Below, piece after piece: positions 1 through 64,000 of a DNA stretch of 64,000 nt (its first letter is position 1; each line of letters starts with the position of its first letter). Below the pieces are notes generated by a model, which worked only from the letters and a program-made list of their open reading frames with translations, was not told the DNA's origin and searched no databases. The stretch is from Actinokineospora xionganensis (GTDB lineage Bacteria > Actinomycetota > Actinomycetes > Mycobacteriales > Pseudonocardiaceae). The DNA is taken from assembly GCF_014323725.1 (NCBI RefSeq), contig NZ_JABVED010000013.1, forward strand, positions 124,288 through 188,287, given 5' to 3'. The translations under genes and the position numbers were made by a program.

Positions 1-343
1 GCAGCGCCGTGCGGCCGCCCATCGAGTGGCCGACAAGTGCCACCGGCACGTCGCCGTGGGCGCGGCGGATCTCGTCGAGCGCCCACGCGGCGTCGAGGAC
101 GGGATCGAGTTCGGGGGCGTTCCAGCCGCGGTAGCGGTAGCGCAGGGCCCAGGCGGCCACACCGTCGGCGGCGCCCTCGTGCCGGATATCGCGGGCGAAC
201 GGGAGCATGCGCAGGTAGGCCGAGCGGTAGCGGTGCACCCGCCCATGGCTGCGCTCGCGGCCGCCGTGGAGCAGGAGCGCCACACCGCGGACGTTCTCGG
301 TCGGACCGTAGACCCGGATGCTGGGCCGCGCACTGTCGTTCAC
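1..343 (-). CDS. Alpha/beta hydrolase, N-terminal part (runs off the window)
   Basis: The reverse strand encodes about 114 residues from a GTG at 343 to the window edge. It has the alpha/beta-hydrolase pattern: an oxyanion-loop segment LLLHGGRE near residue 24 and the nucleophile elbow GHSMGG near residue 105, so the missing C-terminal half should carry the acid and the His. The substrate cannot be told. It is divergent from the epoxide-hydrolase-like gene at 389, leaving only about 45 bases for both promoters. The start is my choice from the reading frame; a later start is possible. Confidence 0.75.
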   Translation of the reverse strand, partial: MNDSARPSIRVYGPTENVRGVALLLHGGRERSHGRVHRYRSAYLRMLPFARDIRHEGAADGVAAWALRYRYRGWNAPELDPVLDAAWALDEIRRAHGDVPVALVGHSMGGRTAL

Positions 344-388
344 ACGACAATCTTCGCAACCGGAGCCAGTCCGGTTCGGTCAGTGTGA

Positions 389-1231
389 GTGAGTACATTC
401 CGGCGGGTGAGCGACCACCTCCAGATCACCACCGCCGCAGGCGCCTTCGACGCGCTGAGCGGAGGTTCCGCGGGCGACCGGCCCGTCCTGCTGTTGCACG
501 GCTTCCCGCAGTCCTCCACCGAGTGGGGGCACGTGGTGGGCGAGCTCGGGCGCGCGGGCTTCCACGCCGTGGCGCCGGACCAGCGTGGCTACTCCCCCGG
601 GGTCAGGCCCGAGGAGGTCGGCGACTACCGGATGGACGACCTGGTCGCCGACGTGCTGGCGATCGCCGACGAGTTGGGCTGGTCCCGGTTCGACCTGGTC
701 GGGCACGACTGGGGCGCCGCCGTCGGCTGGCACACCGCCGCCGAGCACCCCGACCGGATCCGCACGCTGACCGCGGTGTCCGCGCCGCACCCGGCGGCGA
801 TCGCGGCCGCCTACCGCGAGGACGAAGACCAGCATCTGCGGTCGCAGTACATCTCGGTGTTCAAGGAGCGCTCGGCGGAGAAGCGGCTGCTCGCCGACAA
901 CGCCGCCGCGCTGCGCCAGATGTTCGAGTATCGAGTGCCGCCGTCGCACATCGAGGACTACGTGACCCGGCTGTCCGAACCGGGCGCGATGACGGCGGCT
1001 CTGAATTGGTATCGCGCGACGCGGTGGAACGTCACCCCCGACGCGGTGTCGGTGCCCACGATGTACGTGTGGGGCACCGAAGACGTCGCGTTCGGCTCCA
1101 CAGCGGCCCTGTCCTGCGGCAAGTGGGTCACGGGCGCCTACCGGTTCGAGATGTTGGAGGACGCCTCCCACTGGATTCCAGAGGAGGCACCGGACGCACT
1201 GACGGCGTTGCTCCTAGACCACTTGCGCTAG
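389..1231 (+). CDS. Epoxide hydrolase/haloalkane dehalogenase-like alpha/beta hydrolase
   Basis: A 280-residue cytosolic hydrolase with GTG start (GTG at 407 is an alternative). The motif HGFPQS (residues 37-42) is the oxyanion loop. The elbow GHDWGA has Asp107 where esterases have Ser; Asp is the nucleophile in soluble epoxide hydrolases and haloalkane dehalogenases, which form an alkyl-enzyme ester. WGTED (about residue 226) and DASHW (about 255) would supply the acid and the catalytic His. Length fits the family. No operon partner: a nucleotidyltransferase starts 82 bases downstream. The exact substrate is unknown. Confidence 0.85.
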   Translation: MSTFRRVSDHLQITTAAGAFDALSGGSAGDRPVLLLHGFPQSSTEWGHVVGELGRAGFHAVAPDQRGYSPGVRPEEVGDYRMDDLVADVLAIADELGWSRFDLVGHDWGAAVGWHTAAEHPDRIRTLTAVSAPHPAAIAAAYREDEDQHLRSQYISVFKERSAEKRLLADNAAALRQMFEYRVPPSHIEDYVTRLSEPGAMTAALNWYRATRWNVTPDAVSVPTMYVWGTEDVAFGSTAALSCGKWVTGAYRFEMLEDASHWIPEEAPDALTALLLDHLR

Positions 1232-1313
1232 CCACCTGGACGCTGTGCGACATCCCTCTGACGTGGTGGGGCGGGGTCTTCTCGATCTTCCCGGATACCC
1301 CTAAGCTCGCCGC

Positions 1314-1895
1314 ATGGCGGCCTGCTCGGTGGCGGGACTGCTCCTGGCCGCGGGCGGGGGCAGGCGGTTCGGGATGCCCAAGGCGCTCGTCCCCTGGGGA
1401 CCCGGCCTGCTGGTCGAACACGCCGCCGCCACCCTGGTCGACGCGGGCTGCGACCCGGTGATCACCGTCCTCGGCGCCGCCGCCGACGAGGTCCGCGCCC
1501 GGTCGAAGCTGCCCGGCGTGGTGGTCGACAACCCCGACTGGGCCGATGGCATGGGCTCGTCGCTGCGGGTCGGCCTGACCGCCCTCGGCGATTGCGACGC
1601 GGTGGTCGTGCTGACCGTGGACACGCCGGGGATTACGGCGGAGGCGATCCGCAGGTTCATCGCCATGGCCGCCCCCGGCGCGCTGGCCCGAGCCAGCTAC
1701 GACGGCGTGCCCGGCCACCCGGTCCTGATCGGCCGCGACCACTGGAGCGGTGTCGCCGAGGCCGCCGACGGCGACACCGGCGCCCGCCCCTACCTCGCCC
1801 GCAACCGCGTCACCGACGTGCCGTGCGCTGACATCGCCGACGGCGCCGACGCCGACCGGCCGGGAGATCTGCCAGGGAGGCCCCATGACCAGTGA
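1314..1895 (+). CDS. MobA-like NTP transferase (molybdenum-cofactor cytidylyltransferase type)
   Basis: A 193-residue nucleotidyltransferase of the MobA/MocA/PucB group. The N-terminus has the nucleotide-binding signature LLLAAGGGRRFGMPKAL (residues 9-25), followed by NPDWADGMGSSLR (about 73-85), typical of the CTP:molybdopterin cytidylyltransferase branch, and a metal-binding VDTPG at about 103. Such enzymes activate molybdopterin or a sugar phosphate with CTP or GTP. Its last 11 bases overlap the SIS-domain gene, so the two are probably translated together. No molybdoenzyme genes lie nearby, so a sugar-nucleotide role with the SIS partner is equally possible. Confidence 0.8.
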   Translation: MAACSVAGLLLAAGGGRRFGMPKALVPWGPGLLVEHAAATLVDAGCDPVITVLGAAADEVRARSKLPGVVVDNPDWADGMGSSLRVGLTALGDCDAVVVLTVDTPGITAEAIRRFIAMAAPGALARASYDGVPGHPVLIGRDHWSGVAEAADGDTGARPYLARNRVTDVPCADIADGADADRPGDLPGRPHDQ

Positions 1896-2598
1896 CCTGA
1901 TGCTCGAGCACCTCGCCGAGGTCGCAACGCACAACGCCGACGCCCTCGACGACGTCGCCGACCTCGTCCTGGCCTGCATCCGCGCCGACGGCCTGGTGCT
2001 GACGGGCGGCGCGGGCCACTCCTTGGCGGCCGTCGCCGAGACGTTCTTCCGGGCGGGTGGCCTGGCGTGCGTGCGGCCGCTGTTCCATGAGGACCTGCAG
2101 GTGTTCAGCGGAGTGCGGCGCGCCCTGCAGGCCGAGCGCACCCCGGGTCTGGCGCGGTCGGTGTTCCGAAACCTGCACCTGTCGGGTCACGAGGTCCTGT
2201 TCGTCTTCTCCAACTCCGGCGTCAACCACTACCCGGTCGAGTTGGCGTTGTGCGCCCTCGACGCGGGCTGCCCGGTCGTGGCCGTGACCTCCCTGGCCGC
2301 GACGTCCGCGGCGCCCCGCCGGGCGGGAACGACGCTGGCGCAGAACGCGACGATCGTCCTCGACACGCTGACCGCCCCCGGCGACGTGGCCTACCCGGAA
2401 TCGAAGCCGGTCACCGCGCCGCTGTCGTCGGTGACGGTCACATACCTGTGGAACCAGATCTTGATCCGCCTCAACGACCGGGCCGCGCGTGAGGGAATGG
2501 AGCTGCCGCTGTGGCAGAGCTCCAACATGGCGGGCGGGGACGAGGCGAACGAGGCCCTGATGCAGCGCTACTCGCCGCGGATTCCCACGCTCGCCTGA
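1885..2598 (+). CDS. SIS-domain protein (UPF0309-like sugar-phosphate binding)
   Basis: The start is ATG 1885, preceded by an AGGGAGG ribosome site at 1874-1880, giving 237 residues; longer upstream reading would run through the previous gene. It has a SIS fold: TGGAGHS near residue 37 and [11 protein letters not shown] near residue 111 are the phosphosugar-binding loops. The family binds or isomerises phosphosugars, often as a sensor of amino-sugar metabolites. Coupling to the MobA-like transferase by an 11-base overlap suggests a shared pathway. Its 3' end overlaps the convergent cpt-like gene by 31 bases. Confidence 0.75.
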
Positions 2599-3110
2599 GC
2601 GGCGATGCGGCGAGCGCAGTCCAGAGCCTCGGTGTGGCTCGTGTCGACCTCCAGGTCGTAGTCGACACCCTGGTGGACGACTTCGGCCTGGGACGCGGCC
2701 ATCCCGACCGCCCGGTCGCCTCTGGCGATCTCGCGGCCCTCGGCGACCGCCTTGTCGCACCGGACACCCACCCAGAGCACATCGAGTCCGTCGAGGGCGT
2801 TCTTCCACGGCCGCTGCGATCGCGGACCGCTGAGGAAGACGTCGTCGACGATGATCCTGGCGCCGGCACGGGCCATGGCGGCGATGCCCTCGATCCATGC
2901 CGCCTCGAGTCTGCGGAACTCGGGGCCGACGTTCACCTCACCGTCGGGGCTGAACTCGATGCCGCCGGGGGTGTTGTGTGGCATGGCGTCGACGAGAGTG
3001 TCGACGCTGATGGACAGCCAGGGGGTGGGGAGGATCGCCTGGAGACAGCGGGCGATGCCGGACTTTCCTGAGCTGGAGCCGCCGTTGAGGACGATCACCT
3101 GGGTGGTCAC
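2568..3110 (-). CDS. cpt: Chloramphenicol 3-O-phosphotransferase homologue
   Basis: The GTG start at 3110 gives 180 residues, close to the 178 of the Streptomyces venezuelae enzyme that phosphorylates the C3 hydroxyl of chloramphenicol. The P-loop GGSSSGKS lies at residues 10-17 and Asp37 (in SVDTLV) sits at the position of that enzyme's catalytic base. The stretches [24 protein letters not shown] and [10 protein letters not shown] match it closely from memory. It begins 13 bases after the stop of the ABC exporter, so the two probably form one resistance-type operon. No chloramphenicol biosynthesis genes are visible, so this is more likely intrinsic resistance or a related small-molecule kinase than producer self-protection. 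Confidence 0.85.
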
Positions 3111-3123
3111 TCGATCACGATAG

Positions 3124-4992
3124 CTACGCCACGGCGTCCTGTTCGGCGAACTGGGTTCGGTACAGGTCCGCATACCGCCCATCCCGAGTGAGCAGCTCAT
3201 CATGCGAACCACGTTCGACGATCTGGCCCGCCTCGACCACCAGGATCTGATCAGCGGCGCGGATCGTCGACAACCGGTGGGCGATCACGATGGCTGTGCG
3301 ACCCTCCAACGCGGTGGCCAACGCCTCCTGGACCGCGACTTCCGACTCCGAGTCCAGGTGCGCTGTCGCCTCGTCGAGGATGACCACGCGAGGTTGTGCC
3401 AGCAGCAGCCTGGCGATCGTCAGTCGTTGCCGTTCGCCACCGGAGAGGCGGTACCCGCGCTCCCCCACGACCGTCTCCAGCCCATCAGGCAGTGCGTCGA
3501 TCAGCTTGCCCAACCGCGCCTGCCGCAGTGCCGACATGATGTCCGCGTCGGTCGCGTCGGGGGCCGCGTACGCCAGGTTGGCGCGGATCGTGTCGTGGAA
3601 CAGGTGGCCGTCCTGGGTGACCACGCCGACGGTGTCGCGCAGTGCGTCGAAGGACAGGTCGCGGACATCCACACCCGAGAGCCGGACCGCGCCCGAGTCG
3701 ACGTCATAGAGTCTCGGCACCAGCGAGGCGATGGTCGACTTGCCCGCGCCGGAGGACCCGACCAAGGCGATCATCTTCCCGGGCTCGGCCACGAACGAAA
3801 CACCGTGCAGCACTTCCTCCCCACCGCGCTGATCCAATACCGCGACCTCCTCCAGGGAAGCCAGCGACACCTTGTCCGCGGCCGGGTACGCGAACCGCAC
3901 CGAGTCGAATTCGACCGAGACCGCGCCCGTGGGCACCGGGCGCGGGTTGGGCTTCTCGGAGATCATCGGCGGCAGGTCGAGGACCTCGAAGACGCGCTCG
4001 AACGAGACAAGCGCTGTCATCACGTCCACGCGCACGTTCGCCAGGGCGGTCAGCGGGCCGTAGAGGCGGGTCAGCAGCAGGGCCAGGGCGACGACCGTGC
4101 CGGGCGCGAGGTCGCCCTTGAGCGCCAGGTAGCCGCCGAGGCCGTAGACGAGGGCCTGGGCGAGCGCCGACACCAGCTGCAGGCTGGTCATGAACCAGCG
4201 CGCCGCCATGGCGGTGCGGACCCCGATGTCGCGGACGCGGCCCGCGCGCTCGCCGAACTCGACGGCTTCGACGTCGGGGCGGCCGAACAGCTTGACCAGG
4301 GTGGCGCCGGGCGCGGAGAACCGCTCGGTCATCTGGGTGGTCATCGACGCGTTCAACGTGGACGACTCGCGCTGCAGGTCGGCCATGTGCCTGCCGACGC
4401 GGCGGGCGGGCAGGACGAACACCGGCAGCAGGATCAGCGCCAGCAGCGTGACCTGCCAGGACAGGGTCATCATCACGCCGAGCGAGAGCACCAGGCCGAT
4501 CACGTTGCTGACCAGGCCGGAAAGTGTGGAGGTGAACGCGCGCTGGGCGCCCATCACATCGTTGTTGAGCCTGCTCACCAACGCGCCCGTGCGGGTCCGG
4601 GTGAAGAACGCGACCGGCATGCGCTGCACATGTTCGAACACCGCGCGCCGCAGGTCGTAGATCAGGCCCTCACCGATGCGGGCGGACTGCCACCGCTCGG
4701 CGACCCCCAGGACCGCGCCCATGATGGCCAGCGCGGCGATGCCGACGGCCAGCCACACCACCACGGACACGTCGTCGCGGCCGACGATCGCGTCGACGAC
4801 CTTGCCCGCGAGCAGCGGGGAGGTCACCCCCAGCACCGCCGAGACGACGGTCAGGAGCAAGAAGACGATCAGCCGCGGCCGGTGCCTGCGGCTGAAGGTG
4901 AAGACGCGCCGGATGGTGCCCTTGCGCAGCCCCTTGGGCAGGTCGGTCGAACGCATCGAGCGCGCCATGCCTCTCATCATCGAGTTGTCCAC
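3124..4992 (-). CDS. ABC exporter half-transporter (fused membrane and ATPase domains)
   Basis: About 622 residues. The N-terminal half carries six predicted membrane helices of a type IV exporter; the C-terminal half is the ATPase with Walker [10 protein letters not shown], signature LSGGERQR, Walker [13 protein letters not shown] and the H-loop IAHRLST. I placed the start at GTG 4992 because GAGGGGG lies just upstream; ATG 4980 is an alternative, and the frame further upstream reads as non-coding, Arg/His-rich sequence. Such proteins dimerise to export lipids or drugs. The downstream phosphotransferase, 13 bases away, supports a drug-export role. Confidence 0.88.
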
Positions 4993-5118
4993 GCGCACCC
5001 CCTCTCTTGATACAGCTCTCGTACAACACGCGGAACGGGCTGGAACTTCCCGCCCACGTGGGTGGTGGTCGCGATCACGCCGGTAGCCTGCCCTGCGACG
5101 GTGACAGAAACGTGGGCG

Positions 5119-6399
5119 ATGGGGGGCTCGGTGCGTGCTGCGCTGCGGCTCGATCTGCTGATCTACGCAGGCGGTGCCGTCGCCGCAGGAGTCACCTCGG
5201 TCGCGTCGGAGTTCTATGGGTATCGCGTCTGGGGCAATTTCGCGACAGTCGGCTACCTGGCCGCCGCGGCGCTCACCCTGGCGGCGCCGACACGGCGCAA
5301 GATCCCGGTGGTCGTCGCGGCCGTGGGCGCGATCCTGGTGCCGCTGCTGTTCCTCGTGTTCAAGCGCGCGCCGTCGTTCACCTGGGGGCCGTGGCCGTGG
5401 TCGTTCCCCGCGCAGCCCGAGGTGTGGGTGGTCGAACGCGCCGCGCGGAACCTGTTCACGCACGGCACGCCGTACACAGACCTGGCCACGCTGGGCCGGG
5501 TCGCGCATCCCGACGACTACACGCCCTATGGGCCCGCGATGTCGGTGTTCGGCATGCCGCGGGCACTGTTCGGCGACCACCCGCTGACCGACGCGCGGGT
5601 GATGTTCCTGCTGGGCAGCGCCGCGGCGCTCTGGGCGGCGTGGCACGTGCTGCACCGACCGCCGGTCCCCGTGCGGGCCATGCACCTGGTGGCGAACCCG
5701 CTCACCGCGCTGACGCTGTGCGTCGCGGGTGATGACGTGGCGGTGATCGCGCTGATCGTGCTCGCGGGCGCGCTCGCCTACCGCGTGCGCCCGGTGTGGA
5801 GCGGCGCCGTGTGCGCGGTGATGGTCGCCATGAAGTTGACCGCCCTGCCCGCCACCGCGGTGATCGGCATCGGGGTGCTCGCCGTGTGCGGCGGTCGGGC
5901 GCTGGCCCGGTTCCTCGGCTCACTGGTGGGCGTGGGCGCGTTGATCACCGTGCCCGTCCTGGCCGCCGACCCGGCGTCCTTCGTCGAGCACGTGGTCAAG
6001 TTCCCGATCGGCCTCGGGCAGGCGTCGTCGCCGGCGTCCAGCCCGCTGCCCGGCCACCTGATCGCCGGGCTCGGCCCGGTGGGTCACACGGTGGCCCTCG
6101 TCCTGTTGGGACTGGCCGCCGCGGTGATCACGGGTTGGCTGGTGGTGCGTCCGCCGCTGTCGATGGCGGACGCGATGACGCGCGTCGCGGTGGGGCTCGG
6201 TGCGGCGATCGTGTTGGCACCCGCCACGAGGTGGGGTTATCTGGTGTACCCCGTGGCCTTGCTGGGTGCCGCGCTCGCCTTCGCCCGTCCGGCCGACCCG
6301 GGCCAGGAGTCCACCGCGGACACCGGACCCGACGTCGAGGCCGGTCTGTCGACCGGTCCCGGTGTCGGCACAACACCGCAACCATCCGGCCTCGGATAA
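5119..6399 (+). CDS. GT87-like polyprenol-phosphate-mannose-dependent mannosyltransferase-like membrane protein
   Basis: About 426 residues with roughly ten hydrophobic helices. The arrangement (helix 1 after a short basic N-terminus, a loop with EVWVVERAARNLFTHGTPYTD and DYTPYGPAMSVFG, then paired helices) resembles the GT-C glycosyltransferases of the DUF2029/GT87 group, which transfer mannose from polyprenol phosphate onto cell-envelope glycolipids on the outer face of the membrane. The start is uncertain: ATG 5119, or GTG 5131 behind a GGGGGG run. It is divergent from the ABC exporter. The C-terminal 35 residues are polar and Pro/Gly-rich. Confidence 0.65.
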   Translation: MGGSVRAALRLDLLIYAGGAVAAGVTSVASEFYGYRVWGNFATVGYLAAAALTLAAPTRRKIPVVVAAVGAILVPLLFLVFKRAPSFTWGPWPWSFPAQPEVWVVERAARNLFTHGTPYTDLATLGRVAHPDDYTPYGPAMSVFGMPRALFGDHPLTDARVMFLLGSAAALWAAWHVLHRPPVPVRAMHLVANPLTALTLCVAGDDVAVIALIVLAGALAYRVRPVWSGAVCAVMVAMKLTALPATAVIGIGVLAVCGGRALARFLGSLVGVGALITVPVLAADPASFVEHVVKFPIGLGQASSPASSPLPGHLIAGLGPVGHTVALVLLGLAAAVITGWLVVRPPLSMADAMTRVAVGLGAAIVLAPATRWGYLVYPVALLGAALAFARPADPGQESTADTGPDVEAGLSTGPGVGTTPQPSGLG

Positions 6400-6431
6400 A
6401 CAGTCTCAGCCGGACGGACGCGCGGCGCTCG

Positions 6432-6641
6432 CTACTTCTTCTTCGTTCGCGTCGCTCCGCCGCGCCCGCGGAGGGTCACGCCGGACTCCGACAGGACTCG
6501 GTGAACGAATCCGTAGGAACGTCCGGTGCTTTCCGCGAGCGCTCGGATGCTGGCGCCCTTCTCGTACTTCTTCTTCAAGTCGCCGGCAAGTTTGTCGCGC
6601 GTGGCACCAGTGATCCGCGCGCCTTTCTTGAGGTCAGCCAC
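6432..6641 (-). CDS. Small helix-turn-helix protein (69 aa)
   Basis: GTG 6641 follows a GGAAGGCGG ribosome site and gives a 69-residue, very basic protein. The core GASIRALAESTGRSYGFVHRVL (split here as residues about 30-51) is a resolvase-like helix-turn-helix, and both ends are Lys/Arg-rich. Near-identical proteins of about this size are common in actinomycetes and are annotated only as HTH-domain proteins. It may be a DNA-binding or nucleoid protein; the target is unknown. It stands alone, convergent with the GT87-like gene and separated by 186 bases from the ABC-F gene. Confidence 0.8.
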   Translation of the reverse strand: MADLKKGARITGATRDKLAGDLKKKYEKGASIRALAESTGRSYGFVHRVLSESGVTLRGRGGATRTKKK

Positions 6642-6827
6642 GTTGTCCGCCTTCCGTCGCGAGTGGTCGGGGCCTTGAAGACCCCTACCGCCGCAATGAT
6701 CGAACACGGAAGCGCGGATTGCCAGACGAGATGACAAAAAGGTGTGCGACAACGCTGATCACCGCAGATACCCGCTTCGGGACACAGGGTGATCTTCGAA
6801 TACAAGATCCCTGCGTAATGCCATATT

Positions 6828-8456
<1,629 letters not shown>

Positions 8457-8603
8457 GTGAAAGCTCCATCGATCAGGTTGTTGGCATGGCAGGGGTCATC
8501 CGCTCACCCGCCGCGGCGGACGAGCCCTCCCGCACATCAGTCGATGAAGAGCACGGGCCCAGTCTACGAGACGGCGTCGACCGGGTCCCGTCCGCACTCG
8601 AAC

Positions 8604-8619
8604 CTAAGCGCTCGCTTAG
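8604..8619. promoter_or_regulatory. Palindromic operator upstream of the SDR gene
   Basis: The sequence CTAAGCG-CT-CGCTTAG is a perfect 7-base inverted repeat with a 2-base spacer, ending 13 bases before the ATG of the short-chain dehydrogenase. Its size and symmetry are typical of TetR-family operators found at promoters of actinobacterial acyl-CoA and SDR genes. No TetR-type gene is present in the window, so the regulator would act from elsewhere. Confidence 0.55.
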
Positions 8620-8632
8620 CTATCGTGCAGCC

Positions 8633-9403
8633 ATGACTGACGGTGAATTCGCGGGAAAGACCGCCCTGGTGACCGGGGCCAGCCGAGGCATCGGACTGGC
8701 CATCGCCATCGAACTCGCGCGCGGCGGCGCCGCCGTGGCCATCTCGGCCCGCAAGCAGGAGGCGCTCGACGCGGCGGCAGAGGAGATCCGCGCCGCGGCG
8801 CCCGGGGCCTCGGTGCTGGCCGTGGCCGCCAACACGAGCTCGGCGGACGACCGCGCGGCGGTGGTCGCGCGGACGATCTCGGAGCTGGGCGGGCTGGACA
8901 TCCTGGTCAACAACACGGGCATCAACCCGGTGTACGGCGCGCTCGTCGACGCCGATCTCGACGCCGTGCGGAAGATCTTCGACACCAACGTGGTCGGCGC
9001 GCTGGGGTTCATCCAGCTCGCGGTGAAGTCGTGGATGGGCGAGCACGGCGGCTCGGTGATCAACATCGCGTCGGTGGCCGGGTTGCGTTCGACCGGGGTG
9101 ATCGCGGCCTACGGGGCCAGCAAGGCGGCGCTCATCCGGCTCACGGAGGAACTGGCGTGGCAGCTGGGCCCGAAGATCCGGGTGAACGCGGTCGCACCGG
9201 GTGTGGTGAAGACCCGCTTCGCGGAGGCCCTGTACGCCGAGGGCGAGGAGAAGGCGGCCGAGGCGTACCCGATGAAGCGACTCGGGGTGCCCGAGGACGT
9301 GGCGGGCCTGGTGACGTTCCTCGCGTCGGACCGGTCGGCCTGGATCACCGGTGAAACCATCCGCGTCGACGGCGGCCTGCTGGCGACGGGGACACTCGGA
9401 TAG
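8633..9403 (+). CDS. Short-chain dehydrogenase/reductase
   Basis: ATG 8633 gives 256 residues, the classical SDR size. Visible motifs are the cofactor loop TGASRGIG (residues about 14-21), NNTG (about 96), the catalytic Ser in NIASVAG, and YGASK with catalytic Tyr and Lys four residues apart. The C-terminal VDGG is usual for the FabG-like branch. ISARK after the second strand places Arg where NADP-binding members have a basic residue. The substrate is unknown; SDRs with TetR-type operators often act on acyl-CoA or sterol intermediates. A strong hairpin follows the gene. Confidence 0.88.
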   Translation: MTDGEFAGKTALVTGASRGIGLAIAIELARGGAAVAISARKQEALDAAAEEIRAAAPGASVLAVAANTSSADDRAAVVARTISELGGLDILVNNTGINPVYGALVDADLDAVRKIFDTNVVGALGFIQLAVKSWMGEHGGSVINIASVAGLRSTGVIAAYGASKAALIRLTEELAWQLGPKIRVNAVAPGVVKTRFAEALYAEGEEKAAEAYPMKRLGVPEDVAGLVTFLASDRSAWITGETIRVDGGLLATGTLG

Positions 9404-9412
9404 ACGGTCTTC

Positions 9413-9449
9413 GGCCCCGCCGAAACTCCGATGCGGGTTTCGGCGGGCC
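9413..9449 (+). terminator. Hairpin terminator after the SDR gene
   Basis: CCGCCGAAAC (9417-9426) pairs with GTTTCGGCGG (9437-9446), extended by outer G/C pairs, with a 10-base loop. It lies ten bases after the SDR stop. There is no U-run, which is common in GC-rich actinomycetes. Confidence 0.65.
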
Positions 9450-9537
9450 TGAAGTATCGTCCGCCCCCACGCCGATCACCCCCGCCCGCCCCGCATACGA
9501 CGCCGACGAACGCACCCAACTCGTCGGCTGGCTCGAC

Positions 9538-9987
9538 ATGCAGCGCGAGATCATTCGATGGAAGTGCCAGGGAGTGTCCGAGGAGGACGCTCACCGGTCG
9601 GTGCTTCCCACCTCACCCCTGATGACCCTCGCGGGCGTCGTGTCACATCTGCGATGGGTCGAGCACTGTTGGTTCCAGGTCATGCTGAACGGCGAGTCCG
9701 CGCAGGGGAACCCGCAGTTCGACCAAGCCCTCCCGGACGACGCCGAGATGCTGGTCGACGCAATCCCGTTGGCACAACTGCTGGAAGAGTACGAACGCGA
9801 GTGCGAATCATCCAACAAGACCATCGCCGCATACGCGCTTGACGACATCGGCAGGAACCGCGATTTCAAGTCGGGTTCGGCGTCACTGCGATGGATCCTG
9901 CTTCACATGATCGAGGAAACCGCCCGCCACGCGGGCCACATGGACACGATCCGCGAGTTGGCGGACGGCACCAAGGGCTACTACTGA
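9538..9987 (+). CDS. DinB-family protein (DUF664 type)
   Basis: 149 residues from the first available ATG. The pattern LAGVVSHLRWVEHCWF (about residues 31-46) and LHMIEETARHAGHMD (about 121-135) places the three metal-ligand histidines of a DinB four-helix bundle. Relatives are small metal-dependent thiol-related transferases of poorly known substrate. In frame upstream of the ATG, codons 9499-9537 still read like family sequence (DADERTQLVGWLD), yet no ATG, GTG or TTG precedes them before the terminator hairpin; GTA at 9454 is one base from GTG. The true start, or loss of it, is unsettled. Confidence 0.75.
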   Translation: MQREIIRWKCQGVSEEDAHRSVLPTSPLMTLAGVVSHLRWVEHCWFQVMLNGESAQGNPQFDQALPDDAEMLVDAIPLAQLLEEYERECESSNKTIAAYALDDIGRNRDFKSGSASLRWILLHMIEETARHAGHMDTIRELADGTKGYY

Positions 9988-10036
9988 TCACTTGAGGGAC
10001 AGCGCTCCCGGTGCATCTCCCGACAACGCTTCTCCA

Positions 10037-10198
10037 GCTCCGAACGCGATCACTTTCACCGACCGCTTCCCCCAGCTCCGAACGCGGGTCACCTTCAGGG
10101 ATGCGCCGACTTCCTTGCTCCGGACGGGGTCACCTGTAGGGATGCGTCTGCTCCCTGACTCAGGACTTGGGTCGCGTTCAGGGCTTCGCGATCAGCTT
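10037..10198. repeat. Four degenerate tandem repeats of about 40 bp
   Basis: Units begin at about 10037, 10075, 10117 and 10157, each opening with a form of GCTCCGAACGCG and continuing with GGTCACCTTCAGGGATGCG or a variant. Period is 38-42 bases and copies are diverged. The array lies in the gap after the DinB gene; no convincing gene is encoded across it on either strand. Confidence 0.6.
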
Positions 10199-10228
10199 GC
10201 TGATCGCGAAGCGACGGCGCTTGCGCCG
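10183..10228. terminator. Two adjacent perfect hairpins
   Basis: GCTTCGCGATCAGC (10183-10196) and its perfect complement (10199-10212) form a 14-base stem with a 2-base TT loop. CGGCGC/GCGCCG (10215-10220 and 10223-10228), also with a TT loop, follows at once. The double hairpin closes the degenerate repeat array and could end transcription from either side or be a structural site. Confidence 0.5.
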
Positions 10229-10256
10229 CCCTTGACAGCGATGATCGAGAATTAAA

Positions 10257-10496
10257 GTGGCCAAGACGAGGGAGCAGGGGAAGAGCAGGGATAAAGCCAA
10301 AGCCGCCAAGGCAACCAGCGTCCGGGCGACCGGCGTCCCGGCCCGGACGGACCGAGCCCCGGCGGCGCGCCCGCCGGTGGCGAGCGTGGCCCGGCCCAGT
10401 AAGGCCGTCCGGCGGGCGCCCGCCGTGGCGACCGCGCACCCGGGCGGTTCGGGCGGGTGGTGGCGCGTCGGGCTATTCGTCCTCCGATCAGCTTGA
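10257..10496 (+). CDS. Possible small basic Ala/Arg-rich protein (doubtful)
   Basis: A GTG at 10257 opens a 79-residue frame, rich in Lys, Arg and Ala, ending in a short hydrophobic tail. TTGACA at 10232-10237 could be a -35 element, but no clear -10 or ribosome site fits. Composition alone in DNA of this GC content proves little. I list it because it is the only candidate gene in an otherwise empty gap; it overlaps the end of the opposite-strand gene by 9 bases. Confidence 0.2.
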   Translation: MAKTREQGKSRDKAKAAKATSVRATGVPARTDRAPAARPPVASVARPSKAVRRAPAVATAHPGGSGGWWRVGLFVLRSA

Positions 10497-11090
10497 GGTT
10501 GTGGGGGCGGGTGCGGCTGGGGTGGGGGCGCTGGGCGGGGTGGGTGGGGTTGCCGGGTCGCCCGGGGGTCGGAAGTCGCCGGGGGTGTGCGTGCCGCCGC
10601 GGCGGTCGCCTCTGTCACCCCATGGGGCGTGGTCTCCGCGTGGGCCTCTGCCTGGGCCTGGACCCATGCGGTCTTCGCGGGCGAAGCCCGGGCCGCCTCG
10701 GCGGTGGTCGTCGCCTGCTTCGCCGATGAAGTAGCCGCCCACCCCTCCTGCGACGAGCAAGCCCGCCCCGACAAGACCCGCGATCAGGAGACTCACCGTT
10801 CGCTTCGGTTTCGCGGGCGCCGCGGCGGCGACCGGGGCGCCCGGCCGCGCTGCGACAGGCTCAGCGGGCGATGCGGCCGCGGGTTGGGCGGCAACCGTTG
10901 GCTGGGCCGCAGCTTCGGGTTGAGCGGCGGCCTGGTCGGGCTGGGTGGCCGCAGTCTGGGCCACGTCAGACTGGTTCGGGTCGGGCAGGGCCGCGGTCGG
11001 TTGGGTGCCGGGGTCCGGCGGGGTGTTCGCGACGTCGGCTGCTTTGCCCGCGGCGCGGTCGTCCGGGTTCGGCCTGGGTGTGTCGGTCAT
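10488..11090 (-). CDS. Single-pass membrane protein with Pro/Ala/Gln-rich and Gly/Asp-rich regions
   Basis: 200 residues in three parts: residues 1-95 are low-complexity Ala/Pro/Gln (repeated AAQP), then KPKRT and one hydrophobic helix (LLIAGLVGAGLLVAGGVGGYF, about 101-121), then an exported-looking tail rich in Gly, Arg, Asp and His (DDHRRGGPG, GPGPGRGPRGDH) and a Pro/Thr end. The Lys/Arg before the helix suggests an N-in, C-out topology. Actinomycetes have many such unassigned membrane proteins; no function can be given. It lies 51 bases downstream of the acVLRF1 gene on the same strand. Confidence 0.6.
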   Translation of the reverse strand: MTDTPRPNPDDRAAGKAADVANTPPDPGTQPTAALPDPNQSDVAQTAATQPDQAAAQPEAAAQPTVAAQPAAASPAEPVAARPGAPVAAAAPAKPKRTVSLLIAGLVGAGLLVAGGVGGYFIGEAGDDHRRGGPGFAREDRMGPGPGRGPRGDHAPWGDRGDRRGGTHTPGDFRPPGDPATPPTPPSAPTPAAPAPTTSS

Positions 11091-11141
11091 ACGTCCACTG
11101 TGCGCACCGAGTCTGTGTCCTGGCTGTGCGTCAGCTGGGAG

Positions 11142-11813
11142 TCAGCTGTCGCGCACGACTATCTCCACGGAGAAGGCGCGTTCCGCGGCGTCGTCCAGGA
11201 CTGTGCGGCGGGGGTCGGGGACGTCGAGGATCCTGGGTTCGGCCAACGCGAACACCGGGGCCAGCGAACGCTGTGCGCGCAAGATGTCCAAAGCGCTCTT
11301 GTCGCCGCCCAGAACCACCGCGTCCAATTCGGACACTCGGCTGCCGAGCACCTCCGCCACATCCCGGGCAGCGGCCTCCATCGCCTGTCTGACTTGGCCT
11401 TCCCGTCGTCGGGCGAAGCGGTGCTGTGACCAGCCGCCCGCCGCGTTGCGGCCGTGGACTTGGCGGCGGCCAGTGCGCGACACGGTCACCTTCCCCGCCT
11501 CCGCGACCCCAAGGCTGTGACCACCCAGCCGGACCAGCAGCAACCCGACCTTGCGTGGGCGTTCGAGGTGCGTGATCAACAGATCGATCCGCAGCCCAGC
11601 CCACTCCCCCGGTTCGGTGTCGAGCGGCGCGAACGGTACCTCGACGGTCGCGGTGGCGCCGTCCACCGCCTCGACGACGATGGACTCGACGGTGGCCACC
11701 GTGCGGCTGACCCCGCCGTGGCGGCAGGCGAACCGGTCGTACCAGCCCGCGATCCGGTCGGCGGTGACCTCCACCGCCCGACCACCGCCGGCGACAGTTC
11801 GCGCTTTGCTCAT
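11142..11813 (-). CDS. acVLRF1-family peptidyl-tRNA hydrolase (release-factor-like)
   Basis: 223 residues with the VLRF1 release-factor fold. The key segment is GGWSQHRFARRREGQ (about residues 126-140), where the Gln in GGxxQ takes the role of the GGQ glutamine of eRF1/Vms1. This family is proposed to cleave peptidyl-tRNA on stalled, split ribosomes in a quality-control step. DAVVLGGDKSAL (about 165) and ILDVPDPR (about 195) fit the later eRF1-like domain. The start lies 4 bases after the dgt stop, so the two are one operon. No MutS2/RqcH partner is visible in the window. Confidence 0.8.
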   Translation of the reverse strand: MSKARTVAGGGRAVEVTADRIAGWYDRFACRHGGVSRTVATVESIVVEAVDGATATVEVPFAPLDTEPGEWAGLRIDLLITHLERPRKVGLLLVRLGGHSLGVAEAGKVTVSRTGRRQVHGRNAAGGWSQHRFARRREGQVRQAMEAAARDVAEVLGSRVSELDAVVLGGDKSALDILRAQRSLAPVFALAEPRILDVPDPRRTVLDDAAERAFSVEIVVRDS

Positions 11814-11817
11814 GGGC

Positions 11818-13374
11818 TCAGAGTACGAAGGAGTCGGACCAGAACTGGCCGGTGCGCCCCGACAGCGCCTCCAACAGGTCCGAGGCCTGACCGTCGGTGA
11901 GGGACGCGACGAAGTCGATGACCGCGCGGCCGCGGGCCAGCGACAGGATGGCCGCCGGGCCTGACGGCTGCTCGCCCGCCGCGCCGACGAGGGTCCTCGG
12001 GTGGTCGGCGGCCAGCATCGTGTACTCGCCGTGGGCGAGTTCGACCAGGTCGTGGAGCCTGCGCGGGAGCCGGTCAGCCTCGTACCGGTCGCCCATCCAC
12101 TGCTCCAGCGCCTCGACCAGCGACGTCAGCAGCCGCGCCTGTCCACGCTGGTAGAGGGCCAGATCGGGGCGCAGCAGGACGAACCGGCGGTGGACGAACT
12201 TGAGGACCTGCACCTCATGCCACTGCTCGCGGCCCAGCAACACGTGCCCCGACCGGGTCGGTGGGTCGGCCAGCACGTGCACACCGCCGACGAGCCGGGC
12301 GGTCCAGCCCGACGCGAAGCGGCCGAAGGCCTGTTCGGCGGCGACCGAGCCGTCGAACGGGACCGACAGCAGATCGTCGACCAGTTCGTCGCGCACCCGC
12401 GACACGGCGGCGGCGAAGACCTCGTCGTCGACCATCCACGAGTCGCGCGCGTGCAGGCGGCGACGCAGCGCCTCCAGGGACTGGCCGGGCCTGCGGTGGT
12501 GCTCGGCCAGTTCTTCGTCGTCGAAGGCGGCGAACTCGGCGCGGTCGGACTCCCACTGCCCCAGTTCCGCCGACACCGGCGCGTGCTGCAGGACGCCGAT
12601 GCGGTGGAAGTCCTCAAGGTCGTGGATCGCGTAGGCGATGTCGTCGGCGTTGTCCATGACCGAGGACTCGACGGTCTGCTGCCAGGTCTCGACCCGCTTG
12701 TCGAACGACGTGCGGCACTGGGTGAGGTCGTCGAGTTCGGTGACATAGGCGGAGAACTTGCTCGACCCGGTGCCGGGCGCGTCCTTCGGCTCGGCCGCGC
12801 CGCGCGGCGGGTCGGACATCTCGCGCGGGTGCGGCGAGGGGTGGGTCAGGCGCGTCCACGGGTACTTGAGCGTCGCGGCACGCACGGCCGCGGTGAGGTC
12901 GAGACCGGCCGCACGAGGGCCTCGGGTGTCTGTGGTGGTGATGATCCGGAAGCTCTGCGCGTTGCCCTCAAACCCGTCGGGCAGGCCGAACCGGTGCCGG
13001 GCCAGCCGGTCGAGGACCTGCTCGCCGAGGTGGCCGAACGGCGGGTGTCCGAGGTCGTGGGCAAGGGACGCCGCCTCGACGACGTCGGGGTCGCAGCCGC
13101 CGAGGTCCTCGAGCAGCGGCGCGAGTTCGGGGTCGGAGATCAGCCGCTCCGCGATGGCCCGTGCGATCTGGGCGACCTTGAGGCTGTGCGTGAGCCGGTT
13201 GTGCAGCAACGCGGACCCGCTGGCGCTGACCACCTGCGTGACCCCGCCCAGCCGGGCGAAGAACGGTGAGGCGACGATCCGGTCGCGGTCTCCGCGGAAC
13301 GGCGTCGCGGCTAGGTCGACCGGACCGGGCCCGGCGTCGCGGCGGGACTCACGGTGGCGGAGGTGATCTGGCAT
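11818..13374 (-). CDS. dgt: Deoxyguanosinetriphosphate triphosphohydrolase-like protein
   Basis: 518 residues of the HD-domain dNTPase family, which converts dGTP (and related dNTPs) to the nucleoside and triphosphate and so controls dNTP pools. HNRLTHSLKVAQ (about residues 58-69) gives the first metal-binding His and HDLGHPPFGH (about 107-116) the HD pair and the following His. The remainder, with DNADDIAYAIHDLEDF (about 240), has the second HD-type ligands. Length is within the dgt range. Genome-wide, dgt is often next to dnaG or repair genes; here it leads a pair with acVLRF1. Confidence 0.9.
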   Translation of the reverse strand: MPDHLRHRESRRDAGPGPVDLAATPFRGDRDRIVASPFFARLGGVTQVVSASGSALLHNRLTHSLKVAQIARAIAERLISDPELAPLLEDLGGCDPDVVEAASLAHDLGHPPFGHLGEQVLDRLARHRFGLPDGFEGNAQSFRIITTTDTRGPRAAGLDLTAAVRAATLKYPWTRLTHPSPHPREMSDPPRGAAEPKDAPGTGSSKFSAYVTELDDLTQCRTSFDKRVETWQQTVESSVMDNADDIAYAIHDLEDFHRIGVLQHAPVSAELGQWESDRAEFAAFDDEELAEHHRRPGQSLEALRRRLHARDSWMVDDEVFAAAVSRVRDELVDDLLSVPFDGSVAAEQAFGRFASGWTARLVGGVHVLADPPTRSGHVLLGREQWHEVQVLKFVHRRFVLLRPDLALYQRGQARLLTSLVEALEQWMGDRYEADRLPRRLHDLVELAHGEYTMLAADHPRTLVGAAGEQPSGPAAILSLARGRAVIDFVASLTDGQASDLLEALSGRTGQFWSDSFVL

Positions 13375-13410
13375 GGACCGAGGCTAATGGCTTGCCCCGC
13401 GGTCGGCGGG

Positions 13411-13977
13411 CTACTTGCCACGGGGACTCGCCCGGACGTGCATGCGTTCGCCTTGCGGGCCGAACAGGCTGAGGATCTCGACGGGCGCGTCGCCGGTGCT
13501 GCCGAACCAGTGCGGCAGCCGGGTGTCGAACTCGGCGGCCTCACCCACCTTGAGCACGATGTCGTGCTCGGCGAGGACGAGGCGCAACCTGCCGTTGAGC
13601 ACGTAGAGCCACTCGTAGCCCTCGTGGGTCCGCGGGTCGGGCTCTTTGCGGCTGGGCGAGATGACCATCTTGTACGCCTGCAGGCCGCCGGGCTGCTGGG
13701 TGAGCGCAACCACCGTCGAGTCGCCGTGCCGAACCGGCTTGAGCCGCACCCGCGGGTCGCCGACCGGGGGCGCGCCGACCAGTTCGTCGAGCGGCACCTG
13801 GTGGGCGTGGGCGATGGGCAGCAGCAGTTCCAGGCTCGGTTTGCGCTGCCCGGACTCCAGCCGCGACAGCGTGCTGACCGAGATCCCGGTCTTCTCCGAG
13901 AGCGCGGCCAGGGTGCAGTCGCGCTGGTTGCGGATGCGCTTGAGCCGGGGTCCGACCTCGGCCAGTACTTCTTCCAT
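13411..13977 (-). CDS. XRE-family regulator with C-terminal cupin
   Basis: 188 residues. A helix-turn-helix (CTLAALSEKTGISVSTLSRLE, residues about 21-41, motif in the middle) is followed by a cupin domain: HEGYEWLYVLNGRLRLVL (about 119-136) and FDTRLPHWFGS. This architecture senses a small ligand through the cupin barrel and represses adjacent or divergent genes. It is divergent from the flavoprotein/methyltransferase pair, with a TTGC-N7-GCAA palindrome between them, so it probably controls that pair and itself. Confidence 0.88.
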   Translation of the reverse strand: MEEVLAEVGPRLKRIRNQRDCTLAALSEKTGISVSTLSRLESGQRKPSLELLLPIAHAHQVPLDELVGAPPVGDPRVRLKPVRHGDSTVVALTQQPGGLQAYKMVISPSRKEPDPRTHEGYEWLYVLNGRLRLVLAEHDIVLKVGEAAEFDTRLPHWFGSTGDAPVEILSLFGPQGERMHVRASPRGK

Positions 13978-13984
13978 CTCTCTA

Positions 13985-13999
13985 TTGCAGAAACAGCAA
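13985..13999. promoter_or_regulatory. TTGC-N7-GCAA palindrome, candidate XRE-cupin operator
   Basis: The 15-base element TTGCAGAAACAGCAA lies 8 bases upstream of the XRE-cupin start and about 56 bases before the flavoprotein start. Position between the divergent pair suggests autoregulation and control of the flavoprotein operon. A TTGTCA-like -35 box for the rightward operon follows at about 14007. Confidence 0.5.
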
Positions 14000-14054
14000 C
14001 AAGGTTTGTCAAGTCCGCCCGGGACGGCGCACTCTTGGTGACAAGGAGGTGCTC

Positions 14055-14945
14055 ATGGAAGAAGTAGTGGTCATCGGAGGTGGCGCGGGCGGGCTCAACG
14101 CCGCGCTGGTGCTGGCCAGGGCCCGACGCCAGGTCATGGTCGTCGACTCTGGCGCGCCGCGGAACGCGCCCGCTCAGGGAGTCCACGGCTTCCTCACCCG
14201 CGACGGCATGCCACCCGCGGAGCTGGTGGCGGCGGGCCGGGCGGAGGTCGAACGGTACGGCGGACGGATGGTGTCGAGCGAGGTCCGCGCGCTGCGGGCC
14301 GCGGGCGACGGCTTCGAGGTCGAACTGGCCGACTGGACGGTCCGCACGCAGCGGGTGATCGTGGCGACCGGCCTGCGCGACGAGCTGCCCGAGTTGCCAG
14401 GACTGCGGGAGCGGTGGGGCAAGGACGTGCTGCACTGCCCGTACTGCCACGGGTGGGAGGTGCGCGGTGAGCCGGTCGGGGTGCTCGGCACGCGGCCGGA
14501 GTCGGTGCACCAGGCCGTCCTGGTGCGCCAGTGGTCCGACGACGTCGTGTTCTTCGCCGACACGCTTGACGAGCCGGGTCGAGCGCGGTTGACCGCGCGC
14601 GGAGTCCGGATCGTCGATGGCCGGGTCGAGGGGGTGGTGGTCGCCGGTGACCGGCTGCGCGGGGTGCGGCTGGCGGACGGGTCGGTGGTGGAGCGGTCCG
14701 CTCTGTTCGTCGCGCCGGCATTCGTCCCCAACGACGCGCTGCTGACCGGGCTGGGCTGCGCCCGAGTGGACGGCTGGGTCGCGGTGGACCCGAGTGGTCG
14801 GACCAGCGTCCCCGGCGTGTGGGCGGTGGGCAACGTGGTGGACCCGAGGGCGCAGGTGGTGACGGCCGCCGCGGCCGGAGCGACGGCGGCGGCCGCGGTG
14901 AACATGGACCTGATCGAGGAAGAACTGCTGGAGGGCGCGCGATGA
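14055..14945 (+). CDS. Thioredoxin-reductase-like flavoprotein with CPYC motif
   Basis: 296 residues from ATG 14055, which has an excellent AAGGAGGT site at 14043-14050. FAD-binding GGGAGGLNAA sits at the N-terminus, followed by the second nucleotide-binding half. Cys128-Pro-Tyr-Cys131 (HCPYCHGW) is the redox-active dithiol seen in this branch. The C-terminal VPGVWAVGNV is the second FAD contact. Unlike true TrxB the length is short and no thioredoxin gene is near. Its stop overlaps the start of a methyltransferase (ATGA), so the two proteins belong to one operon under the divergent XRE-cupin protein. Confidence 0.85.
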   Translation: MEEVVVIGGGAGGLNAALVLARARRQVMVVDSGAPRNAPAQGVHGFLTRDGMPPAELVAAGRAEVERYGGRMVSSEVRALRAAGDGFEVELADWTVRTQRVIVATGLRDELPELPGLRERWGKDVLHCPYCHGWEVRGEPVGVLGTRPESVHQAVLVRQWSDDVVFFADTLDEPGRARLTARGVRIVDGRVEGVVVAGDRLRGVRLADGSVVERSALFVAPAFVPNDALLTGLGCARVDGWVAVDPSGRTSVPGVWAVGNVVDPRAQVVTAAAAGATAAAAVNMDLIEEELLEGAR

Positions 14946-15772
14946 CGCACATGGACTGGGCCGCGATGGCCGACATGCTGGAACTGGAAGGCGAAACCCA
15001 CAGCCCCTATGTGCGCCAGGCACTCGACGAGCTCCGCGATTCGCGCCCCCGGCGGATCCTCGACATCGGCAGCGGCCCGGGCGTCGCGGCGTGCCGCATG
15101 GCGGAGGTCTTTCCGGACGCGGAAGTGACAGCGGTGGACGGATCACCGGAACTGCTGCAGCGCGCGGAGAAGCGCGCCGCTCGACTCGGTGTGTCCCTGC
15201 GGACGCGGGTGGCGTCCTTCCCGGAAGGGCTGGCCGACCTCGGGCGGGCGGATCTTGTGTGGTCCGGACAGGTCGTGCACCACGTCGGTGATCAGCAGGA
15301 CGCCCTGAACCGGCTGGCCGGGCTGCTCGAACCGGGCGGTGTCCTGGCCGTCGTCGAGGGCGAGTTGCCCGCGCGTTCGCTGCCGCGTGACCTGGGTTTC
15401 GGCAGGCCGGGCCTACAGGCTCGGATGGACGCGACCCGGGAGGAGCGGTTCAGCCAGATGCGGTCGGAGCTGCCCGGGTCGGTGCGGGTGGTGGAGGACT
15501 GGCCTTCGATGCTGCGTGCGGCCGGCCTCATCTCGGTGCGCTCCAAGAGCTTCCTCGTGGATCACCCGGCGCCGCTGGCCGAGGGCCCGCGGGCTTCGGT
15601 CGCCCGGTACCTGGGGCAGCGCCGCACCATGCTCGACGGCACCCTGGACGCCGAAGACCTCGCCACCCTCGACCGCCTGCTCGACCCCACCGACCCGGAA
15701 GGCGTGGCCCTCCGCCCCGACCTCTTCCTCCTCACCGCCAAAACCGTCCACTACGCCCACCTCCCCGCCTAA
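14942..15772 (+). CDS. Class I SAM-dependent methyltransferase
   Basis: 276 residues, starting in an ATGA overlap with the flavoprotein. Motif I is LDIGSGPGVAACRM (about residues 40-53), followed by VTAVDGSPELL with the acidic residue that binds the SAM ribose, then LVWSGQVVHHVGD (about 104-116) and GGVLAVVEGELPAR. This is a small-molecule methyltransferase of the UbiE/SmtA kind. A substrate that is both reduced by the flavoprotein and methylated is a reasonable inference, but nothing identifies it. The gene is followed at once by a long palindromic element. Confidence 0.85.
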   Translation: MTHMDWAAMADMLELEGETHSPYVRQALDELRDSRPRRILDIGSGPGVAACRMAEVFPDAEVTAVDGSPELLQRAEKRAARLGVSLRTRVASFPEGLADLGRADLVWSGQVVHHVGDQQDALNRLAGLLEPGGVLAVVEGELPARSLPRDLGFGRPGLQARMDATREERFSQMRSELPGSVRVVEDWPSMLRAAGLISVRSKSFLVDHPAPLAEGPRASVARYLGQRRTMLDGTLDAEDLATLDRLLDPTDPEGVALRPDLFLLTAKTVHYAHLPA

Positions 15773-15781
15773 CCCACCCCC

Positions 15782-15914
15782 ACCCGCGAGTCCAACGTTC
15801 AGAATAACGAGTCCAACATTCAGAACATCCCCAGTTCCAGTTCGACATGACGTGAGATGGCAGTCGGATGTTCTGAATGTTGGACTCGTTGTTCTGAACG
15901 TTGGACTCGCGGGT
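15782..15914. repeat. Long palindromic element capped by ACCCGCGAGTC
   Basis: Left arm 15782-15829 and right arm 15867-15914 are 48 bases each and complementary with one mismatch; a 37-base loop separates them. Each arm holds two near-copies of CGAGTCCAACGTTCAGAA, about 21 bases apart. The outermost bases, ACCCGCGAGTCC, recur at the ends of the element at 43538. It lies between two genes read in the same direction, starting 10 bases after the methyltransferase stop. Confidence 0.85.
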
Positions 15915-15940
15915 TGTGGGGAACGTGGTGGGATCGGGGG

Positions 15941-17056
15941 ATGGACGTCGTGGTTGTGGGGGCGGGGCCTGCGGGGTGGGCGGTCGCCCATCACTGTGCG
16001 GGGCTGGGGTTGCGGACGGCGCTGGTGGACCCGGATCCGTATGCGCCCTGGGCGGCGACCTACGGGGTTTGGGACGACCAGTGCGCGTTCCTCCCACCCG
16101 GCGCGCAGGTCACCCGGGCGACCGCCGTGCGCGCCGCCGGTCGCCGGCTCGACCGCGGGTATTGCGTGCTGCACAACGAAACCGTGCTCGCCGGGTTCGC
16201 CAAGTCCGACGTCACGATCTTCGCCGGGCGGGCGCTGGGGGCCGAACACGGCCCGCAGGGCTCCACGGTCACCCTGGACGACCACCGGCGCGTCGCCTGC
16301 GCGGTCGTCGTCGACGCCTCAGGCGGTCGACGGGTCCTGACCGGAGGCCTCCAGCGAGGGCCCCGGACCGAGCAGACGGCGTTCGGCGTGGTCGTCCCCG
16401 CCAAGGCCGCCGCCGCCTTCGTGGCGCCCGGGGAAGCGGTGTTCATGGACGACTGGATCACCGACGGCGGCCTCGCCACCTTCCTCTACGCCGTGCCGCT
16501 GCCCGGTGGCCGGGTCCTGCTGGAGGAGACGAGCCTCGCCGCCCGGCCGGGGGTCGCCCGCGACGTGCTGGCCTCCCGACTCCGGTCGCGGGGCGTCACG
16601 CTGACCGACGAGACCGAGTGGGTGCGGTTCGCCCTCGACCTCGGGCCGCCGCGCGGCGGCGACGCGGTCGCGTTCGGGGCCGCGGGCGGGATGATCCACC
16701 CGGCAACCGGGTACAGCCTCGGCGACGCCCTCACCGTCGCACCCCAGGTCGCCGCTGCGATCGCCGGAGCCCTGCCCGAAGGACCGGCCAAGGCGAGGGC
16801 CGCCGCCCGCGCCACCGTCTGGCCGCCCGCCGCCCGAGTCGTCCACGGGCTGCGGGCGCGCGGCCTGTGCACCCTGACCGCGCTTCCCGCCGAGCGGTTC
16901 CCGGCGTTCTTCGACACCTTCTTCGCGCTGCCCGCCGACCTTCGCGACGCCTACCTCACCGGCCGCGACGACATGCGCGGGACGACCGCGGCGATGGCGG
17001 CCATGTTTCGAGACGTTCCGTGGAGAATTCGCAGAACCATGGCAATACTGCGGTAA
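15941..17056 (+). CDS. Lycopene cyclase family protein (CrtY/CrtL-like)
   Basis: 371 residues from ATG 15941. The N-terminal VVVGAGPAGWAVA is a Rossmann FAD loop. YGVWDDQ (about residue 40) corresponds to the lycopene beta-cyclase signature, and MIHPATGYSLGDAL (about 247) to its conserved C-terminal motif. These flavoproteins cyclise the ends of lycopene using reduced FAD without net redox change. No crtE, crtB or crtI gene is present here, so the gene either serves a carotenoid cluster elsewhere or has been recruited for another isoprenoid. Not part of an obvious operon. Confidence 0.85.
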   Translation: MDVVVVGAGPAGWAVAHHCAGLGLRTALVDPDPYAPWAATYGVWDDQCAFLPPGAQVTRATAVRAAGRRLDRGYCVLHNETVLAGFAKSDVTIFAGRALGAEHGPQGSTVTLDDHRRVACAVVVDASGGRRVLTGGLQRGPRTEQTAFGVVVPAKAAAAFVAPGEAVFMDDWITDGGLATFLYAVPLPGGRVLLEETSLAARPGVARDVLASRLRSRGVTLTDETEWVRFALDLGPPRGGDAVAFGAAGGMIHPATGYSLGDALTVAPQVAAAIAGALPEGPAKARAAARATVWPPAARVVHGLRARGLCTLTALPAERFPAFFDTFFALPADLRDAYLTGRDDMRGTTAAMAAMFRDVPWRIRRTMAILR

Positions 17057-17196
17057 TCATTCCCAACGCCGAATTCGCATGATTGGGGCTTTCGGGTCGC
17101 GTGTGTGTCCACCGCTCCCCCAATGGTCGTGACGTGGACCACAGGCAAGTGAACAACTGGTGACCTCCGACCACAACAAGGCCTGGAACAGGCATT

Positions 17197-18960
17197 ATGA
17201 CGCCCGTGACCATGGTTCAGGACGTCAGTTTCGCGTTCCAGCCGTTGCTCAGCACCCGTACCGGTGAGCCCGTCGCGGTGGAGGCACTCGCGCGGCCGAA
17301 ATCCGGCGGAATCTACGACCTGCTCCGAAAAGCCGGGAAATCCGGCCGCCTGGTCGAAACCGACATCACCCTCGCGAGCCGCGCCGTGCTGGCCGCCGCG
17401 CGCCACGACGTCGCCGTGCCGCTGCACGTGAACATCCTCGCCGTGACCGCGACGCAAGCCGAGGAGCTGATCGCCGCGCTGCGTCCGGCGCTCAAGGAGA
17501 CCGGCAGGCACCAGACCGAGGTGGTCCTGGAGATCAGCCCGCCGTTCAGCCAGGTGCACCGCGCCGAGCTGCTGCGCGGACTCGACCAACTGCGCGAGGT
17601 CGGCTACCGCATCGCGTTCGACTCGGTCGGCGACGGCGACCTGCCGCTGTCCCTGCTCGCCGACGTCGCGCCCGACCTGGTCAAACTCGACGCGCACCTG
17701 ATCGGCGGCCTGCCCGACGAGGCGACCAGCCTGGCGATCGTGGAGAGCCTCGCCCACTTCTGCTCGCGCACCGGCATCCGGCTCGCCGCGGTCGGCGTCG
17801 ACAGCGAGGACCAGCTGCTCTGCCTCAACCGGCTCGGCGTGCGCCTCGCCCAGGGCGCCCTGCTGGCAGGGGAGACGGCGGACGCGACGACGCTGGTGCC
17901 CCTGCCGCGCCAGGTGGCCGACATCATCGAGCTCAACGCGACCAGCCGGACCGCCAACGAGGCCCCCGGCGTGCCGATGGTCGTCGACTTCCTGCGCCCC
18001 GCGACGACCCTGCCGGAGACGGTGACCGCCGAGGAGGTCCGCGACGCCCTCGCCGAGGCGCCGACGATCAACGGCGTCATCCTGGTCGACACCTACGGCA
18101 GGCCCACGTACTCGGTGGAGCGCAGCCGATTCCTGATCGCGGTGACCGGCCCCTACGGCCACGCCCTCAACGCGAAGAAGCCCGCCAGCAGGCACGCCGA
18201 CGCGCCGCGGGTGATCCGGGCCGACGCGACCGGGCTGCAGTTGCTGGAGATGGTCGGCGACGCCGACTGGGAGCGCGCGGGCGACGACATCGTGGTGGTG
18301 GACAACCACCGGGTGTGCCTGGGCGTGGTCCGGCTGACCGAGGTCGTGCGCGGGGTCGCCGAGTCCAAGATCGAGCAGGCCGCCGCGCTGAACCCGGTGA
18401 CGCGGCTGCCCGGCGCGGAGATCGTCGACCGCGAGATCGACCGCCGCATCCACAACAACGAGATGTTCGTCGTGGCCTGGCTCGACGTCGACTCGTTCAA
18501 GGCGGTCAACGACACCGTCGGGTTCGCCGCCGGCGACGACCTCATCCGCTCGATCGGCCGGGTCCTGGCCGACGCCGAGGCGGACCTGCCGGGCACCCGG
18601 GTCAGCCACGTCGGCGGCGACGACTTCCTGATCGTCACCGAGCTCGACGAGATCGCCACCCTCGCCACCCGCGTGGTCGACCAGACCTGGGTGACGGAGG
18701 GCATGGCGGTGACCGTGTCGCTGGCCTCGCTGGTCTGCGGCGTGCGCACGGTCGCGTCCTACCGCGAGGCCTCACGGCTGCTCGCCCCGCTGAAGAAGCA
18801 GGCCAAGGCGGTCGCCGGATCGAGCTGGGTGCTGACCCGGCCGGGCGCGGACCGCGTCGAGGTGCTGCGCGGTCGTCCCGGTGAGCGGCGAGGCCAGCAC
18901 GCGATGCGGGTCGACCCGCAGGCCGACACCCGCTACCTCGCCGCCCACCAGGCGGTCTGA
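17197..18960 (+). CDS. EAL-GGDEF cyclic-di-GMP protein with partly degenerate sites
   Basis: 587 residues, soluble. The N-terminal half is an EAL domain (Glu29-Ala-Leu present) but usual metal residues are altered: FDSVGDG replaces DDFGTG-like sequence and GVDSEDQ replaces GVETxEQ; the Lys in VKLD is kept. A middle section (about residues 265-390), with ILVDTYGRPTYSV and VDNHRVCLGVV, looks like a CBS-like sensor. The C-terminal GGDEF domain has LDVDSFKAVND and GGDDF at 473-477. The order EAL first, GGDEF last, is unusual. The EAL part may be a c-di-GMP receptor rather than a phosphodiesterase; the GGDEF part could still be a cyclase. Confidence 0.85.
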   Translation: MTPVTMVQDVSFAFQPLLSTRTGEPVAVEALARPKSGGIYDLLRKAGKSGRLVETDITLASRAVLAAARHDVAVPLHVNILAVTATQAEELIAALRPALKETGRHQTEVVLEISPPFSQVHRAELLRGLDQLREVGYRIAFDSVGDGDLPLSLLADVAPDLVKLDAHLIGGLPDEATSLAIVESLAHFCSRTGIRLAAVGVDSEDQLLCLNRLGVRLAQGALLAGETADATTLVPLPRQVADIIELNATSRTANEAPGVPMVVDFLRPATTLPETVTAEEVRDALAEAPTINGVILVDTYGRPTYSVERSRFLIAVTGPYGHALNAKKPASRHADAPRVIRADATGLQLLEMVGDADWERAGDDIVVVDNHRVCLGVVRLTEVVRGVAESKIEQAAALNPVTRLPGAEIVDREIDRRIHNNEMFVVAWLDVDSFKAVNDTVGFAAGDDLIRSIGRVLADAEADLPGTRVSHVGGDDFLIVTELDEIATLATRVVDQTWVTEGMAVTVSLASLVCGVRTVASYREASRLLAPLKKQAKAVAGSSWVLTRPGADRVEVLRGRPGERRGQHAMRVDPQADTRYLAAHQAV

Positions 18961-18972
18961 TCAGGACACGCC

Positions 18973-20799
18973 TTACTCGACCGTGACGCTCTTGGCGAGG
19001 TTGCGCGGCTTGTCGACGTCGCGGCCCAGCTCCACGGCCAGGTGGTAGGCGAGCATCTGCAGGGCGATCGTGAAAACGATCGGGTCGAGCTCGGGCTCGC
19101 CGCGCGGCACGCGAATGATGTCGTCGGCCAGGCCGTCGGGCAGCTCAGCGTTCGTCACCGCGATGACCGGGCCGCCGCGCGCCTTGATCTGCTCCATGGT
19201 GCTGAGGTTCTTCGACAGCAGTTCGTCGTCCGGCACGATCACGACGCTGGGCATGTCCGCGTCGATCAGCGCGAGCGGCCCGTGCTTGAGCTCCGCGGAC
19301 TGGTACGCCTCGGCGTGGACGTAGGAGATCTCCTTGAGCTTCTGCGCGCCCTCGCGGGCGACGGGCCAGCCGCGCACCCGGCCGAGGAAGAACATGTGCG
19401 TGGCCTTCGAGTAGCGCTTGGCGATCTCCCGCACCTCGTCGTCGGTGGTGAGCACCTGCTCGATGTGCTCGGGCAGCGCCCGCAGCCCGTTGACGATGCG
19501 GGCGCCGGACGAGGCCGACAGGTCGCGTACCCGGCCCAGCAGCAGCGCGAGCATCGCGAACGAGACGGACATGTTCGTCATCGCCTTGGTGGACGCGACC
19601 GACACCTCGGGTCCGGCGTGCAGGAACACGCCGCTGCCGCACTCGCGGGCGACCGCGCTGCCGACGACGTTGACCGCGCCGATCACCCGACCGCCCTTGC
19701 GCCGCAGCTCCTGCACGGCGGCCAGGGTGTCCAGGGTCTCGCCGGACTGGCTGATCGCGACGTAGAGGGTGTCCGGGTCGACCACGGGGTTGCGGTAGCG
19801 GAACTCCGACGCCGGTTCGGCGTCGGCCGGGATGCGGGCGAGTTCCTCGACCAGGGACGCGCCCATCTGGCCCGCGTAGTACGCGGAGCCGCAGCCGAGG
19901 AACTTGACCCGGCGGACCGCGCGCAGCGCCATCGCGTCGAGGCCGAGACCGCCGAGGTGCGCGGTGGCGAAGCGCTCATCGAGCCTGCCGCGCAGCGCGC
20001 GCTCGACTGCCTCGGGCTGCTCGGCCATCTCCTTGCGCATGAAGTCGGGGAAGCCGCCGAGCTCGTAGTCGTCGGCGAGGACGTCGACGGTCGTCGGCTC
20101 CTTGCTGGTGCGCCGGGCCTCCAGCGTGCTGGTGCGGTACTCGTCCGCCTTGACCGTGGCCAGCTCGCCGTCGTCGAGGAACACCACGCGCTGGGTGTGG
20201 TGCACCAGCGCGGCGACGTCGGAGGCGACGTACATCTCGCCGTCGCCGATGCCGAGCACGATCGGGCTGCCGTTGCGGGCGACGACGAGCTCGTCGGGGC
20301 GGGTCCGGTCGAGCACGACCAGGCCGTAGGTTCCCTCGACCTGCCGCACGGCCGCGCGGACGGCGTCCTCGAGCGACCCTTCGCCGAGCGCGGCGGCGAT
20401 GAGGTGGGCGAAGACCTCGGTGTCGGTCTCGGAGTTGAGCTGGACGCCCTCGGCGGTCAGGCGGGCCCGCAGCGGCTCGGCGTTCTCGATGATGCCGTTG
20501 TGCACCACGGCGATCCGGCCCGCCGAGTCGAGGTGCGGGTGGGCGTTGCGGTCCGACGGCTCGCCATGGGTGGCCCAGCGGGTGTGCGCGATGCCGATCG
20601 ACGAGGCGACCGGGGCGGACTCGGCCAGGCGGTCACGCAGCTCCTGCACGCGCCCGGCGGCCTTGGTGACCACCAGCTTGCCCTTGCGCAGCACGGCCAC
20701 GCCGGCGGAGTCGTAGCCGCGGTACTCCAGCCGGTGCAGGCCCTCGACCAGCACCGGGGTGGCGTCGCGGTCCCCGACGTATCCGACGATTCCGCACAT
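18973..20799 (-). CDS. glmS: Glutamine--fructose-6-phosphate aminotransferase
   Basis: 608 residues, the normal length. Met1 is followed by Cys2 (MCGIVGYVG), the N-terminal nucleophile of the glutaminase domain after Met removal. RWATHGEPSDRNAHPH and VVHNGIIEN follow in that domain. Two SIS domains bear GCGSAYYAG, SQSGETLDT and STKAMTNM; the C-terminus ends in DKPRNLAKSVTVE, as in all GlmS. It makes glucosamine-6-phosphate, the first step to UDP-GlcNAc for peptidoglycan and, in actinomycetes, mycothiol. It is preceded 9 bases upstream by a 96-residue gene on the same strand. Confidence 0.97.
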   Translation of the reverse strand: MCGIVGYVGDRDATPVLVEGLHRLEYRGYDSAGVAVLRKGKLVVTKAAGRVQELRDRLAESAPVASSIGIAHTRWATHGEPSDRNAHPHLDSAGRIAVVHNGIIENAEPLRARLTAEGVQLNSETDTEVFAHLIAAALGEGSLEDAVRAAVRQVEGTYGLVVLDRTRPDELVVARNGSPIVLGIGDGEMYVASDVAALVHHTQRVVFLDDGELATVKADEYRTSTLEARRTSKEPTTVDVLADDYELGGFPDFMRKEMAEQPEAVERALRGRLDERFATAHLGGLGLDAMALRAVRRVKFLGCGSAYYAGQMGASLVEELARIPADAEPASEFRYRNPVVDPDTLYVAISQSGETLDTLAAVQELRRKGGRVIGAVNVVGSAVARECGSGVFLHAGPEVSVASTKAMTNMSVSFAMLALLLGRVRDLSASSGARIVNGLRALPEHIEQVLTTDDEVREIAKRYSKATHMFFLGRVRGWPVAREGAQKLKEISYVHAEAYQSAELKHGPLALIDADMPSVVIVPDDELLSKNLSTMEQIKARGGPVIAVTNAELPDGLADDIIRVPRGEPELDPIVFTIALQMLAYHLAVELGRDVDKPRNLAKSVTVE

Positions 20800-20808
20800 A
20801 CATGCTCC

Positions 20809-21099
20809 CTATCCGTAGACGATGCGGCGCAACTGGCGCTCGGTCAACTCCGGCGGCGCGACCGGCCGGGCGGCCAGTTCGGCCGCCAGTGCCGTCCAGA
20901 TCTGCGCGTTGCGGTACTGCCTTCCCCGCAGCTCGGCGTGCCTGCGGCGGACGTACTGCTCGGTCGTCTCGCCGAAATACGCGATGACATCGGCGACGAC
21001 CCGCGCCGCGATCCCGGGCGCGAGCCCGGTGCTCTCGGCGACGTGCCGGACGAGGTCCGGCGGCGGTGACTCGGTCACGACGTCCGACAGTGGCACCAC
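20809..21099 (-). CDS. Conserved small protein upstream of glmS
   Basis: 96 residues (GTG start). It is mostly helical with HVAESTGLAPGIAARVVADVIAYFG and the strongly patterned C-terminus RHAELRGRQYRNAQIW ... ELTERQLRRIVYG. I recall short actinobacterial proteins ending in ERQLRRxIYG, all uncharacterised. It starts glmS translation by a 9-base gap, so it is probably in the same transcript. Function unknown. Confidence 0.7.
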   Translation of the reverse strand: MVPLSDVVTESPPPDLVRHVAESTGLAPGIAARVVADVIAYFGETTEQYVRRRHAELRGRQYRNAQIWTALAAELAARPVAPPELTERQLRRIVYG

Positions 21100-21120
21100 C
21101 GCCCCCGTTAGGCAACTTTC

Positions 21121-21138
21121 CTGCCCGATTTCGGGCAG
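21121..21138 (-). terminator. Hairpin between the response regulator and the glmS operon
   Basis: CTGCCCGA (21121-21128) and TCGGGCAG (21131-21138) are perfectly complementary around TT. It begins 5 bases past the response-regulator stop on the minus strand, in the right place to end the two-component transcript. Confidence 0.6.
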
Positions 21139-21142
21139 AATT

Positions 21143-21790
21143 TCAGGCCGGAGTGATGAAACCGGATTCGTAGGCGGTGATGACCGCCTGGGTGCGATCG
21201 CGGGCGCCCAGCTTGGCCAGGACGTTGCCCACGTGGGTCTTGACCGTCTGCAGGCTGACGAACAGCTTCTCGCCGATCTCGCCGTTGGACAGGCCGGTGG
21301 CCATCAGGCGCAGAACCTCAGCTTCCCGTTCGGTCAGCCCCGCGGCGGCCAGGCCCCGGTTGCCCTTGTTCGAGCCATGCGCGGCCACCAGCGCGCGGAT
21401 CGCGGCCGGGAACAGCAGGGAGTCCCCGGTGGCGACCAGGCGTATCGCCTTGATGATGTCGTCGGGCCGGGTCCGCTTGAGCAGGAAGCCGCTAGCGCCG
21501 ACCCGCAGGGCGTCGTAGACGTAGTCGTCGTTCTCGAAGGTCGTGACGACCAGGACCTTCGGCGGCTCCGCGAACGTCTCCAGCAGGTGGCGGGTGGCCG
21601 CGATGCCGTCCACCGCGGGCATCCGGACGTCCATCAGCACCACGTCGGGTCGCAGCCTGGCCACCATAGGGCCGACCTCGGCGCCGTCGCCCGCCTCGCC
21701 GACCACCGAGAGGTCCGGTTCCGAGTCGATGATCGCGCGCAGCCCCGCGCGGATCAGTTCCTCGTCGTCGACCAGCAGTACCGTGATCAT
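21143..21790 (-). CDS. NarL/LuxR-family response regulator
   Basis: 215 residues. The receiver domain has VDDEELIR at the N-terminus and the phospho-acceptor Asp54 in VLMDVRMP; the conserved Thr and Lys are in VVTTFE and LLKRT. A LuxR-type helix-turn-helix closes the protein (LTEREAEVLRLMATGLSNGEI and VKTHVGNVLAKL). It overlaps the kinase gene by four bases (ATGA at 21787-21790), so kinase and regulator are made together. Confidence 0.93.
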   Translation of the reverse strand: MITVLLVDDEELIRAGLRAIIDSEPDLSVVGEAGDGAEVGPMVARLRPDVVLMDVRMPAVDGIAATRHLLETFAEPPKVLVVTTFENDDYVYDALRVGASGFLLKRTRPDDIIKAIRLVATGDSLLFPAAIRALVAAHGSNKGNRGLAAAGLTEREAEVLRLMATGLSNGEIGEKLFVSLQTVKTHVGNVLAKLGARDRTQAVITAYESGFITPA

Positions 21791-23037
21791 TCCGCCACCA
21801 GTTCCTCGTCGCGCATGCCCGAGCGCAAGGGAATGCGCACGGCCACCACCCAGCGGCCGCCTTGGGCGCCCGCCGACATCTGTCCACGAAGGACGGTCAC
21901 CCGCTCGCGCATGCCCGCCAGCCCCCGTCCGCCGCCCGGACGCGAACCATCCGCGCCCTCCAGCGGGTTTTCCATATCCAGCGCCAACTCGGCTTCGCGC
22001 ACCGCCAGCCGCACGGTGACCGGGACCTTCCCCGCGTGCCGCAGGACGTTGGTCAGGCATTCCTGGACGATCCGGTACGCCTCGCGCGACACCGCCGCGG
22101 GCAGCCGCGCCACCTCACCATCCACAGTGGACTCCACGGCCACCCCGGCGATCCGGGTGCGGTCGAGCAGCCCCGGCAGGTCGTCGAGGGTCCACTGCGG
22201 CACGGTCGGCGCGCGGTCTTCCCGCAGCAGGCCGAGGACATGGTCGAGGTCCTCCAGCGCCGAGCGAGCCGACTCCTCGATCGCGCCGAGCGCCTTGTCG
22301 ACGAACGCCGGGTCGGCGGCGAGCACGCGGCGCGCGGCGGCGGCCTGGACGGTGACGATGCTCAGCGCGTGGCCGACCGAGTCGTGCAGTTCGCGGGCCA
22401 GCCGGTTGCGTTCGGCGAGGTGTTCGGCCCGTTTACGCAGGGCGGCGAGTTCGTCGTCCGGGGTCGGGCCCAGCAATACGGGGGCCAGTCGGATGAACAG
22501 CGCCCCGCACCAGGACACGATGTGCACCAGCAGCAGCAGGCCCAGCACGCCGAGCGCCGGGATCCACGCGCCCGCCCAGCCCTTCGGCATCGGCGCCGAA
22601 GCCTGACCGAGGTAGAACGACCCGGTGAACGGCACCGCCAACGACGACACGACCGCGGGCGGCAGCGCCAGCGTGATCCCGCTGACGACCCCGCCGACCA
22701 GCAGGTGCAGCACCGCCCACGCCGCCGTGCGCCACCGCGCGGGCCAGGACGTCACCCGGCGCGTGGCGTGCTCGGGCACCGCGTCGCCGAGCAGTTCACG
22801 CGCCGCGGTCCCCTCGATCACCCGCACGGCCGGGATGAACGACATCACCACGATCGCGGCGACCATCACCAACAGGATCAGCGCCACGATCAGCCCGATC
22901 GGCATCCGGTCGCCCGCCACCGAGACCAGGGTGGAGGCCAGGAACACGTACGGGACCAGCAGCGCCCCGCCGATGATCAGGTACACCCAGCGCCGGTAGG
23001 TCGTCTCCCGACCCACCGGACCCAGCACCGCCCGCAC
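21787..23037 (-). CDS. Sensor histidine kinase (NarX/DesK type)
   Basis: About 416 residues from a GTG I placed at 23037 (GTG 23043 or 23028 are alternatives). The N-terminal 180 residues contain four to five membrane helices with little extracellular loop. The HisKA_3 box is LARELHDSVGHALS with His218, and an HATPase domain follows (RIVQECLTNVLRHAG as N box; GGGRGLAGMRERV as G box). DesK-like kinases of this shape sense membrane or cell-envelope stress. The ligand is unknown. Its neighbour across the divergent gap is the ABC1 kinase. Confidence 0.9.
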   Translation of the reverse strand: MRAVLGPVGRETTYRRWVYLIIGGALLVPYVFLASTLVSVAGDRMPIGLIVALILLVMVAAIVVMSFIPAVRVIEGTAARELLGDAVPEHATRRVTSWPARWRTAAWAVLHLLVGGVVSGITLALPPAVVSSLAVPFTGSFYLGQASAPMPKGWAGAWIPALGVLGLLLLVHIVSWCGALFIRLAPVLLGPTPDDELAALRKRAEHLAERNRLARELHDSVGHALSIVTVQAAAARRVLAADPAFVDKALGAIEESARSALEDLDHVLGLLREDRAPTVPQWTLDDLPGLLDRTRIAGVAVESTVDGEVARLPAAVSREAYRIVQECLTNVLRHAGKVPVTVRLAVREAELALDMENPLEGADGSRPGGGRGLAGMRERVTVLRGQMSAGAQGGRWVVAVRIPLRSGMRDEELVAE

Positions 23038-23195
23038 TCCCACACCACCGATCCTGGCAGACCGCGCCCTGGCCGCCCCTCCCCCGCCCGGTCCGCGGCT
23101 GTCCCCCGTGCGAGGGAGGACGGTCACCCGCCCGTGGGAGGCTCACGCGGCGGGCGCCGCGCGACGATTCGGCGCGTCAAAGGGGGAAGGAAGCA

Positions 23196-25160
23196 ATGAA
23201 CTACGTCCTGCTCAGTGTCGTCGGTTTCGTGGGGTTCGCGGTCAGCGTCAAGATCATGATCGTCGGTGCCCGACGCACGCTCGGGGTGCACGTCGGAACG
23301 CTGCGGGCGGCGATCTCCAGCCTGGTCGCCTGGAGCCTCGCGGGGGTTGTCGGCCAAGGGATGCAGGAGGTGCGGCCGGGCGACGAAGCGGCGGTGCTGC
23401 TGTTCATCATCCCGCTCTTCGGCGGGACGCTGCTCATCGCCGTCGCGGTCCTCTTCGTCTGGGAGGTCGTGTGGCCCGCGGGCACGGGCCTGGGCCCGAT
23501 CGGCTCACTGCGCGCGATCCGCGGCCGCTGGGCGCGCACCCGCCGCTACACCCGGATCACCGCGATCGCCGTGCGCCACGGCCTCGGCCCGTACCTGGCG
23601 GGCAAGCGCGAGGACAGCGGCCAGGCCCGACTCGCCCGCTCGCTGCGCACCGCGCTGGAGGAAGGCGGGGTCACGTTCGTCAAGCTCGGCCAGGTGCTGT
23701 CCACCCGCGCCGACCTGCTGCCGCCGGAGTTCATCGACGAGCTGAGCCTGCTGCAGGACCGGGTCGCCCCGGTGTCGGCCGACGCGATCGACACGGTGCT
23801 GCGGGCCGAGTTCGGCGCGGCGCCCGAGGACGTGTTCGCCGAGTTCGACACCACACCGCTGGCGTCGGCCTCGATCGCCCAGGTTCACCGGGCACGGCTG
23901 CGCTGCGGCGCGGACGCGGTGGTCAAGGTCCAGCGGCCAGGGGTGCGCGCACAGGTCGAACTCGATCTCGACATCGTGCACCGGCTCGCCCGGACCCTGG
24001 AATCCCGCACGTCCTGGGCGCGCTCGCTGGGCGTGGTCGACCTGGCCGCGGGCTTCGCCCAGGCCTTGTTGGAGGAACTGGACTTCCGGGTCGAGGCCCG
24101 CAACCTGACCACCGTCGCCGCGGCGTCCGGCGGGCACCTGCCCGACGCGGCGGTGCGGCTGCCGCTGGTGCACGAGAGCACCGAGCGGGTGCTGGTCATG
24201 GAGCGGCTCGACGGCGTCCCGCTGCGCAAGGCCGCGGCCGTGCCGGACCCCGCGGGCGCGGCTCGCGAACTGCTGCACTGCCTGCTGCGCCAGGTGGTCC
24301 AGGACGGCGTGTTCCACGCGGACCCGCACCCGGGCAACATCCTGCTGCTGTCGGACGGTCGACTCGGGATGCTCGACTTCGGCTCTGTCGGCAGGCTCGA
24401 CACCTCGCTGCGGACCGGACTTCAAGACCTGCTGCTCGCCATCGACCGCGGTGACGCGGCGGCCCTGCGCGATGGTCTCCTGGCCGTGGTCGAGCGTCCC
24501 GCCGAGATCGACGAACGCAAGCTGGAGCGGGCGCTCGGCGGCTTCATGGCCACGCACCTGCAGCACGGGTCCGAACCGGACATCACCATGTTCACCGACC
24601 TGTTCCGGCTGGTGACGTCGTTCGGCCTGGCCGTGCCGCCCGCGATCGCCGCGGTGTTCCGGGCACTGACCACGATGGAGGGCACGCTGGCGCGGCTGTC
24701 CCCCGGGTTCGACATCGTCCTGGAGTCCCGTTCGTACATGGCCGCGCGGGTCGCGGGTCCCACAGCGGTGGCGGGCGCCCGCGAACTGGTCACCGGCGAG
24801 CTGATGGCCATGCTTCCGGTCCTGAGGCGGCTGCCCCGGCGGATCGATCGGATCAGCGGCGCGCTGGAGGAGGGACGCCTCTCGGCCAACGTGCGGCTCT
24901 TCGCCGACGAACGCGACCGCGCGCTCGTGACCGGACTGCTCAACCAGGTCATCCTGGCGTTCATCGGGGCCACCGCGGGCATCATGGCCGTGCTGCTGCT
25001 CGGCAGTGCGGGCGGGCCGCGGCTGGTTGGGGAAACCACGCTGTATCAAGGCATCGGCTACAACCTGCTGCTGATCAGCGCGCTCATCGGGCTGCGCCTG
25101 CTCTTCACCGTGTTCAGCCCTGCTCGCGCAGTGCCCGGAACTCCGCGGCGACATCGTTGA
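23196..25160 (+). CDS. ABC1/UbiB-family atypical kinase
   Basis: 654 residues. N-terminal membrane helices (about residues 1-20, 60-90) and C-terminal paired helices (about 585-605, 620-640) flank an ABC1 kinase domain. The family motifs are TFVKLGQVLSTRADLLP (about 168-184, KxGQ), ASASIAQVHRA (about 225-235, Ala-rich loop), VKVQRPGV, the catalytic HADPHPGNIL (about 372-381) and LDFGSVG. ABC1 proteins bind ATP and support isoprenoid-quinone lipid metabolism in the membrane. RBS GGGGGAAGGA lies before the ATG. The last 47 bases overlap the convergent mug-like gene. Confidence 0.92.
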   Translation: MNYVLLSVVGFVGFAVSVKIMIVGARRTLGVHVGTLRAAISSLVAWSLAGVVGQGMQEVRPGDEAAVLLFIIPLFGGTLLIAVAVLFVWEVVWPAGTGLGPIGSLRAIRGRWARTRRYTRITAIAVRHGLGPYLAGKREDSGQARLARSLRTALEEGGVTFVKLGQVLSTRADLLPPEFIDELSLLQDRVAPVSADAIDTVLRAEFGAAPEDVFAEFDTTPLASASIAQVHRARLRCGADAVVKVQRPGVRAQVELDLDIVHRLARTLESRTSWARSLGVVDLAAGFAQALLEELDFRVEARNLTTVAAASGGHLPDAAVRLPLVHESTERVLVMERLDGVPLRKAAAVPDPAGAARELLHCLLRQVVQDGVFHADPHPGNILLLSDGRLGMLDFGSVGRLDTSLRTGLQDLLLAIDRGDAAALRDGLLAVVERPAEIDERKLERALGGFMATHLQHGSEPDITMFTDLFRLVTSFGLAVPPAIAAVFRALTTMEGTLARLSPGFDIVLESRSYMAARVAGPTAVAGARELVTGELMAMLPVLRRLPRRIDRISGALEEGRLSANVRLFADERDRALVTGLLNQVILAFIGATAGIMAVLLLGSAGGPRLVGETTLYQGIGYNLLLISALIGLRLLFTVFSPARAVPGTPRRHR

Positions 25161-25662
25161 GCTGGAAGTGCGCGTTGAGACCGCTCGGGTTCGGCAGCAC
25201 CCACAGCTTGGCTTCGCCGATCCGCTCGTCCTGCGGGCCGATCACCGCGTGCGGCACGCCGAAGGCGACCCGGTAGGCGGTGACGCCGACGATGGCGACG
25301 GTGTGCGGACGGTACTCGTCGACCACCGCGACCAGGCGTTCGCCGCCCGCGGCCAGTTCCTCGGCGGACAGCTCGTCGGCCCGGGCCGTCGCCCGGGCGA
25401 CCAGGTTGGTCACGCCCAGGCCGAACTGGGGCAGCAGGTCCTGCTCGTCGGGGCGCAGCAGCCGCGGCGTGAACCCGGACAGGTGCAGGGCGGGCCAGAA
25501 ACGGTTGCCCGGCCGGGCGAAGTGGTGCCCGGTGGCCGCGGAGTAGAGGCTCGGGTTGATGCCGCAGAACATCACGGCGAGGCCCGGCGCGAGGACGTCG
25601 GGAATGGTGCGGTCACGGGCGGCGGCGAGCTGGGCGCGGGTTGGCGGGGACACGCCCTCCAT
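25114..25662 (-). CDS. mug: G/U mismatch-specific DNA glycosylase (MUG/TDG type)
   Basis: 182 residues. FCGINPSLYSA (about 32-42) is the MUG active-site motif with Asn at the general base position, and the second motif is NPSGLNAHF (about 157-165). The substrate-binding GNRFWPALHLSGFTPR is also typical. These enzymes excise uracil or thymine from G mismatches, so the gene belongs functionally with ogt, ada-alkA and uvrA nearby. It is transcribed after the lipase but a hairpin lies between them. Confidence 0.88.
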   Translation of the reverse strand: MEGVSPPTRAQLAAARDRTIPDVLAPGLAVMFCGINPSLYSAATGHHFARPGNRFWPALHLSGFTPRLLRPDEQDLLPQFGLGVTNLVARATARADELSAEELAAGGERLVAVVDEYRPHTVAIVGVTAYRVAFGVPHAVIGPQDERIGEAKLWVLPNPSGLNAHFQLNDVAAEFRALREQG

Positions 25663-25734
25663 GGGACCAGAACTCGATCAAGCTCGCCACCGGGCCACCC
25701 GGTCGTCACATCCCGTCCACCGTTGCCAGTGCAC

Positions 25735-25770
25735 GGGAACGCCGCACCTGAGATCAGGTGCGGCGTTCCC
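25735..25770 (-). terminator. Strong hairpin after the lipase gene
   Basis: GGGAACGCCGCACCTGA and its exact complement form a 17-base stem around a 2-base loop, ending 12 bases past the lipase stop on the minus strand. It isolates the lipase from the mug-like gene. Confidence 0.8.
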
Positions 25771-25782
25771 GATGACGAGTAC

Positions 25783-26685
25783 TCAGAGGCAGGCGACGAC
25801 GGCGGGAAGGCGCGAGTCGAGCTCGTGCATCGTCTGCTGGATCACCAGCGGGTCCCACGCGATCCCGATGTGCTCGACCGGGTCGACCGGGCACATGTCC
25901 TGCACCAACTTGTTCTTCACGTTCGACGCCGGGGCCAGCCACGCCGAGGTGTACGGGGTGACGACCTCGTCGTAGCGGGTCTGGATCACGGTGTACTTCA
26001 CCGCCGGGTCCGTCTCGCCGCCCGCGTTGAGCTGCGTGAGGAACTCCGAACCGGCGAACTGCTGGCTGCACGCCGGACACTGGGTGTCGATGAAGGACTT
26101 CGCCAGCGGGATGGAGGTGAGCAGGTTCGACAGTCCCGCGACCGTCGTGCCGTGGTTGGACGGCGCCAGCCCGACCAGCTTGTTGACCTTGCTCGCGCCG
26201 CCGAGGTTCTTGATGTAGTAGCGCGGCATCATGCCGCCCTGCGAGTGCCCGACGATGTCCACCTTGGACGCGCCGGTCTTGGCCAGCACCTGGTCGATGA
26301 AGGCGGACAGTTCCTTCGCCGAGGTCGCGATGTCACCGGTGCCGTTGATCGTCCGGGTCGGGTCGACGCTGCCGTAGTTCAGGGCGAACACGCAGAAGCC
26401 CGCGGCCTGCAGCGCGGGCGACATCGTGCCCCAGTTGTCGTACATGTTCTCGAATGTGCCGTGCACGAGCACCACGGGCCGCGGGTGCAGGAAGCTCAGT
26501 GGACACCCGAAGTTGTTCGCACCCGGCGGGGTCGCGTTCGGGTTCGCCACCGAGTACTCGTACGCGCTCTGGAAGTTCGTGGGAGCGTCGGCGGCCGAAG
26601 CGGGCCCGATCGTGGCGATCCCAGCGCCCGCGACGAGTGCGACAGCGGCGGCGATCAGGGACACACGGGTGGAACGCGATCTCAT
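25783..26685 (-). CDS. Secreted lipase/esterase
   Basis: 300 residues with a Sec signal peptide (RSRSTR, hydrophobic core, cleavage likely after ASA at about residue 31). VLVHGTFEN gives the oxyanion loop, GHSQGGMMPRYY (about 165-176) the Ser nucleophile, TRYDEVVTPY the Asp and EHIGIAWD the His of a class 2 (LipA/EstA-like) triglyceride lipase. The four cysteines would make disulphides outside the cell. It acts on external lipids or esters. Monocistronic, with terminators on both sides. Confidence 0.9.
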   Translation of the reverse strand: MRSRSTRVSLIAAAVALVAGAGIATIGPASAADAPTNFQSAYEYSVANPNATPPGANNFGCPLSFLHPRPVVLVHGTFENMYDNWGTMSPALQAAGFCVFALNYGSVDPTRTINGTGDIATSAKELSAFIDQVLAKTGASKVDIVGHSQGGMMPRYYIKNLGGASKVNKLVGLAPSNHGTTVAGLSNLLTSIPLAKSFIDTQCPACSQQFAGSEFLTQLNAGGETDPAVKYTVIQTRYDEVVTPYTSAWLAPASNVKNKLVQDMCPVDPVEHIGIAWDPLVIQQTMHELDSRLPAVVACL

Positions 26686-26727
26686 GGTGACTTCCTTGAG
26701 GTGACTGGACGAACGTTGGCCTTGACC

Positions 26728-26767
26728 CCTCGGCGGCGTCCGGCCGATGGACCCGACGCCGCCGAGG
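26728..26767 (-). terminator. Hairpin after the ogt gene
   Basis: CCTCGGCGGCGTC (26728-26740) and GACGCCGCCGAGG (26755-26767) are perfectly complementary with a 14-base loop. It lies about 100 bases past the ogt stop on the minus strand and 43 bases upstream of the lipase start. Confidence 0.65.
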
Positions 26768-26868
26768 AAATTACTCCGTTCGGCCGATAAGGGAAGTCAC
26801 GTTTTGGCCTGCTTCGATTCTTTGTCACAAGAGCACAAGAAATCGCGAGTGGATCACTCCACCTGTGC

Positions 26869-27369
26869 TCAGACCTGGGCCGTCAGACCCCGCTCGAAGT
26901 CGAGCAGGTAGCGCTTGCGGGGCAAGCCGCCGCCGTAGCCGGTGAGGTCGCCGGACGATCCGACCACCCGGTGGCACGGCACGATCAGGCCGATCGGGTT
27001 TTTCCCGTTGGCCAGACCCACCGCGCGCGACGCGGCGGGCTTGCCCAGCCGGGCCGCCAGCTCGCCGTAGGAGATGGTCTCGCCGTACGGGATCTCGCGC
27101 AGCTGCGTCCACACGCTGCGCTGGAAGTCGGTGCCCGCGAACGTCATGGGCAGGTCGAACCGCTCGCGGTCGCCCGCGAAGTACTCGCCGAGCTGGGTGA
27201 TCACCTCGCCGAACGCCTCGTCGTCGCGCTCGCCGAAGGTCTCCTCGGGTGGGCGGTGCCGCTGCTGTTCCATGTACAGGCCGCAGAGGACACCGTCGGT
27301 GGCGACCAGGGTCAGCGCGCCGACAGGGCTGTCGACGACCGTGTGGGAGCGGGTGATCGTGGCGGTCAT
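26869..27369 (-). CDS. ogt: Methylated-DNA--protein-cysteine methyltransferase
   Basis: 166 residues. Active-site Cys132 lies in the invariant IVPCHRVVG motif; the DNA-binding helix is SYGELAARLGKPAASRAVGLANGKNP. The protein accepts the alkyl group of O6-methylguanine onto Cys132 and is consumed in doing so. Its ATG overlaps the stop of the ada-alkA gene (27366-27369, ATGA), the arrangement also known for the mycobacterial alkA-ogt pair, which suggests joint induction by methylation damage. Confidence 0.95.
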   Translation of the reverse strand: MTATITRSHTVVDSPVGALTLVATDGVLCGLYMEQQRHRPPEETFGERDDEAFGEVITQLGEYFAGDRERFDLPMTFAGTDFQRSVWTQLREIPYGETISYGELAARLGKPAASRAVGLANGKNPIGLIVPCHRVVGSSGDLTGYGGGLPRKRYLLDFERGLTAQV

Positions 27370-28856
27370 GGGTTCTCCTGGGTCGTGGGCATTCGGTTGA
27401 TGGCGTGTTCGCTCGTGCCCCACAGGTACTGCGTGGCGTAGGCGCGCCAGGGCCGCCAGGCCTGGGCGTGCGCGGTGAGCGCTTTCGGGTCGGTGGGCAG
27501 GTCGAGGGCGGCGGCGGCCACCTTGACGCCGAGGTCGCCGGGGACGAAGGCGTCCGGGTCGCCGAGGGCGCGCATGGCGATCATCTCGACGGTCCACGGA
27601 CCGAAACCGGGCAGTTCCCGCAGGGCCTGGCGGGCGGCGTGCCAGTCGGAGCCGACCCCGAGGTCCAGTTCGCCCGCCGCGAGGGCGCTGACCAGGGTCG
27701 TCAGTGTGCGCCTGCGGGACCGCGGCATGGCCAGCGTCTCCGGGTCGATCCCGGCGAGCGCCTCCGGCGTGGGGAACAGGTGGGTGAGGCCGCCGCCGGG
27801 GTCGTCGACCGGGTCGCCGTGGGCGGTGACGAGCCGGGCCGCGTGGGTCCGGGCGGCCGCGGTCGACACCTGCTGGCCGAGGACGGCGCGGACGGCGAAC
27901 TCGGCCGAGCAGACCGTGCGCGGCACCCGCCTGCCCGGGTCCTTCGCGACCAGCGGCGCCAGGTGCGGGTCGCCGGAGAGCAGTTCGTCTACTGCCACCG
28001 GGTCGGCGTCAAGGTCGAGCATCCACCGGCAGCGGCTGATCGCGAGGGAGAGATCGCGCAGGTCGGAGAGCATCAGCTTGCAGCCGACGTGCTCCGGGAA
28101 GGGGCGCAGCTCGACGATCGCCGGACCGTGCGGCAGCCGGATCGTGCGCCGGTAGGCGCCGTCGCGCCACTCCTCCACCCCCGGCACAGCGGTGGCCGCG
28201 AGGTGGCCGAACAGGTTGTCCGGACACAGCGGCGCGCGGAACGGCAGCCGCACGGTCATGGTGGTCGACGGCGTCGCGTCCGGCCTGCCCGCCGGGCGCA
28301 CTCGCTGTCGCAGCTCGGTGGGCGACTGGGCGAACACCTCGCGGACCGTGTCGTTGAACGTGCGCACGCTGGCGAACCCGGCGGCGGGCGCCACCACGGC
28401 CATCGGCAGGGCGGTTGTCTCGATCAGCAGCCGCGCCGTCTGGGCGCGCTGGGCCCGGGCGATGGCCAGCGGGCCCGCGCCGAGTTCGGCCTGCAGCTGC
28501 CGCTCGATCTGCCGGACGCTGTAGCCGAGCCTGCGGGCGAGCCCGGGCACGCCCTCGGTGTCGACGACACCGTCGGCGATCAGCCGCATCGCCCGGGCCA
28601 CCAGGTCGGCCCGCTCATTCCACTGTGGAGAGCCAGGGCTGGCGTCGGGCCTGCACCGCTTGCAGGCGCGGAAACCGGCCTGCTGGGCTGCCGCCGCGCT
28701 CGGGTAGAAGCGCATGTTGCGGACCTTGGGCGGGACGACGGGACAGCTGGGTCGGCAGTAGATCCGGGTGGTGAGGACGGCGGTGAAGAACCAGCCGTCG
28801 AACCGTGCGTCCTTCGACTGCACGGCTCGCACGCAACGCTCCACCTCGGTGTACAT
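27366..28856 (-). CDS. alkA: Ada-AlkA fusion: methyl-phosphotriester sensor, AraC domain and 3-methyladenine glycosylase
   Basis: 496 residues in three parts. The Ada N-terminal domain has Cys34, Cys38, Cys65 and Cys68 (RIYCRPSC ... RACKRCRP), the zinc site whose first Cys takes methyl from phosphotriesters. An AraC helix-turn-helix follows (about 80-190). The C-terminal AlkA glycosylase has VLGQQVSTAAARTHAARL and the helix-hairpin-helix LRELPGFGPWTVEMIAMRALGDPD with catalytic Asp in PDAFVPGDLG. It both senses methylation and removes alkylated bases, and heads the operon with ogt. Confidence 0.94.
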   Translation of the reverse strand: MYTEVERCVRAVQSKDARFDGWFFTAVLTTRIYCRPSCPVVPPKVRNMRFYPSAAAAQQAGFRACKRCRPDASPGSPQWNERADLVARAMRLIADGVVDTEGVPGLARRLGYSVRQIERQLQAELGAGPLAIARAQRAQTARLLIETTALPMAVVAPAAGFASVRTFNDTVREVFAQSPTELRQRVRPAGRPDATPSTTMTVRLPFRAPLCPDNLFGHLAATAVPGVEEWRDGAYRRTIRLPHGPAIVELRPFPEHVGCKLMLSDLRDLSLAISRCRWMLDLDADPVAVDELLSGDPHLAPLVAKDPGRRVPRTVCSAEFAVRAVLGQQVSTAAARTHAARLVTAHGDPVDDPGGGLTHLFPTPEALAGIDPETLAMPRSRRRTLTTLVSALAAGELDLGVGSDWHAARQALRELPGFGPWTVEMIAMRALGDPDAFVPGDLGVKVAAAALDLPTDPKALTAHAQAWRPWRAYATQYLWGTSEHAINRMPTTQENP

Positions 28857-28949
28857 GCGACCAGTCTTCCCCAGGCCACCGACACCGGCTGGCGGGAAAA
28901 CGACACCGAGGTCGACACCGACGGTGCCGTCGCTTTTCTGCCTGCCCGG

Positions 28950-31283
28950 CTACCAGACGGGGTGGATGTGCGTGCGGCTCGCCGTCAACGTGCGGCCGCG
29001 CAGCCGGGGCACGACCGAACGGTCGTTGCCGTGGCCGTAGCTGATCGGCTGCAGGTCGGGGCTCACCGCGCGGACCACCCGGAACGGTCCCGTCGCGACG
29101 TCGGCGCTCGTCACGTCGACCACGGCCACCCGGACCTTCGCCGACCCCAGGACGTGGGCCAGGTCGGTGACCGACGACTCGGCGACCGGTTCACGCAGGT
29201 CGCGCAGCCGGGACGTGCCACCGCAGCGGAGCCGGTCGAAGGCGGCGACCCGGTCGAGTGGGAAGTAGTAGGCGGCGTGGTCGAGCATCTCGCGCACGTC
29301 TTCTGGGGACTTGGGCACCGGGCGCTCCCGCATGAGACCCGCCAGGTGCGACGCGGTCTGCGCGAGTTCGAGCACCGCGGCCCGGATCGCCGCGCGGGGT
29401 GACCGGTCGGCCCCGAGACCCAAGGTCGCACCGGGCCTGCGCTTGCCGTCGCCGAGGGCCAGCGCGGCTGCGGTGACGCCGTACATGCTGGTGGGCAGCA
29501 GGTACACCTCGACGGTGACGCCCTGCGTGCGCAGCGCCTCGACGATGGCGGCCAGGTCCGGGTCGAGCGTGTCGTCGAGTTCGACGAACCGGCCCTTGGC
29601 GCCGGTCAGCCACGCGGCCATCATCGCGTCGCGCTCGATGAGTTCGAGGACCGCGCGGACGGTGGCCGACTCGGCGTCGGCGCCCGCGGCGAGCCCGTTG
29701 GAGGTGCCCTGGCAGATCAGGTGCTCAGGCAGCAACGTCATCGCCAGGTAGGTGAAGACGGCGGGGACCCAGACGGGTCGGTCGGTGCCCAGCCAGGTGC
29801 CGCGGACCCACGGGTGGTCGGTGCGGCGGTCGAACGGGGCGAACTCGAACCCGGGGCGGGCGTAGCTTTCCGCTTGGTACAAAGGGAATTCGCGTGGGTC
29901 GAGGATGTCCCCAGCCAGGTCGGCGGGCCGCGCCCACACCAGTTTCTCGGCTTCGGGCAGCGACGGCGCGTACCGCTCGACCGCCTCCCCCACCGCCGAC
30001 AGGATCGCCTCGGCCTGGGTGGCGCCCTTGCCCCAGCCGATCGGCAGGGCCTTCGCCCGCCCTTCGGCGTCGAGGTGGTGTGGGGGCGCGGCGGTGGCGA
30101 CGAAGGGCAGGTCGGGTCCGGTGCCGAGTGGCTGTTTGAGGGAGATCCACGGAATGACGCCGGTCAGCGGGTCCACCCAACCCGCCAGCGCCTCCAGCAA
30201 GGCGGCCGGGTCGTCGCCCGCGGGGAGCCCCACGGTGCCGATGCCCTCGGCGCCGCCGCAGACCTCGCACGACGGCAGGGGAATCACGCGGTGCCAGACG
30301 ACTTCGCCGTCGACCACCTCGGCGAGGTGGTCGACGAGTTCGCGCGCGCCATTCCGCAGGAGCGCGACGACCCGGTCGGCGTCGGGGTCGGGGAGGTCGA
30401 GGCTGCCCGCGTAGCAGCCGTGGCTGCCAGACCGCTCGGTGCGGTCCTCGACCAGCTCGTCGCGGACGACAGTGGTCTTGTCCGGGCCTTCCGGCGGGGT
30501 GATCCGGCCGTACAGCAGGCCCGAGACAGCGGCGGTGCGCTCCACGTCGTCATCCACGCCGACAACGATCGACACCGCCGCAGTGCGCTCGACAACGTCA
30601 TCCGCACTGGCGATAACCGACCGCGCGACCGCCGTCGTGCGCTCCACGTCATCATCCACGCCGACAACGACCGGTCCGGCCACCGCCGTCGTGCGCTCGA
30701 CATCGTCGGCCCCGGTGATGACGGATCGCGGGACCGCCGTGGTCCGCTCCACATCGTCATCGGCCGCGGTCATGGTCGACCCCGCCACCGCCATGGTGCG
30801 CTCCACGACGTCATCGGTTGCGATGGCCACCGAGCGCGGCACGGCGCAAGTGCGGTCCGGATCGTCGGCGGTCGCGGCCGACACCGCTTTCGCGGCGGGG
30901 CGGCGCAGTGCGATGCCCATCGCCGAATGGGCGACGGCGATGTGCGCGACCTGCGGGGCGACCGCGCCGAACGAGGCCGCTTTGGCGGCGAGGATGCGCC
31001 GGCGCGCGCACTCCGCGCAGCCTGGGCGGCCGGGGACGGACAGCGGACCCACGAGGACCCGGTCACCGTCGAACGTGAGCGCGACAGCGGGAAGTCGGGC
31101 GGTACGGGCCCACCGGCCGAACGGAGTCAGGTCTTCCTCGTCCACGGCGACGTGGATCGCGAGTCGCGCCGTCGGCGGCGGCACACAGCCGGGACCGCCG
31201 TAGACCACGACGGCGTCCCCGAGTGCTTGTCGCACTCGGGTCAGCGTGGTGGTCTCGCGGCTGGTGGCCTGGTCAGCCCGCAC
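28950..31283 (-). CDS. TOMM-type cyclodehydratase: E1-like leader-binding region fused to YcaO domain
   Basis: 777 residues from GTG 31283, which lies inside the last codons of the small upstream gene. The N-terminal part (about 1-150) resembles the Ocin-ThiF/E1-like partner: VGPLSVPGRPGCAECARRR; with CEVC near residue 340 it supplies four zinc-type cysteines. The YcaO part has the ATP-binding signatures AILSAVGEAVERY (about 420) and SNGLAAGADAESATVRAVLELIERDA (about 530-555). YcaO enzymes cyclise Cys/Ser/Thr in peptides or make amide-backbone changes. The C-terminus HIHPVW lacks the usual PxPxP. No SagB-like dehydrogenase, peptidase or exporter is adjacent. Residues about 140-255 are an odd repeat insert. 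Confidence 0.85.
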   Translation of the reverse strand: MRADQATSRETTTLTRVRQALGDAVVVYGGPGCVPPPTARLAIHVAVDEEDLTPFGRWARTARLPAVALTFDGDRVLVGPLSVPGRPGCAECARRRILAAKAASFGAVAPQVAHIAVAHSAMGIALRRPAAKAVSAATADDPDRTCAVPRSVAIATDDVVERTMAVAGSTMTAADDDVERTTAVPRSVITGADDVERTTAVAGPVVVGVDDDVERTTAVARSVIASADDVVERTAAVSIVVGVDDDVERTAAVSGLLYGRITPPEGPDKTTVVRDELVEDRTERSGSHGCYAGSLDLPDPDADRVVALLRNGARELVDHLAEVVDGEVVWHRVIPLPSCEVCGGAEGIGTVGLPAGDDPAALLEALAGWVDPLTGVIPWISLKQPLGTGPDLPFVATAAPPHHLDAEGRAKALPIGWGKGATQAEAILSAVGEAVERYAPSLPEAEKLVWARPADLAGDILDPREFPLYQAESYARPGFEFAPFDRRTDHPWVRGTWLGTDRPVWVPAVFTYLAMTLLPEHLICQGTSNGLAAGADAESATVRAVLELIERDAMMAAWLTGAKGRFVELDDTLDPDLAAIVEALRTQGVTVEVYLLPTSMYGVTAAALALGDGKRRPGATLGLGADRSPRAAIRAAVLELAQTASHLAGLMRERPVPKSPEDVREMLDHAAYYFPLDRVAAFDRLRCGGTSRLRDLREPVAESSVTDLAHVLGSAKVRVAVVDVTSADVATGPFRVVRAVSPDLQPISYGHGNDRSVVPRLRGRTLTASRTHIHPVW
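30513..30866 (-). repeat. Seven imperfect repeats of about 17 residues within the YcaO fusion
   Basis: The reverse-strand frame encodes units of the type DDVERTTAVxRSVIxxA. The first (DDPDRTCAVPRSVAIAT) and sixth are most diverged, the third to fifth nearly alike. They lie between the two cysteine pairs of the E1-like part, where relatives have a short linker. The repeat period in DNA is about 51-57 bases and stays in frame throughout. Confidence 0.8.
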
Positions 31284-31476
31284 GCACCGCCCCCAAGTCC
31301 AAGGCGTGTCGAGGGCGGCCATGGCTCACCAGGGTGAAGTCCGCGGGCGCGGTGATCCCCTTGAGGACCTCCCAGAACCGCAGTTCCTCGTCGCCGCCCC
31401 CGCGCAGCGCCTGGGGCGCGGCGGTGGCCCGCGAAGGTGTGGCCACTTTCGCGACGAGTTCCCGGGTGTCTTGCAT
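31273..31476 (-). CDS. Small protein overlapping the YcaO gene, candidate RiPP precursor
   Basis: 67 residues from ATG 31476, placed by an AGGAGG site 5 bases upstream (the longer frame from 31506 has none). The N-terminal half has a helix-like MQDTRELVAKVATPS, then ALRGGGDEELRFWEVLKGI, and the end is ADFTLVSHGRPRHALDLGAVRAG minus a few residues. Its stop overlaps the YcaO start by 11 bases, so synthesis is coupled. Position and size fit a leader-core substrate for a TOMM enzyme, but it contains no Cys and few Ser/Thr, so heterocycles could form at only a few places. It could instead be an accessory protein. Confidence 0.5.
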   Translation of the reverse strand: MQDTRELVAKVATPSRATAAPQALRGGGDEELRFWEVLKGITAPADFTLVSHGRPRHALDLGAVRAG

Positions 31477-31563
31477 GGCGGCCTCCTGGTTGCGTACCTC
31501 GGTCATGAGGTAGGAGTCGGCAACCGGTCGAGGGATACATCATCCACCCGGGATCTTTGCAGG

Positions 31564-34416
<2,853 letters not shown>

Positions 34417-34653
34417 TGAGATCCCTTCGGTAGTGCTCTGAACTCGGGCAACGCGGCATCCGGGGAGGGAGCACGCAGCAGGTTGAGTGGCCACTGGTGG
34501 CCGGCACCCATGCTAAAGCCGGGCACCGACAATTCTCGCGGACCGGTCGCGGCGATGCACCCGCGGAGCGGTACCCACGGGTAACCTCACTCGCCTACGC
34601 TGGTCCACGGGAGCAGCTTTCGCTCCGTTCACGCCAAGCATGTCGGGGTCCTC

Positions 34654-35406
34654 ATGACTGGGTCGAACACGTCCGCGAACACCATGAACGGCACGACCAC
34701 CGCGGCCACGCTGGCCGCCGTGCGCGAGGCCACGGCTGTCCTGACCGGTGTGGTCGAGAGATTCGCGGAGACCGACTTCACCCGGCCCAGCCTGTTGCCG
34801 GGCTGGACCCGCGGGCATGTGGTCACCCACCTCGCCCGCAACGCCGACGCCCTGGTCAACCTGCTGACCTGGGCGCGCACCGGCATCGAGCACGCGGCCT
34901 ACCCGAGTCGGGCCGACCGCGACGCCGACATCGCCGACGGCGCGAGCAGGCTAGGCCAGATCCAGCGCGAGGATCTGATCGCGGCCTGCGACCGCTTCAT
35001 GGTCGAGGCTACGCGACTCGGCCACGAGGACTGGGCGGCGCGGGTGCAGCACCCCTCGGGCGACCCGATCGTCGCCGCGCGGATTCCGCAGATGCGCCTG
35101 TTCGAGGTGTGGACCCACCTGGTCGACCTCGACGCCGACGTGGGCTTCGACGCGGTCCCGAACGGCCACCTGGACCTGGTGCTCGACCGGGCGCTGCTCC
35201 CCCACCTGAACCGCACCGACGGCCACCCGCTGCGGCTGACCGTCTCACTGCCCGACGGCAGTGAGCGCAGCTGGGAACTCGCCATCGCCCCGGACGGCGG
35301 CAGCGAGGTGAGCGGGCCCGCGGCGGCCGCGCTGACCTGGCTGACCGGCCGCGGCAAACCCGCCGACCTCGTCGGCCCCATCCCCGACCTCGGCCCCTGG
35401 GGCTAA
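34654..35406 (+). CDS. Maleylpyruvate isomerase-family mycothiol-dependent enzyme
   Basis: 250 residues. The MDMPI N-terminal domain of the DinB superfamily is clear: LLPGWTRGHVVTHLARNADAL (about residues 48-68) with metal-ligand His, and MRLFEVWTHLVDLDADV (about 150-166) with a second His. The C-terminal domain (LTVSLPDGSERSWELAI ... TGRG) is typical of the family. Such enzymes use mycothiol as a cofactor for isomerisation or S-transfer. ATG 34654 has a GGGGTCC site; ATG 34684 is an alternative. Substrate unknown. Confidence 0.85.
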   Translation: MTGSNTSANTMNGTTTAATLAAVREATAVLTGVVERFAETDFTRPSLLPGWTRGHVVTHLARNADALVNLLTWARTGIEHAAYPSRADRDADIADGASRLGQIQREDLIAACDRFMVEATRLGHEDWAARVQHPSGDPIVAARIPQMRLFEVWTHLVDLDADVGFDAVPNGHLDLVLDRALLPHLNRTDGHPLRLTVSLPDGSERSWELAIAPDGGSEVSGPAAAALTWLTGRGKPADLVGPIPDLGPWG

Positions 35407-35547
35407 CCCCTCCGGCAAGTGAGTCGCCCGGTCCTGAAACGCCCCTTCCCGCAACTGAGTTCACGATTCGCTCGGTCTGAGCGCCGAACTCGTTTTGTGG
35501 ACGGGGCGACTCAGTTGCCGGGCGGGGCGACTCGCGTGGGGGTTAGC
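35402..35547. repeat. Imperfect palindromic element between convergent genes
   Basis: The ends GCTAACCCC (35402-35410) and GGGGTTAGC (35539-35547) are complementary and contain the stop codons of both flanking genes. Inside, GTGAGTCGCCC and GGGGCGACTC pair loosely, CAACTGAGT recurs as ACTCAGTTG, and the centre folds as GAGTTC...GAACTC and CGCTC...GAGCG. It probably acts as a two-way terminator and resembles the better-kept elements at 15782 and 43538 in design. Confidence 0.65.
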
Positions 35548-36787
35548 GGAGTTGGGAGGCTGCCATCGCCCAGGACGGTGGCAGCGACGTGGGTGCGTCC
35601 GCGGCGGGTCGGGGGACGGGGCCGGACGGGCCCAGGTCCGCGGACCTGGGCGGACCGGCCGCCTGAGGCTGGGGCACCTGCGGCAGGTCGCGGATCGCCT
35701 CCACCACGGCGCTGCCCGCCACACGGGCGCGCAGCCACACGTCGCCGGTGAGCCAGCGGTGGCACGGTTGCTCGACGAGCCGGGTCATCGCCCAGCCCAG
35801 CAGCACCGCCATCGCCACACAGGCGACCAGGCGGCCCCACGGTCCGACGCCCAGGTCGAGCAGGAATCGCGCGAGCACGAAGCCGAGTTCCTGGTGGACC
35901 AGGTAGACGCCGAACGAGATGCCGCCGAGCCAGCGGATCGGGGTGGCCAGCTGCCGCAGGCCCGGGATGTCCCAGTCGGGGCCGCCCGCGGCCGCGACGA
36001 TGCCCGCGAGGATGACCCCGAAGGCCACGGTCGACCAGGTGTCGGCGAAGTAGGAGTGGGCGTCCTGCGCGACCAGGACCGCGGCCACGTAGACGGCGAG
36101 GTGCTTGCCGGAGAACCGGTCGCGGGTCCACAGCCAGATCGCGATGCCCACGCCGAACAGCGCCACCCGGTGCAGCGCCAGACCGTCGAAGACCGACCGC
36201 ACCCACTGCGCCGAATCGACGTCGTCACGCCAGACGAACCGGATCACCAGCGGCACCACCACGAGCGACCACAGCAGCCAGGCCAATGCGGCGCCCCGCG
36301 ACCAGCGGCGCGGCCACAGCAGCGCGGCGGCGAAGAAGGCCATCACCTGCACGGGCAACGTCCAGTAGGAGGGGTCGATCCAGTGGAAGGTCGGCGACCA
36401 CGCCTGCACCATGAGCAGGTTCGCGGCCAGGTCCGTGACGTTGGGCACATACCACCCGAAAGCGGGCGCGACAGCGCGCGAGACGCCATAGGTGATCACC
36501 ACCGCGAGCAGGTACGCGGGCAGCAGCCGGGCGAGCCGGTTGCGCAGCCACGTGCCCGTTTCCCCGCGTCGGACGGTCACACAGACGAAGAACGCGGAGA
36601 TCACCAGCAGCGTGCTGGCGCCGAACTGCAGGGGCAGCACGAACGGGTACGGCCCCAACTCGGCGTGGTTGATCGGCGACTGGTGGGTGACGTGCTGGAC
36701 GACGACCGAGAAGACGGCCAGCACCCGGATGACGTCCCAGCTCAGCTTGCGTGGGGACCGAGTTCGGATCTCTGTCTCTGAGTTCAC
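35543..36787 (-). CDS. Acyltransferase family 3 membrane protein (OafA/YrhL-like)
   Basis: 414 residues, about ten membrane helices. The N-terminus has LSWDVIRVLAVFSVVVQHVTH, with the family Arg and catalytic His, followed by FVCVTVRRGETGTWLRNRLARLLPAYL. GISFGVYLVHQELGF lies in a late helix and MTRLVEQPCHRW near the end, both typical. These integral membrane enzymes move acetyl or other acyl groups onto extracytoplasmic sugars, cell-wall polymers or natural products. The C-terminal 55 residues are a Pro-rich cytosolic or outer tail. Stands alone. Confidence 0.9.
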   Translation of the reverse strand: MNSETEIRTRSPRKLSWDVIRVLAVFSVVVQHVTHQSPINHAELGPYPFVLPLQFGASTLLVISAFFVCVTVRRGETGTWLRNRLARLLPAYLLAVVITYGVSRAVAPAFGWYVPNVTDLAANLLMVQAWSPTFHWIDPSYWTLPVQVMAFFAAALLWPRRWSRGAALAWLLWSLVVVPLVIRFVWRDDVDSAQWVRSVFDGLALHRVALFGVGIAIWLWTRDRFSGKHLAVYVAAVLVAQDAHSYFADTWSTVAFGVILAGIVAAAGGPDWDIPGLRQLATPIRWLGGISFGVYLVHQELGFVLARFLLDLGVGPWGRLVACVAMAVLLGWAMTRLVEQPCHRWLTGDVWLRARVAGSAVVEAIRDLPQVPQPQAAGPPRSADLGPSGPVPRPAADAPTSLPPSWAMAASQLR

Positions 36788-36915
36788 GGGCTCGCAGGTG
36801 ATCGGCGACAGTGGTCAGGTTTCAGGTCACGCTCAGGTAACAGGGTACTGCCCAACCTGCCGCGGTGCCTTCGCGGGTGGAACCAACGGTGGCAGACAGA
36901 CTACCGTCGGCGACC

Positions 36916-37593
36916 GTGGACCTCGTCGACGACTACACCGGCCATGTCGAGCCCGGTGGCCCCGCTGCCCGCCGCACCCTGAACGCGCTGACGATCACCA
37001 AGGTGTCCGTCGGCCCGTTCGATAACAACGCGTACCTGCTGACCTGCCGCGCCACCCATGAGGCGCTGCTGATCGACGCCGCAGCCGACCCGACACGCCT
37101 GTCGGACGTCATCGGCTACGACAAGGACCGACCCAGCCTGAAGACCATCGTCACCACGCACCAGCACGGTGACCACTGGCAGGCGCTGGGCGCGGTCGCC
37201 GGAGCCAACGGCGCCAACACGATCGCCCACGAACTGGACGCGGGCCCACTACCGGTCCCCCCGGACCGGTTCGTGACCCAGGGCGACACGGTGGCGGTGG
37301 GGCAGGTGGAGCTGGAAGTGATCCACCTGCGCGGCCACACCCCGGGCTCCATCGCGCTGCTCTACCGTGACCCGGACGGCCACCCGCACCTGTTCACGGG
37401 CGACTCTCTGTTCCCGGGCGGTCCTGGACGGACAACAGATCCCAAGGACTTCACCAGCCTCATGAACGACCTGGAGTCCCGTGTCTTCGGCGAACTGCCG
37501 GATGACACGTGGTTCTACCCCGGCCACGGCGACGACTCGACCTTGGGCGACGAACGCCCGAAGCTGGACGAGTGGCGAGAGCGCGGCTGGTAG
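36916..37593 (+). CDS. Metallo-beta-lactamase-fold hydrolase (glyoxalase II-like)
   Basis: 225 residues from GTG 36916 (GTG 36889 and 36865 are in frame too). Zinc ligands are visible in order: TTHQHGDH (about 84-91), LRGHTPGS (about 141), FTGDSLFPGG (about 163), and YPGHGDDST (about 203). Length and order fit hydroxyacylglutathione hydrolase-like enzymes, which in mycothiol users may split thiol esters. Two truncated copies of its 3' third lie further downstream (38461 and 39684), each separated from it by a toxin-antitoxin unit. Confidence 0.88.
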   Translation: MDLVDDYTGHVEPGGPAARRTLNALTITKVSVGPFDNNAYLLTCRATHEALLIDAAADPTRLSDVIGYDKDRPSLKTIVTTHQHGDHWQALGAVAGANGANTIAHELDAGPLPVPPDRFVTQGDTVAVGQVELEVIHLRGHTPGSIALLYRDPDGHPHLFTGDSLFPGGPGRTTDPKDFTSLMNDLESRVFGELPDDTWFYPGHGDDSTLGDERPKLDEWRERGW

Positions 37594-37630
37594 GCAGTAC
37601 GGCCAGCACACCCAAGGCTGCTGAGCACGA

Positions 37631-37672
37631 GTGCTGCGGTATGGCCGCCTGGTGGCAGCCATACCGCAGCAC
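37631..37672. promoter_or_regulatory. 14-base inverted repeat upstream of the antitoxin gene
   Basis: GTGCTGCGGTATGG (37631-37644) is exactly complementary to 37659-37672 across a 14-base loop. It lies 37 bases after the hydrolase stop and 40 bases before the antitoxin ATG. It could be the hydrolase terminator or the operator through which Phd-type antitoxins repress their operon. Confidence 0.6.
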
Positions 37673-37712
37673 CACGTAGCACAGCGTGCCACCGCCCGGT
37701 AGGGTAAAGGTC

Positions 37713-37982
37713 ATGACAGCGCAGCCCGAGGTCACACAACGAGACCTCCGCAACAGGTCGAAAGAGATCATGGACGCCGTCGAGAGTGGGCGGTCGTTCA
37801 CCGTCACCCGTGACGGCCATGAGATCGGTGAATTGATCCCGCTGCGCCGGCGTCGACGTTTCGTCGCACGAGCCGAGTTCGTCGCCACGTCACGCAACGC
37901 GGCGCAGGTCGACATCGACGCGTTCCGCGCCGATCAAGAAGCCGCGCTCGACCAGGAGCCGCGAAACCCTTATGAGCAGTGA
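37713..37982 (+). CDS. Phd/YefM-family antitoxin
   Basis: 89 residues, ATG 37713 behind AAAGG. The N-terminal VTQRDLRNRSKEIMDAVESGRSF and VTRDGHEIGELIPL make the Phd/YefM DNA-binding fold; the Arg-rich middle leads to an acidic, disordered tail that would bind and block the toxin. It overlaps the VapC gene by 11 bases, typical of type II pairs. Regulation is probably by conditional cooperativity at the nearby palindrome. Confidence 0.9.
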   Translation: MTAQPEVTQRDLRNRSKEIMDAVESGRSFTVTRDGHEIGELIPLRRRRRFVARAEFVATSRNAAQVDIDAFRADQEAALDQEPRNPYEQ

Positions 37983-38436
37983 CTCTCACGCGCAAGGTCT
38001 GCTCGACACCAACATCTTGATCTTGCGTCGCTGGATCGACCCTGCCGAACTGCCGGATGAGATGGCCATCAGCGCGATCACGCTGGCCGAACTCTCGGCA
38101 GGGCCACACGAAGTCCGCCGGAACGAGGAGCAGGGCGCCTATGACGAGCACGTGGAACGTGCCCGTCGGCTCGATGTCCTGCAGCGTGCCGAGAGCGAAT
38201 TCGACCCTGTCCCCTTCGACGTCGAAGCAGCCAGGATCTACGGACGAGTCTCTGCGGCGGTGATTGCCGGAGGACGTAAACCGCGGCGCAGGATGGTCGA
38301 CCTCATGATCGCCGCTACTGCGATCGCCGAGGATCTTCCCTTGTTCACCACCAATCCAGATGACTTCAAAGGGCTTCAGGACCTGCTGACTGTCGTGCCG
38401 GTCACCCGCCCACGAGTGCCTCACGAAGTGCCGTGA
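37972..38436 (+). CDS. vapC: VapC-family PIN-domain toxin
   Basis: 154 residues. The PIN ribonuclease acidic residues are present: Asp12 (LLDTNIL), Glu40 (LAELS), Asp110 (MVDLMIAATA) and the TTNPDDF segment near 126-132. Such toxins cut specific tRNAs or rRNA when released from the antitoxin. All catalytic residues are intact, so the pair looks functional. A truncated hydrolase copy begins 25 bases after its stop. Confidence 0.92.
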   Translation: MSSDSHAQGLLDTNILILRRWIDPAELPDEMAISAITLAELSAGPHEVRRNEEQGAYDEHVERARRLDVLQRAESEFDPVPFDVEAARIYGRVSAAVIAGGRKPRRRMVDLMIAATAIAEDLPLFTTNPDDFKGLQDLLTVVPVTRPRVPHEVP

Positions 38437-38460
38437 TCCGGTGTCGTCCAGCCTGCCCCG

Positions 38461-38658
38461 TTCACCGCTGAATTGCTGTTCCCCGGCGGTCCTGGACGGA
38501 CAACAGACCCGACAGAGTTCACCAGCCTGATGGACGACTCGGGGTCCCGCGTGTTCGGCGAGCTACCGGACGACACGTGGTTCTACCCGGGCCACGGCGA
38601 TGACTCCACCTTGAGCACGGAACGCCCCAAGCTGAGCGAGTGGCGCGAGCGCGGCTGG
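38461..38658 (+). pseudogene. Truncated copy of the hydrolase 3' end (copy 2)
   Basis: It reads PFTAELLFPGGPGRTTDP ... LPDDTWFYPGHGDDST ... SEWRERGW and matches hydrolase residues from LFTGDS to the last codon. Bases 38476-38506 differ from the intact gene by one in 31 at the left; identity then falls. It lacks the HxHxDH site and a start, and the stop is lost (the frame runs on into the next gene). It lies between the VapC gene and the Fic module. Confidence 0.85.
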
Positions 38659-38796
38659 CGAGTCGAGGGAGGCTCCCCACCAAGGCCGATTTGGACGACT
38701 CCAGCGGACTTGGGAGCCTGGCATGCCCCAGTCCGCTGGCGGTATCATGACATGAGGAGAGGTCGAGTCTTCGCCGTTCGATGGGAGATGCTGGTC

Positions 38797-38952
38797 GTGA
38801 CGGATCGCATGGTGAGCAAGGCGGCCGTAAAGCGGTTCGCCATCCGCTCGACAGCGGCTTCAGCGCACCTCGAACGCCGTACAATTCCCGCTGGATATGT
38901 CCGCTCAGAGCGCGTCAAGCAGTTCTTGGCGAAGCGCAGTCAGCGAGCGTGA
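38797..38952 (+). CDS. Small basic protein before fic, probable antitoxin
   Basis: 51 residues from GTG 38797 (ATG 38788 possible), GGGAG upstream. RSTAASAHLERRTIPAGYVRSERVKQF is its core. The segment SAHLE fits the SxxxE part of the inhibitory helix seen in Fic antitoxins, but the usual following Gly/Asn is Arg, so this is tentative. The stop overlaps the fic start (GTGA), as expected for an antitoxin-toxin pair. Confidence 0.55.
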   Translation: MTDRMVSKAAVKRFAIRSTAASAHLERRTIPAGYVRSERVKQFLAKRSQRA

Positions 38953-39579
38953 CATCATTCCCGCCAGGTTACGGCGAGACGCCCCTTTCTGCGGACGAAG
39001 CCGAGTCACTGCTCCCAGACGTACTAGAAGCACTCGGCTCACCTGCGAGCAAGACCGCCATATACGACCTTGAGCAAGAAGTGCAGCAAGAAGTCGCCGA
39101 AACCTTGCTGACCGAGGTGCTCAATGGCAATCGTTCTCTCGGCGAACTACTGACTGACCATTTCCTACGCGACCTACATCGTCAACTTTACGGAGATATC
39201 TGGAGTTGGGCGGGGCATCTATCGCAAGCGTGAACTGAACATCGGCGTGACCCCTGAACAGATCGCGGTCGAACTACGCAGCTCCCTGGACAACCTCCGC
39301 TATCGCTGGGACTTCACCAACGACTGGACGCCACGGGAATTCGGAATCGCAATCCACGCGGAGACAGTGAGAATTCTCCCGTTTACGGACGGAAACGGGC
39401 GCACAACCCGCCTGTTTGCCGATCTCATATTCGTTGCAACACAGGCCAACGAGAAGCTCAATCAGTACGACTGGAACCTCGACAAGGCCCAGTACATCAC
39501 TCTGTTGCGTGAGTATGACTCTCATCGCGACCCTCGCGAACTAGCGGCATTCATTCCGGTATATCCGCTCGACGATTAG
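38949..39579 (+). pseudogene. Fic/DOC-type AMP-transferase gene, frameshifted and missing its catalytic His
   Basis: The first part (38949-39233) encodes LLTDHFLRDLHRQLYGDIWSWAG and then runs out of frame; the second (39247-39579) resumes with PEQIAVELRSSL and the Fic core. Removing one base near the G run 39212-39215 joins them as WAG-IYRKRELNIGV. The Fic motif is LPFTDGNGR (39376-39402) where HPFxDGNGR is expected: CTC for CAC at 39376-39378 replaces the catalytic His by Leu. The rest of the motif, including the Arg, is intact. Two independent lesions suggest a dead toxin; the frameshift alone could be a sequence error. Confidence 0.8.
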
Positions 39580-39683
39580 CCATTCGCATGGGCGGGACTT
39601 TCCCCGATCCATACGATAAGCGTCTAGATCCTTTCTTGCTCGCGGCCGTTGGCCGTAAGTGGCAGCGCTGAATCAGCCGGGGT

Positions 39684-39887
39684 ATGTTCACCGCCAACGC
39701 TGACTTCCCCGGCGGGGTCGGCAAGACGACCAAGCCAGAGGACTGCACGTCCTTGATTGACGACGTGTCGTCCCGCATTCTCGACGTCCTCCCCGATGAC
39801 ACCTGGTTCTACCCAGGCCACGGCGACGACTCGACGCTGGGAGAGCAGCGTCCCCGCCTCGGCGAATGGCGCGAACGCGGCTGGTGA
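39684..39887 (+). pseudogene. Truncated copy of the hydrolase 3' end (copy 3)
   Basis: It reads MFTANADFPGGVGKTTKPEDCTS ... LPDDTWFYPGHGDDST ... GEWRERGW and ends in a stop. It again starts at the LFT(G/A) codon of the hydrolase and stops at the same last Trp. It is more diverged than copy 2, though the DDTWFYPGHGDDST core is unchanged. A 68-residue frame is open but lacks three of the four zinc ligand groups, so a working enzyme is excluded. Confidence 0.8.
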
Positions 39888-39902
39888 ACGACGCGGGCCA
39901 GG

Positions 39903-40103
39903 TCAGCCGTCGGCGCGTTCGCGCCCGGCGACGGCCATCCAACTCGGCTCCCCTACTGGAATCGACGCCGTGCACCGGACGGCGAAGGCCCAGATCCAGT
40001 CCGACAGCGGCATGCCGTCCTGCCACTCGGGATTCAGCCAGTGGGGCGGCAGGTTAAGGTGATCACGGCGAGAAGTGCTCTCACCGAACGGATGCGGACC
40101 CAG
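39903..40103 (-). pseudogene. Possible C-terminal remnant of an unknown reverse-strand gene
   Basis: About 66 protein-like residues (HLNLPPHWLNPEWQDGMPLSDW, WIWAFAVRCTAS, then PSWMAVAGRERADG) end 15 bases from hydrolase copy 3. The Trp/Pro-rich composition is unlike random frames in this DNA, but no start or N-terminus can be followed upstream. It could be the old convergent neighbour of the ancestral hydrolase gene. I do not recognise the family. Confidence 0.3.
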
Positions 40104-40267
40104 CCGCTCTCGATCACCGCCTAATTCTCGGCTCGTGCTTCGAATGCTCGGTGCAGGTAAGATCCGATCGCCGCTGATCGCGGTGGAGTCGACGATGGCC
40201 CCCGGCGAGCCGCGAATCGCCGTGACATGGTGAAAACACCGCACGGGAGGCGTTCCTCCGCCAGGCG

Positions 40268-40789
40268 ATGAGCGGGCTCGCCATCCGGGTCCGCACCCCG
40301 TCCGAAATCCGGCGATCCCGCCGTTCCCGCAGGCATTCCTGCTGGGACCACCTCTACGCAGCCCCGCTTTGGCCGCTGCACGGCGCCAACCTGGGCACGC
40401 TCGCCCGCACCTGCGACGCGGTCGGCGCGTGTCTCGCATTGCCGCGCTTTCCCTGGGTTCCTGAGGCGCTCGCCCGCGGCAACACGCTGCGCAAACCGCT
40501 GTGTGTTCACTGGACCGGCGACCCGCTCGGCTGGCTCGCCCGCCAACGCGAGCGCGGCGTGCGGATCGTCGGGGTCGAGCTCGCCGACGAAGCCGTGCGG
40601 TTGGCCGATGTCGGCGCGGCCCAGACCAAGACCGTGCTGGTGCTGGGACATGAACAGCGCGGCATCCCGCCGGAGGCGTTGGACCTGCTCGACACCTGCG
40701 TGGAGATCCCGATGATCGGCATTGGGGGCAGCCTCAACGTCGCGGTCGCCGGGTCTTTGGCGCTCTACAAGCTATCCGGGCTGATGTGA
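40268..40789 (+). CDS. SpoU/TrmH-family RNA methyltransferase
   Basis: 173 residues. The three SPOUT motifs are readable: LHGANLGTLARTCDA (about 38-52), VLVLGHEQRGIPPEAL (about 124-139) and IPMIGIGGSLNVAVAGSLALY (about 148-168), which form the knotted SAM site. It would methylate a ribose or base in tRNA or rRNA. The first 25 residues are Arg-rich and might be misassigned; translation may begin at GTG 40289. Not linked to its neighbours. Confidence 0.85.
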   Translation: MSGLAIRVRTPSEIRRSRRSRRHSCWDHLYAAPLWPLHGANLGTLARTCDAVGACLALPRFPWVPEALARGNTLRKPLCVHWTGDPLGWLARQRERGVRIVGVELADEAVRLADVGAAQTKTVLVLGHEQRGIPPEALDLLDTCVEIPMIGIGGSLNVAVAGSLALYKLSGLM

Positions 40790-40860
40790 CCCGGATCCCA
40801 CACTCCGCTGTCACATCTCGGCGCGCCACGGTGTCCATGTGGTGACGAACGGAGATGCAC

Positions 40861-41961
40861 ATGACGAAGCACATCGTGGTCCTCGGTGCCGGGTACTCCG
40901 GCCTCATCGCCGCCAAGCTGGCGGCCCGGCACGCCGACGTGGCGGTCACCCTGGTCAACGCCCGTGACCGGTTCGTCGAGCGGGTGCGAATGCACCAGCT
41001 CGCCGCCGGGCAGGAGCTGCGGGACCGGCGGCTGGCCGACCTGCTCGACGAGACCGGCGTCACCCTCATCGTCGACCGGGTGACCGGGATCGACGCCGAC
41101 GCCAGGACGGTCCGGCTCGCGAACCGCGCCGAGCAGCTGCCCTACGACACGCTGATCTACGCCCTGGGCAGCCAGGCCGACGTGGACACCGTCCCCGGGG
41201 TCCGCGAGCATGCCGTGACCGTGGCCGGGATCGAGCAGGCGTCCGCCGTGCGCGCGCACGGCACGGTGGCGGTGGTCGGCGGCGGGTTGACCGGGATCGA
41301 GGCCGCCACCGAGCTGGCCGAGACCTGCCCGGACCTCAAGGTCCGGCTCGTTACCGGCGGCGTCCTCGGCGGCGCGTTCTCGGAGCGTGGGCGCAAGCAC
41401 GTGCGGCGGGTGTTCGAACGGCTGCGCATCGATATCCGGGATGAGGTGCGGGTCGCGGAGGTGCGGGCAGACGGGGTGGTGTTGGCCGACGGGGAGCACC
41501 TCAGCGCCGACACTGTCGTGTGGACGACCGGGTTCCGGGTGTCACCGCTGGCCCGCGAGGCGGGTTTCGAGGTGGACGAGCACGGCCGGATGGTCGTGGA
41601 CGACACCCTGCGCTCGGTGTCGCACCCGGATGTCTACGGCATCGGCGACGCCGCGGCCGCCCGCATGTCGACCGGTCAGGAGCTGCGGATGGCTTGTGCC
41701 ACCGCCATTCCCTGCGCGGTGTACGCGGTGCGGGCGATCGGCGACCGGATGGCGGGCAAGGAAGCCCGGCCACTGAAGTTCCGCTACGTCAACCAGTGCG
41801 TGAGCCTCGGCCGCCGCGACGGGCTGATCCAGTTCGTCGGGGCCGACGACAGCCCGACCGAGTCCGTCCTCACGGGACGGATCGCCGCGCTGTACAAGGA
41901 GGCGATCGTCAAGGGCGCCTTCCTGTCGCAGCGCCATCCGGGGCTGACCGCCCTTGTCTGA
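40861..41961 (+). CDS. FAD-dependent oxidoreductase (NDH-2-like)
   Basis: 366 residues from ATG 40861, six bases after GGAG. HIVVLGAGYSGLIAAKLAA is the FAD Rossmann loop, TVAVVGGGLTGIEAATELAE (about 133-152) the NAD(P) loop, and VYGIGDAAAARM (about 258) the second FAD contact. It lacks a C-terminal amphipathic anchor of classical type II NADH dehydrogenases but ends with a similar helix (KEAIVKGAFLSQRHPG). It probably passes electrons from NADH to a quinone or soluble acceptor. Monocistronic. Confidence 0.85.
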   Translation: MTKHIVVLGAGYSGLIAAKLAARHADVAVTLVNARDRFVERVRMHQLAAGQELRDRRLADLLDETGVTLIVDRVTGIDADARTVRLANRAEQLPYDTLIYALGSQADVDTVPGVREHAVTVAGIEQASAVRAHGTVAVVGGGLTGIEAATELAETCPDLKVRLVTGGVLGGAFSERGRKHVRRVFERLRIDIRDEVRVAEVRADGVVLADGEHLSADTVVWTTGFRVSPLAREAGFEVDEHGRMVVDDTLRSVSHPDVYGIGDAAAARMSTGQELRMACATAIPCAVYAVRAIGDRMAGKEARPLKFRYVNQCVSLGRRDGLIQFVGADDSPTESVLTGRIAALYKEAIVKGAFLSQRHPGLTALV

Positions 41962-42010
41962 CGACACCGGCTGACCGGGCTGGGCCGCGGAAGCGGCCCA
42001 GCCTTCCCGA

Positions 42011-42475
42011 TCACGCGGTGGCGTTCTCGCGGCTGAGTTCGGCGCCGAGGGCGTCGAGGAGGTCGGCCATGCCCTCTTCGCGATACTTGGGCTGGTCGAG
42101 GCCGTCGAGGAAGGCGCCCTGTTCGGTGTAGGTGAGCAGGGTGCCGTCGCCCTTGGGGGTGAGCTCGACCGTCGCCAGCGACACCGAGATGCGCTGCTCG
42201 TCCATGTACATCTCGTACGACGACACGATTCGCTCGTTGGTCACGATGTCCTGGTACCGGCCGCGCATGGTGTGGACCGGCCCACCCTTGGGGCCGCCGC
42301 TGCTGGACTCCTCGCCGCCGACGCGGAAGTCGAGGCTCAGCGGGCTGCTGTCCCAGTCCTCCGGGCCCGCGAACCAGCGGGCCTTGAACTCCGGGTCGGC
42401 CCAGGCGCTGAAGACACGCTCGGGGGTGGCCGGGTAGACGCGCTCGACGACGAAGGTCGTGTGGGTGACGCTCAT
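42011..42475 (-). CDS. SRPBCC/AHSA1-family protein
   Basis: 154 residues, with the START-like fold of the AHSA1 group: ERVYPATPERVFSAWADPEFKARWF near the N-terminus and LLTYTEQGAFLDGLD near the C-terminus. Members bind hydrophobic ligands. The ATG lies within the stop of the ArsR gene (ATGA at 42472-42475). ArsR-AHSA1 pairs are widespread and self-contained; the ligand is not known. Confidence 0.9.
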   Translation of the reverse strand: MSVTHTTFVVERVYPATPERVFSAWADPEFKARWFAGPEDWDSSPLSLDFRVGGEESSSGGPKGGPVHTMRGRYQDIVTNERIVSSYEMYMDEQRISVSLATVELTPKGDGTLLTYTEQGAFLDGLDQPKYREEGMADLLDALGAELSRENATA

Positions 42476-42834
42476 GTGTCTGTCCTTTTCTCTTCGGATT
42501 CGGTTTCAGGCGCGGTTTCGGCGAGGAAGTCCCCAAGCCGGTCGAGCCTGCTCTCCCAGGTCGCCTTGCGTTGGGTGATCCACTGTTCGGCCATGTTGAG
42601 CACTTTCGGCTCTATGCGGCAGGTGCGGACCCGTCCGACCTTTTCGGACTTCACCAGCCCGCTCGCTTCGAGGACCGCCAAGTGCTGCACCACCGCGGGC
42701 AGGGACATCGCCAGCGGTTTGGCCAGTTCGCTCACCGAGGCCGGTCCCCTGCCCAACCGCTCGACCATGGTCCGCCTGCTCGGGTCGGCCAGGGCGTGGA
42801 AGACCTTGTCGAGATCGCCGCGTTGGTTAAGCAC
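42472..42834 (-). CDS. ArsR-family transcriptional regulator
   Basis: 120 residues. Winged helix with FHALADPSRRTMVERL, LAKPLAMSLPAVVQHLAVLE (recognition helix) and SGLVKSEKVGRVRTCRI (wing). No metal-binding cysteine pair, so it senses something other than arsenic-type metals. Start is GTG 42834 with no ribosome site; the promoter lies immediately upstream, so the message is probably leaderless. Leads the operon with the AHSA1 gene. Confidence 0.9.
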   Translation of the reverse strand: MLNQRGDLDKVFHALADPSRRTMVERLGRGPASVSELAKPLAMSLPAVVQHLAVLEASGLVKSEKVGRVRTCRIEPKVLNMAEQWITQRKATWESRLDRLGDFLAETAPETESEEKRTDT

Positions 42835-42869
42835 ATACTTAAGTATTCACGCCGACGCCGGAATGTCAA
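42835..42869 (-). promoter_or_regulatory. Promoter with overlapping palindromic operator for the arsR-type operon
   Basis: On the minus strand TTGACA (42864-42869) is followed after 18 bases by TACTTA (-10), and ATACTTAAGTAT (42835-42846), a perfect 12-base palindrome, covers the -10 box and abuts the GTG. A repressor bound there would block RNA polymerase directly. The start codon would be at or next to the first transcribed base. Confidence 0.7.
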
Positions 42870-43114
42870 GCCGTCAGCCGGGATGAGATCGAAGGCGGTC
42901 TGCGCCAAGGAGCAAGGCGGCGCGCACGGGTCCGATAAGGACCGGCGGCGGCCGAAAAGAGGGGCGCGACCCTGCCGTCGGGGGGTGACAGGGCCGCGAT
43001 GGTGAAGTCGCCGGCGGGGCCCGAGGTGTTACGCCCGGATGGGGTCGTCGAGCGTGGACGGTCACAGTCGAGGCAAGATGGCCGGGACTGATCCGATAAT
43101 CGCAAGGAGTGAGC

Positions 43115-43489
43115 ATGGCTTTGCAGAAGCCCGAGGTCGACAAGATCGAGGGCGCCCCGCCCGCGGACCTGGTGGTGGAGGACATCACCGTCGGCGATGG
43201 CGAGGAGGCCAAGCCCGGCCAGCTCGTCACGGTGCACTACGTCGGCGTCGCCCACTCGACCGGTGAGGAGTTCGACGCCTCCTGGAACCGCAACGACACG
43301 TTCAGCTTCCCGCTGGGCGGCGGCCGCGTCATCGCGGGCTGGGACCGCGGCGTGGCGGGCATGAAGGTCGGCGGCAGGCGCAAGCTGGTCATCCCGCCGC
43401 ACCTGGGCTACGGCGACCGGGGCGCGGGCGGCGCCATCAAGCCGGGCGAGACCCTGATCTTCGTGGTCGACCTGGTCGGCGTGAACTAG
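43115..43489 (+). CDS. FKBP-type peptidyl-prolyl isomerase
   Basis: 124 residues from ATG 43115 with AAGGAG upstream. One FKBP domain: VTVHYVGVAHSTGEEFDASW, FPLGGGRVIAGWDRGVAGMKVGG and LGYGDRGAGGAIKPGETLIFVVDLVGV. The pocket residues (Tyr, Asp, Phe, Trp in GWDRG, Tyr in YGDRG) are there. No signal peptide, so it is cytosolic. It speeds proline isomerisation in folding proteins. Confidence 0.94.
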   Translation: MALQKPEVDKIEGAPPADLVVEDITVGDGEEAKPGQLVTVHYVGVAHSTGEEFDASWNRNDTFSFPLGGGRVIAGWDRGVAGMKVGGRRKLVIPPHLGYGDRGAGGAIKPGETLIFVVDLVGVN

Positions 43490-43499
43490 TTCGCACGCC

Positions 43500-43531
43500 C
43501 CCTGGGCTCCCGGTCCGCCGGGAGCCCAGGG
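43500..43531 (+). terminator. Perfect hairpin after the FKBP gene
   Basis: CCCTGGGCTCCCGG (43500-43513) pairs exactly with CCGGGAGCCCAGGG (43518-43531) across a 4-base loop, 11 bases past the stop. Confidence 0.85.
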
Positions 43532-43537
43532 AAACGC

Positions 43538-43616
43538 ACCCGCGAGTCCCCAGTTCCCGACAGTGAGTTATCAGTCCAAACGGAAACTCACTGTCGGGAA
43601 CTGGGGACTCGCGGGT
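43538..43616. repeat. Perfect palindromic element capped by ACCCGCGAGTC
   Basis: Arms 43538-43569 and 43585-43616 are 32 bases and perfectly complementary, with a 15-base loop. The cap ACCCGCGAGTCC is the same as in the element at 15782, while the inner stem (CCAGTTCCCGACAGTGAGTT) is quite different. It lies between the convergent FKBP and hydrolase genes, directly after a normal terminator. Confidence 0.9.
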
Positions 43617-43658
43617 GTGTCGAGGCGGGGCAGGCCTGGCCGGGCCGGGCCGGGAATG

Positions 43659-44387
43659 TCAGGTGGCCGCGCTGAAGAGTTCCTCCAGCAGCGGACGCAG
43701 TGCTTCCGGGTTCTGCACGTGAGGGCTGTGGCCGACGCCGGGAAGGATCACCGGGTCGGGCACCAGCGTGCGCAGGTGGTCCGCCGGGCTCATCGGGTCG
43801 GTCTCCCCCGCCGCCAGCCGCACCCGCGCCCGCGCGGCGCCGAGCAGGCCCGGCAGGTCCGGGCGGCCGACGGCGAAGGCGCCGGGGTCGAGGCTCAGCC
43901 GCCACCCGTCCTCCGCTTCGACCACCAGCCTGCTGTCGATCGCCGCCGACGGCAGCCCGGCCACCTTGGCCGCGCGGTCGAGGGCTTCCTCGGGTGAGGC
44001 GAACAGCCGGGACGGCTTGGCCGCGAGCTGCGCGGACTTCGCCAGGTCCTCAGGGGTCCAGCTCACCTTGATGCCGATACCGCACACCGCGGCCACCGGC
44101 ACCCCGAACCAGCCGCCCGCCAGAGCCAACCCGACGACACCGCCGAGTGAGTGGCCGAGCACGACGACCAGCCCGTCGACCGAGCCCGCGACCTCGGCGG
44201 CGAGTCCGCCGAAGGAGTATCGGGTCAGGGCGGGCGAGTGGCCGTGGCCGGGCAGGTCGGGGGCGACCCAGCGGCCGGGCCACAGCGGCGTCACGCCCTT
44301 CCACACCTCGGCGGTCGCGCCCAGGCCGTGCAGCAGCAGCAAGGTCGGCCCGTCGACGCCGCCCCGCGAGACGTACAAGTTGTCCAC
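43659..44387 (-). CDS. Alpha/beta hydrolase
   Basis: 242 residues from GTG 44387 (the frame upstream overlaps the P450 promoter). LLLLHGLGATAEVW is the oxyanion loop, VLGHSLGGVVGLAL (about 84-97) holds the Ser nucleophile, GETDPMSP the Asp and GVGHSPHVQNP the His. A soluble esterase or C-C hydrolase; the substrate is unknown. It is divergent from the P450 gene with 46 bases between, so the two may be co-regulated. Confidence 0.85.
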   Translation of the reverse strand: MDNLYVSRGGVDGPTLLLLHGLGATAEVWKGVTPLWPGRWVAPDLPGHGHSPALTRYSFGGLAAEVAGSVDGLVVVLGHSLGGVVGLALAGGWFGVPVAAVCGIGIKVSWTPEDLAKSAQLAAKPSRLFASPEEALDRAAKVAGLPSAAIDSRLVVEAEDGWRLSLDPGAFAVGRPDLPGLLGAARARVRLAAGETDPMSPADHLRTLVPDPVILPGVGHSPHVQNPEALRPLLEELFSAAT

Positions 44388-44433
44388 GTGCCGATCTTGC
44401 CGCACGCGCCGCCCGGCGGTACAGAATGCGGGC

Positions 44434-45720
44434 ATGGACGCCGCGCCGATTCTCGACCCGGACACCTACGTGACCGCCGTGCCGCACACCCTGCTGGCAG
44501 GCCTTCGCGGGGAAAGCGCCGTCCGGTGGGTCGAGGAGCCCGACGGCCCCGGGTTCTGGGCGGTCCTGCGGCACGCCGAGGTGCGCCACGTCCTGCGCAC
44601 GCCGGAGGTCTACTCGTCGCGCCTCGGGGCGACGCAGATCCGCGATCCCGAGCCCGAGGCCCTGGCCTACGTGCGCCGGATGATGCTCAACCAGGACCCG
44701 CCGGACCACTCACGCCTGCGCGGCCTCCTGACCAAGGCGTTCACCCCGCGCGCGCTGGCCCGGCTGGCCGACCGGATCGACGGTTGGGCGCGTGACCTCG
44801 TCGCCCGGGCGGTGCAGCGCGGCGAGTTCGACTTCGCCAAGGACGTCGCCGCCGACCTGCCGCTGCTGACCCTGGCGGAGGTCTTCGGCGTGCCCGCCGA
44901 GGACCGGTGGCTGATGTTCGACTGGAGCAACCGGGTGATCGGCTTCCAGGACCCCGAGTACGCCGTCAGCGACACCGAGGGCGCGGGGTCGACCGACCTG
45001 GCCCGGCAGGCGCTGCGGCTGCGACCGAAACCGGGGGCCGACGGGCGGATGCCCGACCCGCGGACTCGGGACGGGATGCCCGACCTCTACGCCTACGCCA
45101 ACGGGCTCGGCGAGATCAAGCGCTTGCATCCCGGCGAGGACGTCATGAGCACCCTGATGTCGCATGTGGACGAGGAGGGCGGCAGGGTCTCGATCGAGGA
45201 ATTCGAGAATCTCTTCTGGCTATTCTCGGTGGCGGGCAATGAGACGCTCCGCAACGGCATTCCGGGTGGAATGATCGCTTTGTTGTCCCATGTGGACTCT
45301 TATCGCCGACTCAAAGCCCAACCCGAGCTTCTGCCGAGCGCCGTCGAGGAAATGCTGCGGTGGTGGACACCGGTGATGCATTTCCGCCGGACGGCCACAG
45401 TGGACACCGAACTCGCCGGGACACCGATCGCCGCGGGCACGAAGGTGGTCGTGTGGTTCTCCTCGGCGAACCGCGACGAACGAGTCTTCCCCGACCCCGA
45501 CCGGTTCGACATCACCCGCAAGGGCGCAGAACACCTCAGCTTCGGCCACGGCCCGCACTTCTGCCTCGGCGCACATCTCGCGCGGGTGCAGATGCGGGCG
45601 ATGTTCCGGGCGGTGCTGGACCTGCCGTACCGGTTGACTCACGCGGGCGAGCCGGTACGGCTGCGGTCGAACTTCCAGAATGGGATCAAGAGCCTGCCGC
45701 TGACCACGGCCGCGTGGTGA
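44434..45720 (+). CDS. Cytochrome P450
   Basis: 428 residues. The heme ligand is Cys377 in FGHGPHFCLGAHLAR; the I-helix has AGNETLRN with Thr271; the ExxR pair is in AVEEMLRW (about 303). The MMLNQDPPDHSRLR and AHLAR patterns are like those of actinobacterial CYP124/125/142-type enzymes that hydroxylate methyl-branched lipids or sterol side chains. No ferredoxin or reductase gene is adjacent, so electrons come from elsewhere. The divergent hydrolase might act on the same substrate, but nothing proves it. Confidence 0.93.
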   Translation: MDAAPILDPDTYVTAVPHTLLAGLRGESAVRWVEEPDGPGFWAVLRHAEVRHVLRTPEVYSSRLGATQIRDPEPEALAYVRRMMLNQDPPDHSRLRGLLTKAFTPRALARLADRIDGWARDLVARAVQRGEFDFAKDVAADLPLLTLAEVFGVPAEDRWLMFDWSNRVIGFQDPEYAVSDTEGAGSTDLARQALRLRPKPGADGRMPDPRTRDGMPDLYAYANGLGEIKRLHPGEDVMSTLMSHVDEEGGRVSIEEFENLFWLFSVAGNETLRNGIPGGMIALLSHVDSYRRLKAQPELLPSAVEEMLRWWTPVMHFRRTATVDTELAGTPIAAGTKVVVWFSSANRDERVFPDPDRFDITRKGAEHLSFGHGPHFCLGAHLARVQMRAMFRAVLDLPYRLTHAGEPVRLRSNFQNGIKSLPLTTAAW

Positions 45721-45742
45721 CGGCCGTGGTCACCGGGTCAGG

Positions 45743-46282
45743 TCAGCAGCCGCCGCAGTTGTAGTACGTGACATCCCAGTGGTTGCTCTCGAGGTAGTAG
45801 ATGTTGCCCGAGCCGGAGCGCCACTTGTTGCCGCCGATGTAGCTGAAGTTGTTGCGGATGTAGTTGCCCACGCAGGTGTAGAGCGAGTAGTCGAGCTTGT
45901 AGCCGTTCCAGTGGCTGTAGGTGCCGCTGGCGTGGCCGGTCTCGGTGCCCCCGGTGATGTTGAGCGCGCAGCCGGACGCCCGCTTGAGCGTCTCCGCGCC
46001 CTGGACCGTGGTCAGGTTGATCTGCTCGAAGGACGTGCAGGTCGAGTTGTAGCGGTTGCTGCAGTTGCCGCTGGAGGACCAGGTGATGCCTGCGGCGCGG
46101 AACCGGGCGGCGGCCTCGCTGTGGGAGAGCTTGGTGACCAGCACGCTCATCGGCGTCGCCGCCGACGGGGTGAACACCCGGTCCCGCTCCTCCACGGCGG
46201 CGGAGGCCTGCCCGGTGGCGAATAAGGAGCCGAGGATGGCGACCGCGGCGACGATCGCGGCCTTGATCGGGGTGGTGCGCAT
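45743..46282 (-). CDS. Secreted M15-like peptidase (probable D-Ala-D-Ala-type cell-wall enzyme)
   Basis: 179 residues with a Sec signal peptide ending in QASA at about residue 28. The region YSHWNGYKLD (about 123-132) fits the HxxGxxxD half of the M15 zinc site, and ESNHWDVTYY (about 166-175) the second His. GGTETGHASG precedes it. Six cysteines suggest disulphides. Proteins with this ending are common in actinomycetes as exported proteins or as the tail of larger ones. Acts outside the cell on peptide stems; exact bond not known. ATG 46282 with AAAGGAC upstream. Confidence 0.7.
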   Translation of the reverse strand: MRTTPIKAAIVAAVAILGSLFATGQASAAVEERDRVFTPSAATPMSVLVTKLSHSEAAARFRAAGITWSSSGNCSNRYNSTCTSFEQINLTTVQGAETLKRASGCALNITGGTETGHASGTYSHWNGYKLDYSLYTCVGNYIRNNFSYIGGNKWRSGSGNIYYLESNHWDVTYYNCGGC

Positions 46283-46492
46283 GGAGTGTCCTTTCGGTGG
46301 GCAGCCCTCACCGACCCGGGGCGCTCCGGGTGTCGGAGGGTGTGCGGCAGCGGCGGGAACGCTTGTGCCCCAACGGACGCGGTGGGGACGACAGGGGAAC
46401 GTCCGGTGGCGCGGCTAGCAAGAACGAGCGTAACCGGCAGACATCCATCCACAGCTGCGACGACTGGAAGTTTCCCGAGCGTTCGTCACAAG

Positions 46493-47143
46493 TCAGGGGG
46501 TCGCGACGAACGCGTAGTGGGCGTGGACCGCTTCCTGGCCGGTGTAGTTCGGGCCCGCCGCCGCATCGGCGCCGAGGTAGGCGTACGGCAGTCGCACGTC
46601 GCGACCACCCCGCAACGAGACGCGTCGCCGCCTGCTGTCGTAGTCGAAACCGGCCGCGCGCAGGGCGCCGGTGAGCCGCCTCCCCCACGGTTGCCCGGAA
46701 GGGTCACGCACCGCCGCCGCGTCGAAATCGGCGACGAGCAGTCCGTCTTCGGCGAGCCAGGTCGCGGCCCTGGCCAGCAGACCGAGACGGTCGCCGACGT
46801 AATGCAGCCCGTGGACGCAGGTGATCAGGTCGAACCGGCCGTCGGTCTCCCAGTCGGAAAGCGAGGCCACCAGCAGGTCCACCCGCCCGGCCGAGGGTGC
46901 GAAGCAGTCCACCAGGTCGACCCCGACCAGCGGCACGTCGCCCACCAGCCCGGCGGCCTCGATCAGCGCGCGACCGCTGCCGCAGCACAGATCCAGCCAC
47001 CCTCCCGCGCCCGCCGACGCGACCGGGTCCACGCCGAGCTCACGGCGGTAGGAGTCCAGGCCACGCCCGCGGTTCATCGCGTTGTTGGCGACCACCGACG
47101 ACCGCGCGAGCGTCGCGTCGTCGACCAGGCCGTCAGAGCTCAA
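46493..47143 (-). CDS. Class I SAM-dependent methyltransferase
   Basis: About 216 residues if TTG 47143 is the start; upstream frame has no better codon, while ATG 47077 would cut conserved-looking sequence (VDDATLARSSVVANNAMNRG). WLDLCCGSGRALIEAA is motif I, VGVDLVD the acidic end of strand 2, and LITCVHGLHYVGD motif IV. It starts inside the last codons of the oxidoreductase gene, an 11-base overlap, and so belongs to the three-gene operon with the IS4-type protein. Substrate unknown. Confidence 0.8.
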   Translation of the reverse strand: MSSDGLVDDATLARSSVVANNAMNRGRGLDSYRRELGVDPVASAGAGGWLDLCCGSGRALIEAAGLVGDVPLVGVDLVDCFAPSAGRVDLLVASLSDWETDGRFDLITCVHGLHYVGDRLGLLARAATWLAEDGLLVADFDAAAVRDPSGQPWGRRLTGALRAAGFDYDSRRRRVSLRGGRDVRLPYAYLGADAAAGPNYTGQEAVHAHYAFVATP

Positions 47144-48185
47144 CGGGCACCCCGGTGGCCGCGGACCGCAGCGCCGCCTCAAGCGTGTCCACGACCACCA
47201 CCGACTCCGCGGGCGGCACCGGCGGCGGGCCGTCCCCGCGGACGCACGCGGAGACGGCCTGGTAGAACGCCAGGTAGTCGCCCTTCTCCGTGGGCACCTT
47301 CCGCACGCCGTCGTCGGTAAGGACTTCGCCCCACTGCGACTCCGGGTACTCGCCGAAGCCCGCGTCCGTGGGCAGCGTGCCCTCCACGGACGCCTTCTCC
47401 TGCGGGTCAAGTCCCCAGCCGCGGTATCCCGCGTCCGCACCCACCACGATGAACCGGGGCGCGACCGGCATGGTCACGCTGCTCATCCGCAGGTAGGAGC
47501 GCACGCCGTTCGCGTGGGTCAGCAGGACCGTGGCGTCCTGCGCGACGGGGGCCGCCGGGTTCGGCGACCGGGTCTCGGCATGGACCGACACCGGCTTGCC
47601 GAACAGCACGACCGCCTGGTCGACCAGGTGGCTACCCAGGTCGTAGAGAATGTCGGCGAGGTCGGCCGGGTCGGCGCTGACCTTCCACGATGTGCGCGCC
47701 TTGCGAGACGCGCGCTCGAACCGCGACTCGAAGCGGCCGATCTCGCCGAGGTCTCCGTCGGCGACCAACCGACGGACGGTGCGGAAGTCGCCGTCCCAGC
47801 GCCGGTTCTGGTACACCGTGAGCATCCGGCCCGCCCGCTCGGAACGCTCCACCAGGTCGCGGATCTCCGCGCCGGTCGCGGCCACCGGCTTGTCGACGAC
47901 CACCGCCATCCCCGCGTCCAGCGCGGCGCGCGCCTGCTCGACGTGGAACCGGTTGGGCGAGGCCACCACCACGACGTCGATATCCGACCGCCGCCACAGC
48001 TCGTCCACAGTGGACAACACAGTCGCGTCCGGATACCGCCTCCCGACTTCCGCGGCCCGCTCGGCCGAACCGGTCACCACCGCGCCGACGCTCAGTCCGT
48101 CGGCCGCCTCGACGAAGGGGGCATGGAAGGCGCGGCCAGCAAGGCCGTAACCGATGATCGCTACTCGGAGGTCGTCCACCCTCAC
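47133..48185 (-). CDS. Gfo/Idh/MocA-family oxidoreductase
   Basis: 350 residues. VAIIGYGLAGRAFHAPF at the N-terminus is the NAD(P) loop; VVVASPNRFHVEQA and VVDKPVA (with the conserved Lys-Pro) follow; the dimerisation half contains YDLGSHLVDQAV, where the Asp/His pair sits. Members oxidise or reduce sugars and inositols. Its GTG overlaps the stop of the IS4-type gene upstream and its stop overlaps the methyltransferase downstream. Confidence 0.92.
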   Translation of the reverse strand: MRVDDLRVAIIGYGLAGRAFHAPFVEAADGLSVGAVVTGSAERAAEVGRRYPDATVLSTVDELWRRSDIDVVVVASPNRFHVEQARAALDAGMAVVVDKPVAATGAEIRDLVERSERAGRMLTVYQNRRWDGDFRTVRRLVADGDLGEIGRFESRFERASRKARTSWKVSADPADLADILYDLGSHLVDQAVVLFGKPVSVHAETRSPNPAAPVAQDATVLLTHANGVRSYLRMSSVTMPVAPRFIVVGADAGYRGWGLDPQEKASVEGTLPTDAGFGEYPESQWGEVLTDDGVRKVPTEKGDYLAFYQAVSACVRGDGPPPVPPAESVVVVDTLEAALRSAATGVPVEL

Positions 48186-49216
48186 ATTCTTTCAGCCATC
48201 GCGTCCTTACCGTCCCACCGCCACGACTGGACCGCCTGGTAGACGCACAACATCGCCCAGAGCTCCTGCGCGACGCCGTGCGGGTCCTGCGACCGCAGTG
48301 CCACCGACTCGGTCTGCAGCGCGTCGAACACCGCCGCGAACCGCCAGCGCTCCCGGTGCAGCGCCGTCAACTCCGCCGCGGGCGCCCGCTCCGGGTCGAC
48401 CAGTGTGGTGACCAGTGCCGTGTCGCTCGACTGGATCACCCGCACCGCGATGGAGCGCGCCATGGGGTCGCGCTCCGGCAGCAGCCGCGAGAGGTACGAC
48501 TGGTCCGACAGCACCCGTAACCGGGGCAGGTCGACCGTCTCGCCCACCCGCCACAGCAGGTGCGCGCCCTGCTCCCCCGCCGACCGCCACACGTCGTATG
48601 CGGCCTCCGCGCGGTGCGCGACGACAAGCGTGTCCGGCGCGATCGTGCTGATGAGCCGGGCGTCGAGGTCGGCGTCCGAGCCGCCGACGGCGACGTCGAG
48701 CAGCGCGCCGTCGCCGTGCGCGGCGAGCGCCGCCATCCGCACCTCGGCGGTGTCGAACGCGGCGAGGTTGGCCGCCGTGTCCGGCACGTCGATCGTGCCG
48801 CCGTCGAGCGTGCAGACCCGCAGACCGCGCCACACGGCCGGGGTGTCGAGGTCGGCGACCGCCCGGCGCAGGAACAGCCTGCGCATCACTTCCGACCCTA
48901 ATCGCTTGCGCGCCTTGGTGATCGACCCGGTGCTCGGCTCCGCGCGCTTGCCCGTGGTGATCCCGGCCCACCGCATGCCCGTGGTGAGCCGGGTGAGGAC
49001 GGCGTCGTACCCGGAGCCGCCGAAGAGCCACATGGCGAGACTGAAATAGACCATGGTGCGCGCGGGCAGCGCTCTGGAGCGCTGCTCGCGCACCCCGGCC
49101 GCATCGATGGCGGCGTCGACCTCGTCCGGGGGAAACGCCTTGATCAGCATCCCGATGGCGATGCGGTCGGACAAACGGTCGCGCGAGGCTTTGGACGCGC
49201 GTGTTATCCCACCCAC
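48182..49216 (-). CDS. IS4-type transposase protein with ruined catalytic triad
   Basis: 344 residues, uninterrupted. The IS4 N-terminal domain is clear (RLSDRIAIGMLIKAFPPDEVD) and the DDE part aligns throughout: TLDGGTIDVPDT keeps the first Asp, but VAHRAEAA stands where ADRGFYS is usual (Asp to His), and ERWRFAAVFDAL where ERWEFE is usual (catalytic Glu to Ala). The section between is also shorter. No terminal inverted repeats or target duplication are apparent, and the stop overlaps the next gene (GTGA). A retired or domesticated protein is more likely than an active insertion sequence. GTG 49216 start, possibly leaderless. Confidence 0.85.
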   Translation of the reverse strand: MGGITRASKASRDRLSDRIAIGMLIKAFPPDEVDAAIDAAGVREQRSRALPARTMVYFSLAMWLFGGSGYDAVLTRLTTGMRWAGITTGKRAEPSTGSITKARKRLGSEVMRRLFLRRAVADLDTPAVWRGLRVCTLDGGTIDVPDTAANLAAFDTAEVRMAALAAHGDGALLDVAVGGSDADLDARLISTIAPDTLVVAHRAEAAYDVWRSAGEQGAHLLWRVGETVDLPRLRVLSDQSYLSRLLPERDPMARSIAVRVIQSSDTALVTTLVDPERAPAAELTALHRERWRFAAVFDALQTESVALRSQDPHGVAQELWAMLCVYQAVQSWRWDGKDAMAERM

Positions 49217-49456
49217 TTATAGGACCTTTCACCCGATGTACGTCTAAGGAAGTACCCTATCCGACCCGATGTGTCGGAGATTGCGGCGCCATGAATAGCA
49301 CTGATCGACCCGTCGGCGCGATACCCCCCGGCTGGAAAAGCAAATTCGGATCGGCCTAAGCTGAAGATTCGTCCGGCCGTCGAGCGCGGCGCGGACACGG
49401 TTTCCGGCGCACCCATTCGAGCGGAAACCGCTCCGTCGGAGAAGGAGTGTTCATTC

Positions 49457-49846
49457 ATGTTCCGCAAGATGCTCATCGGTGCATTCGGCATCTCCGTCGC
49501 GGTGGTCTGTGCCCCCGCGGCGAGCGCGCACCACGTGCTTCCCCAATCCGCCGCCCTCGTCCTCACCGTGACGGGGGCGGATTCGCCTGCCGTGACCGGC
49601 ACGCTGCAGTGCGGCCCCGCAGGCGGCAAGCACCGCAAACCCGCGGCGGCCTGCCGCGAGTTGTCGCTGGTCGACGGCGACTTCGACAAGCTCAACGTCG
49701 ACCCGGACCGGGCCTGCACGCTGCAGTACGACCCCGTCCACGTCACGGCCACCGGGCATTGGAAGGGCAAGAAGGTCGACTTCGCCACGAGCTACGGCAA
49801 CCCGTGCCAGTTCGCGGTGACGACCGGACCGGTGTTCGCCGTCTGA
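49457..49846 (+). CDS. Subtilisin-inhibitor-like (SSI family) secreted protein
   Basis: 129 residues; signal peptide ends in ASA at about residue 24. Four cysteines in the SSI spacing: LQCGPAGGK, AACREL, RACTLQYDPV and NPCQF. The reactive loop CTLQYDPV matches CPMVYDPV of streptomyces subtilisin inhibitor, putting Leu at P1 and Gln at P1'. Inhibitors with Leu or Met at P1 act on subtilisin- and chymotrypsin-like proteases. ATG with GGAGAAGGAG upstream. Ends with two strong hairpins. Confidence 0.9.
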   Translation: MFRKMLIGAFGISVAVVCAPAASAHHVLPQSAALVLTVTGADSPAVTGTLQCGPAGGKHRKPAAACRELSLVDGDFDKLNVDPDRACTLQYDPVHVTATGHWKGKKVDFATSYGNPCQFAVTTGPVFAV

Positions 49847-49860
49847 CTCGCGGAGATCGT

Positions 49861-49890
49861 TCCGATCGGGCTGTGCCGTGCCCGATCGGA
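49861..49890 (+). terminator. First hairpin after the SSI gene
   Basis: TCCGATCGGGC (49861-49871) and its perfect complement (49880-49890) with an 8-base loop, 15 bases past the stop. Confidence 0.75.
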
Positions 49891-49895
49891 TGGTG

Positions 49896-49928
49896 ACAGA
49901 CCGGTGGGCCACGCCCGCCGGTCTGTTT
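49896..49928 (+). terminator. Second hairpin after the SSI gene, with T-run
   Basis: ACAGACCGGTGGGC (49896-49909) pairs with GCCCGCCGGTCTGT (49913-49926), one wobble, loop of three, followed by TTT. This is the better Rho-independent terminator of the two. Confidence 0.75.
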
Positions 49929-50086
49929 GCGTTCGGGGACGACCACATCGTTACTCCGTTGACGCATAGTCACCCATTCACCGCATTGATACCACCGGAT
50001 CGAACGAATGCGGAGAATCGCGTTACTGATTGTGGCATCAAAAGGACGTGATCAACGCCACGTCCACGTCCATATTTCGGCGACTG

Positions 50087-50181
50087 GTTGACGAGTCAAC
50101 TTGCGTCTGGGTGACGCCAACAGTGAATCCGGGTGCATATATCCGCATGCGAGGGAAGACGAACGTTGTTCAACCGAACAA
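50087..50181. promoter_or_regulatory. AT-richer leader with two short palindromes upstream of nos
   Basis: Within the 350-base, less GC-rich gap before the nitric oxide synthase, GTTGAC-GA-GTCAAC (50087-50100) and TTGTTC-AACC-GAACAA (50166-50181) are small inverted repeats of regulator-binding size. Which protein binds is unknown; they are the only operator-like marks I see there. Confidence 0.35.
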
Positions 50182-50281
50182 ACGGCGCAGATTTCACTCG
50201 ACCGGCCGTGCGTCCTCCGGGTGACGTCCAAACGAGTGAGAGGTGGAGTCAGGGCGTCGAGTACGAGGTAGTTTCTCGCGA

Positions 50282-51556
50282 GTGACTGGTGAGATCTGGG
50301 CGTTACCTAGCGGGAACGACACGACGAAGCCACCGGAGCCAAGCCGTGGCCTCGCCGATCTCGACCAGGCCGAGGAGTTCCTCGAGCTCTTCCACGCGGA
50401 GAACCCCGCCGCCGGTCCGCTGTCCGAGCGGGTCCGCTGGGTCCGCGCGGAGTTCGAACTGACCGGCACGTACCGGCACACCAGCGCGGAGCTGGAGTTC
50501 GGCGCTCGGGTCGCCTGGCGCAACAGCGCCCGCTGCATCGGCAGGCTCTACTGGCGAAGCATGCGGGTCCGCGATCTCCGGGCGGTGCGCGCGCCCGCGG
50601 AGGTCGCCGAGCAGTGCGTCGAGCACCTGCGGATGGCCACCAACGGCGGCAAGGTCCGGCCGCTGATCACGATCTTCGCGCCGGACGCGCCGGACGCGCC
50701 CGCGCCGAGGATCTGGAACGAGCAGCTGATCCGCTACGCCGGTCACCGGCGGCCCGACGGCACCGTCCTGGGCGACCCACGCTACGTCGGTTTCACCGCC
50801 GCCGTGCGAGACCTGGGCTGGGCGCCCGAGGGCGCGCCCGGCGCGTTCGACGTGCTGCCGCTTGTCGTCTCCGGACGCGACGAGGGCACGGTCGTGCACC
50901 CGCTGCCGCGCGACGCGGTCCAGGAGGTCGAGCTGCGGCACCCGGATCACCCGTGGTTCGCCGAGCTGGGCCTGCGGTGGCACGCGGTGCCCGCGATCAG
51001 CTCGATGCGTCTGTCGATCGGGGGCGTGGACTACCCGGCCGCGCCGTTCAACGGCTGGTACATGGGCACCGAGATCGGCGCGCGCAACCTCGCCGACCAC
51101 GACCGGTTCGACTTGCTGCCCACCGTCGCGGAGCGGCTCGGGCTCGACACCAGCCGGGAGGCGTCGCTGTGGCGTGACCGCTCCCTCGTCGAGGTCAACG
51201 TCGCGGTGCTGCACTCGTTCGCCGAGGCCGGCGTGGCGATCACCGACCACCACACGGAGTCCGCGCGGTTCCTCACCCACGTGGAGCGCGAGGAGAAGGC
51301 GGGGCGCACCTGCCCGGCCGACTGGAGCTGGATCGTGCCGCCGATGTCCGGCGGGATCACCCCGGTCTTCCATCGGTACTACGACACGGAGTCCCTGCGC
51401 CCGGAGTTCGTGGCCGACGAGTCGGCCACACGGACCGCGTTGAGCGGGGTGCCGCCGCGGTTCCCCGAGTCGACCGATGGGCCGATCCCGTGGTCCTACC
51501 TGCACACCCCGCTCCCGCGGCGCGAGCATCAGGTGAACGGCACCCAGGCGCTCTGA
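50282..51556 (+). CDS. nos: Nitric oxide synthase oxygenase
   Basis: 424 residues from GTG 50282. Cys85 in WRNSARCIGRLYW is the proximal heme ligand, and Glu264 in NGWYMGTEIGARNL holds the guanidinium of L-arginine. DHHTESARF and PADWSWIVPPMSGG (pterin and dimer region) follow. There is no reductase domain, as in other bacterial enzymes, so a generic flavodoxin/reductase donates electrons. It makes NO and citrulline from arginine. The C-terminus is about 50 residues longer than the Bacillus enzymes. It stands alone with a long leader, and overlaps the convergent beta-propeller gene by 28 bases. Confidence 0.95.
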   Translation: MTGEIWALPSGNDTTKPPEPSRGLADLDQAEEFLELFHAENPAAGPLSERVRWVRAEFELTGTYRHTSAELEFGARVAWRNSARCIGRLYWRSMRVRDLRAVRAPAEVAEQCVEHLRMATNGGKVRPLITIFAPDAPDAPAPRIWNEQLIRYAGHRRPDGTVLGDPRYVGFTAAVRDLGWAPEGAPGAFDVLPLVVSGRDEGTVVHPLPRDAVQEVELRHPDHPWFAELGLRWHAVPAISSMRLSIGGVDYPAAPFNGWYMGTEIGARNLADHDRFDLLPTVAERLGLDTSREASLWRDRSLVEVNVAVLHSFAEAGVAITDHHTESARFLTHVEREEKAGRTCPADWSWIVPPMSGGITPVFHRYYDTESLRPEFVADESATRTALSGVPPRFPESTDGPIPWSYLHTPLPRREHQVNGTQAL

Positions 51557-53454
51557 GTCAAGGTGTCGAGGTCGCTGGCGAGCATCCCGCTGCCGGACAC
51601 GGTCCACAGCATGCCGCCGACCACCAGCGACCGGCGGATCTGCACGTCGCCGTACTGGGTTCCGAGCGGGTGGGTGAGCCGCCCCGCCTCGGTCAGCGAA
51701 TCACCCTGCAGGCGCAGGACGACGGCCGCCGACCGATGGGTGGGTCCGGCTTCGTTCAACGGAAGCACGACGAGTCCTTTAGCCGCCCAATAGAGGAAGG
51801 CGTGCGGCTCGAACTCGACCTCGGACGTCGCCCCGGCCACGTGGAAACCGGTGACTTTGCGCGCCTGGGCGGACTTCGTGTCGAACAATGACACCTGCGT
51901 TCCGGTGGCACGGCCCTGTTCGGTCGCCTCTTGGCCTACACCGAGCAGCCGTCCGTCGCCGACCGGATGGAGGTATGCCGAGTACCCGGTGATCTTCAGC
52001 TCGCCGGTGGTCCTCGGCTTCGTCGGGTCGGACAGGTCGACGGTGTAGAGCGGGTCGGTGCGGCGGAAGGTCACCACATAGCCGGTGTCGCCGATGAACC
52101 GCACCGAGTGGATGCGCTCGGTCTTGCCCAGCCCGTCGAGCCTGCCGATCTCGGCGAGTTCGGCGCCGCGCCTGGTCAGCACGACGACGGAACTGGAGGA
52201 TTCCTTGCTCTGGTCGCAGCAGCCGGGGTCGTCCATGGTCGTGGCGATCCGCAGGTTCCCGCGGTGTTCGGACAGCGAGTACTGGTTGAGCAGGGTGCCG
52301 CGAACCATCCCGGAGGCCTGGTAGACGGGCTTGCCGGGCTTGGCGATGTCGAACTGGTGCACGGTGGTCGTCGACGCCTGCGGGAGGCCGGGCATGGGCT
52401 TGCCGCGGCCGTCGGCGGGCAGGATACCCGCGTGCGACTGGCGGTCGTCGGCGACGTAGAGGCTGTTCGCGGTGCCGTAGACGGTGTCGCCGTCGGCGGC
52501 GAGGCCCACACCGTCACCGATGCCGAGACTTCCGAGCATGTCGAAACTGAGCACCGACAGTGTGGAGGTGCCGGTGTAGTCCCCGGGCCTGCTCAGCGCG
52601 GTGCAGTCGTAGAGCGGCCCTTCGGCGGGGGTGCCGGGGCTGTGCCGCGGGATCCAGTCATCGATCTTGGACTTCTCGATGACCTCCTTGTTGCGCCGGG
52701 TCGCCTCGGCCTCGTCGATTCCCTGCGTGGGCATGACGAACGGCAGCCGGGGCTGCGAGCGCACGACAACCCGGGCCACGGAGCCGACCTGGCGCGCGTC
52801 GATGTACGAGCCGTCGACGGTCAGCGAACCCGTGATCCGGGCGCCGCCCGCGAGGTCGACCTGCACGAGGGTGAGCCGCCCGCCATGCATGGTCGGATGC
52901 GGGCTGTCGTAGGCGATGGCGTCGTTGGGGTAGGCCGTGACCAGCGCGCGGTCGCCGTCGAGCAGCATCGCCGATGGCTGGCCGTCGGGGATCTTCAGCG
53001 TGGCGGTGACCGTCTTGGTGGCCGCGTCCACCACGCGCAGCGTGCCGTCGACGATGCTGACGATCCGCTTGCCGTCGGTCTTGACCAGGTCCGGCTCGTC
53101 GGCGGCGGACTCGTGGTTGTTGGTCCCGGAGTACTCCCCCGGCGCCGCCGCGTCCTTCTGCTGCGCCGAGCCTTCCGCCGGTGCGGCGCCCCGCTCCATC
53201 AGCATCGGCGACTCGAAGCCGTACGGCCCGACCTTCTTCACCCCGGCGGCCTTCAGCTCGGCCAGTGCCTTGTCGCACGAGTCGAACGCCACCAGACGCA
53301 CGGCCGAGGCCTCGACGACCCCCGGTCGGTGGGCCTTGTCGGCGGTCTTCTGCCCGCCCACCCAGTACGCGGCGCCAATGACGCCCGCTCCCGCCACGGC
53401 GATGGCCACCGTGGCGACGCCGATCCGGGGAAGTCTCCGTAAGTCGCTGCTCAT
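51529..53454 (-). CDS. Secreted or membrane-anchored beta-propeller-domain protein
   Basis: 641 residues. A single N-terminal hydrophobic helix (IGVATVAIAVAGAGVIGAAYWVGG) acts as signal anchor. Then SAADEPDLVKTDGKRIVSIVDGTLRVVD begins the family's propeller domain, which continues with GLGKTERIHSVRFIGDTGYVVTFRRTDPLYTVDLSDPTKP and other strands; DEPDLVKTDG is diagnostic of this beta-propeller group. DPGCCDQSKE supplies a Cys pair. The function is unknown in the whole family; a surface-binding role is likely. Monocistronic. Confidence 0.85.
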   Translation of the reverse strand: MSSDLRRLPRIGVATVAIAVAGAGVIGAAYWVGGQKTADKAHRPGVVEASAVRLVAFDSCDKALAELKAAGVKKVGPYGFESPMLMERGAAPAEGSAQQKDAAAPGEYSGTNNHESAADEPDLVKTDGKRIVSIVDGTLRVVDAATKTVTATLKIPDGQPSAMLLDGDRALVTAYPNDAIAYDSPHPTMHGGRLTLVQVDLAGGARITGSLTVDGSYIDARQVGSVARVVVRSQPRLPFVMPTQGIDEAEATRRNKEVIEKSKIDDWIPRHSPGTPAEGPLYDCTALSRPGDYTGTSTLSVLSFDMLGSLGIGDGVGLAADGDTVYGTANSLYVADDRQSHAGILPADGRGKPMPGLPQASTTTVHQFDIAKPGKPVYQASGMVRGTLLNQYSLSEHRGNLRIATTMDDPGCCDQSKESSSSVVVLTRRGAELAEIGRLDGLGKTERIHSVRFIGDTGYVVTFRRTDPLYTVDLSDPTKPRTTGELKITGYSAYLHPVGDGRLLGVGQEATEQGRATGTQVSLFDTKSAQARKVTGFHVAGATSEVEFEPHAFLYWAAKGLVVLPLNEAGPTHRSAAVVLRLQGDSLTEAGRLTHPLGTQYGDVQIRRSLVVGGMLWTVSGSGMLASDLDTLTQSAWVPFT

Positions 53455-53618
53455 GTGCCAAGGACGAAGCGGTGGGGCAACGAGGTTGCATGGAAGCCGG
53501 ACAACTGTCAGTGTTTGACCTTGAGCGGAAAGTGGCGATCTACGTTACTTTCTCCCGGAATCCGGTGAACTCCCCCACAAATGCGCACGAACCCGCACAT
53601 TCGGGATACTCTAGGCGC

Positions 53619-54203
53619 ATGACTGTCGCGTTGGAGACCGTACTCGCCAAGGCAGGCCTGCGCATCGGCCCGGCGGAGTTCGCCGAGATGATCGAGGAAG
53701 CCACCCGTCGGCTCTCCCCGGCCACGCCGGACCCAGCCGACTACTTCTCCGCCGAGCAGCGGGACACCCTCACCGAGGTCGGACTCGACCTGACCCCACG
53801 CCGTCCCGACGAGGTCGACTCGCGGGCGCGCGCGGTGGCCGCCCAGACAGTCCTGCGCGATTCCGCGCTGACCGTCGGCGACGCGGCCCAAGCCGTGGGC
53901 GTCGACACCAGTCGCATCCGCCACCGGCTCTCCGCGGGCAGGCTCGCGGGCTGGAAGGACCGCGGCGGCTGGCGGCTGCCCGCCTGGCAGTTCGCCGCCT
54001 CCGGCGTCCTGCCCGGCCTCGACGTCGTGCTGCGCTCAGTCCCCTCGGACCAGCCGCCGCTCGTGGTGGCCGCGTTCATGACCACCCCCCAGCCCGACCT
54101 GCGGATCAACGACGAGCCCGCGACGCCGCGGCAGTGGCTGCTCGCCGGTGGCGACCCCACCCGGGTCGCGGCCCTGGCCTCGATGCTCGGCACACCGGCC
54201 TGA
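53619..54203 (+). CDS. Antitoxin of a RES-type toxin-antitoxin pair (MbcA/Xre-like)
   Basis: 194 residues from ATG 53619. The middle has a helix-turn-helix: SALTVGDAAQAVGVDTSRIRHRLSAGRLAG (about 96-125), followed by WKDRGGWRLPAWQF, a DNA-binding wing. The C-terminus TPRQWLLAGGDPTRVAALA (about 171-189) is the toxin-binding domain shared by MbcA/ParS antitoxins. It lies 26 bases before the RES gene. It should both neutralise the toxin and repress the pair. Confidence 0.82.
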   Translation: MTVALETVLAKAGLRIGPAEFAEMIEEATRRLSPATPDPADYFSAEQRDTLTEVGLDLTPRRPDEVDSRARAVAAQTVLRDSALTVGDAAQAVGVDTSRIRHRLSAGRLAGWKDRGGWRLPAWQFAASGVLPGLDVVLRSVPSDQPPLVVAAFMTTPQPDLRINDEPATPRQWLLAGGDPTRVAALASMLGTPA

Positions 54204-54229
54204 CCCTGCGAAGACTGGACCAACGCACG

Positions 54230-54883
54230 ATGTCACGGCTCCCCCAGCCGCCGGTTCCCGCTGCCCTCAAAACGTTGCTGCGTGTCGATGAGGACGTCGT
54301 CGCCGTCCACAGTGGAACGCACTTGGTCCGCGTCTTCGCGGCGGGCGGCGCGCACCGGCAGCGCTGGAACTCCTTCCGCTACACCGGCCCCCTGCCACAC
54401 GCCCGGTTCGACCCCCACCCGGTCAACCGCGACGGAGGCCCGACAACCGAGTCCGGCCACGGCGCGCTCTACTTCGGACTGACAGTGCGCACCAGCGTCG
54501 CGGAGGTGTTCCAGCAGACCTCGGTCGTCGACCGCTCGACCCGCCGCCCGCACCTGGTGGTGTTCCGGCCGCAGCGCACCCTGCGCCTGCTGGACCTGTG
54601 CGGGCTGTGGCCGACCCGGGCGGGCGCGTCGCAGGAGATCAGCAGCGGCAACAAGACCGTCACCCAGGCGTGGGCCCGGGCGATCCGCTCGGCGCACCCG
54701 GAACTGGACGGGGTCTGGTACAGATCGTCCATGGACAGCGGTGAGCCGGCGATCTGCCTGTGGGACCCGCCCGCGCGCGGCACCCTGCCGACGTCACCGG
54801 ACCTGCTGCTGCCGCTGGACTACCCAGGCTTGGACCTGCCGCTGGCTCGCATCTGCGAGGAGCTCAACTACACGCTCCTCTGA
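54230..54883 (+). CDS. RES-domain toxin (MbcT-like)
   Basis: 217 residues from ATG 54230. The RES fold is recognised by VRVFAAGGAHRQRWNSFRYTGPLPHARFDPH (Arg), GALYFGLTVRTSVAEVFQQ (Tyr and Glu), and later GVWYRSSMDSGEPAICLWD with the Ser of the third motif. Characterised members degrade NAD+ by phosphorolysis or hydrolysis; the fold is close to ADP-ribosyl transferases. The residues needed appear present, so it looks active. The patatin gene follows after 15 bases and may be co-transcribed. Confidence 0.87.
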   Translation: MSRLPQPPVPAALKTLLRVDEDVVAVHSGTHLVRVFAAGGAHRQRWNSFRYTGPLPHARFDPHPVNRDGGPTTESGHGALYFGLTVRTSVAEVFQQTSVVDRSTRRPHLVVFRPQRTLRLLDLCGLWPTRAGASQEISSGNKTVTQAWARAIRSAHPELDGVWYRSSMDSGEPAICLWDPPARGTLPTSPDLLLPLDYPGLDLPLARICEELNYTLL

Positions 54884-54898
54884 AAGGTTGGGATCGCC

Positions 54899-55753
54899 AT
54901 GGATCTGCCGCGCCCCATCGGCTTCGTCCTCGGTGGCGGGGGCAGCCTCGGCGCGATCCAGGTGGGCATGCTGCGCGCGCTCGCCGAACGCGACATCATG
55001 CCGGACCTGGTCACGGGGACGTCGGTCGGCTCGCTCAACGGAGCCCTGATCGCTCAGGCGGGCTCGCCACCTATTGAGCGGCTCACCGATATCTGGTCGC
55101 GGATGACTCGGCAGGCGGTGTTTCCGGGGACGTTGCTCGGACAGGTGCGAACGTTCCAGCGAACCAAGACGCACCTGTTTCCCAGTGACGGGTTGGCGGC
55201 GGTGGTCTCCGAACATCTCGGCGGTGGGGTGGCGTTCGAGGACCTGCGGCTTCCGCTCGGGGTGGTGGCGATGGACGTGGCGACCGCGCGGCCAGTGCTG
55301 ATCCGCTCGGGCCCGGTCGCCCCTGCTGTGCTTGCCAGTGCGGCGATTCCTGGCATCTTCTCGCCGGTGGAACACGAAGGTCGCGTGCTCTACGACGGGG
55401 GCGTCGTGGCCAACGTGCCGATGCGGCAGGCGATCGCGATGGGGGCTCGGTCGTTGGTGGTGCTGGATTGCGCGTTTCCCGGTCGGCTGCCTGAGGTGCC
55501 GCGCGGGATGGCGGAGATCGTGCTGTACATGGCGATGGTGTCGATGCGGCAGCAGGCGGTGTTGGAGGCGCCGTTGGTGGCCGCTGAGGTGCCGGTGGTG
55601 TATTTGCCGGGGCCGCCGTTGATTCGGGTGACGCCGTTGGACTTCACGCATACGCCGGAGCTGATTGGTGAGTCCTATGTGGTCAGTAGTGCGTTTCTGC
55701 ACGGGCTGACGGTTTCCGGGCCCGGTCTCTACGGGGCTCCGGGCCGGGTGTGA
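54899..55753 (+). CDS. Patatin-like phospholipase
   Basis: 284 residues, ATG behind GAAAGGTTGGGA. FVLGGGGSLGAIQVGML is the oxyanion (Gly-rich) loop, GTSVGSLNGA (about 40) the Ser nucleophile, and DGGVVANVPM (about 166) the Asp of the Ser-Asp dyad. These cytosolic enzymes cleave acyl chains from phospholipids. It begins 15 bases after the RES toxin; whether this is an accidental neighbour or part of the module is open. Confidence 0.9.
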   Translation: MDLPRPIGFVLGGGGSLGAIQVGMLRALAERDIMPDLVTGTSVGSLNGALIAQAGSPPIERLTDIWSRMTRQAVFPGTLLGQVRTFQRTKTHLFPSDGLAAVVSEHLGGGVAFEDLRLPLGVVAMDVATARPVLIRSGPVAPAVLASAAIPGIFSPVEHEGRVLYDGGVVANVPMRQAIAMGARSLVVLDCAFPGRLPEVPRGMAEIVLYMAMVSMRQQAVLEAPLVAAEVPVVYLPGPPLIRVTPLDFTHTPELIGESYVVSSAFLHGLTVSGPGLYGAPGRV

Positions 55754-55789
55754 CTCACGTATCGTCCACAGGGTTTCCGGGTCGCCCAC

Positions 55790-57748
55790 TCACAAGTGGC
55801 GGCCGAACCACTCCAGTACCGCCTCGAAGCGTTGCTTGCGGTGGCGGGGTTGGCCCGACCGGGTCAGTTCGTGGCCCTCGCCCGGGAAGATGAGCATCTC
55901 CGCGGGAACGCCGTTGCGGCGCAGCCGGACGAACATCCGCTGTGCCTGTTCCAGTGGGCACCGGTAGTCGTGTTCGGAGTGGACGAGTGCGATCGGCATG
56001 TCGATCTTGGCCGCGTGCGTCAGCGGGCTCATCGCCTTGAGGGCGTCCGGGTCCGTGCCGCAGTAGGCCTCGGCGAACCACCAGCCGATGTCCGACGTGC
56101 CCTCGAACGACTCCCACGAGTTCAGCGCGCGCTCGCTCCACGCGGCCTTGAACCGTGAGCCGTGGTGAGCCGCCAGCCAGCTGGTCATCCAGCCGCCGTA
56201 GGAGCCGCCCATCACGCCGACACGGTTGGGGTCCAGGTCGGCGCGTTCGAGGACCGCGTCCAATACCGACAGCACGTCGTCGACGTCGACTGTTCCCATG
56301 GCGCCGATGACGGCTCGGCCGTGGGACTGGCCGTACCCGGCTGAGCCGCGCGGGTTCGGCAGCACCACCGCATACCCCGCGGCGGCGTAGACCTGGGCTT
56401 CGTCGTACAGGCCCCAGCCGTGGTACATGAACGGGCCGCCGTGGACCGCCAGGAGAACGGGGTGCGGGCCCTCGCCTTCCGGCAGCACCAACCACCCGTG
56501 GGTGGCGTAGCCGTCGGGCGCGGAGGCCTTGACCTCGATGAGTGGGCGCACCCCGGCGGCGCGCAGCGGACCGGAGAAGTCGGTAAGGGCGCAGGTCTCG
56601 TCGCCGGTCACGAGCACGACCTCGCCCGCGGAATCCCAAGTAGACAGTGAGACGACGATCCGCTCGCCGTCCGCGGTGAATCCCTTGACCATGCCTTGGT
56701 GTCCGGCCACCAGGGTCAGTTCCGAAAGTGTGGCCCCGGCCGCTCCCGTGGCGACCCGGCGCAGCTCGATCGCGCCCTGGTTCCGCACGCCGACCAGCAC
56801 GCCGGCGGCGGTCACCAGCGGCTTGCCCGCGGCGACGTCGCAGTCGACGGTCTCGGAGTCGGTGAGCCTGCGCGGCTCCCCCGGCACGCCGTCCAGGCGC
56901 AGCGGGACCGCCCACAGTCCCGTGTTGTTGGCGACCGCGGCCGTCCCGGCGAACGCCTCGCCGAGGTAGACCACCATGCCGTCGTCGGTGACCACCGGAT
57001 GGTTCGCGGAACCGGCGCTGCGGGCGAGCAGGATAGGGCTGCCCCCCTCGGCGGGCACCGCCCACAGGTCGACGTTGAGGGTGTCCTCGATGCCCCAGTC
57101 GCGCCTGGCGCGGACGACGACGTGCTCACCGGACGGCGTCCACGCGGGCTCCGCCACCTCGGCGGCACCCTCGGTCAGCACGACCGGCTTGGCGTCCGGG
57201 TCGGCACTGTCCACGACGAACAGCTGGATCGGACGGTCGGCAAGGTAGCCGCTGTCGTCGAACCGGTAGTCCAGCCGGTCGATCCACCGCGGCGCCTCGG
57301 ACGGCGGGTCGGGCGTGCCGTCCGGCCCGTCGGCCCCGTAGCGGCCGGCGTCGGGGATGCGCGCGGTGAAGGCGATCCGCCGGGAGTCGGGTGCCCACAC
57401 CGGGGTGCCCGCGCCCAGCGGCAGGTCGGTGACCTGGCGTGCCTCGCCACCGTCGACCGGAATCACATAGACCTGTGGCTTGACACCGGGCCCCGTGGTG
57501 CGCAGAAACGCGACCTGACTGCCGTCCGGCGAGATCGCCGGGGCGACGTCGCGGAAGCCCTGGGTGAATTCCCGGGATTCCCCGCCGTCGATCGGAATTC
57601 GGCGCAGGCCGCCACGGTAGGAGTTCGCCTCGAGATCCGGGGTCGACACTCCCACCAGCAGCAACTCGCCACGCATCGCGGGCGCACCTGGCGCCGCCAG
57701 CAGTTCGATGTCTTCTGGACGCACCAGCCGACCGTACCGGACAGTCAC
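55790..57748 (-). CDS. S9-family prolyl oligopeptidase-like serine peptidase
   Basis: 652 residues. An N-terminal seven-bladed propeller (WDP40-type repeats such as DVAPAISPDGSQVAFLR and GTPVWAPDSRRIAF) leads to an alpha/beta-hydrolase domain: GGSYGGWMTSWLAAHH (about 515) with catalytic Ser, LVHSEHDYRCPLEQA with Asp, and FPGEGHELTRSGQ with His. GTG 57748 start. No signal peptide; cytosolic degradation of short peptides is usual for this group (acylaminoacyl peptidase-like). Stop is 37 bases from the convergent patatin gene. Confidence 0.92.
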   Translation of the reverse strand: MTVRYGRLVRPEDIELLAAPGAPAMRGELLLVGVSTPDLEANSYRGGLRRIPIDGGESREFTQGFRDVAPAISPDGSQVAFLRTTGPGVKPQVYVIPVDGGEARQVTDLPLGAGTPVWAPDSRRIAFTARIPDAGRYGADGPDGTPDPPSEAPRWIDRLDYRFDDSGYLADRPIQLFVVDSADPDAKPVVLTEGAAEVAEPAWTPSGEHVVVRARRDWGIEDTLNVDLWAVPAEGGSPILLARSAGSANHPVVTDDGMVVYLGEAFAGTAAVANNTGLWAVPLRLDGVPGEPRRLTDSETVDCDVAAGKPLVTAAGVLVGVRNQGAIELRRVATGAAGATLSELTLVAGHQGMVKGFTADGERIVVSLSTWDSAGEVVLVTGDETCALTDFSGPLRAAGVRPLIEVKASAPDGYATHGWLVLPEGEGPHPVLLAVHGGPFMYHGWGLYDEAQVYAAAGYAVVLPNPRGSAGYGQSHGRAVIGAMGTVDVDDVLSVLDAVLERADLDPNRVGVMGGSYGGWMTSWLAAHHGSRFKAAWSERALNSWESFEGTSDIGWWFAEAYCGTDPDALKAMSPLTHAAKIDMPIALVHSEHDYRCPLEQAQRMFVRLRRNGVPAEMLIFPGEGHELTRSGQPRHRKQRFEAVLEWFGRHL

Positions 57749-57817
57749 CTGGCCGATGGACGATTGATTATTCCCATACCCGCCACAGAAATATGGGAGC
57801 AGCTATTCAGCCCGTTC

Positions 57818-58840
57818 TCAGTGCTTCTGTGCGGCGGGCTCAGTCAGGTCCGATTCGTCCTCGGCGTCATTGGCTTCCGTCTTGCGCGATTTGATGAGGC
57901 TCGCGACGGTCGTGACGACCAGGACACCCACGATGACCGACAGCGAGACCTGGATGCCGATGGTCGGGACGCCCAGCGGCTCGCCGCCGTTGATGAACGG
58001 CAGCGTGTTGGTGTGCAGCGCCTCGAGTACCAGCTTGACGCCGATGAAGCCGAGAATGATCGCCAGGCCCACCGACAGGTAGACCAGCTTGCGCAGCAGG
58101 CCGCCCAGCAGGAAGTACAGCTGGCGCAGCCCCATCAGGGCGAAGGCGTTGGCGGTGAAGACCAGGAACGGTTCCTTGGTGAGACCGAAGATGGCCGGGA
58201 TCGAGTCGACCGCGAACAGCAGGTCGGCGGTGCCGATGGCGATCATGACGATGAACATCGGGGTCACGAACCGCTTGCCGTCGAGCTTCACGATCGACTT
58301 GGCACCGTGATAGTTGTCCGTGACCGGGAACAGCCTGCGGACGAATCGCGTCATCGCGTTCTCTTCGTATTCCTCGTCCTCGCCGAGCCCCTGCCGCGAC
58401 AGCTTCCAGGCGGTGTAGATGAGGAACAGGCCGAACAGGTAGAACACCCAGCTGAACTTGGCGATCGCCACCGCGCCGACGGCGATGAAGATGCCGCGCA
58501 TCACCAGGGCGATCACGATGCCGACGAGCAGCACCCGGTGCTGGTGGATCTTCGGCACGGCGAACGCCGACATGATGATCAGGAAGATGAACAGGTTGTC
58601 CACCGAGAGCGAGTACTCGGTGATGTAGCCGGCGAAGAACTCACCCGCGTACACCGGTCCGGAGAAAGCCCAGACGGCACCGCCGAAGGCGAGAGCGCAG
58701 CCGATGTAGAAGGCGACCCACCGACCTGCTTCGCCGATGGTGACCTCGTGGGGTTTGCGGTCGACGATCAGCAGGTCGATCGCGAACAGGACGAGCAGGC
58801 CGCCGATCGTGGCGAACCAGGCCCAGGCAGGAACTGCCAT
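57818..58840 (-). CDS. TerC-family membrane protein, probable manganese exporter
   Basis: 340 residues with about nine membrane helices. The two acidic helix motifs of the TerC/Alx group are seen: ITEYSLSVDNLFIFLIIM (about 76-93) and GTADLLFAVDSIPAIFGLT (about 210-228). A charged cytosolic loop (GEDEEYEENAM) lies between. Start ATG 58840 with GGAGG at 58850-58854. The family exports Mn2+; a yybP-ykoY-type Mn riboswitch in the leader supports this role. Confidence 0.93.
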   Translation of the reverse strand: MAVPAWAWFATIGGLLVLFAIDLLIVDRKPHEVTIGEAGRWVAFYIGCALAFGGAVWAFSGPVYAGEFFAGYITEYSLSVDNLFIFLIIMSAFAVPKIHQHRVLLVGIVIALVMRGIFIAVGAVAIAKFSWVFYLFGLFLIYTAWKLSRQGLGEDEEYEENAMTRFVRRLFPVTDNYHGAKSIVKLDGKRFVTPMFIVMIAIGTADLLFAVDSIPAIFGLTKEPFLVFTANAFALMGLRQLYFLLGGLLRKLVYLSVGLAIILGFIGVKLVLEALHTNTLPFINGGEPLGVPTIGIQVSLSVIVGVLVVTTVASLIKSRKTEANDAEDESDLTEPAAQKH

Positions 58841-58876
58841 TGATTTAACCTCCGGTGTACGGGCAAGCGCCGAGCA

Positions 58877-58975
58877 CCGGAGGTCTCTTCCGCCGGACAA
58901 CTCGTCCGACCGCCGGCCCCGGGTCCCCGAAGGGTCCGTGTTGACGACACCGGCGCGAAGGAATACTCCCCTCCG
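58877..58975 (-). ncRNA. Probable yybP-ykoY manganese riboswitch in the terC leader
   Basis: On the minus strand the leader holds CGGAGG (58970-58975), GGGGAGTA, then GTCGTCAACACG, a GC-rich arm and, at the 3' side, AGAGACCTCCGG. CGGAGG and CCTCCG form P1, and GGGGAGTA plus the CGTCAACAC and AGACC segments are the conserved blocks of the Mn2+-sensing class. The element ends 36 bases before the ATG, with GGAGG between, so control could act on translation or by a terminator. Position upstream of a TerC gene is exactly where this class occurs. Confidence 0.72.
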
Positions 58976-59107
58976 AGCACATACTTCTGCCGATTGTTCC
59001 TTGTCAGGTGCCAAGACACCAGCGGGGGGCCCGGGTCGGGGGCTTGTGATTGGTCACAGCCGCCCTGCTGGGAACGCTCTCAGCAAGTCTCGAATACCTT
59101 CGTCAGC

Positions 59108-61954
59108 GTGCCCAGCTTTCCCCGAATCCGCCCGAGACAGGTGGCCACCGCCCTGCTCGTGGCCGCCGTCGCCGCCGCAGGCATCGTCTGGCTGAACCGA
59201 GGTGACGAGCCGCCCCCGGTGCAGACCCACGAAGCCCTCCTGGCCCTGCCCGGCGGGCCTGGCGAGACCGCCCCGGTGTCCCTCGACACCACCCTCTACC
59301 TGCCCGAACGTACCCCGGCGCCTGCTGTGCTCGTCGCGCACGGGTTCGGCGGCAGCAAGCTGAGCGTCGACGCCGACGCGCGCGAACTCGCCCAGCGCGG
59401 CTTCGTCGTGCTGACCTGGTCGGCCCGCGGCTTCGGCCGCAGCGGCGGCCGGATCGCGCTGAACTCCACCGACCACGAGGTCGCCGACGCCCGCGGGCTC
59501 GTCGACTGGCTGGCGAAGCGGCCCGAGGTGATCCTCGACGGCGAAAATGACCCGAAAGTGGGAGTCACCGGCGGGTCGTACGGCGGGGCGCTGTCGCTGC
59601 TGCTCGCGGGGACCGACAAGCGGGTCGACGCGCTCGCCCCGGTGATCACCTACAACGACCTGAGCCAGGCGCTGGTGCCCAACTCGGCGACCCTCGGCGA
59701 GGTCGCTGGGTCGCCCTCGGCCAACGCCTTCGCCGACGACGGCGTGTTCAAGCGGTCGTGGGCAGGGATCTTCTTCGCCTCCGGCATGGGCGCCGCGGGC
59801 CTGGCGAACCCCTCGGCGGAGGCCACCGAGGCGGGCGACGAGGAGCCCAGGGACTCGGGCGGGGCGGCGGCGCCGGTCGACGTGGGCAGGCCGGACCGGC
59901 TGCCCACGCCCGACGACGGCAACCCGTGTGGACGGTTCGTGGAGTCGGTGTGCCGCGCGTACGCGCAGGTCGCGACGACCGGGCGGGCCGACCAGGCCAC
60001 GATCGACCTGATGCGGTCGGTCTCGCCGAGCTCGGTCACCAAGAACATCACCCAGCCGACGATGCTGGTGCAGGGCGAGCAGGACACCCTGTTCGGCCTC
60101 GACCAGGCCGACGCCACCGCCCGGCAGATCAGCGCGGCGGGCGGCGAGGTCAAGGTCGTCTGGTACACCGGCGGCCACGACGGCGGCAAGCCCGGACCGG
60201 GTCTGCGCGGCGAGATCGCGGACTGGTTCGACTTCCACCTGCGCGGCCTCGGCGACGACCCCGGCACCCCGTTCGAGTACGCGGTCCAGGGCGCGCTGCG
60301 GGCCCAGGGCGCGCCGTCGGTGCGCACCGTCACCGCGAGCGGGTATCCCGGCCTGACCGGGGGCCCCGCCACCGAGCGCAGGGCCGTGCGGGTCGACGGG
60401 GTGGCGCAGACGATCGTGAACCCGCCGGGCGGCAATCCGGCGTCGATCAGCAGCATGCCCGGGCTCGGCTCGGTCATCAGCGGCTCGGCCCGGCTAGCAG
60501 GCCGGGTGGCGATCGACCTGCCCGGCCAGTCGGCGCGGTTCGCCAGCCCGCCGCTCGACCAGCAGCTGCTGATCGCGGGGGCGTCGACGGTCCGGCTGCG
60601 GGTCTCGACGGTGCCGAACCTGCCCGCGCCCGACGGCGCGGTGCTGTTCGCCAAGCTCTACGACGTGGGTCCGGACGGTGTGCGGACCCTGCCCGGCTCC
60701 GCTGTGTCCGCGTTCCGCGTTCCCGGGCTGCCCACGGATGGCACGCCGGTGGAGGTGACGGTGGCGCTGCCGGGGATCGTGCGGCCGATCGAGACCGACC
60801 ACCGCATCGAGCTGGTCGTGACCACGACCGACCAGGCGTACGCGACGCCATCGCAGGCCGCCGCGTACAAGGTCGAGCTGGCGTCGGATACTTCGGTGCA
60901 GGTGCCCGTGGTCGCGGGCGCGCGGTCGAGTTCGGCTCCCCCGGCGGGTCCGCTGATCGGCATCGGGATCGTGCTCGGCATCGGGCTGATCGCCGGGATC
61001 GTCGGGATGATCCGCAGGCGCCGCGAGGACGACGTCGACGCGGAGCTGACCGAGGTGCCGCTGGTGATCGAGAACCTGTCCAAGTCCTACCCGGGCGGGT
61101 TGCGGGCGGTCGACTCGCTGTCGTTCCGGGTCGAGCGCGGCCAGGTCCTGGGTCTGCTGGGGCCCAACGGCGCGGGCAAGACGACGACGCTGCGGATGCT
61201 CACGGGCCTGATCTCGCCCAGCGACGGGCAGATCCGGGTGTTCGGCCACAAGATCCACTCCGGTGCGCCGGTGCTGTCGCGGATCGGGTCGTTCGTCGAG
61301 GGCGCGGGCTTCCTGCCGCACCTGTCCGGGCGGGCGAACCTGGAGCTGTACTGGGCGGCGACCGGTCGTCCGGTCGAGCGGGCGCACTTCGCCGAGGCGC
61401 TGGAGATCGCGGGGCTGGGCAACGCGGTCGAGCGCAAGGTCCGCACGTACAGCCAGGGCATGCGGCAGCGGCTGGCGATCGCCCAGGCGATGCTCGGGTT
61501 CCCGGACCTGATGGTGTTGGACGAGCCGACCAACGGGCTCGACCCGCCGCAGATCCACCAGATGCGCGACGTGCTGCGGCGCTACGCGGCCACCGGCCGC
61601 ACCGTGCTGGTGTCGAGCCACCTGCTCGCCGAGGTGGAGCAGACCTGCGATCACGTCGTGGTGATGCACCGCGGCAAGCTGGTCGCGGCCGGCTCGGTCG
61701 ACGAGATCGTGGCGGGCGGCGGCGAGGCGACGTTCCGGGTCGACGACCCGGAGTCCGCGGCCGAGGCGCTGCGCGGGGTCACCGGGATCAACGCGGTGAC
61801 CGTCGAGGGGTCCCTGGTGCACGCGGACCTCGACGGACTGCCGCGCTCGGCTGCGCTCAGCGTGCTGGTCAAGGCGGGGGTGGCGGTCGAGCAGGCGGGC
61901 CCGCGCAGGCGCCTTGAGGACGTCTTCCTCGAACTGGTCGGAGAGGGATCATGA
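59108..61954 (+). CDS. Fusion of an extracellular S15-type hydrolase domain and an ABC transporter ATPase
   Basis: 948 residues from GTG 59108. One N-terminal helix (RQVATALLVAAVAAAGIVWL) anchors an outer alpha/beta-hydrolase: VAHGFGGSKLS, VTGGSYGGALS (Ser), QGEQDTLFG (Asp) and YTGGHDGG (His), followed by an X-Pro-peptidase-like jelly roll (RLAGRVAIDLPGQ). A second helix (LIGIGIVLGIGLIAGIVGMI, about 617-636) crosses the membrane to a cytosolic ATPase with GPNGAGKTTTL, YSQGMRQRL, LMVLDEPTNGLDPP and SSHLL. So the hydrolase lies outside and the ATPase inside. The permease overlaps its stop by four bases. Substrate unknown. Confidence 0.88.
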   Translation: MPSFPRIRPRQVATALLVAAVAAAGIVWLNRGDEPPPVQTHEALLALPGGPGETAPVSLDTTLYLPERTPAPAVLVAHGFGGSKLSVDADARELAQRGFVVLTWSARGFGRSGGRIALNSTDHEVADARGLVDWLAKRPEVILDGENDPKVGVTGGSYGGALSLLLAGTDKRVDALAPVITYNDLSQALVPNSATLGEVAGSPSANAFADDGVFKRSWAGIFFASGMGAAGLANPSAEATEAGDEEPRDSGGAAAPVDVGRPDRLPTPDDGNPCGRFVESVCRAYAQVATTGRADQATIDLMRSVSPSSVTKNITQPTMLVQGEQDTLFGLDQADATARQISAAGGEVKVVWYTGGHDGGKPGPGLRGEIADWFDFHLRGLGDDPGTPFEYAVQGALRAQGAPSVRTVTASGYPGLTGGPATERRAVRVDGVAQTIVNPPGGNPASISSMPGLGSVISGSARLAGRVAIDLPGQSARFASPPLDQQLLIAGASTVRLRVSTVPNLPAPDGAVLFAKLYDVGPDGVRTLPGSAVSAFRVPGLPTDGTPVEVTVALPGIVRPIETDHRIELVVTTTDQAYATPSQAAAYKVELASDTSVQVPVVAGARSSSAPPAGPLIGIGIVLGIGLIAGIVGMIRRRREDDVDAELTEVPLVIENLSKSYPGGLRAVDSLSFRVERGQVLGLLGPNGAGKTTTLRMLTGLISPSDGQIRVFGHKIHSGAPVLSRIGSFVEGAGFLPHLSGRANLELYWAATGRPVERAHFAEALEIAGLGNAVERKVRTYSQGMRQRLAIAQAMLGFPDLMVLDEPTNGLDPPQIHQMRDVLRRYAATGRTVLVSSHLLAEVEQTCDHVVVMHRGKLVAAGSVDEIVAGGGEATFRVDDPESAAEALRGVTGINAVTVEGSLVHADLDGLPRSAALSVLVKAGVAVEQAGPRRRLEDVFLELVGEGS

Positions 61955-62919
61955 ACGAGAACGGCCACAAAGACGTTCCCGTGGTAATTCACACGAACGT
62001 GTCGACTGTCCACACCGACCCGGCGGCGATCGACGAGATGGCGGTGGCGGCGGGCAAGGAGTCCACCGGGTTCGGCCCGGACGGGTCGGTCGAGGGCTTC
62101 CGGCAGGGCCGCACGCTGCCGTTGCGGGTCGAGCTGGTCCGGCAGCTGCGGCGTCGGCGCACGCAGTTCCTGCTGGCGTTCCTGGTGGTGCTGCCGTTCC
62201 TGCTGTGGGCCGCGTTCGAGTTCGGCTCGTCGGACAACGCCCGACGCTCGGGCGGGTTCGTCGACCTGGCCACGGCCAGCGCGCCGAACTTCGTGGTGTT
62301 CATCCTGTTCGCCACGGGCAGCTTCCTGCTGCCGATGATCGTCGCCCTGTTCTTCGGCGACACCATCGCCTCGGAGGCGTCGTGGTCGAGCCTGAAGTAC
62401 CTGCTGTCGATGCCGGTGCCCCGGCAGCGGCTGCTGCGGCAGAAGGCGATCTCGTCGGGTCTGCTGTCGCTGCTGTGCCTGGTGCTGCTGCCCGCGGTGG
62501 CGCTGGCGGTGGGGATCGTCTTCTACGGCACCGGTGAGGCGGTCAGCCCGACGGGCGACGCGGTGTCGTTCGAGGACTCGATGCTGGCGCTGGTGTTCTC
62601 GATCGCGTACATCTCGGTCAACCTGCTGTGGGTGGCGGCGCTGGCGCTGTTCCTGTCGGTCACCACGGACGCGCCGCTGGGCGCGGTCGGCGGCACGGTG
62701 CTGGTGTCGATCCTGTCGCAGATCCTCGACCAGATCACCGCGCTCGGGGACCTGCGGGATTACCTGCCGACCCACTGGTCCTTCGCCTGGTCCGACCTGA
62801 TCGCCACCGACATCGACTGGTCGAACATGACGAAGGGCGCGTTCTCCGCGGTCACGTACGCGGCGGTGTTCTTCTTCCTGGCCTCCCGCCGCTTCCGCAC
62901 CAAGGACATCACCAGCTGA
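61951..62919 (+). CDS. ABC-2-type transporter permease
   Basis: 322 residues, ATGA overlap with the fused ATPase. After a 60-residue polar N-terminus come about six membrane helices (FLLAFLVVLPFLLWAAF, NFVVFILFATGSFLLPMIVALFFG, LLSLLCLVLLPAVALAVGIVFYG and others). The pattern ISSEASWSSLKYLLSMPVPRQRLLRQK (about 145-170) is the usual cytosolic coupling region. It pairs with the ATPase part of the preceding fusion to make an exporter of unknown substrate. Confidence 0.9.
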   Translation: MNENGHKDVPVVIHTNVSTVHTDPAAIDEMAVAAGKESTGFGPDGSVEGFRQGRTLPLRVELVRQLRRRRTQFLLAFLVVLPFLLWAAFEFGSSDNARRSGGFVDLATASAPNFVVFILFATGSFLLPMIVALFFGDTIASEASWSSLKYLLSMPVPRQRLLRQKAISSGLLSLLCLVLLPAVALAVGIVFYGTGEAVSPTGDAVSFEDSMLALVFSIAYISVNLLWVAALALFLSVTTDAPLGAVGGTVLVSILSQILDQITALGDLRDYLPTHWSFAWSDLIATDIDWSNMTKGAFSAVTYAAVFFFLASRRFRTKDITS

Positions 62920-62929
62920 CCCGCGAGTC
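62919..62929 (+). repeat. Lone ACCCGCGAGTC cap
   Basis: The 11-base cap of the palindromic elements occurs once here, overlapping the permease stop codon, without a partner arm nearby (GGGTGGGGT follows). It may be the stub of a decayed element or chance. Confidence 0.35.
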
Positions 62930-62979
62930 GGGTGGGGTGTGCGGGCGACGGGGCGGGGAGAGTCTGAAATGATCGCGCT

Positions 62980-64000
62980 GTGGCGGAAGTCGACTACTAC
63001 GAGCTACTCGGCGTGCGCAGGGATGCGTCGGCGGTCGAGATCAAGTCGGCGTATCGGGCGCTGGCGAAAGTCATGCATCCCGACGCGGGCGGGACGGCTG
63101 GGACGTTTCGTCTGCTGAAGACCGCCTACGAGACGCTGGCCGACTCCCGCAAGCGGGCCGAGTACGACCGGGGTGACCGGGAGCGGCCCGCACCCGAGGT
63201 GCCCAAGCCGCGGGCGCGCAGGCGGATGTACCGGGACGAGCCGGTGTACACCCCGCGGGGCTGCGACCTCCCGCCCGCGTCGCTGTCCTGGTGGCACCTG
63301 ACCAAGCACCAGCCGCGCATCGGCTACGTGCGCACGCCGGGGCACGCCCCCGCCGCCGCCGCGCTGATCGGCACGGCGCTGCTGACGATTCCGCTGCTGC
63401 TGCCGGGCGAGCTGCCGACCGCCGTGCTGGTGTGCTGGCTCGCGCTGGTCGTGACCGCGCTGGGCGCGATGATCCGGTTGCTGCGGTCGTACCTGTCGGC
63501 GGCCAGGGCCAACCGGTCGGCGCTGGCGGAGTTCGGCGAGCGCACGGTGTTCGGAGTGGCCGACGACGAGCCGGTCGGTGAGCGGCTGACCAGCGAGATG
63601 CTGGTCAACTACCTGGCCAGGCTGCCCGGAGCCCGCGTGTTCCATGGGCTGTCGCGGCCGGGATCGGTGTTCGCCGACATCGAGCACGCCGTCCTCTGTG
63701 GACACCGGCTGGTGCTGGTGGAGTCGAAACTGTGGCTGCCCGGCCACTACGAGATCGACGACGACGGTTCCCTGTGGCGCAACGGCCACGCCTTCCGCGG
63801 CGGCACCACCAACTTGTTCGACGCGGTGGCGGCCTTCCAGGACCACCTGCCGGACGTCGACGTCCGCGGGGTGCTGCTGCTGTACCCCAACCGCCGCGGC
63901 CCCCTGACCGCCGACGACGCACCGGGCCTGGGCGTCTCGGCCATGGTCCCGGACCAGTTCGTCCAGGACATCGGCGACTGGCTCTCCGTCGACTGCGCTT
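62980..64000 (+). CDS. J-domain membrane protein with NERD-like C-terminus (cut by the window)
   Basis: 340 residues so far from GTG 62980. A J-domain leads ([34 protein letters not shown]), with the HPD motif that stimulates DnaK. After a basic linker come two membrane helices (about 125-165: [19 protein letters not shown] and [18 protein letters not shown]). The rest has [27 protein letters not shown], like the nuclease-related NERD fold (Asp and Glu-x-Lys). It may place chaperone activity at the membrane; the function is unknown. The end lies beyond 64000. Confidence 0.8.

Follow-up and report, generated by a model that had tools for sequence, protein, structure and literature searches.

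A metallo-hydrolase gene 3′ end as a candidate attachment site of large serine recombinases and of toxin–antitoxin cassette arrays

In the 64,000-nucleotide stretch of the Actinokineospora xionganensis genome analysed here (the window), the 3′ end of a hydrolase gene is present again twice downstream of the gene, each copy closing a toxin–antitoxin-type unit, and the question arises how one gene end came to stand three times in a row. The intact gene for an MBL-fold metallo-hydrolase (36865..37593, plus strand, with the ORF starting at 36865 or later; PF00753, E 8e-14) is followed on the same strand by tail fragment 2 (38459..38658) and tail fragment 3 (39684..39887). The threefold occurrence with intervening toxin–antitoxin-type units, as reported in the first-pass annotation, is confirmed by domain matches, by a 214-nt direct repeat (D1) in register at 37377-37590, 38445-38658 (82%) and 39671-39884 (68%), and by a tblastn search of the 67-aa tail against its own genome, in which the three window copies match at E 1e-43, 1e-34 and 1e-29 and the next match (E 7e-15) lies inside a 421-aa open frame. 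No match to the hydrolase 5′ part was found upstream of either window fragment, the matches beginning at residues 177 and 176. Matches to the tail itself (E ≤ 1e-18) were obtained in 385 of the 390 genomes of the family. We suggest that the hydrolase gene very probably carries the attB site used by one clade of large serine recombinases (LSRs), and that the repeats in the window represent “scars” of serial integration whose cargo is an array of toxin–antitoxin and defence modules.

Cassette 1 (37594..38460, plus strand) lacks an integrase and consists of a gene for a Phd-like antitoxin (37686-37982) adjoining that for a PIN-domain VapC-like toxin (37972-38436; PF01850, E 5.5e-13), which is the arrangement of VapBC systems, with the antitoxin match (Phd_YefM, PF02604, E 5e-6) falling below the curated cut-off of its family. 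This Phd/VapC type of unit is found at the hydrolase site in other genera. Cassette 2 (38662..39682, plus strand) comprises a small ORF (38812-38952) in a frame continuing that of copy 2, together with a Fic-domain gene that seems to be split between two frames (38781-39233 and 39247-39579). The first of these ORFs is without a Pfam match and was taken by eye as the beginning of the Fic gene, which looks broken because its Fic-domain piece lies in a different frame. The DNA of cassette 2 has a single other match in 386 genomes (G004, 71%, with no hydrolase within 1.5 kb), and this Fic cassette was not found at the hydrolase site in any of the other genomes. In agreement with the earlier reading, no recombinase was detected among the ORFs of the window units scanned for domains. 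The window is also devoid of tRNA genes, and a tRNA gene as the insertion site was therefore rejected.

Comparison with the nearest relative (G014), which has one hydrolase tail only, divides the window gene into two parts: 514 of 545 positions (94%) are identical to the left of the crossover and 136 of 182 (75%) to the right of it (p = 6e-12), the break being located at or near the core in 45-base bins and the significance test using the chosen centre only. The closest to the G014 tail is copy 3 (151/182), followed by the gene's own tail with the above value and copy 2 (131/182). Copy 3 is hence not simply “more diverged”, as was initially thought, since it resembles the chromosomal 3′ end of the nearest relative. 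At the sequence level these data establish both the identity break and a displaced gene end; most likely, the 5′ part of the window gene is chromosomal while its last 182 bases were imported, and fragment 3 would be the original chromosomal 3′ end, of the attR type. The proposal that additions occurred serially at a fixed site, each restoring the gene and leaving the old end behind, is supported by the break, by the likeness of copy 3 and by the single tail in G014.

The crossover points in the window are predicted at 37411/37412 (gene), 38479/38480 (copy 2) and 39705/39706 (copy 3). In the gene, the chromosomal left half-site (B-left, 37391..37411, plus strand), with TTCAC at half-site position 19, and the imported right half-site (P-right, TCCCGGGCGGTCCTGGACGGACAACA, 37412..37437, plus strand) would together form an attL-type site. 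Fragment 2 combines a P-like left arm (TTCAC at position 19) with a P-type right arm, and fragment 3 has a right arm of the B type. The start common to the fragments is indeed shared, but it is described more aptly as a recombination half-site than by the codon LFT; likewise, the near identity of copy 2 with the gene at its start is real, and we reread these bases as a right arm of the attP type (TCCTGGRCGGACAACA), which is conserved in a mycobacteriophage as well. The P-right arm of the window gene recurs in mycobacteriophage Kratio, and all eight arrays with an integrase have it in the hydrolase gene. Over P-right bases 11-27, identity is 90% among P-type tails versus 64% in B-type ones, and P-type gene tails occur in 8/8 LSR arrays versus 3/30 others (p = 3e-6, with the P and B types taken from the half-site typing).

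Across the genomes, TTCAC occupies position 19 in 49 of the 57 sites called intact and position 24 in 37 of the 70 fragments. The integrase-side motif of these 37 fragments thus lies exactly 5 bp further out than at the chromosomal site, which corresponds to the published attP/attB difference, the zinc-domain motif being shifted 5 bp outward in attP according to passages of PMC3783163. A left boundary varying freely between genomes would speak against a fixed site; instead, the left arm of these fragments keeps the same spacing across genera, and in 31 groups whose upstream sequences are unrelated, information content beyond position 26, in the upstream direction, is at background level. TTCAC is absent from 22 of the 70 fragments. 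Window copies 2 and 3 have the motif at position 19 rather than 24, as is the case in G047 and G150, which requires either two independent losses of 5 bp or a different type of arm. No left-arm pattern was found among viral contigs, while the genome contigs database yielded 24 stretches. Nineteen belong to genera of Pseudonocardiaceae (this membership was confirmed for Kibdelosporangium, Lentzea and Solihabitans and presumably holds for the remaining genera), and the five unrelated ones, in a Lachnospiraceae MAG, Bosea, Hydrogenophilales, Peregrinibacteria and Sphingopyxis, were taken as chance.

All seven complete LSRs of the clade in 386 family genomes adjoin a hydrolase fragment (a degenerate one in G307), and G356 has an additional, truncated LSR. 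Members of the clade score at least 698 bits and the next LSR 300 bits, on a profile that five of the seven complete LSRs helped build and with at most four candidates per genome scored. The G042 LSR possesses the resolvase, recombinase and zinc-ribbon domains (PF00239, 1e-23; PF07508, 2e-13; PF13408, 1e-4, below cut-off), a combination not found inside the window units, and it resides in a 27-kb element that, with its relaxase (PF03432, 4e-8) and MobC (PF05713, 2e-7), represents an integrative mobilizable element. In the own genome (G000) no LSR of the Kratio-like clade was found; its one other LSR (PF07508, at G000:C21:15016) lies outside the clade. In Kratio, which we take to belong to subcluster K5, the hydrolase 3′ end is located 12 bp from the annotated serine integrase (S-Int), the same distance separates the tail and the LSR in two further phage contigs, and the same 3′ end is carried by the K5 mycobacteriophages Larva, AlleyCat, Edugator and InvictusManeo. 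Passages of PMC5679794 note, for K5 phages, a protein of 43 residues that is related to the C termini of hydrolases, without describing it as an att site. Our literature search, in a library with few subscription journals, returned no paper naming the hydrolase gene as an attachment site, and the attB maps in figures or supplements of PMC9262239 and PMC10654092 may hold a mapped K5 site. As to the mechanism, which the first-pass annotation left open, the recombinase is very probably an LSR of the kind that other genomes and phages carry at this site; the integrase-less cassettes may move in trans or by homologous recombination.

We propose that crossover would occur in the Phe codon of LFPGG, 5′ of the codon for the PGHG histidine, presumably a metal ligand. 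Immediately next to its integrase gene, each LSR element would hold a new version of the ~182 bases that end the coding sequence; integration would join this tail in frame to the chromosomal 5′ part and displace the old 3′ end to the distal end of the element, where it would lie behind the half-site on the integrase side. At least two such events may be read from the window, in which the gene is B-left/P-right, copy 2 P-left/P-right and copy 3, the putative original end, P-left/B-right.

Tail fragments occur in at least 38 of 390 genomes, and nearly all units are without an LSR of the clade. Such integrase-less cassettes, including the two in the window, were probably either placed by an LSR acting in trans or left as internally deleted remnants of LSR elements. 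Sequence comparison also establishes their sharing: whole units (VapBC, DUF4143-AAA, Beta, Uma2) recur between genera, and chosen cassette pairs show 80-91% DNA identity versus 72-78% for the host gene, the cassette exceeding the host gene in 17/17 pairs selected by hand among the better matches. For other shared units the identity is 73-76%, which is no higher than that of the host gene. Among 25 of the 63 matched families listed for 104 unit proteins there is one resolvase domain (G356). Of the 29 integrase-less arrays that were compared, 11 have one or more fragment tails with 91-99% identity to the tail of the host gene, and in five LSR arrays fragment tails are 69-79% identical to their own gene tail (the comparison left out the mis-anchored G307 gene entry and every “best other” naming G307; one G310 fragment is also mis-anchored). 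The host-like tails indicate either later homogenisation or cassettes without a foreign tail; repeated addition is supported, and the earlier suggestion of a separate tail delivered with each small cargo is not established.

Tails within one array are 67-99% alike, and this range, together with the host-like tails of the 11 arrays and the finding of a clade LSR in only 8 of the 38 fragment-bearing genomes (one truncated), is in line with homologous recombination, in which circular or linear DNA with a hydrolase tail and cargo recombines at the resident tail and the LSR made the first junctions only. Such a process appears rather unlikely, as in 31 unrelated groups the sequence shared upstream of the tail ends precisely with one LSR half-site and the window break against G014 lies at or near the core, within the bin size and chosen-centre test given above. 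A more serious contender, if still somewhat short of probable, is that the integrase-less units are merely LSR elements decayed by internal deletion and not independent cassettes. Several fragments contain stops, the window Fic gene looks broken, and in six arrays (G042, G203, G287, G294, G307 and G310) the LSR element adjoins the gene while shorter units are situated further out; against decay speak compact units recurring across genera in varied orders and orientations, and chosen pairs above host-gene identity.

Segmental duplication or decay of hydrolase paralogues is hardly credible. Paralogues should retain their own 5′ parts, and clear upstream hydrolase sequence was seen only in G425 and G307, besides weak upstream tblastn extensions in a few others; the left boundary constant across genera, attP-type arms, LSR adjacency and phage copies argue against this origin, and the half-site geometry and the G014 identity break contradict it.

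If LSR integration is accepted, the hydrolase gene becomes a candidate for the attachment site of a recombinase clade common to mycobacteriophages and actinomycete islands, which is of interest since, according to passages of PMC9262239, attB sites of Int-S phages need experimental determination. The stray hydrolase C-terminus reported in K5 phages would thereby be explained, and attP/attB pairs would be gained for new integration vectors. The site would also mark where toxin–antitoxin and defence modules pass between genera, and the hydrolase would represent a repeatedly “re-tailed” protein with its C-terminal quarter exchanged horizontally.

The closest parallel may be seen in the SCC/ECC elements at rlmH, which, as described in parts of PMC6222049, share LSRs, a conserved gene with attB in its 3′ region, cargo that varies and remnants at the site; however, their att repeats are ~50 bp, whereas ~182 coding bases are replaced at the hydrolase, where strings of fragment-bounded units occur and phages use the site as well. 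Moreover, SCC/ECC are defined by rlmH and CcrAB/CcrC, while our site is an MBL hydrolase gene and the clade, delimited by Kratio-like enzymes, is probably a different one. K5 mycobacteriophages have the same hydrolase 3′ end, adjoined by a serine integrase in Kratio and the two further contigs, but are complete phages. LSR prophages in protein genes (Bxb1 in groEL1; M. abscessus attB-7, -9 and -17) also use an attB within a reading frame, yet they disrupt the gene, as stated in passages of PMC8092301, while the hydrolase 3′ end is restored. Restoration by an element that brings the gene 3′ end is known from tRNA-gene islands and prophages with tyrosine integrases (parts of PMC8092301 and PMC9262239). 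The hydrolase site differs from these in its recombinase family, in being a protein gene and in the longer replaced segment.

We put forward, as a tentative possibility, an “integron-like” LSR-driven chromosomal array of Pseudonocardiaceae, in which small toxin–antitoxin and defence cassettes without an integrase (each with its cargo, one attP half-site and a hydrolase 3′ end) would be inserted in trans by LSRs of visiting phages and of mobilizable elements; attB would be reset by gene conversion of the hydrolase tail, which would let the array grow. Integrons likewise form arrays of small cassettes, toxin–antitoxin modules included, but the boundary in the hydrolase arrays is composed of an LSR half-site and a coding fragment.

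The 3' end of the MBL-fold metallo-hydrolase gene (36865..37593, forward strand) was claimed in the first-pass annotation to occur three times, and the search of the own genome bears this out: three copies lie in register at 37377-37590, 38445-38658 (82%; copy 2) and 39671-39884 (68%; copy 3), with scores far above the next match. A Phd/PIN (VapBC) pair and a Fic-domain gene are located between these tails, and the window has no tRNA genes. The Fic-domain gene (38781-39579) is apparently split between two frames, so this second cassette may be inactive.

We set the centre (the inferred crossover) at T|T of a Phe codon and counted the half-site positions from there. Left of the centre, the gene is identical to that of the nearest relative (G014) at 514 of 545 positions, while right of it only 136 of 182 are identical (p = 6e-12 for the contrast). 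The G014 tail is matched at 151/182 positions by copy 3 and at 131/182 by copy 2; G014 has one tail, past which the flanks are non-collinear for ~2 kb. Given the identity break at the centre, the likeness of copy 3 to the G014 tail and the single tail of G014, copy 3 is read as the displaced original chromosomal end and the present gene end as an import. The half-sites would be attB-type left and attP-type right (B-left/P-right) in the gene, P-like-left/P-right in copy 2 and P-like-left/B-right in copy 3, a pattern suggestive of two additions, although the left-arm motif of copies 2 and 3 at position 19, not 24, speaks against this reading.

Serial insertion at a fixed site, as proposed from the window alone, is well supported by the comparison across genomes (the G014 identity break, the recurrent site and the adjacency of large serine recombinases, LSRs), and the sequences thus compared make the hydrolase 3' end a well-supported candidate for a fixed LSR attachment site. 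The tail is present in 385 of the 390 family genomes (E <= 1e-18). The 53 genomes with at least two such tail matches, some second matches being a full-length paralogue elsewhere, were searched a second time, and we read the regions of the 37 genomes, window included, having a fragment on the same contig as the gene. With G292, where a fragment on a separate contig adjoins an LSR, tail fragments occur in at least 38/390 genomes, a lower bound because matches in G343, G374 and G242 were left unread and the fragments of G159, G276 and G286 surfaced via cassettes alone. The number of fragments reaches six in G279. The nearest second-search fragment is 23-31 kb from the gene in seven genomes (G042, G203, G277, G287, G294, G307 and G310), a decayed tail being closer in G277, G287 and G307. 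Three genomes, G007 (L042), G013 (L044) and G001 (L043), have a P-type or P-like gene tail and no second tail (E <= 1e-18), possibly a result of re-tailing with later loss of the element.

Phage records matching the tail number 33, including 12 Mycobacterium phages. In the K5 mycobacteriophage Kratio, the match starts at tail residue 6, 12 bp from the annotated serine integrase, and two more viral contigs have the same arrangement of tail and LSR, 12 bp apart. At one end of the metagenome viral contig L160 is a hydrolase piece whose tail is P-type; a fragment adjoining an LSR follows after 9.4 kb. Passages of earlier papers report a hydrolase-like 43-residue gene in K5 phages (PMC5679794) and a serine integrase confined to seven K5 members (PMC9202399). 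Tblastn with the Kratio enzyme revealed LSRs in G042, G203, G287, G294, G307 (where the neighbouring tail is degenerate) and G310, each adjoining a fragment, as does a truncated LSR of this clade in G356. A profile built from six enzymes detected seven complete in-clade LSRs in 386 genomes, with at most four candidates scored per genome, so that further ones may be missed; all seven, including those of G287 and G292 from outside the profile-building set, are at the hydrolase-tail site. Clade LSRs score at least 698 bits and the next LSR 300 bits. The metallo-hydrolase site is unmentioned in text passages of PMC10654092, PMC8092301, PMC9262239, PMC11797047 and PMC10083194, which do not extend to the attB maps in figures and supplements.

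Of 57 sites called intact, 49 have TTCAC at half-site position 19, seven have GTGGACCGG and one is mis-anchored. Among the 70 fragments, 37 (Kratio among them) have TTCAC at position 24, five at 19 (two in the window; G047, G150, G425) and six elsewhere, and 22 are without it. According to a passage in PMC3783163, the zinc-domain motif occupies attP positions 16-24 and is 5 bp further inward in attB. A scan of ~0.74 Mb of fetched DNA for the arm TGTTCACCGCTnnnGYGATnC, with up to one mismatch allowed, gave 37 hits, of which 35 precede a tail and two precede what appear to be decayed tails; since the loci were picked for fragments or the gene, this count tests position, not frequency. In 68 fragments forming 31 groups with unrelated upstream sequence, information content is mostly 0.3-0.9 bits inside the motif and at most 0.28 bits at each position past 26. 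Right arms are of two kinds: the P-type reads GGTCCTGGRCGGACAACA and encodes PGRTT, and the B-type mostly encodes VGKT. Bases 11-27 of the P-type are 90% identical among 17 tails, and bases 28-182 are 71-75% identical. P-type gene tails occur in 8/8 LSR arrays versus 3/30 arrays without LSR (the window's genome, G150 and G171). In Kratio (L048 5984-5988), the integrase GTG start codon overlaps TTCAC of the attP arm. Several fragments (e.g., L038, L051, L053, L061, L073) have a GTAGC...GCTAC inverted repeat directly preceding the left arm; this repeat may be a terminator or part of the att site.

Excluding elements that span two loci, we found 61 inter-fragment units, 32 of them below 1.5 kb; a clade LSR is inside one, the truncated enzyme of G356, which also has a separate resolvase-domain ORF. 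An LSR may act on the cassettes in trans. Comparison of fragment tails with the own gene tail covered 29 integrase-less arrays: 11 have one or more fragments at 91-99% identity, and in the other 18 the values are 67-87%; five LSR arrays give 69-79% (mis-anchored piece omitted) and G356 gives 72-82%, G307 being left out as unusable. The high identity may result from homologous recombination, from insertion from near relatives or from gene conversion, a process that would in addition bring back a B-type attB. The boldest step in this scheme, an integron-like interpretation of the cassettes, is a candidate only. Among known kinds of system, SCC/ECC (PMC6222049) is the closest to this site.

Units matching the window VapBC unit are present in G042, G277, G049 and G120, and inverted in G285 and G287. 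A ~790-bp PIN/Phd unit is common to G034, G172, G277, G278, G279, G283, G293, G294, G301, G306 and G311, and a DUF4143-AAA unit (PADLOC label PDC-S01, a candidate class) to G049, G287, G288, G047 and G146; other common units are only 73-76% alike. In all 17 hand-chosen pairs, cassette identity exceeds that of the hydrolase 5' part: 80-91% versus 72-78% in the 14 between-genus pairs, and 87.0 versus 86.3 in the weakest, the same-genus G034/G283. The VapBC unit has matches in 43 of 386 genomes. Its long matches with at least 73% identity number 17, and 15 of these (own included) are within 1.5 kb of the hydrolase or a fragment. The two exceptions, away from any tail, are in G282:C4 (L110; 81%) and G353 (L120; 73%). 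The fetched set of 13 more distant loci (L121-L133) shows no hydrolase or fragment within 1.5 kb, and in G251 the match is 3 kb from the hydrolase. The Fic unit has a single other match, in G004, away from the hydrolase.

In 104 unit proteins from an in-house ORF caller, the first 25 of 63 matched families include DUF4143 (11), Phd_YefM (10), PIN (9), Uma2 (3) and Beta protein (2). Further cargo of the hydrolase-array units comprises Wadjet JetA2 (G282, L087) and JetA3 (G287, L078), type I restriction (G424), AbiEii (G287), RHS (G284) and mycothiol-S-transferase. Between the hydrolase and the first fragment, G042 has a 27-kb mobilizable island (L039-L040) with relaxase, MobC, LSR, type I restriction-modification, a LanC-type gene and a PCMT-type methyltransferase.
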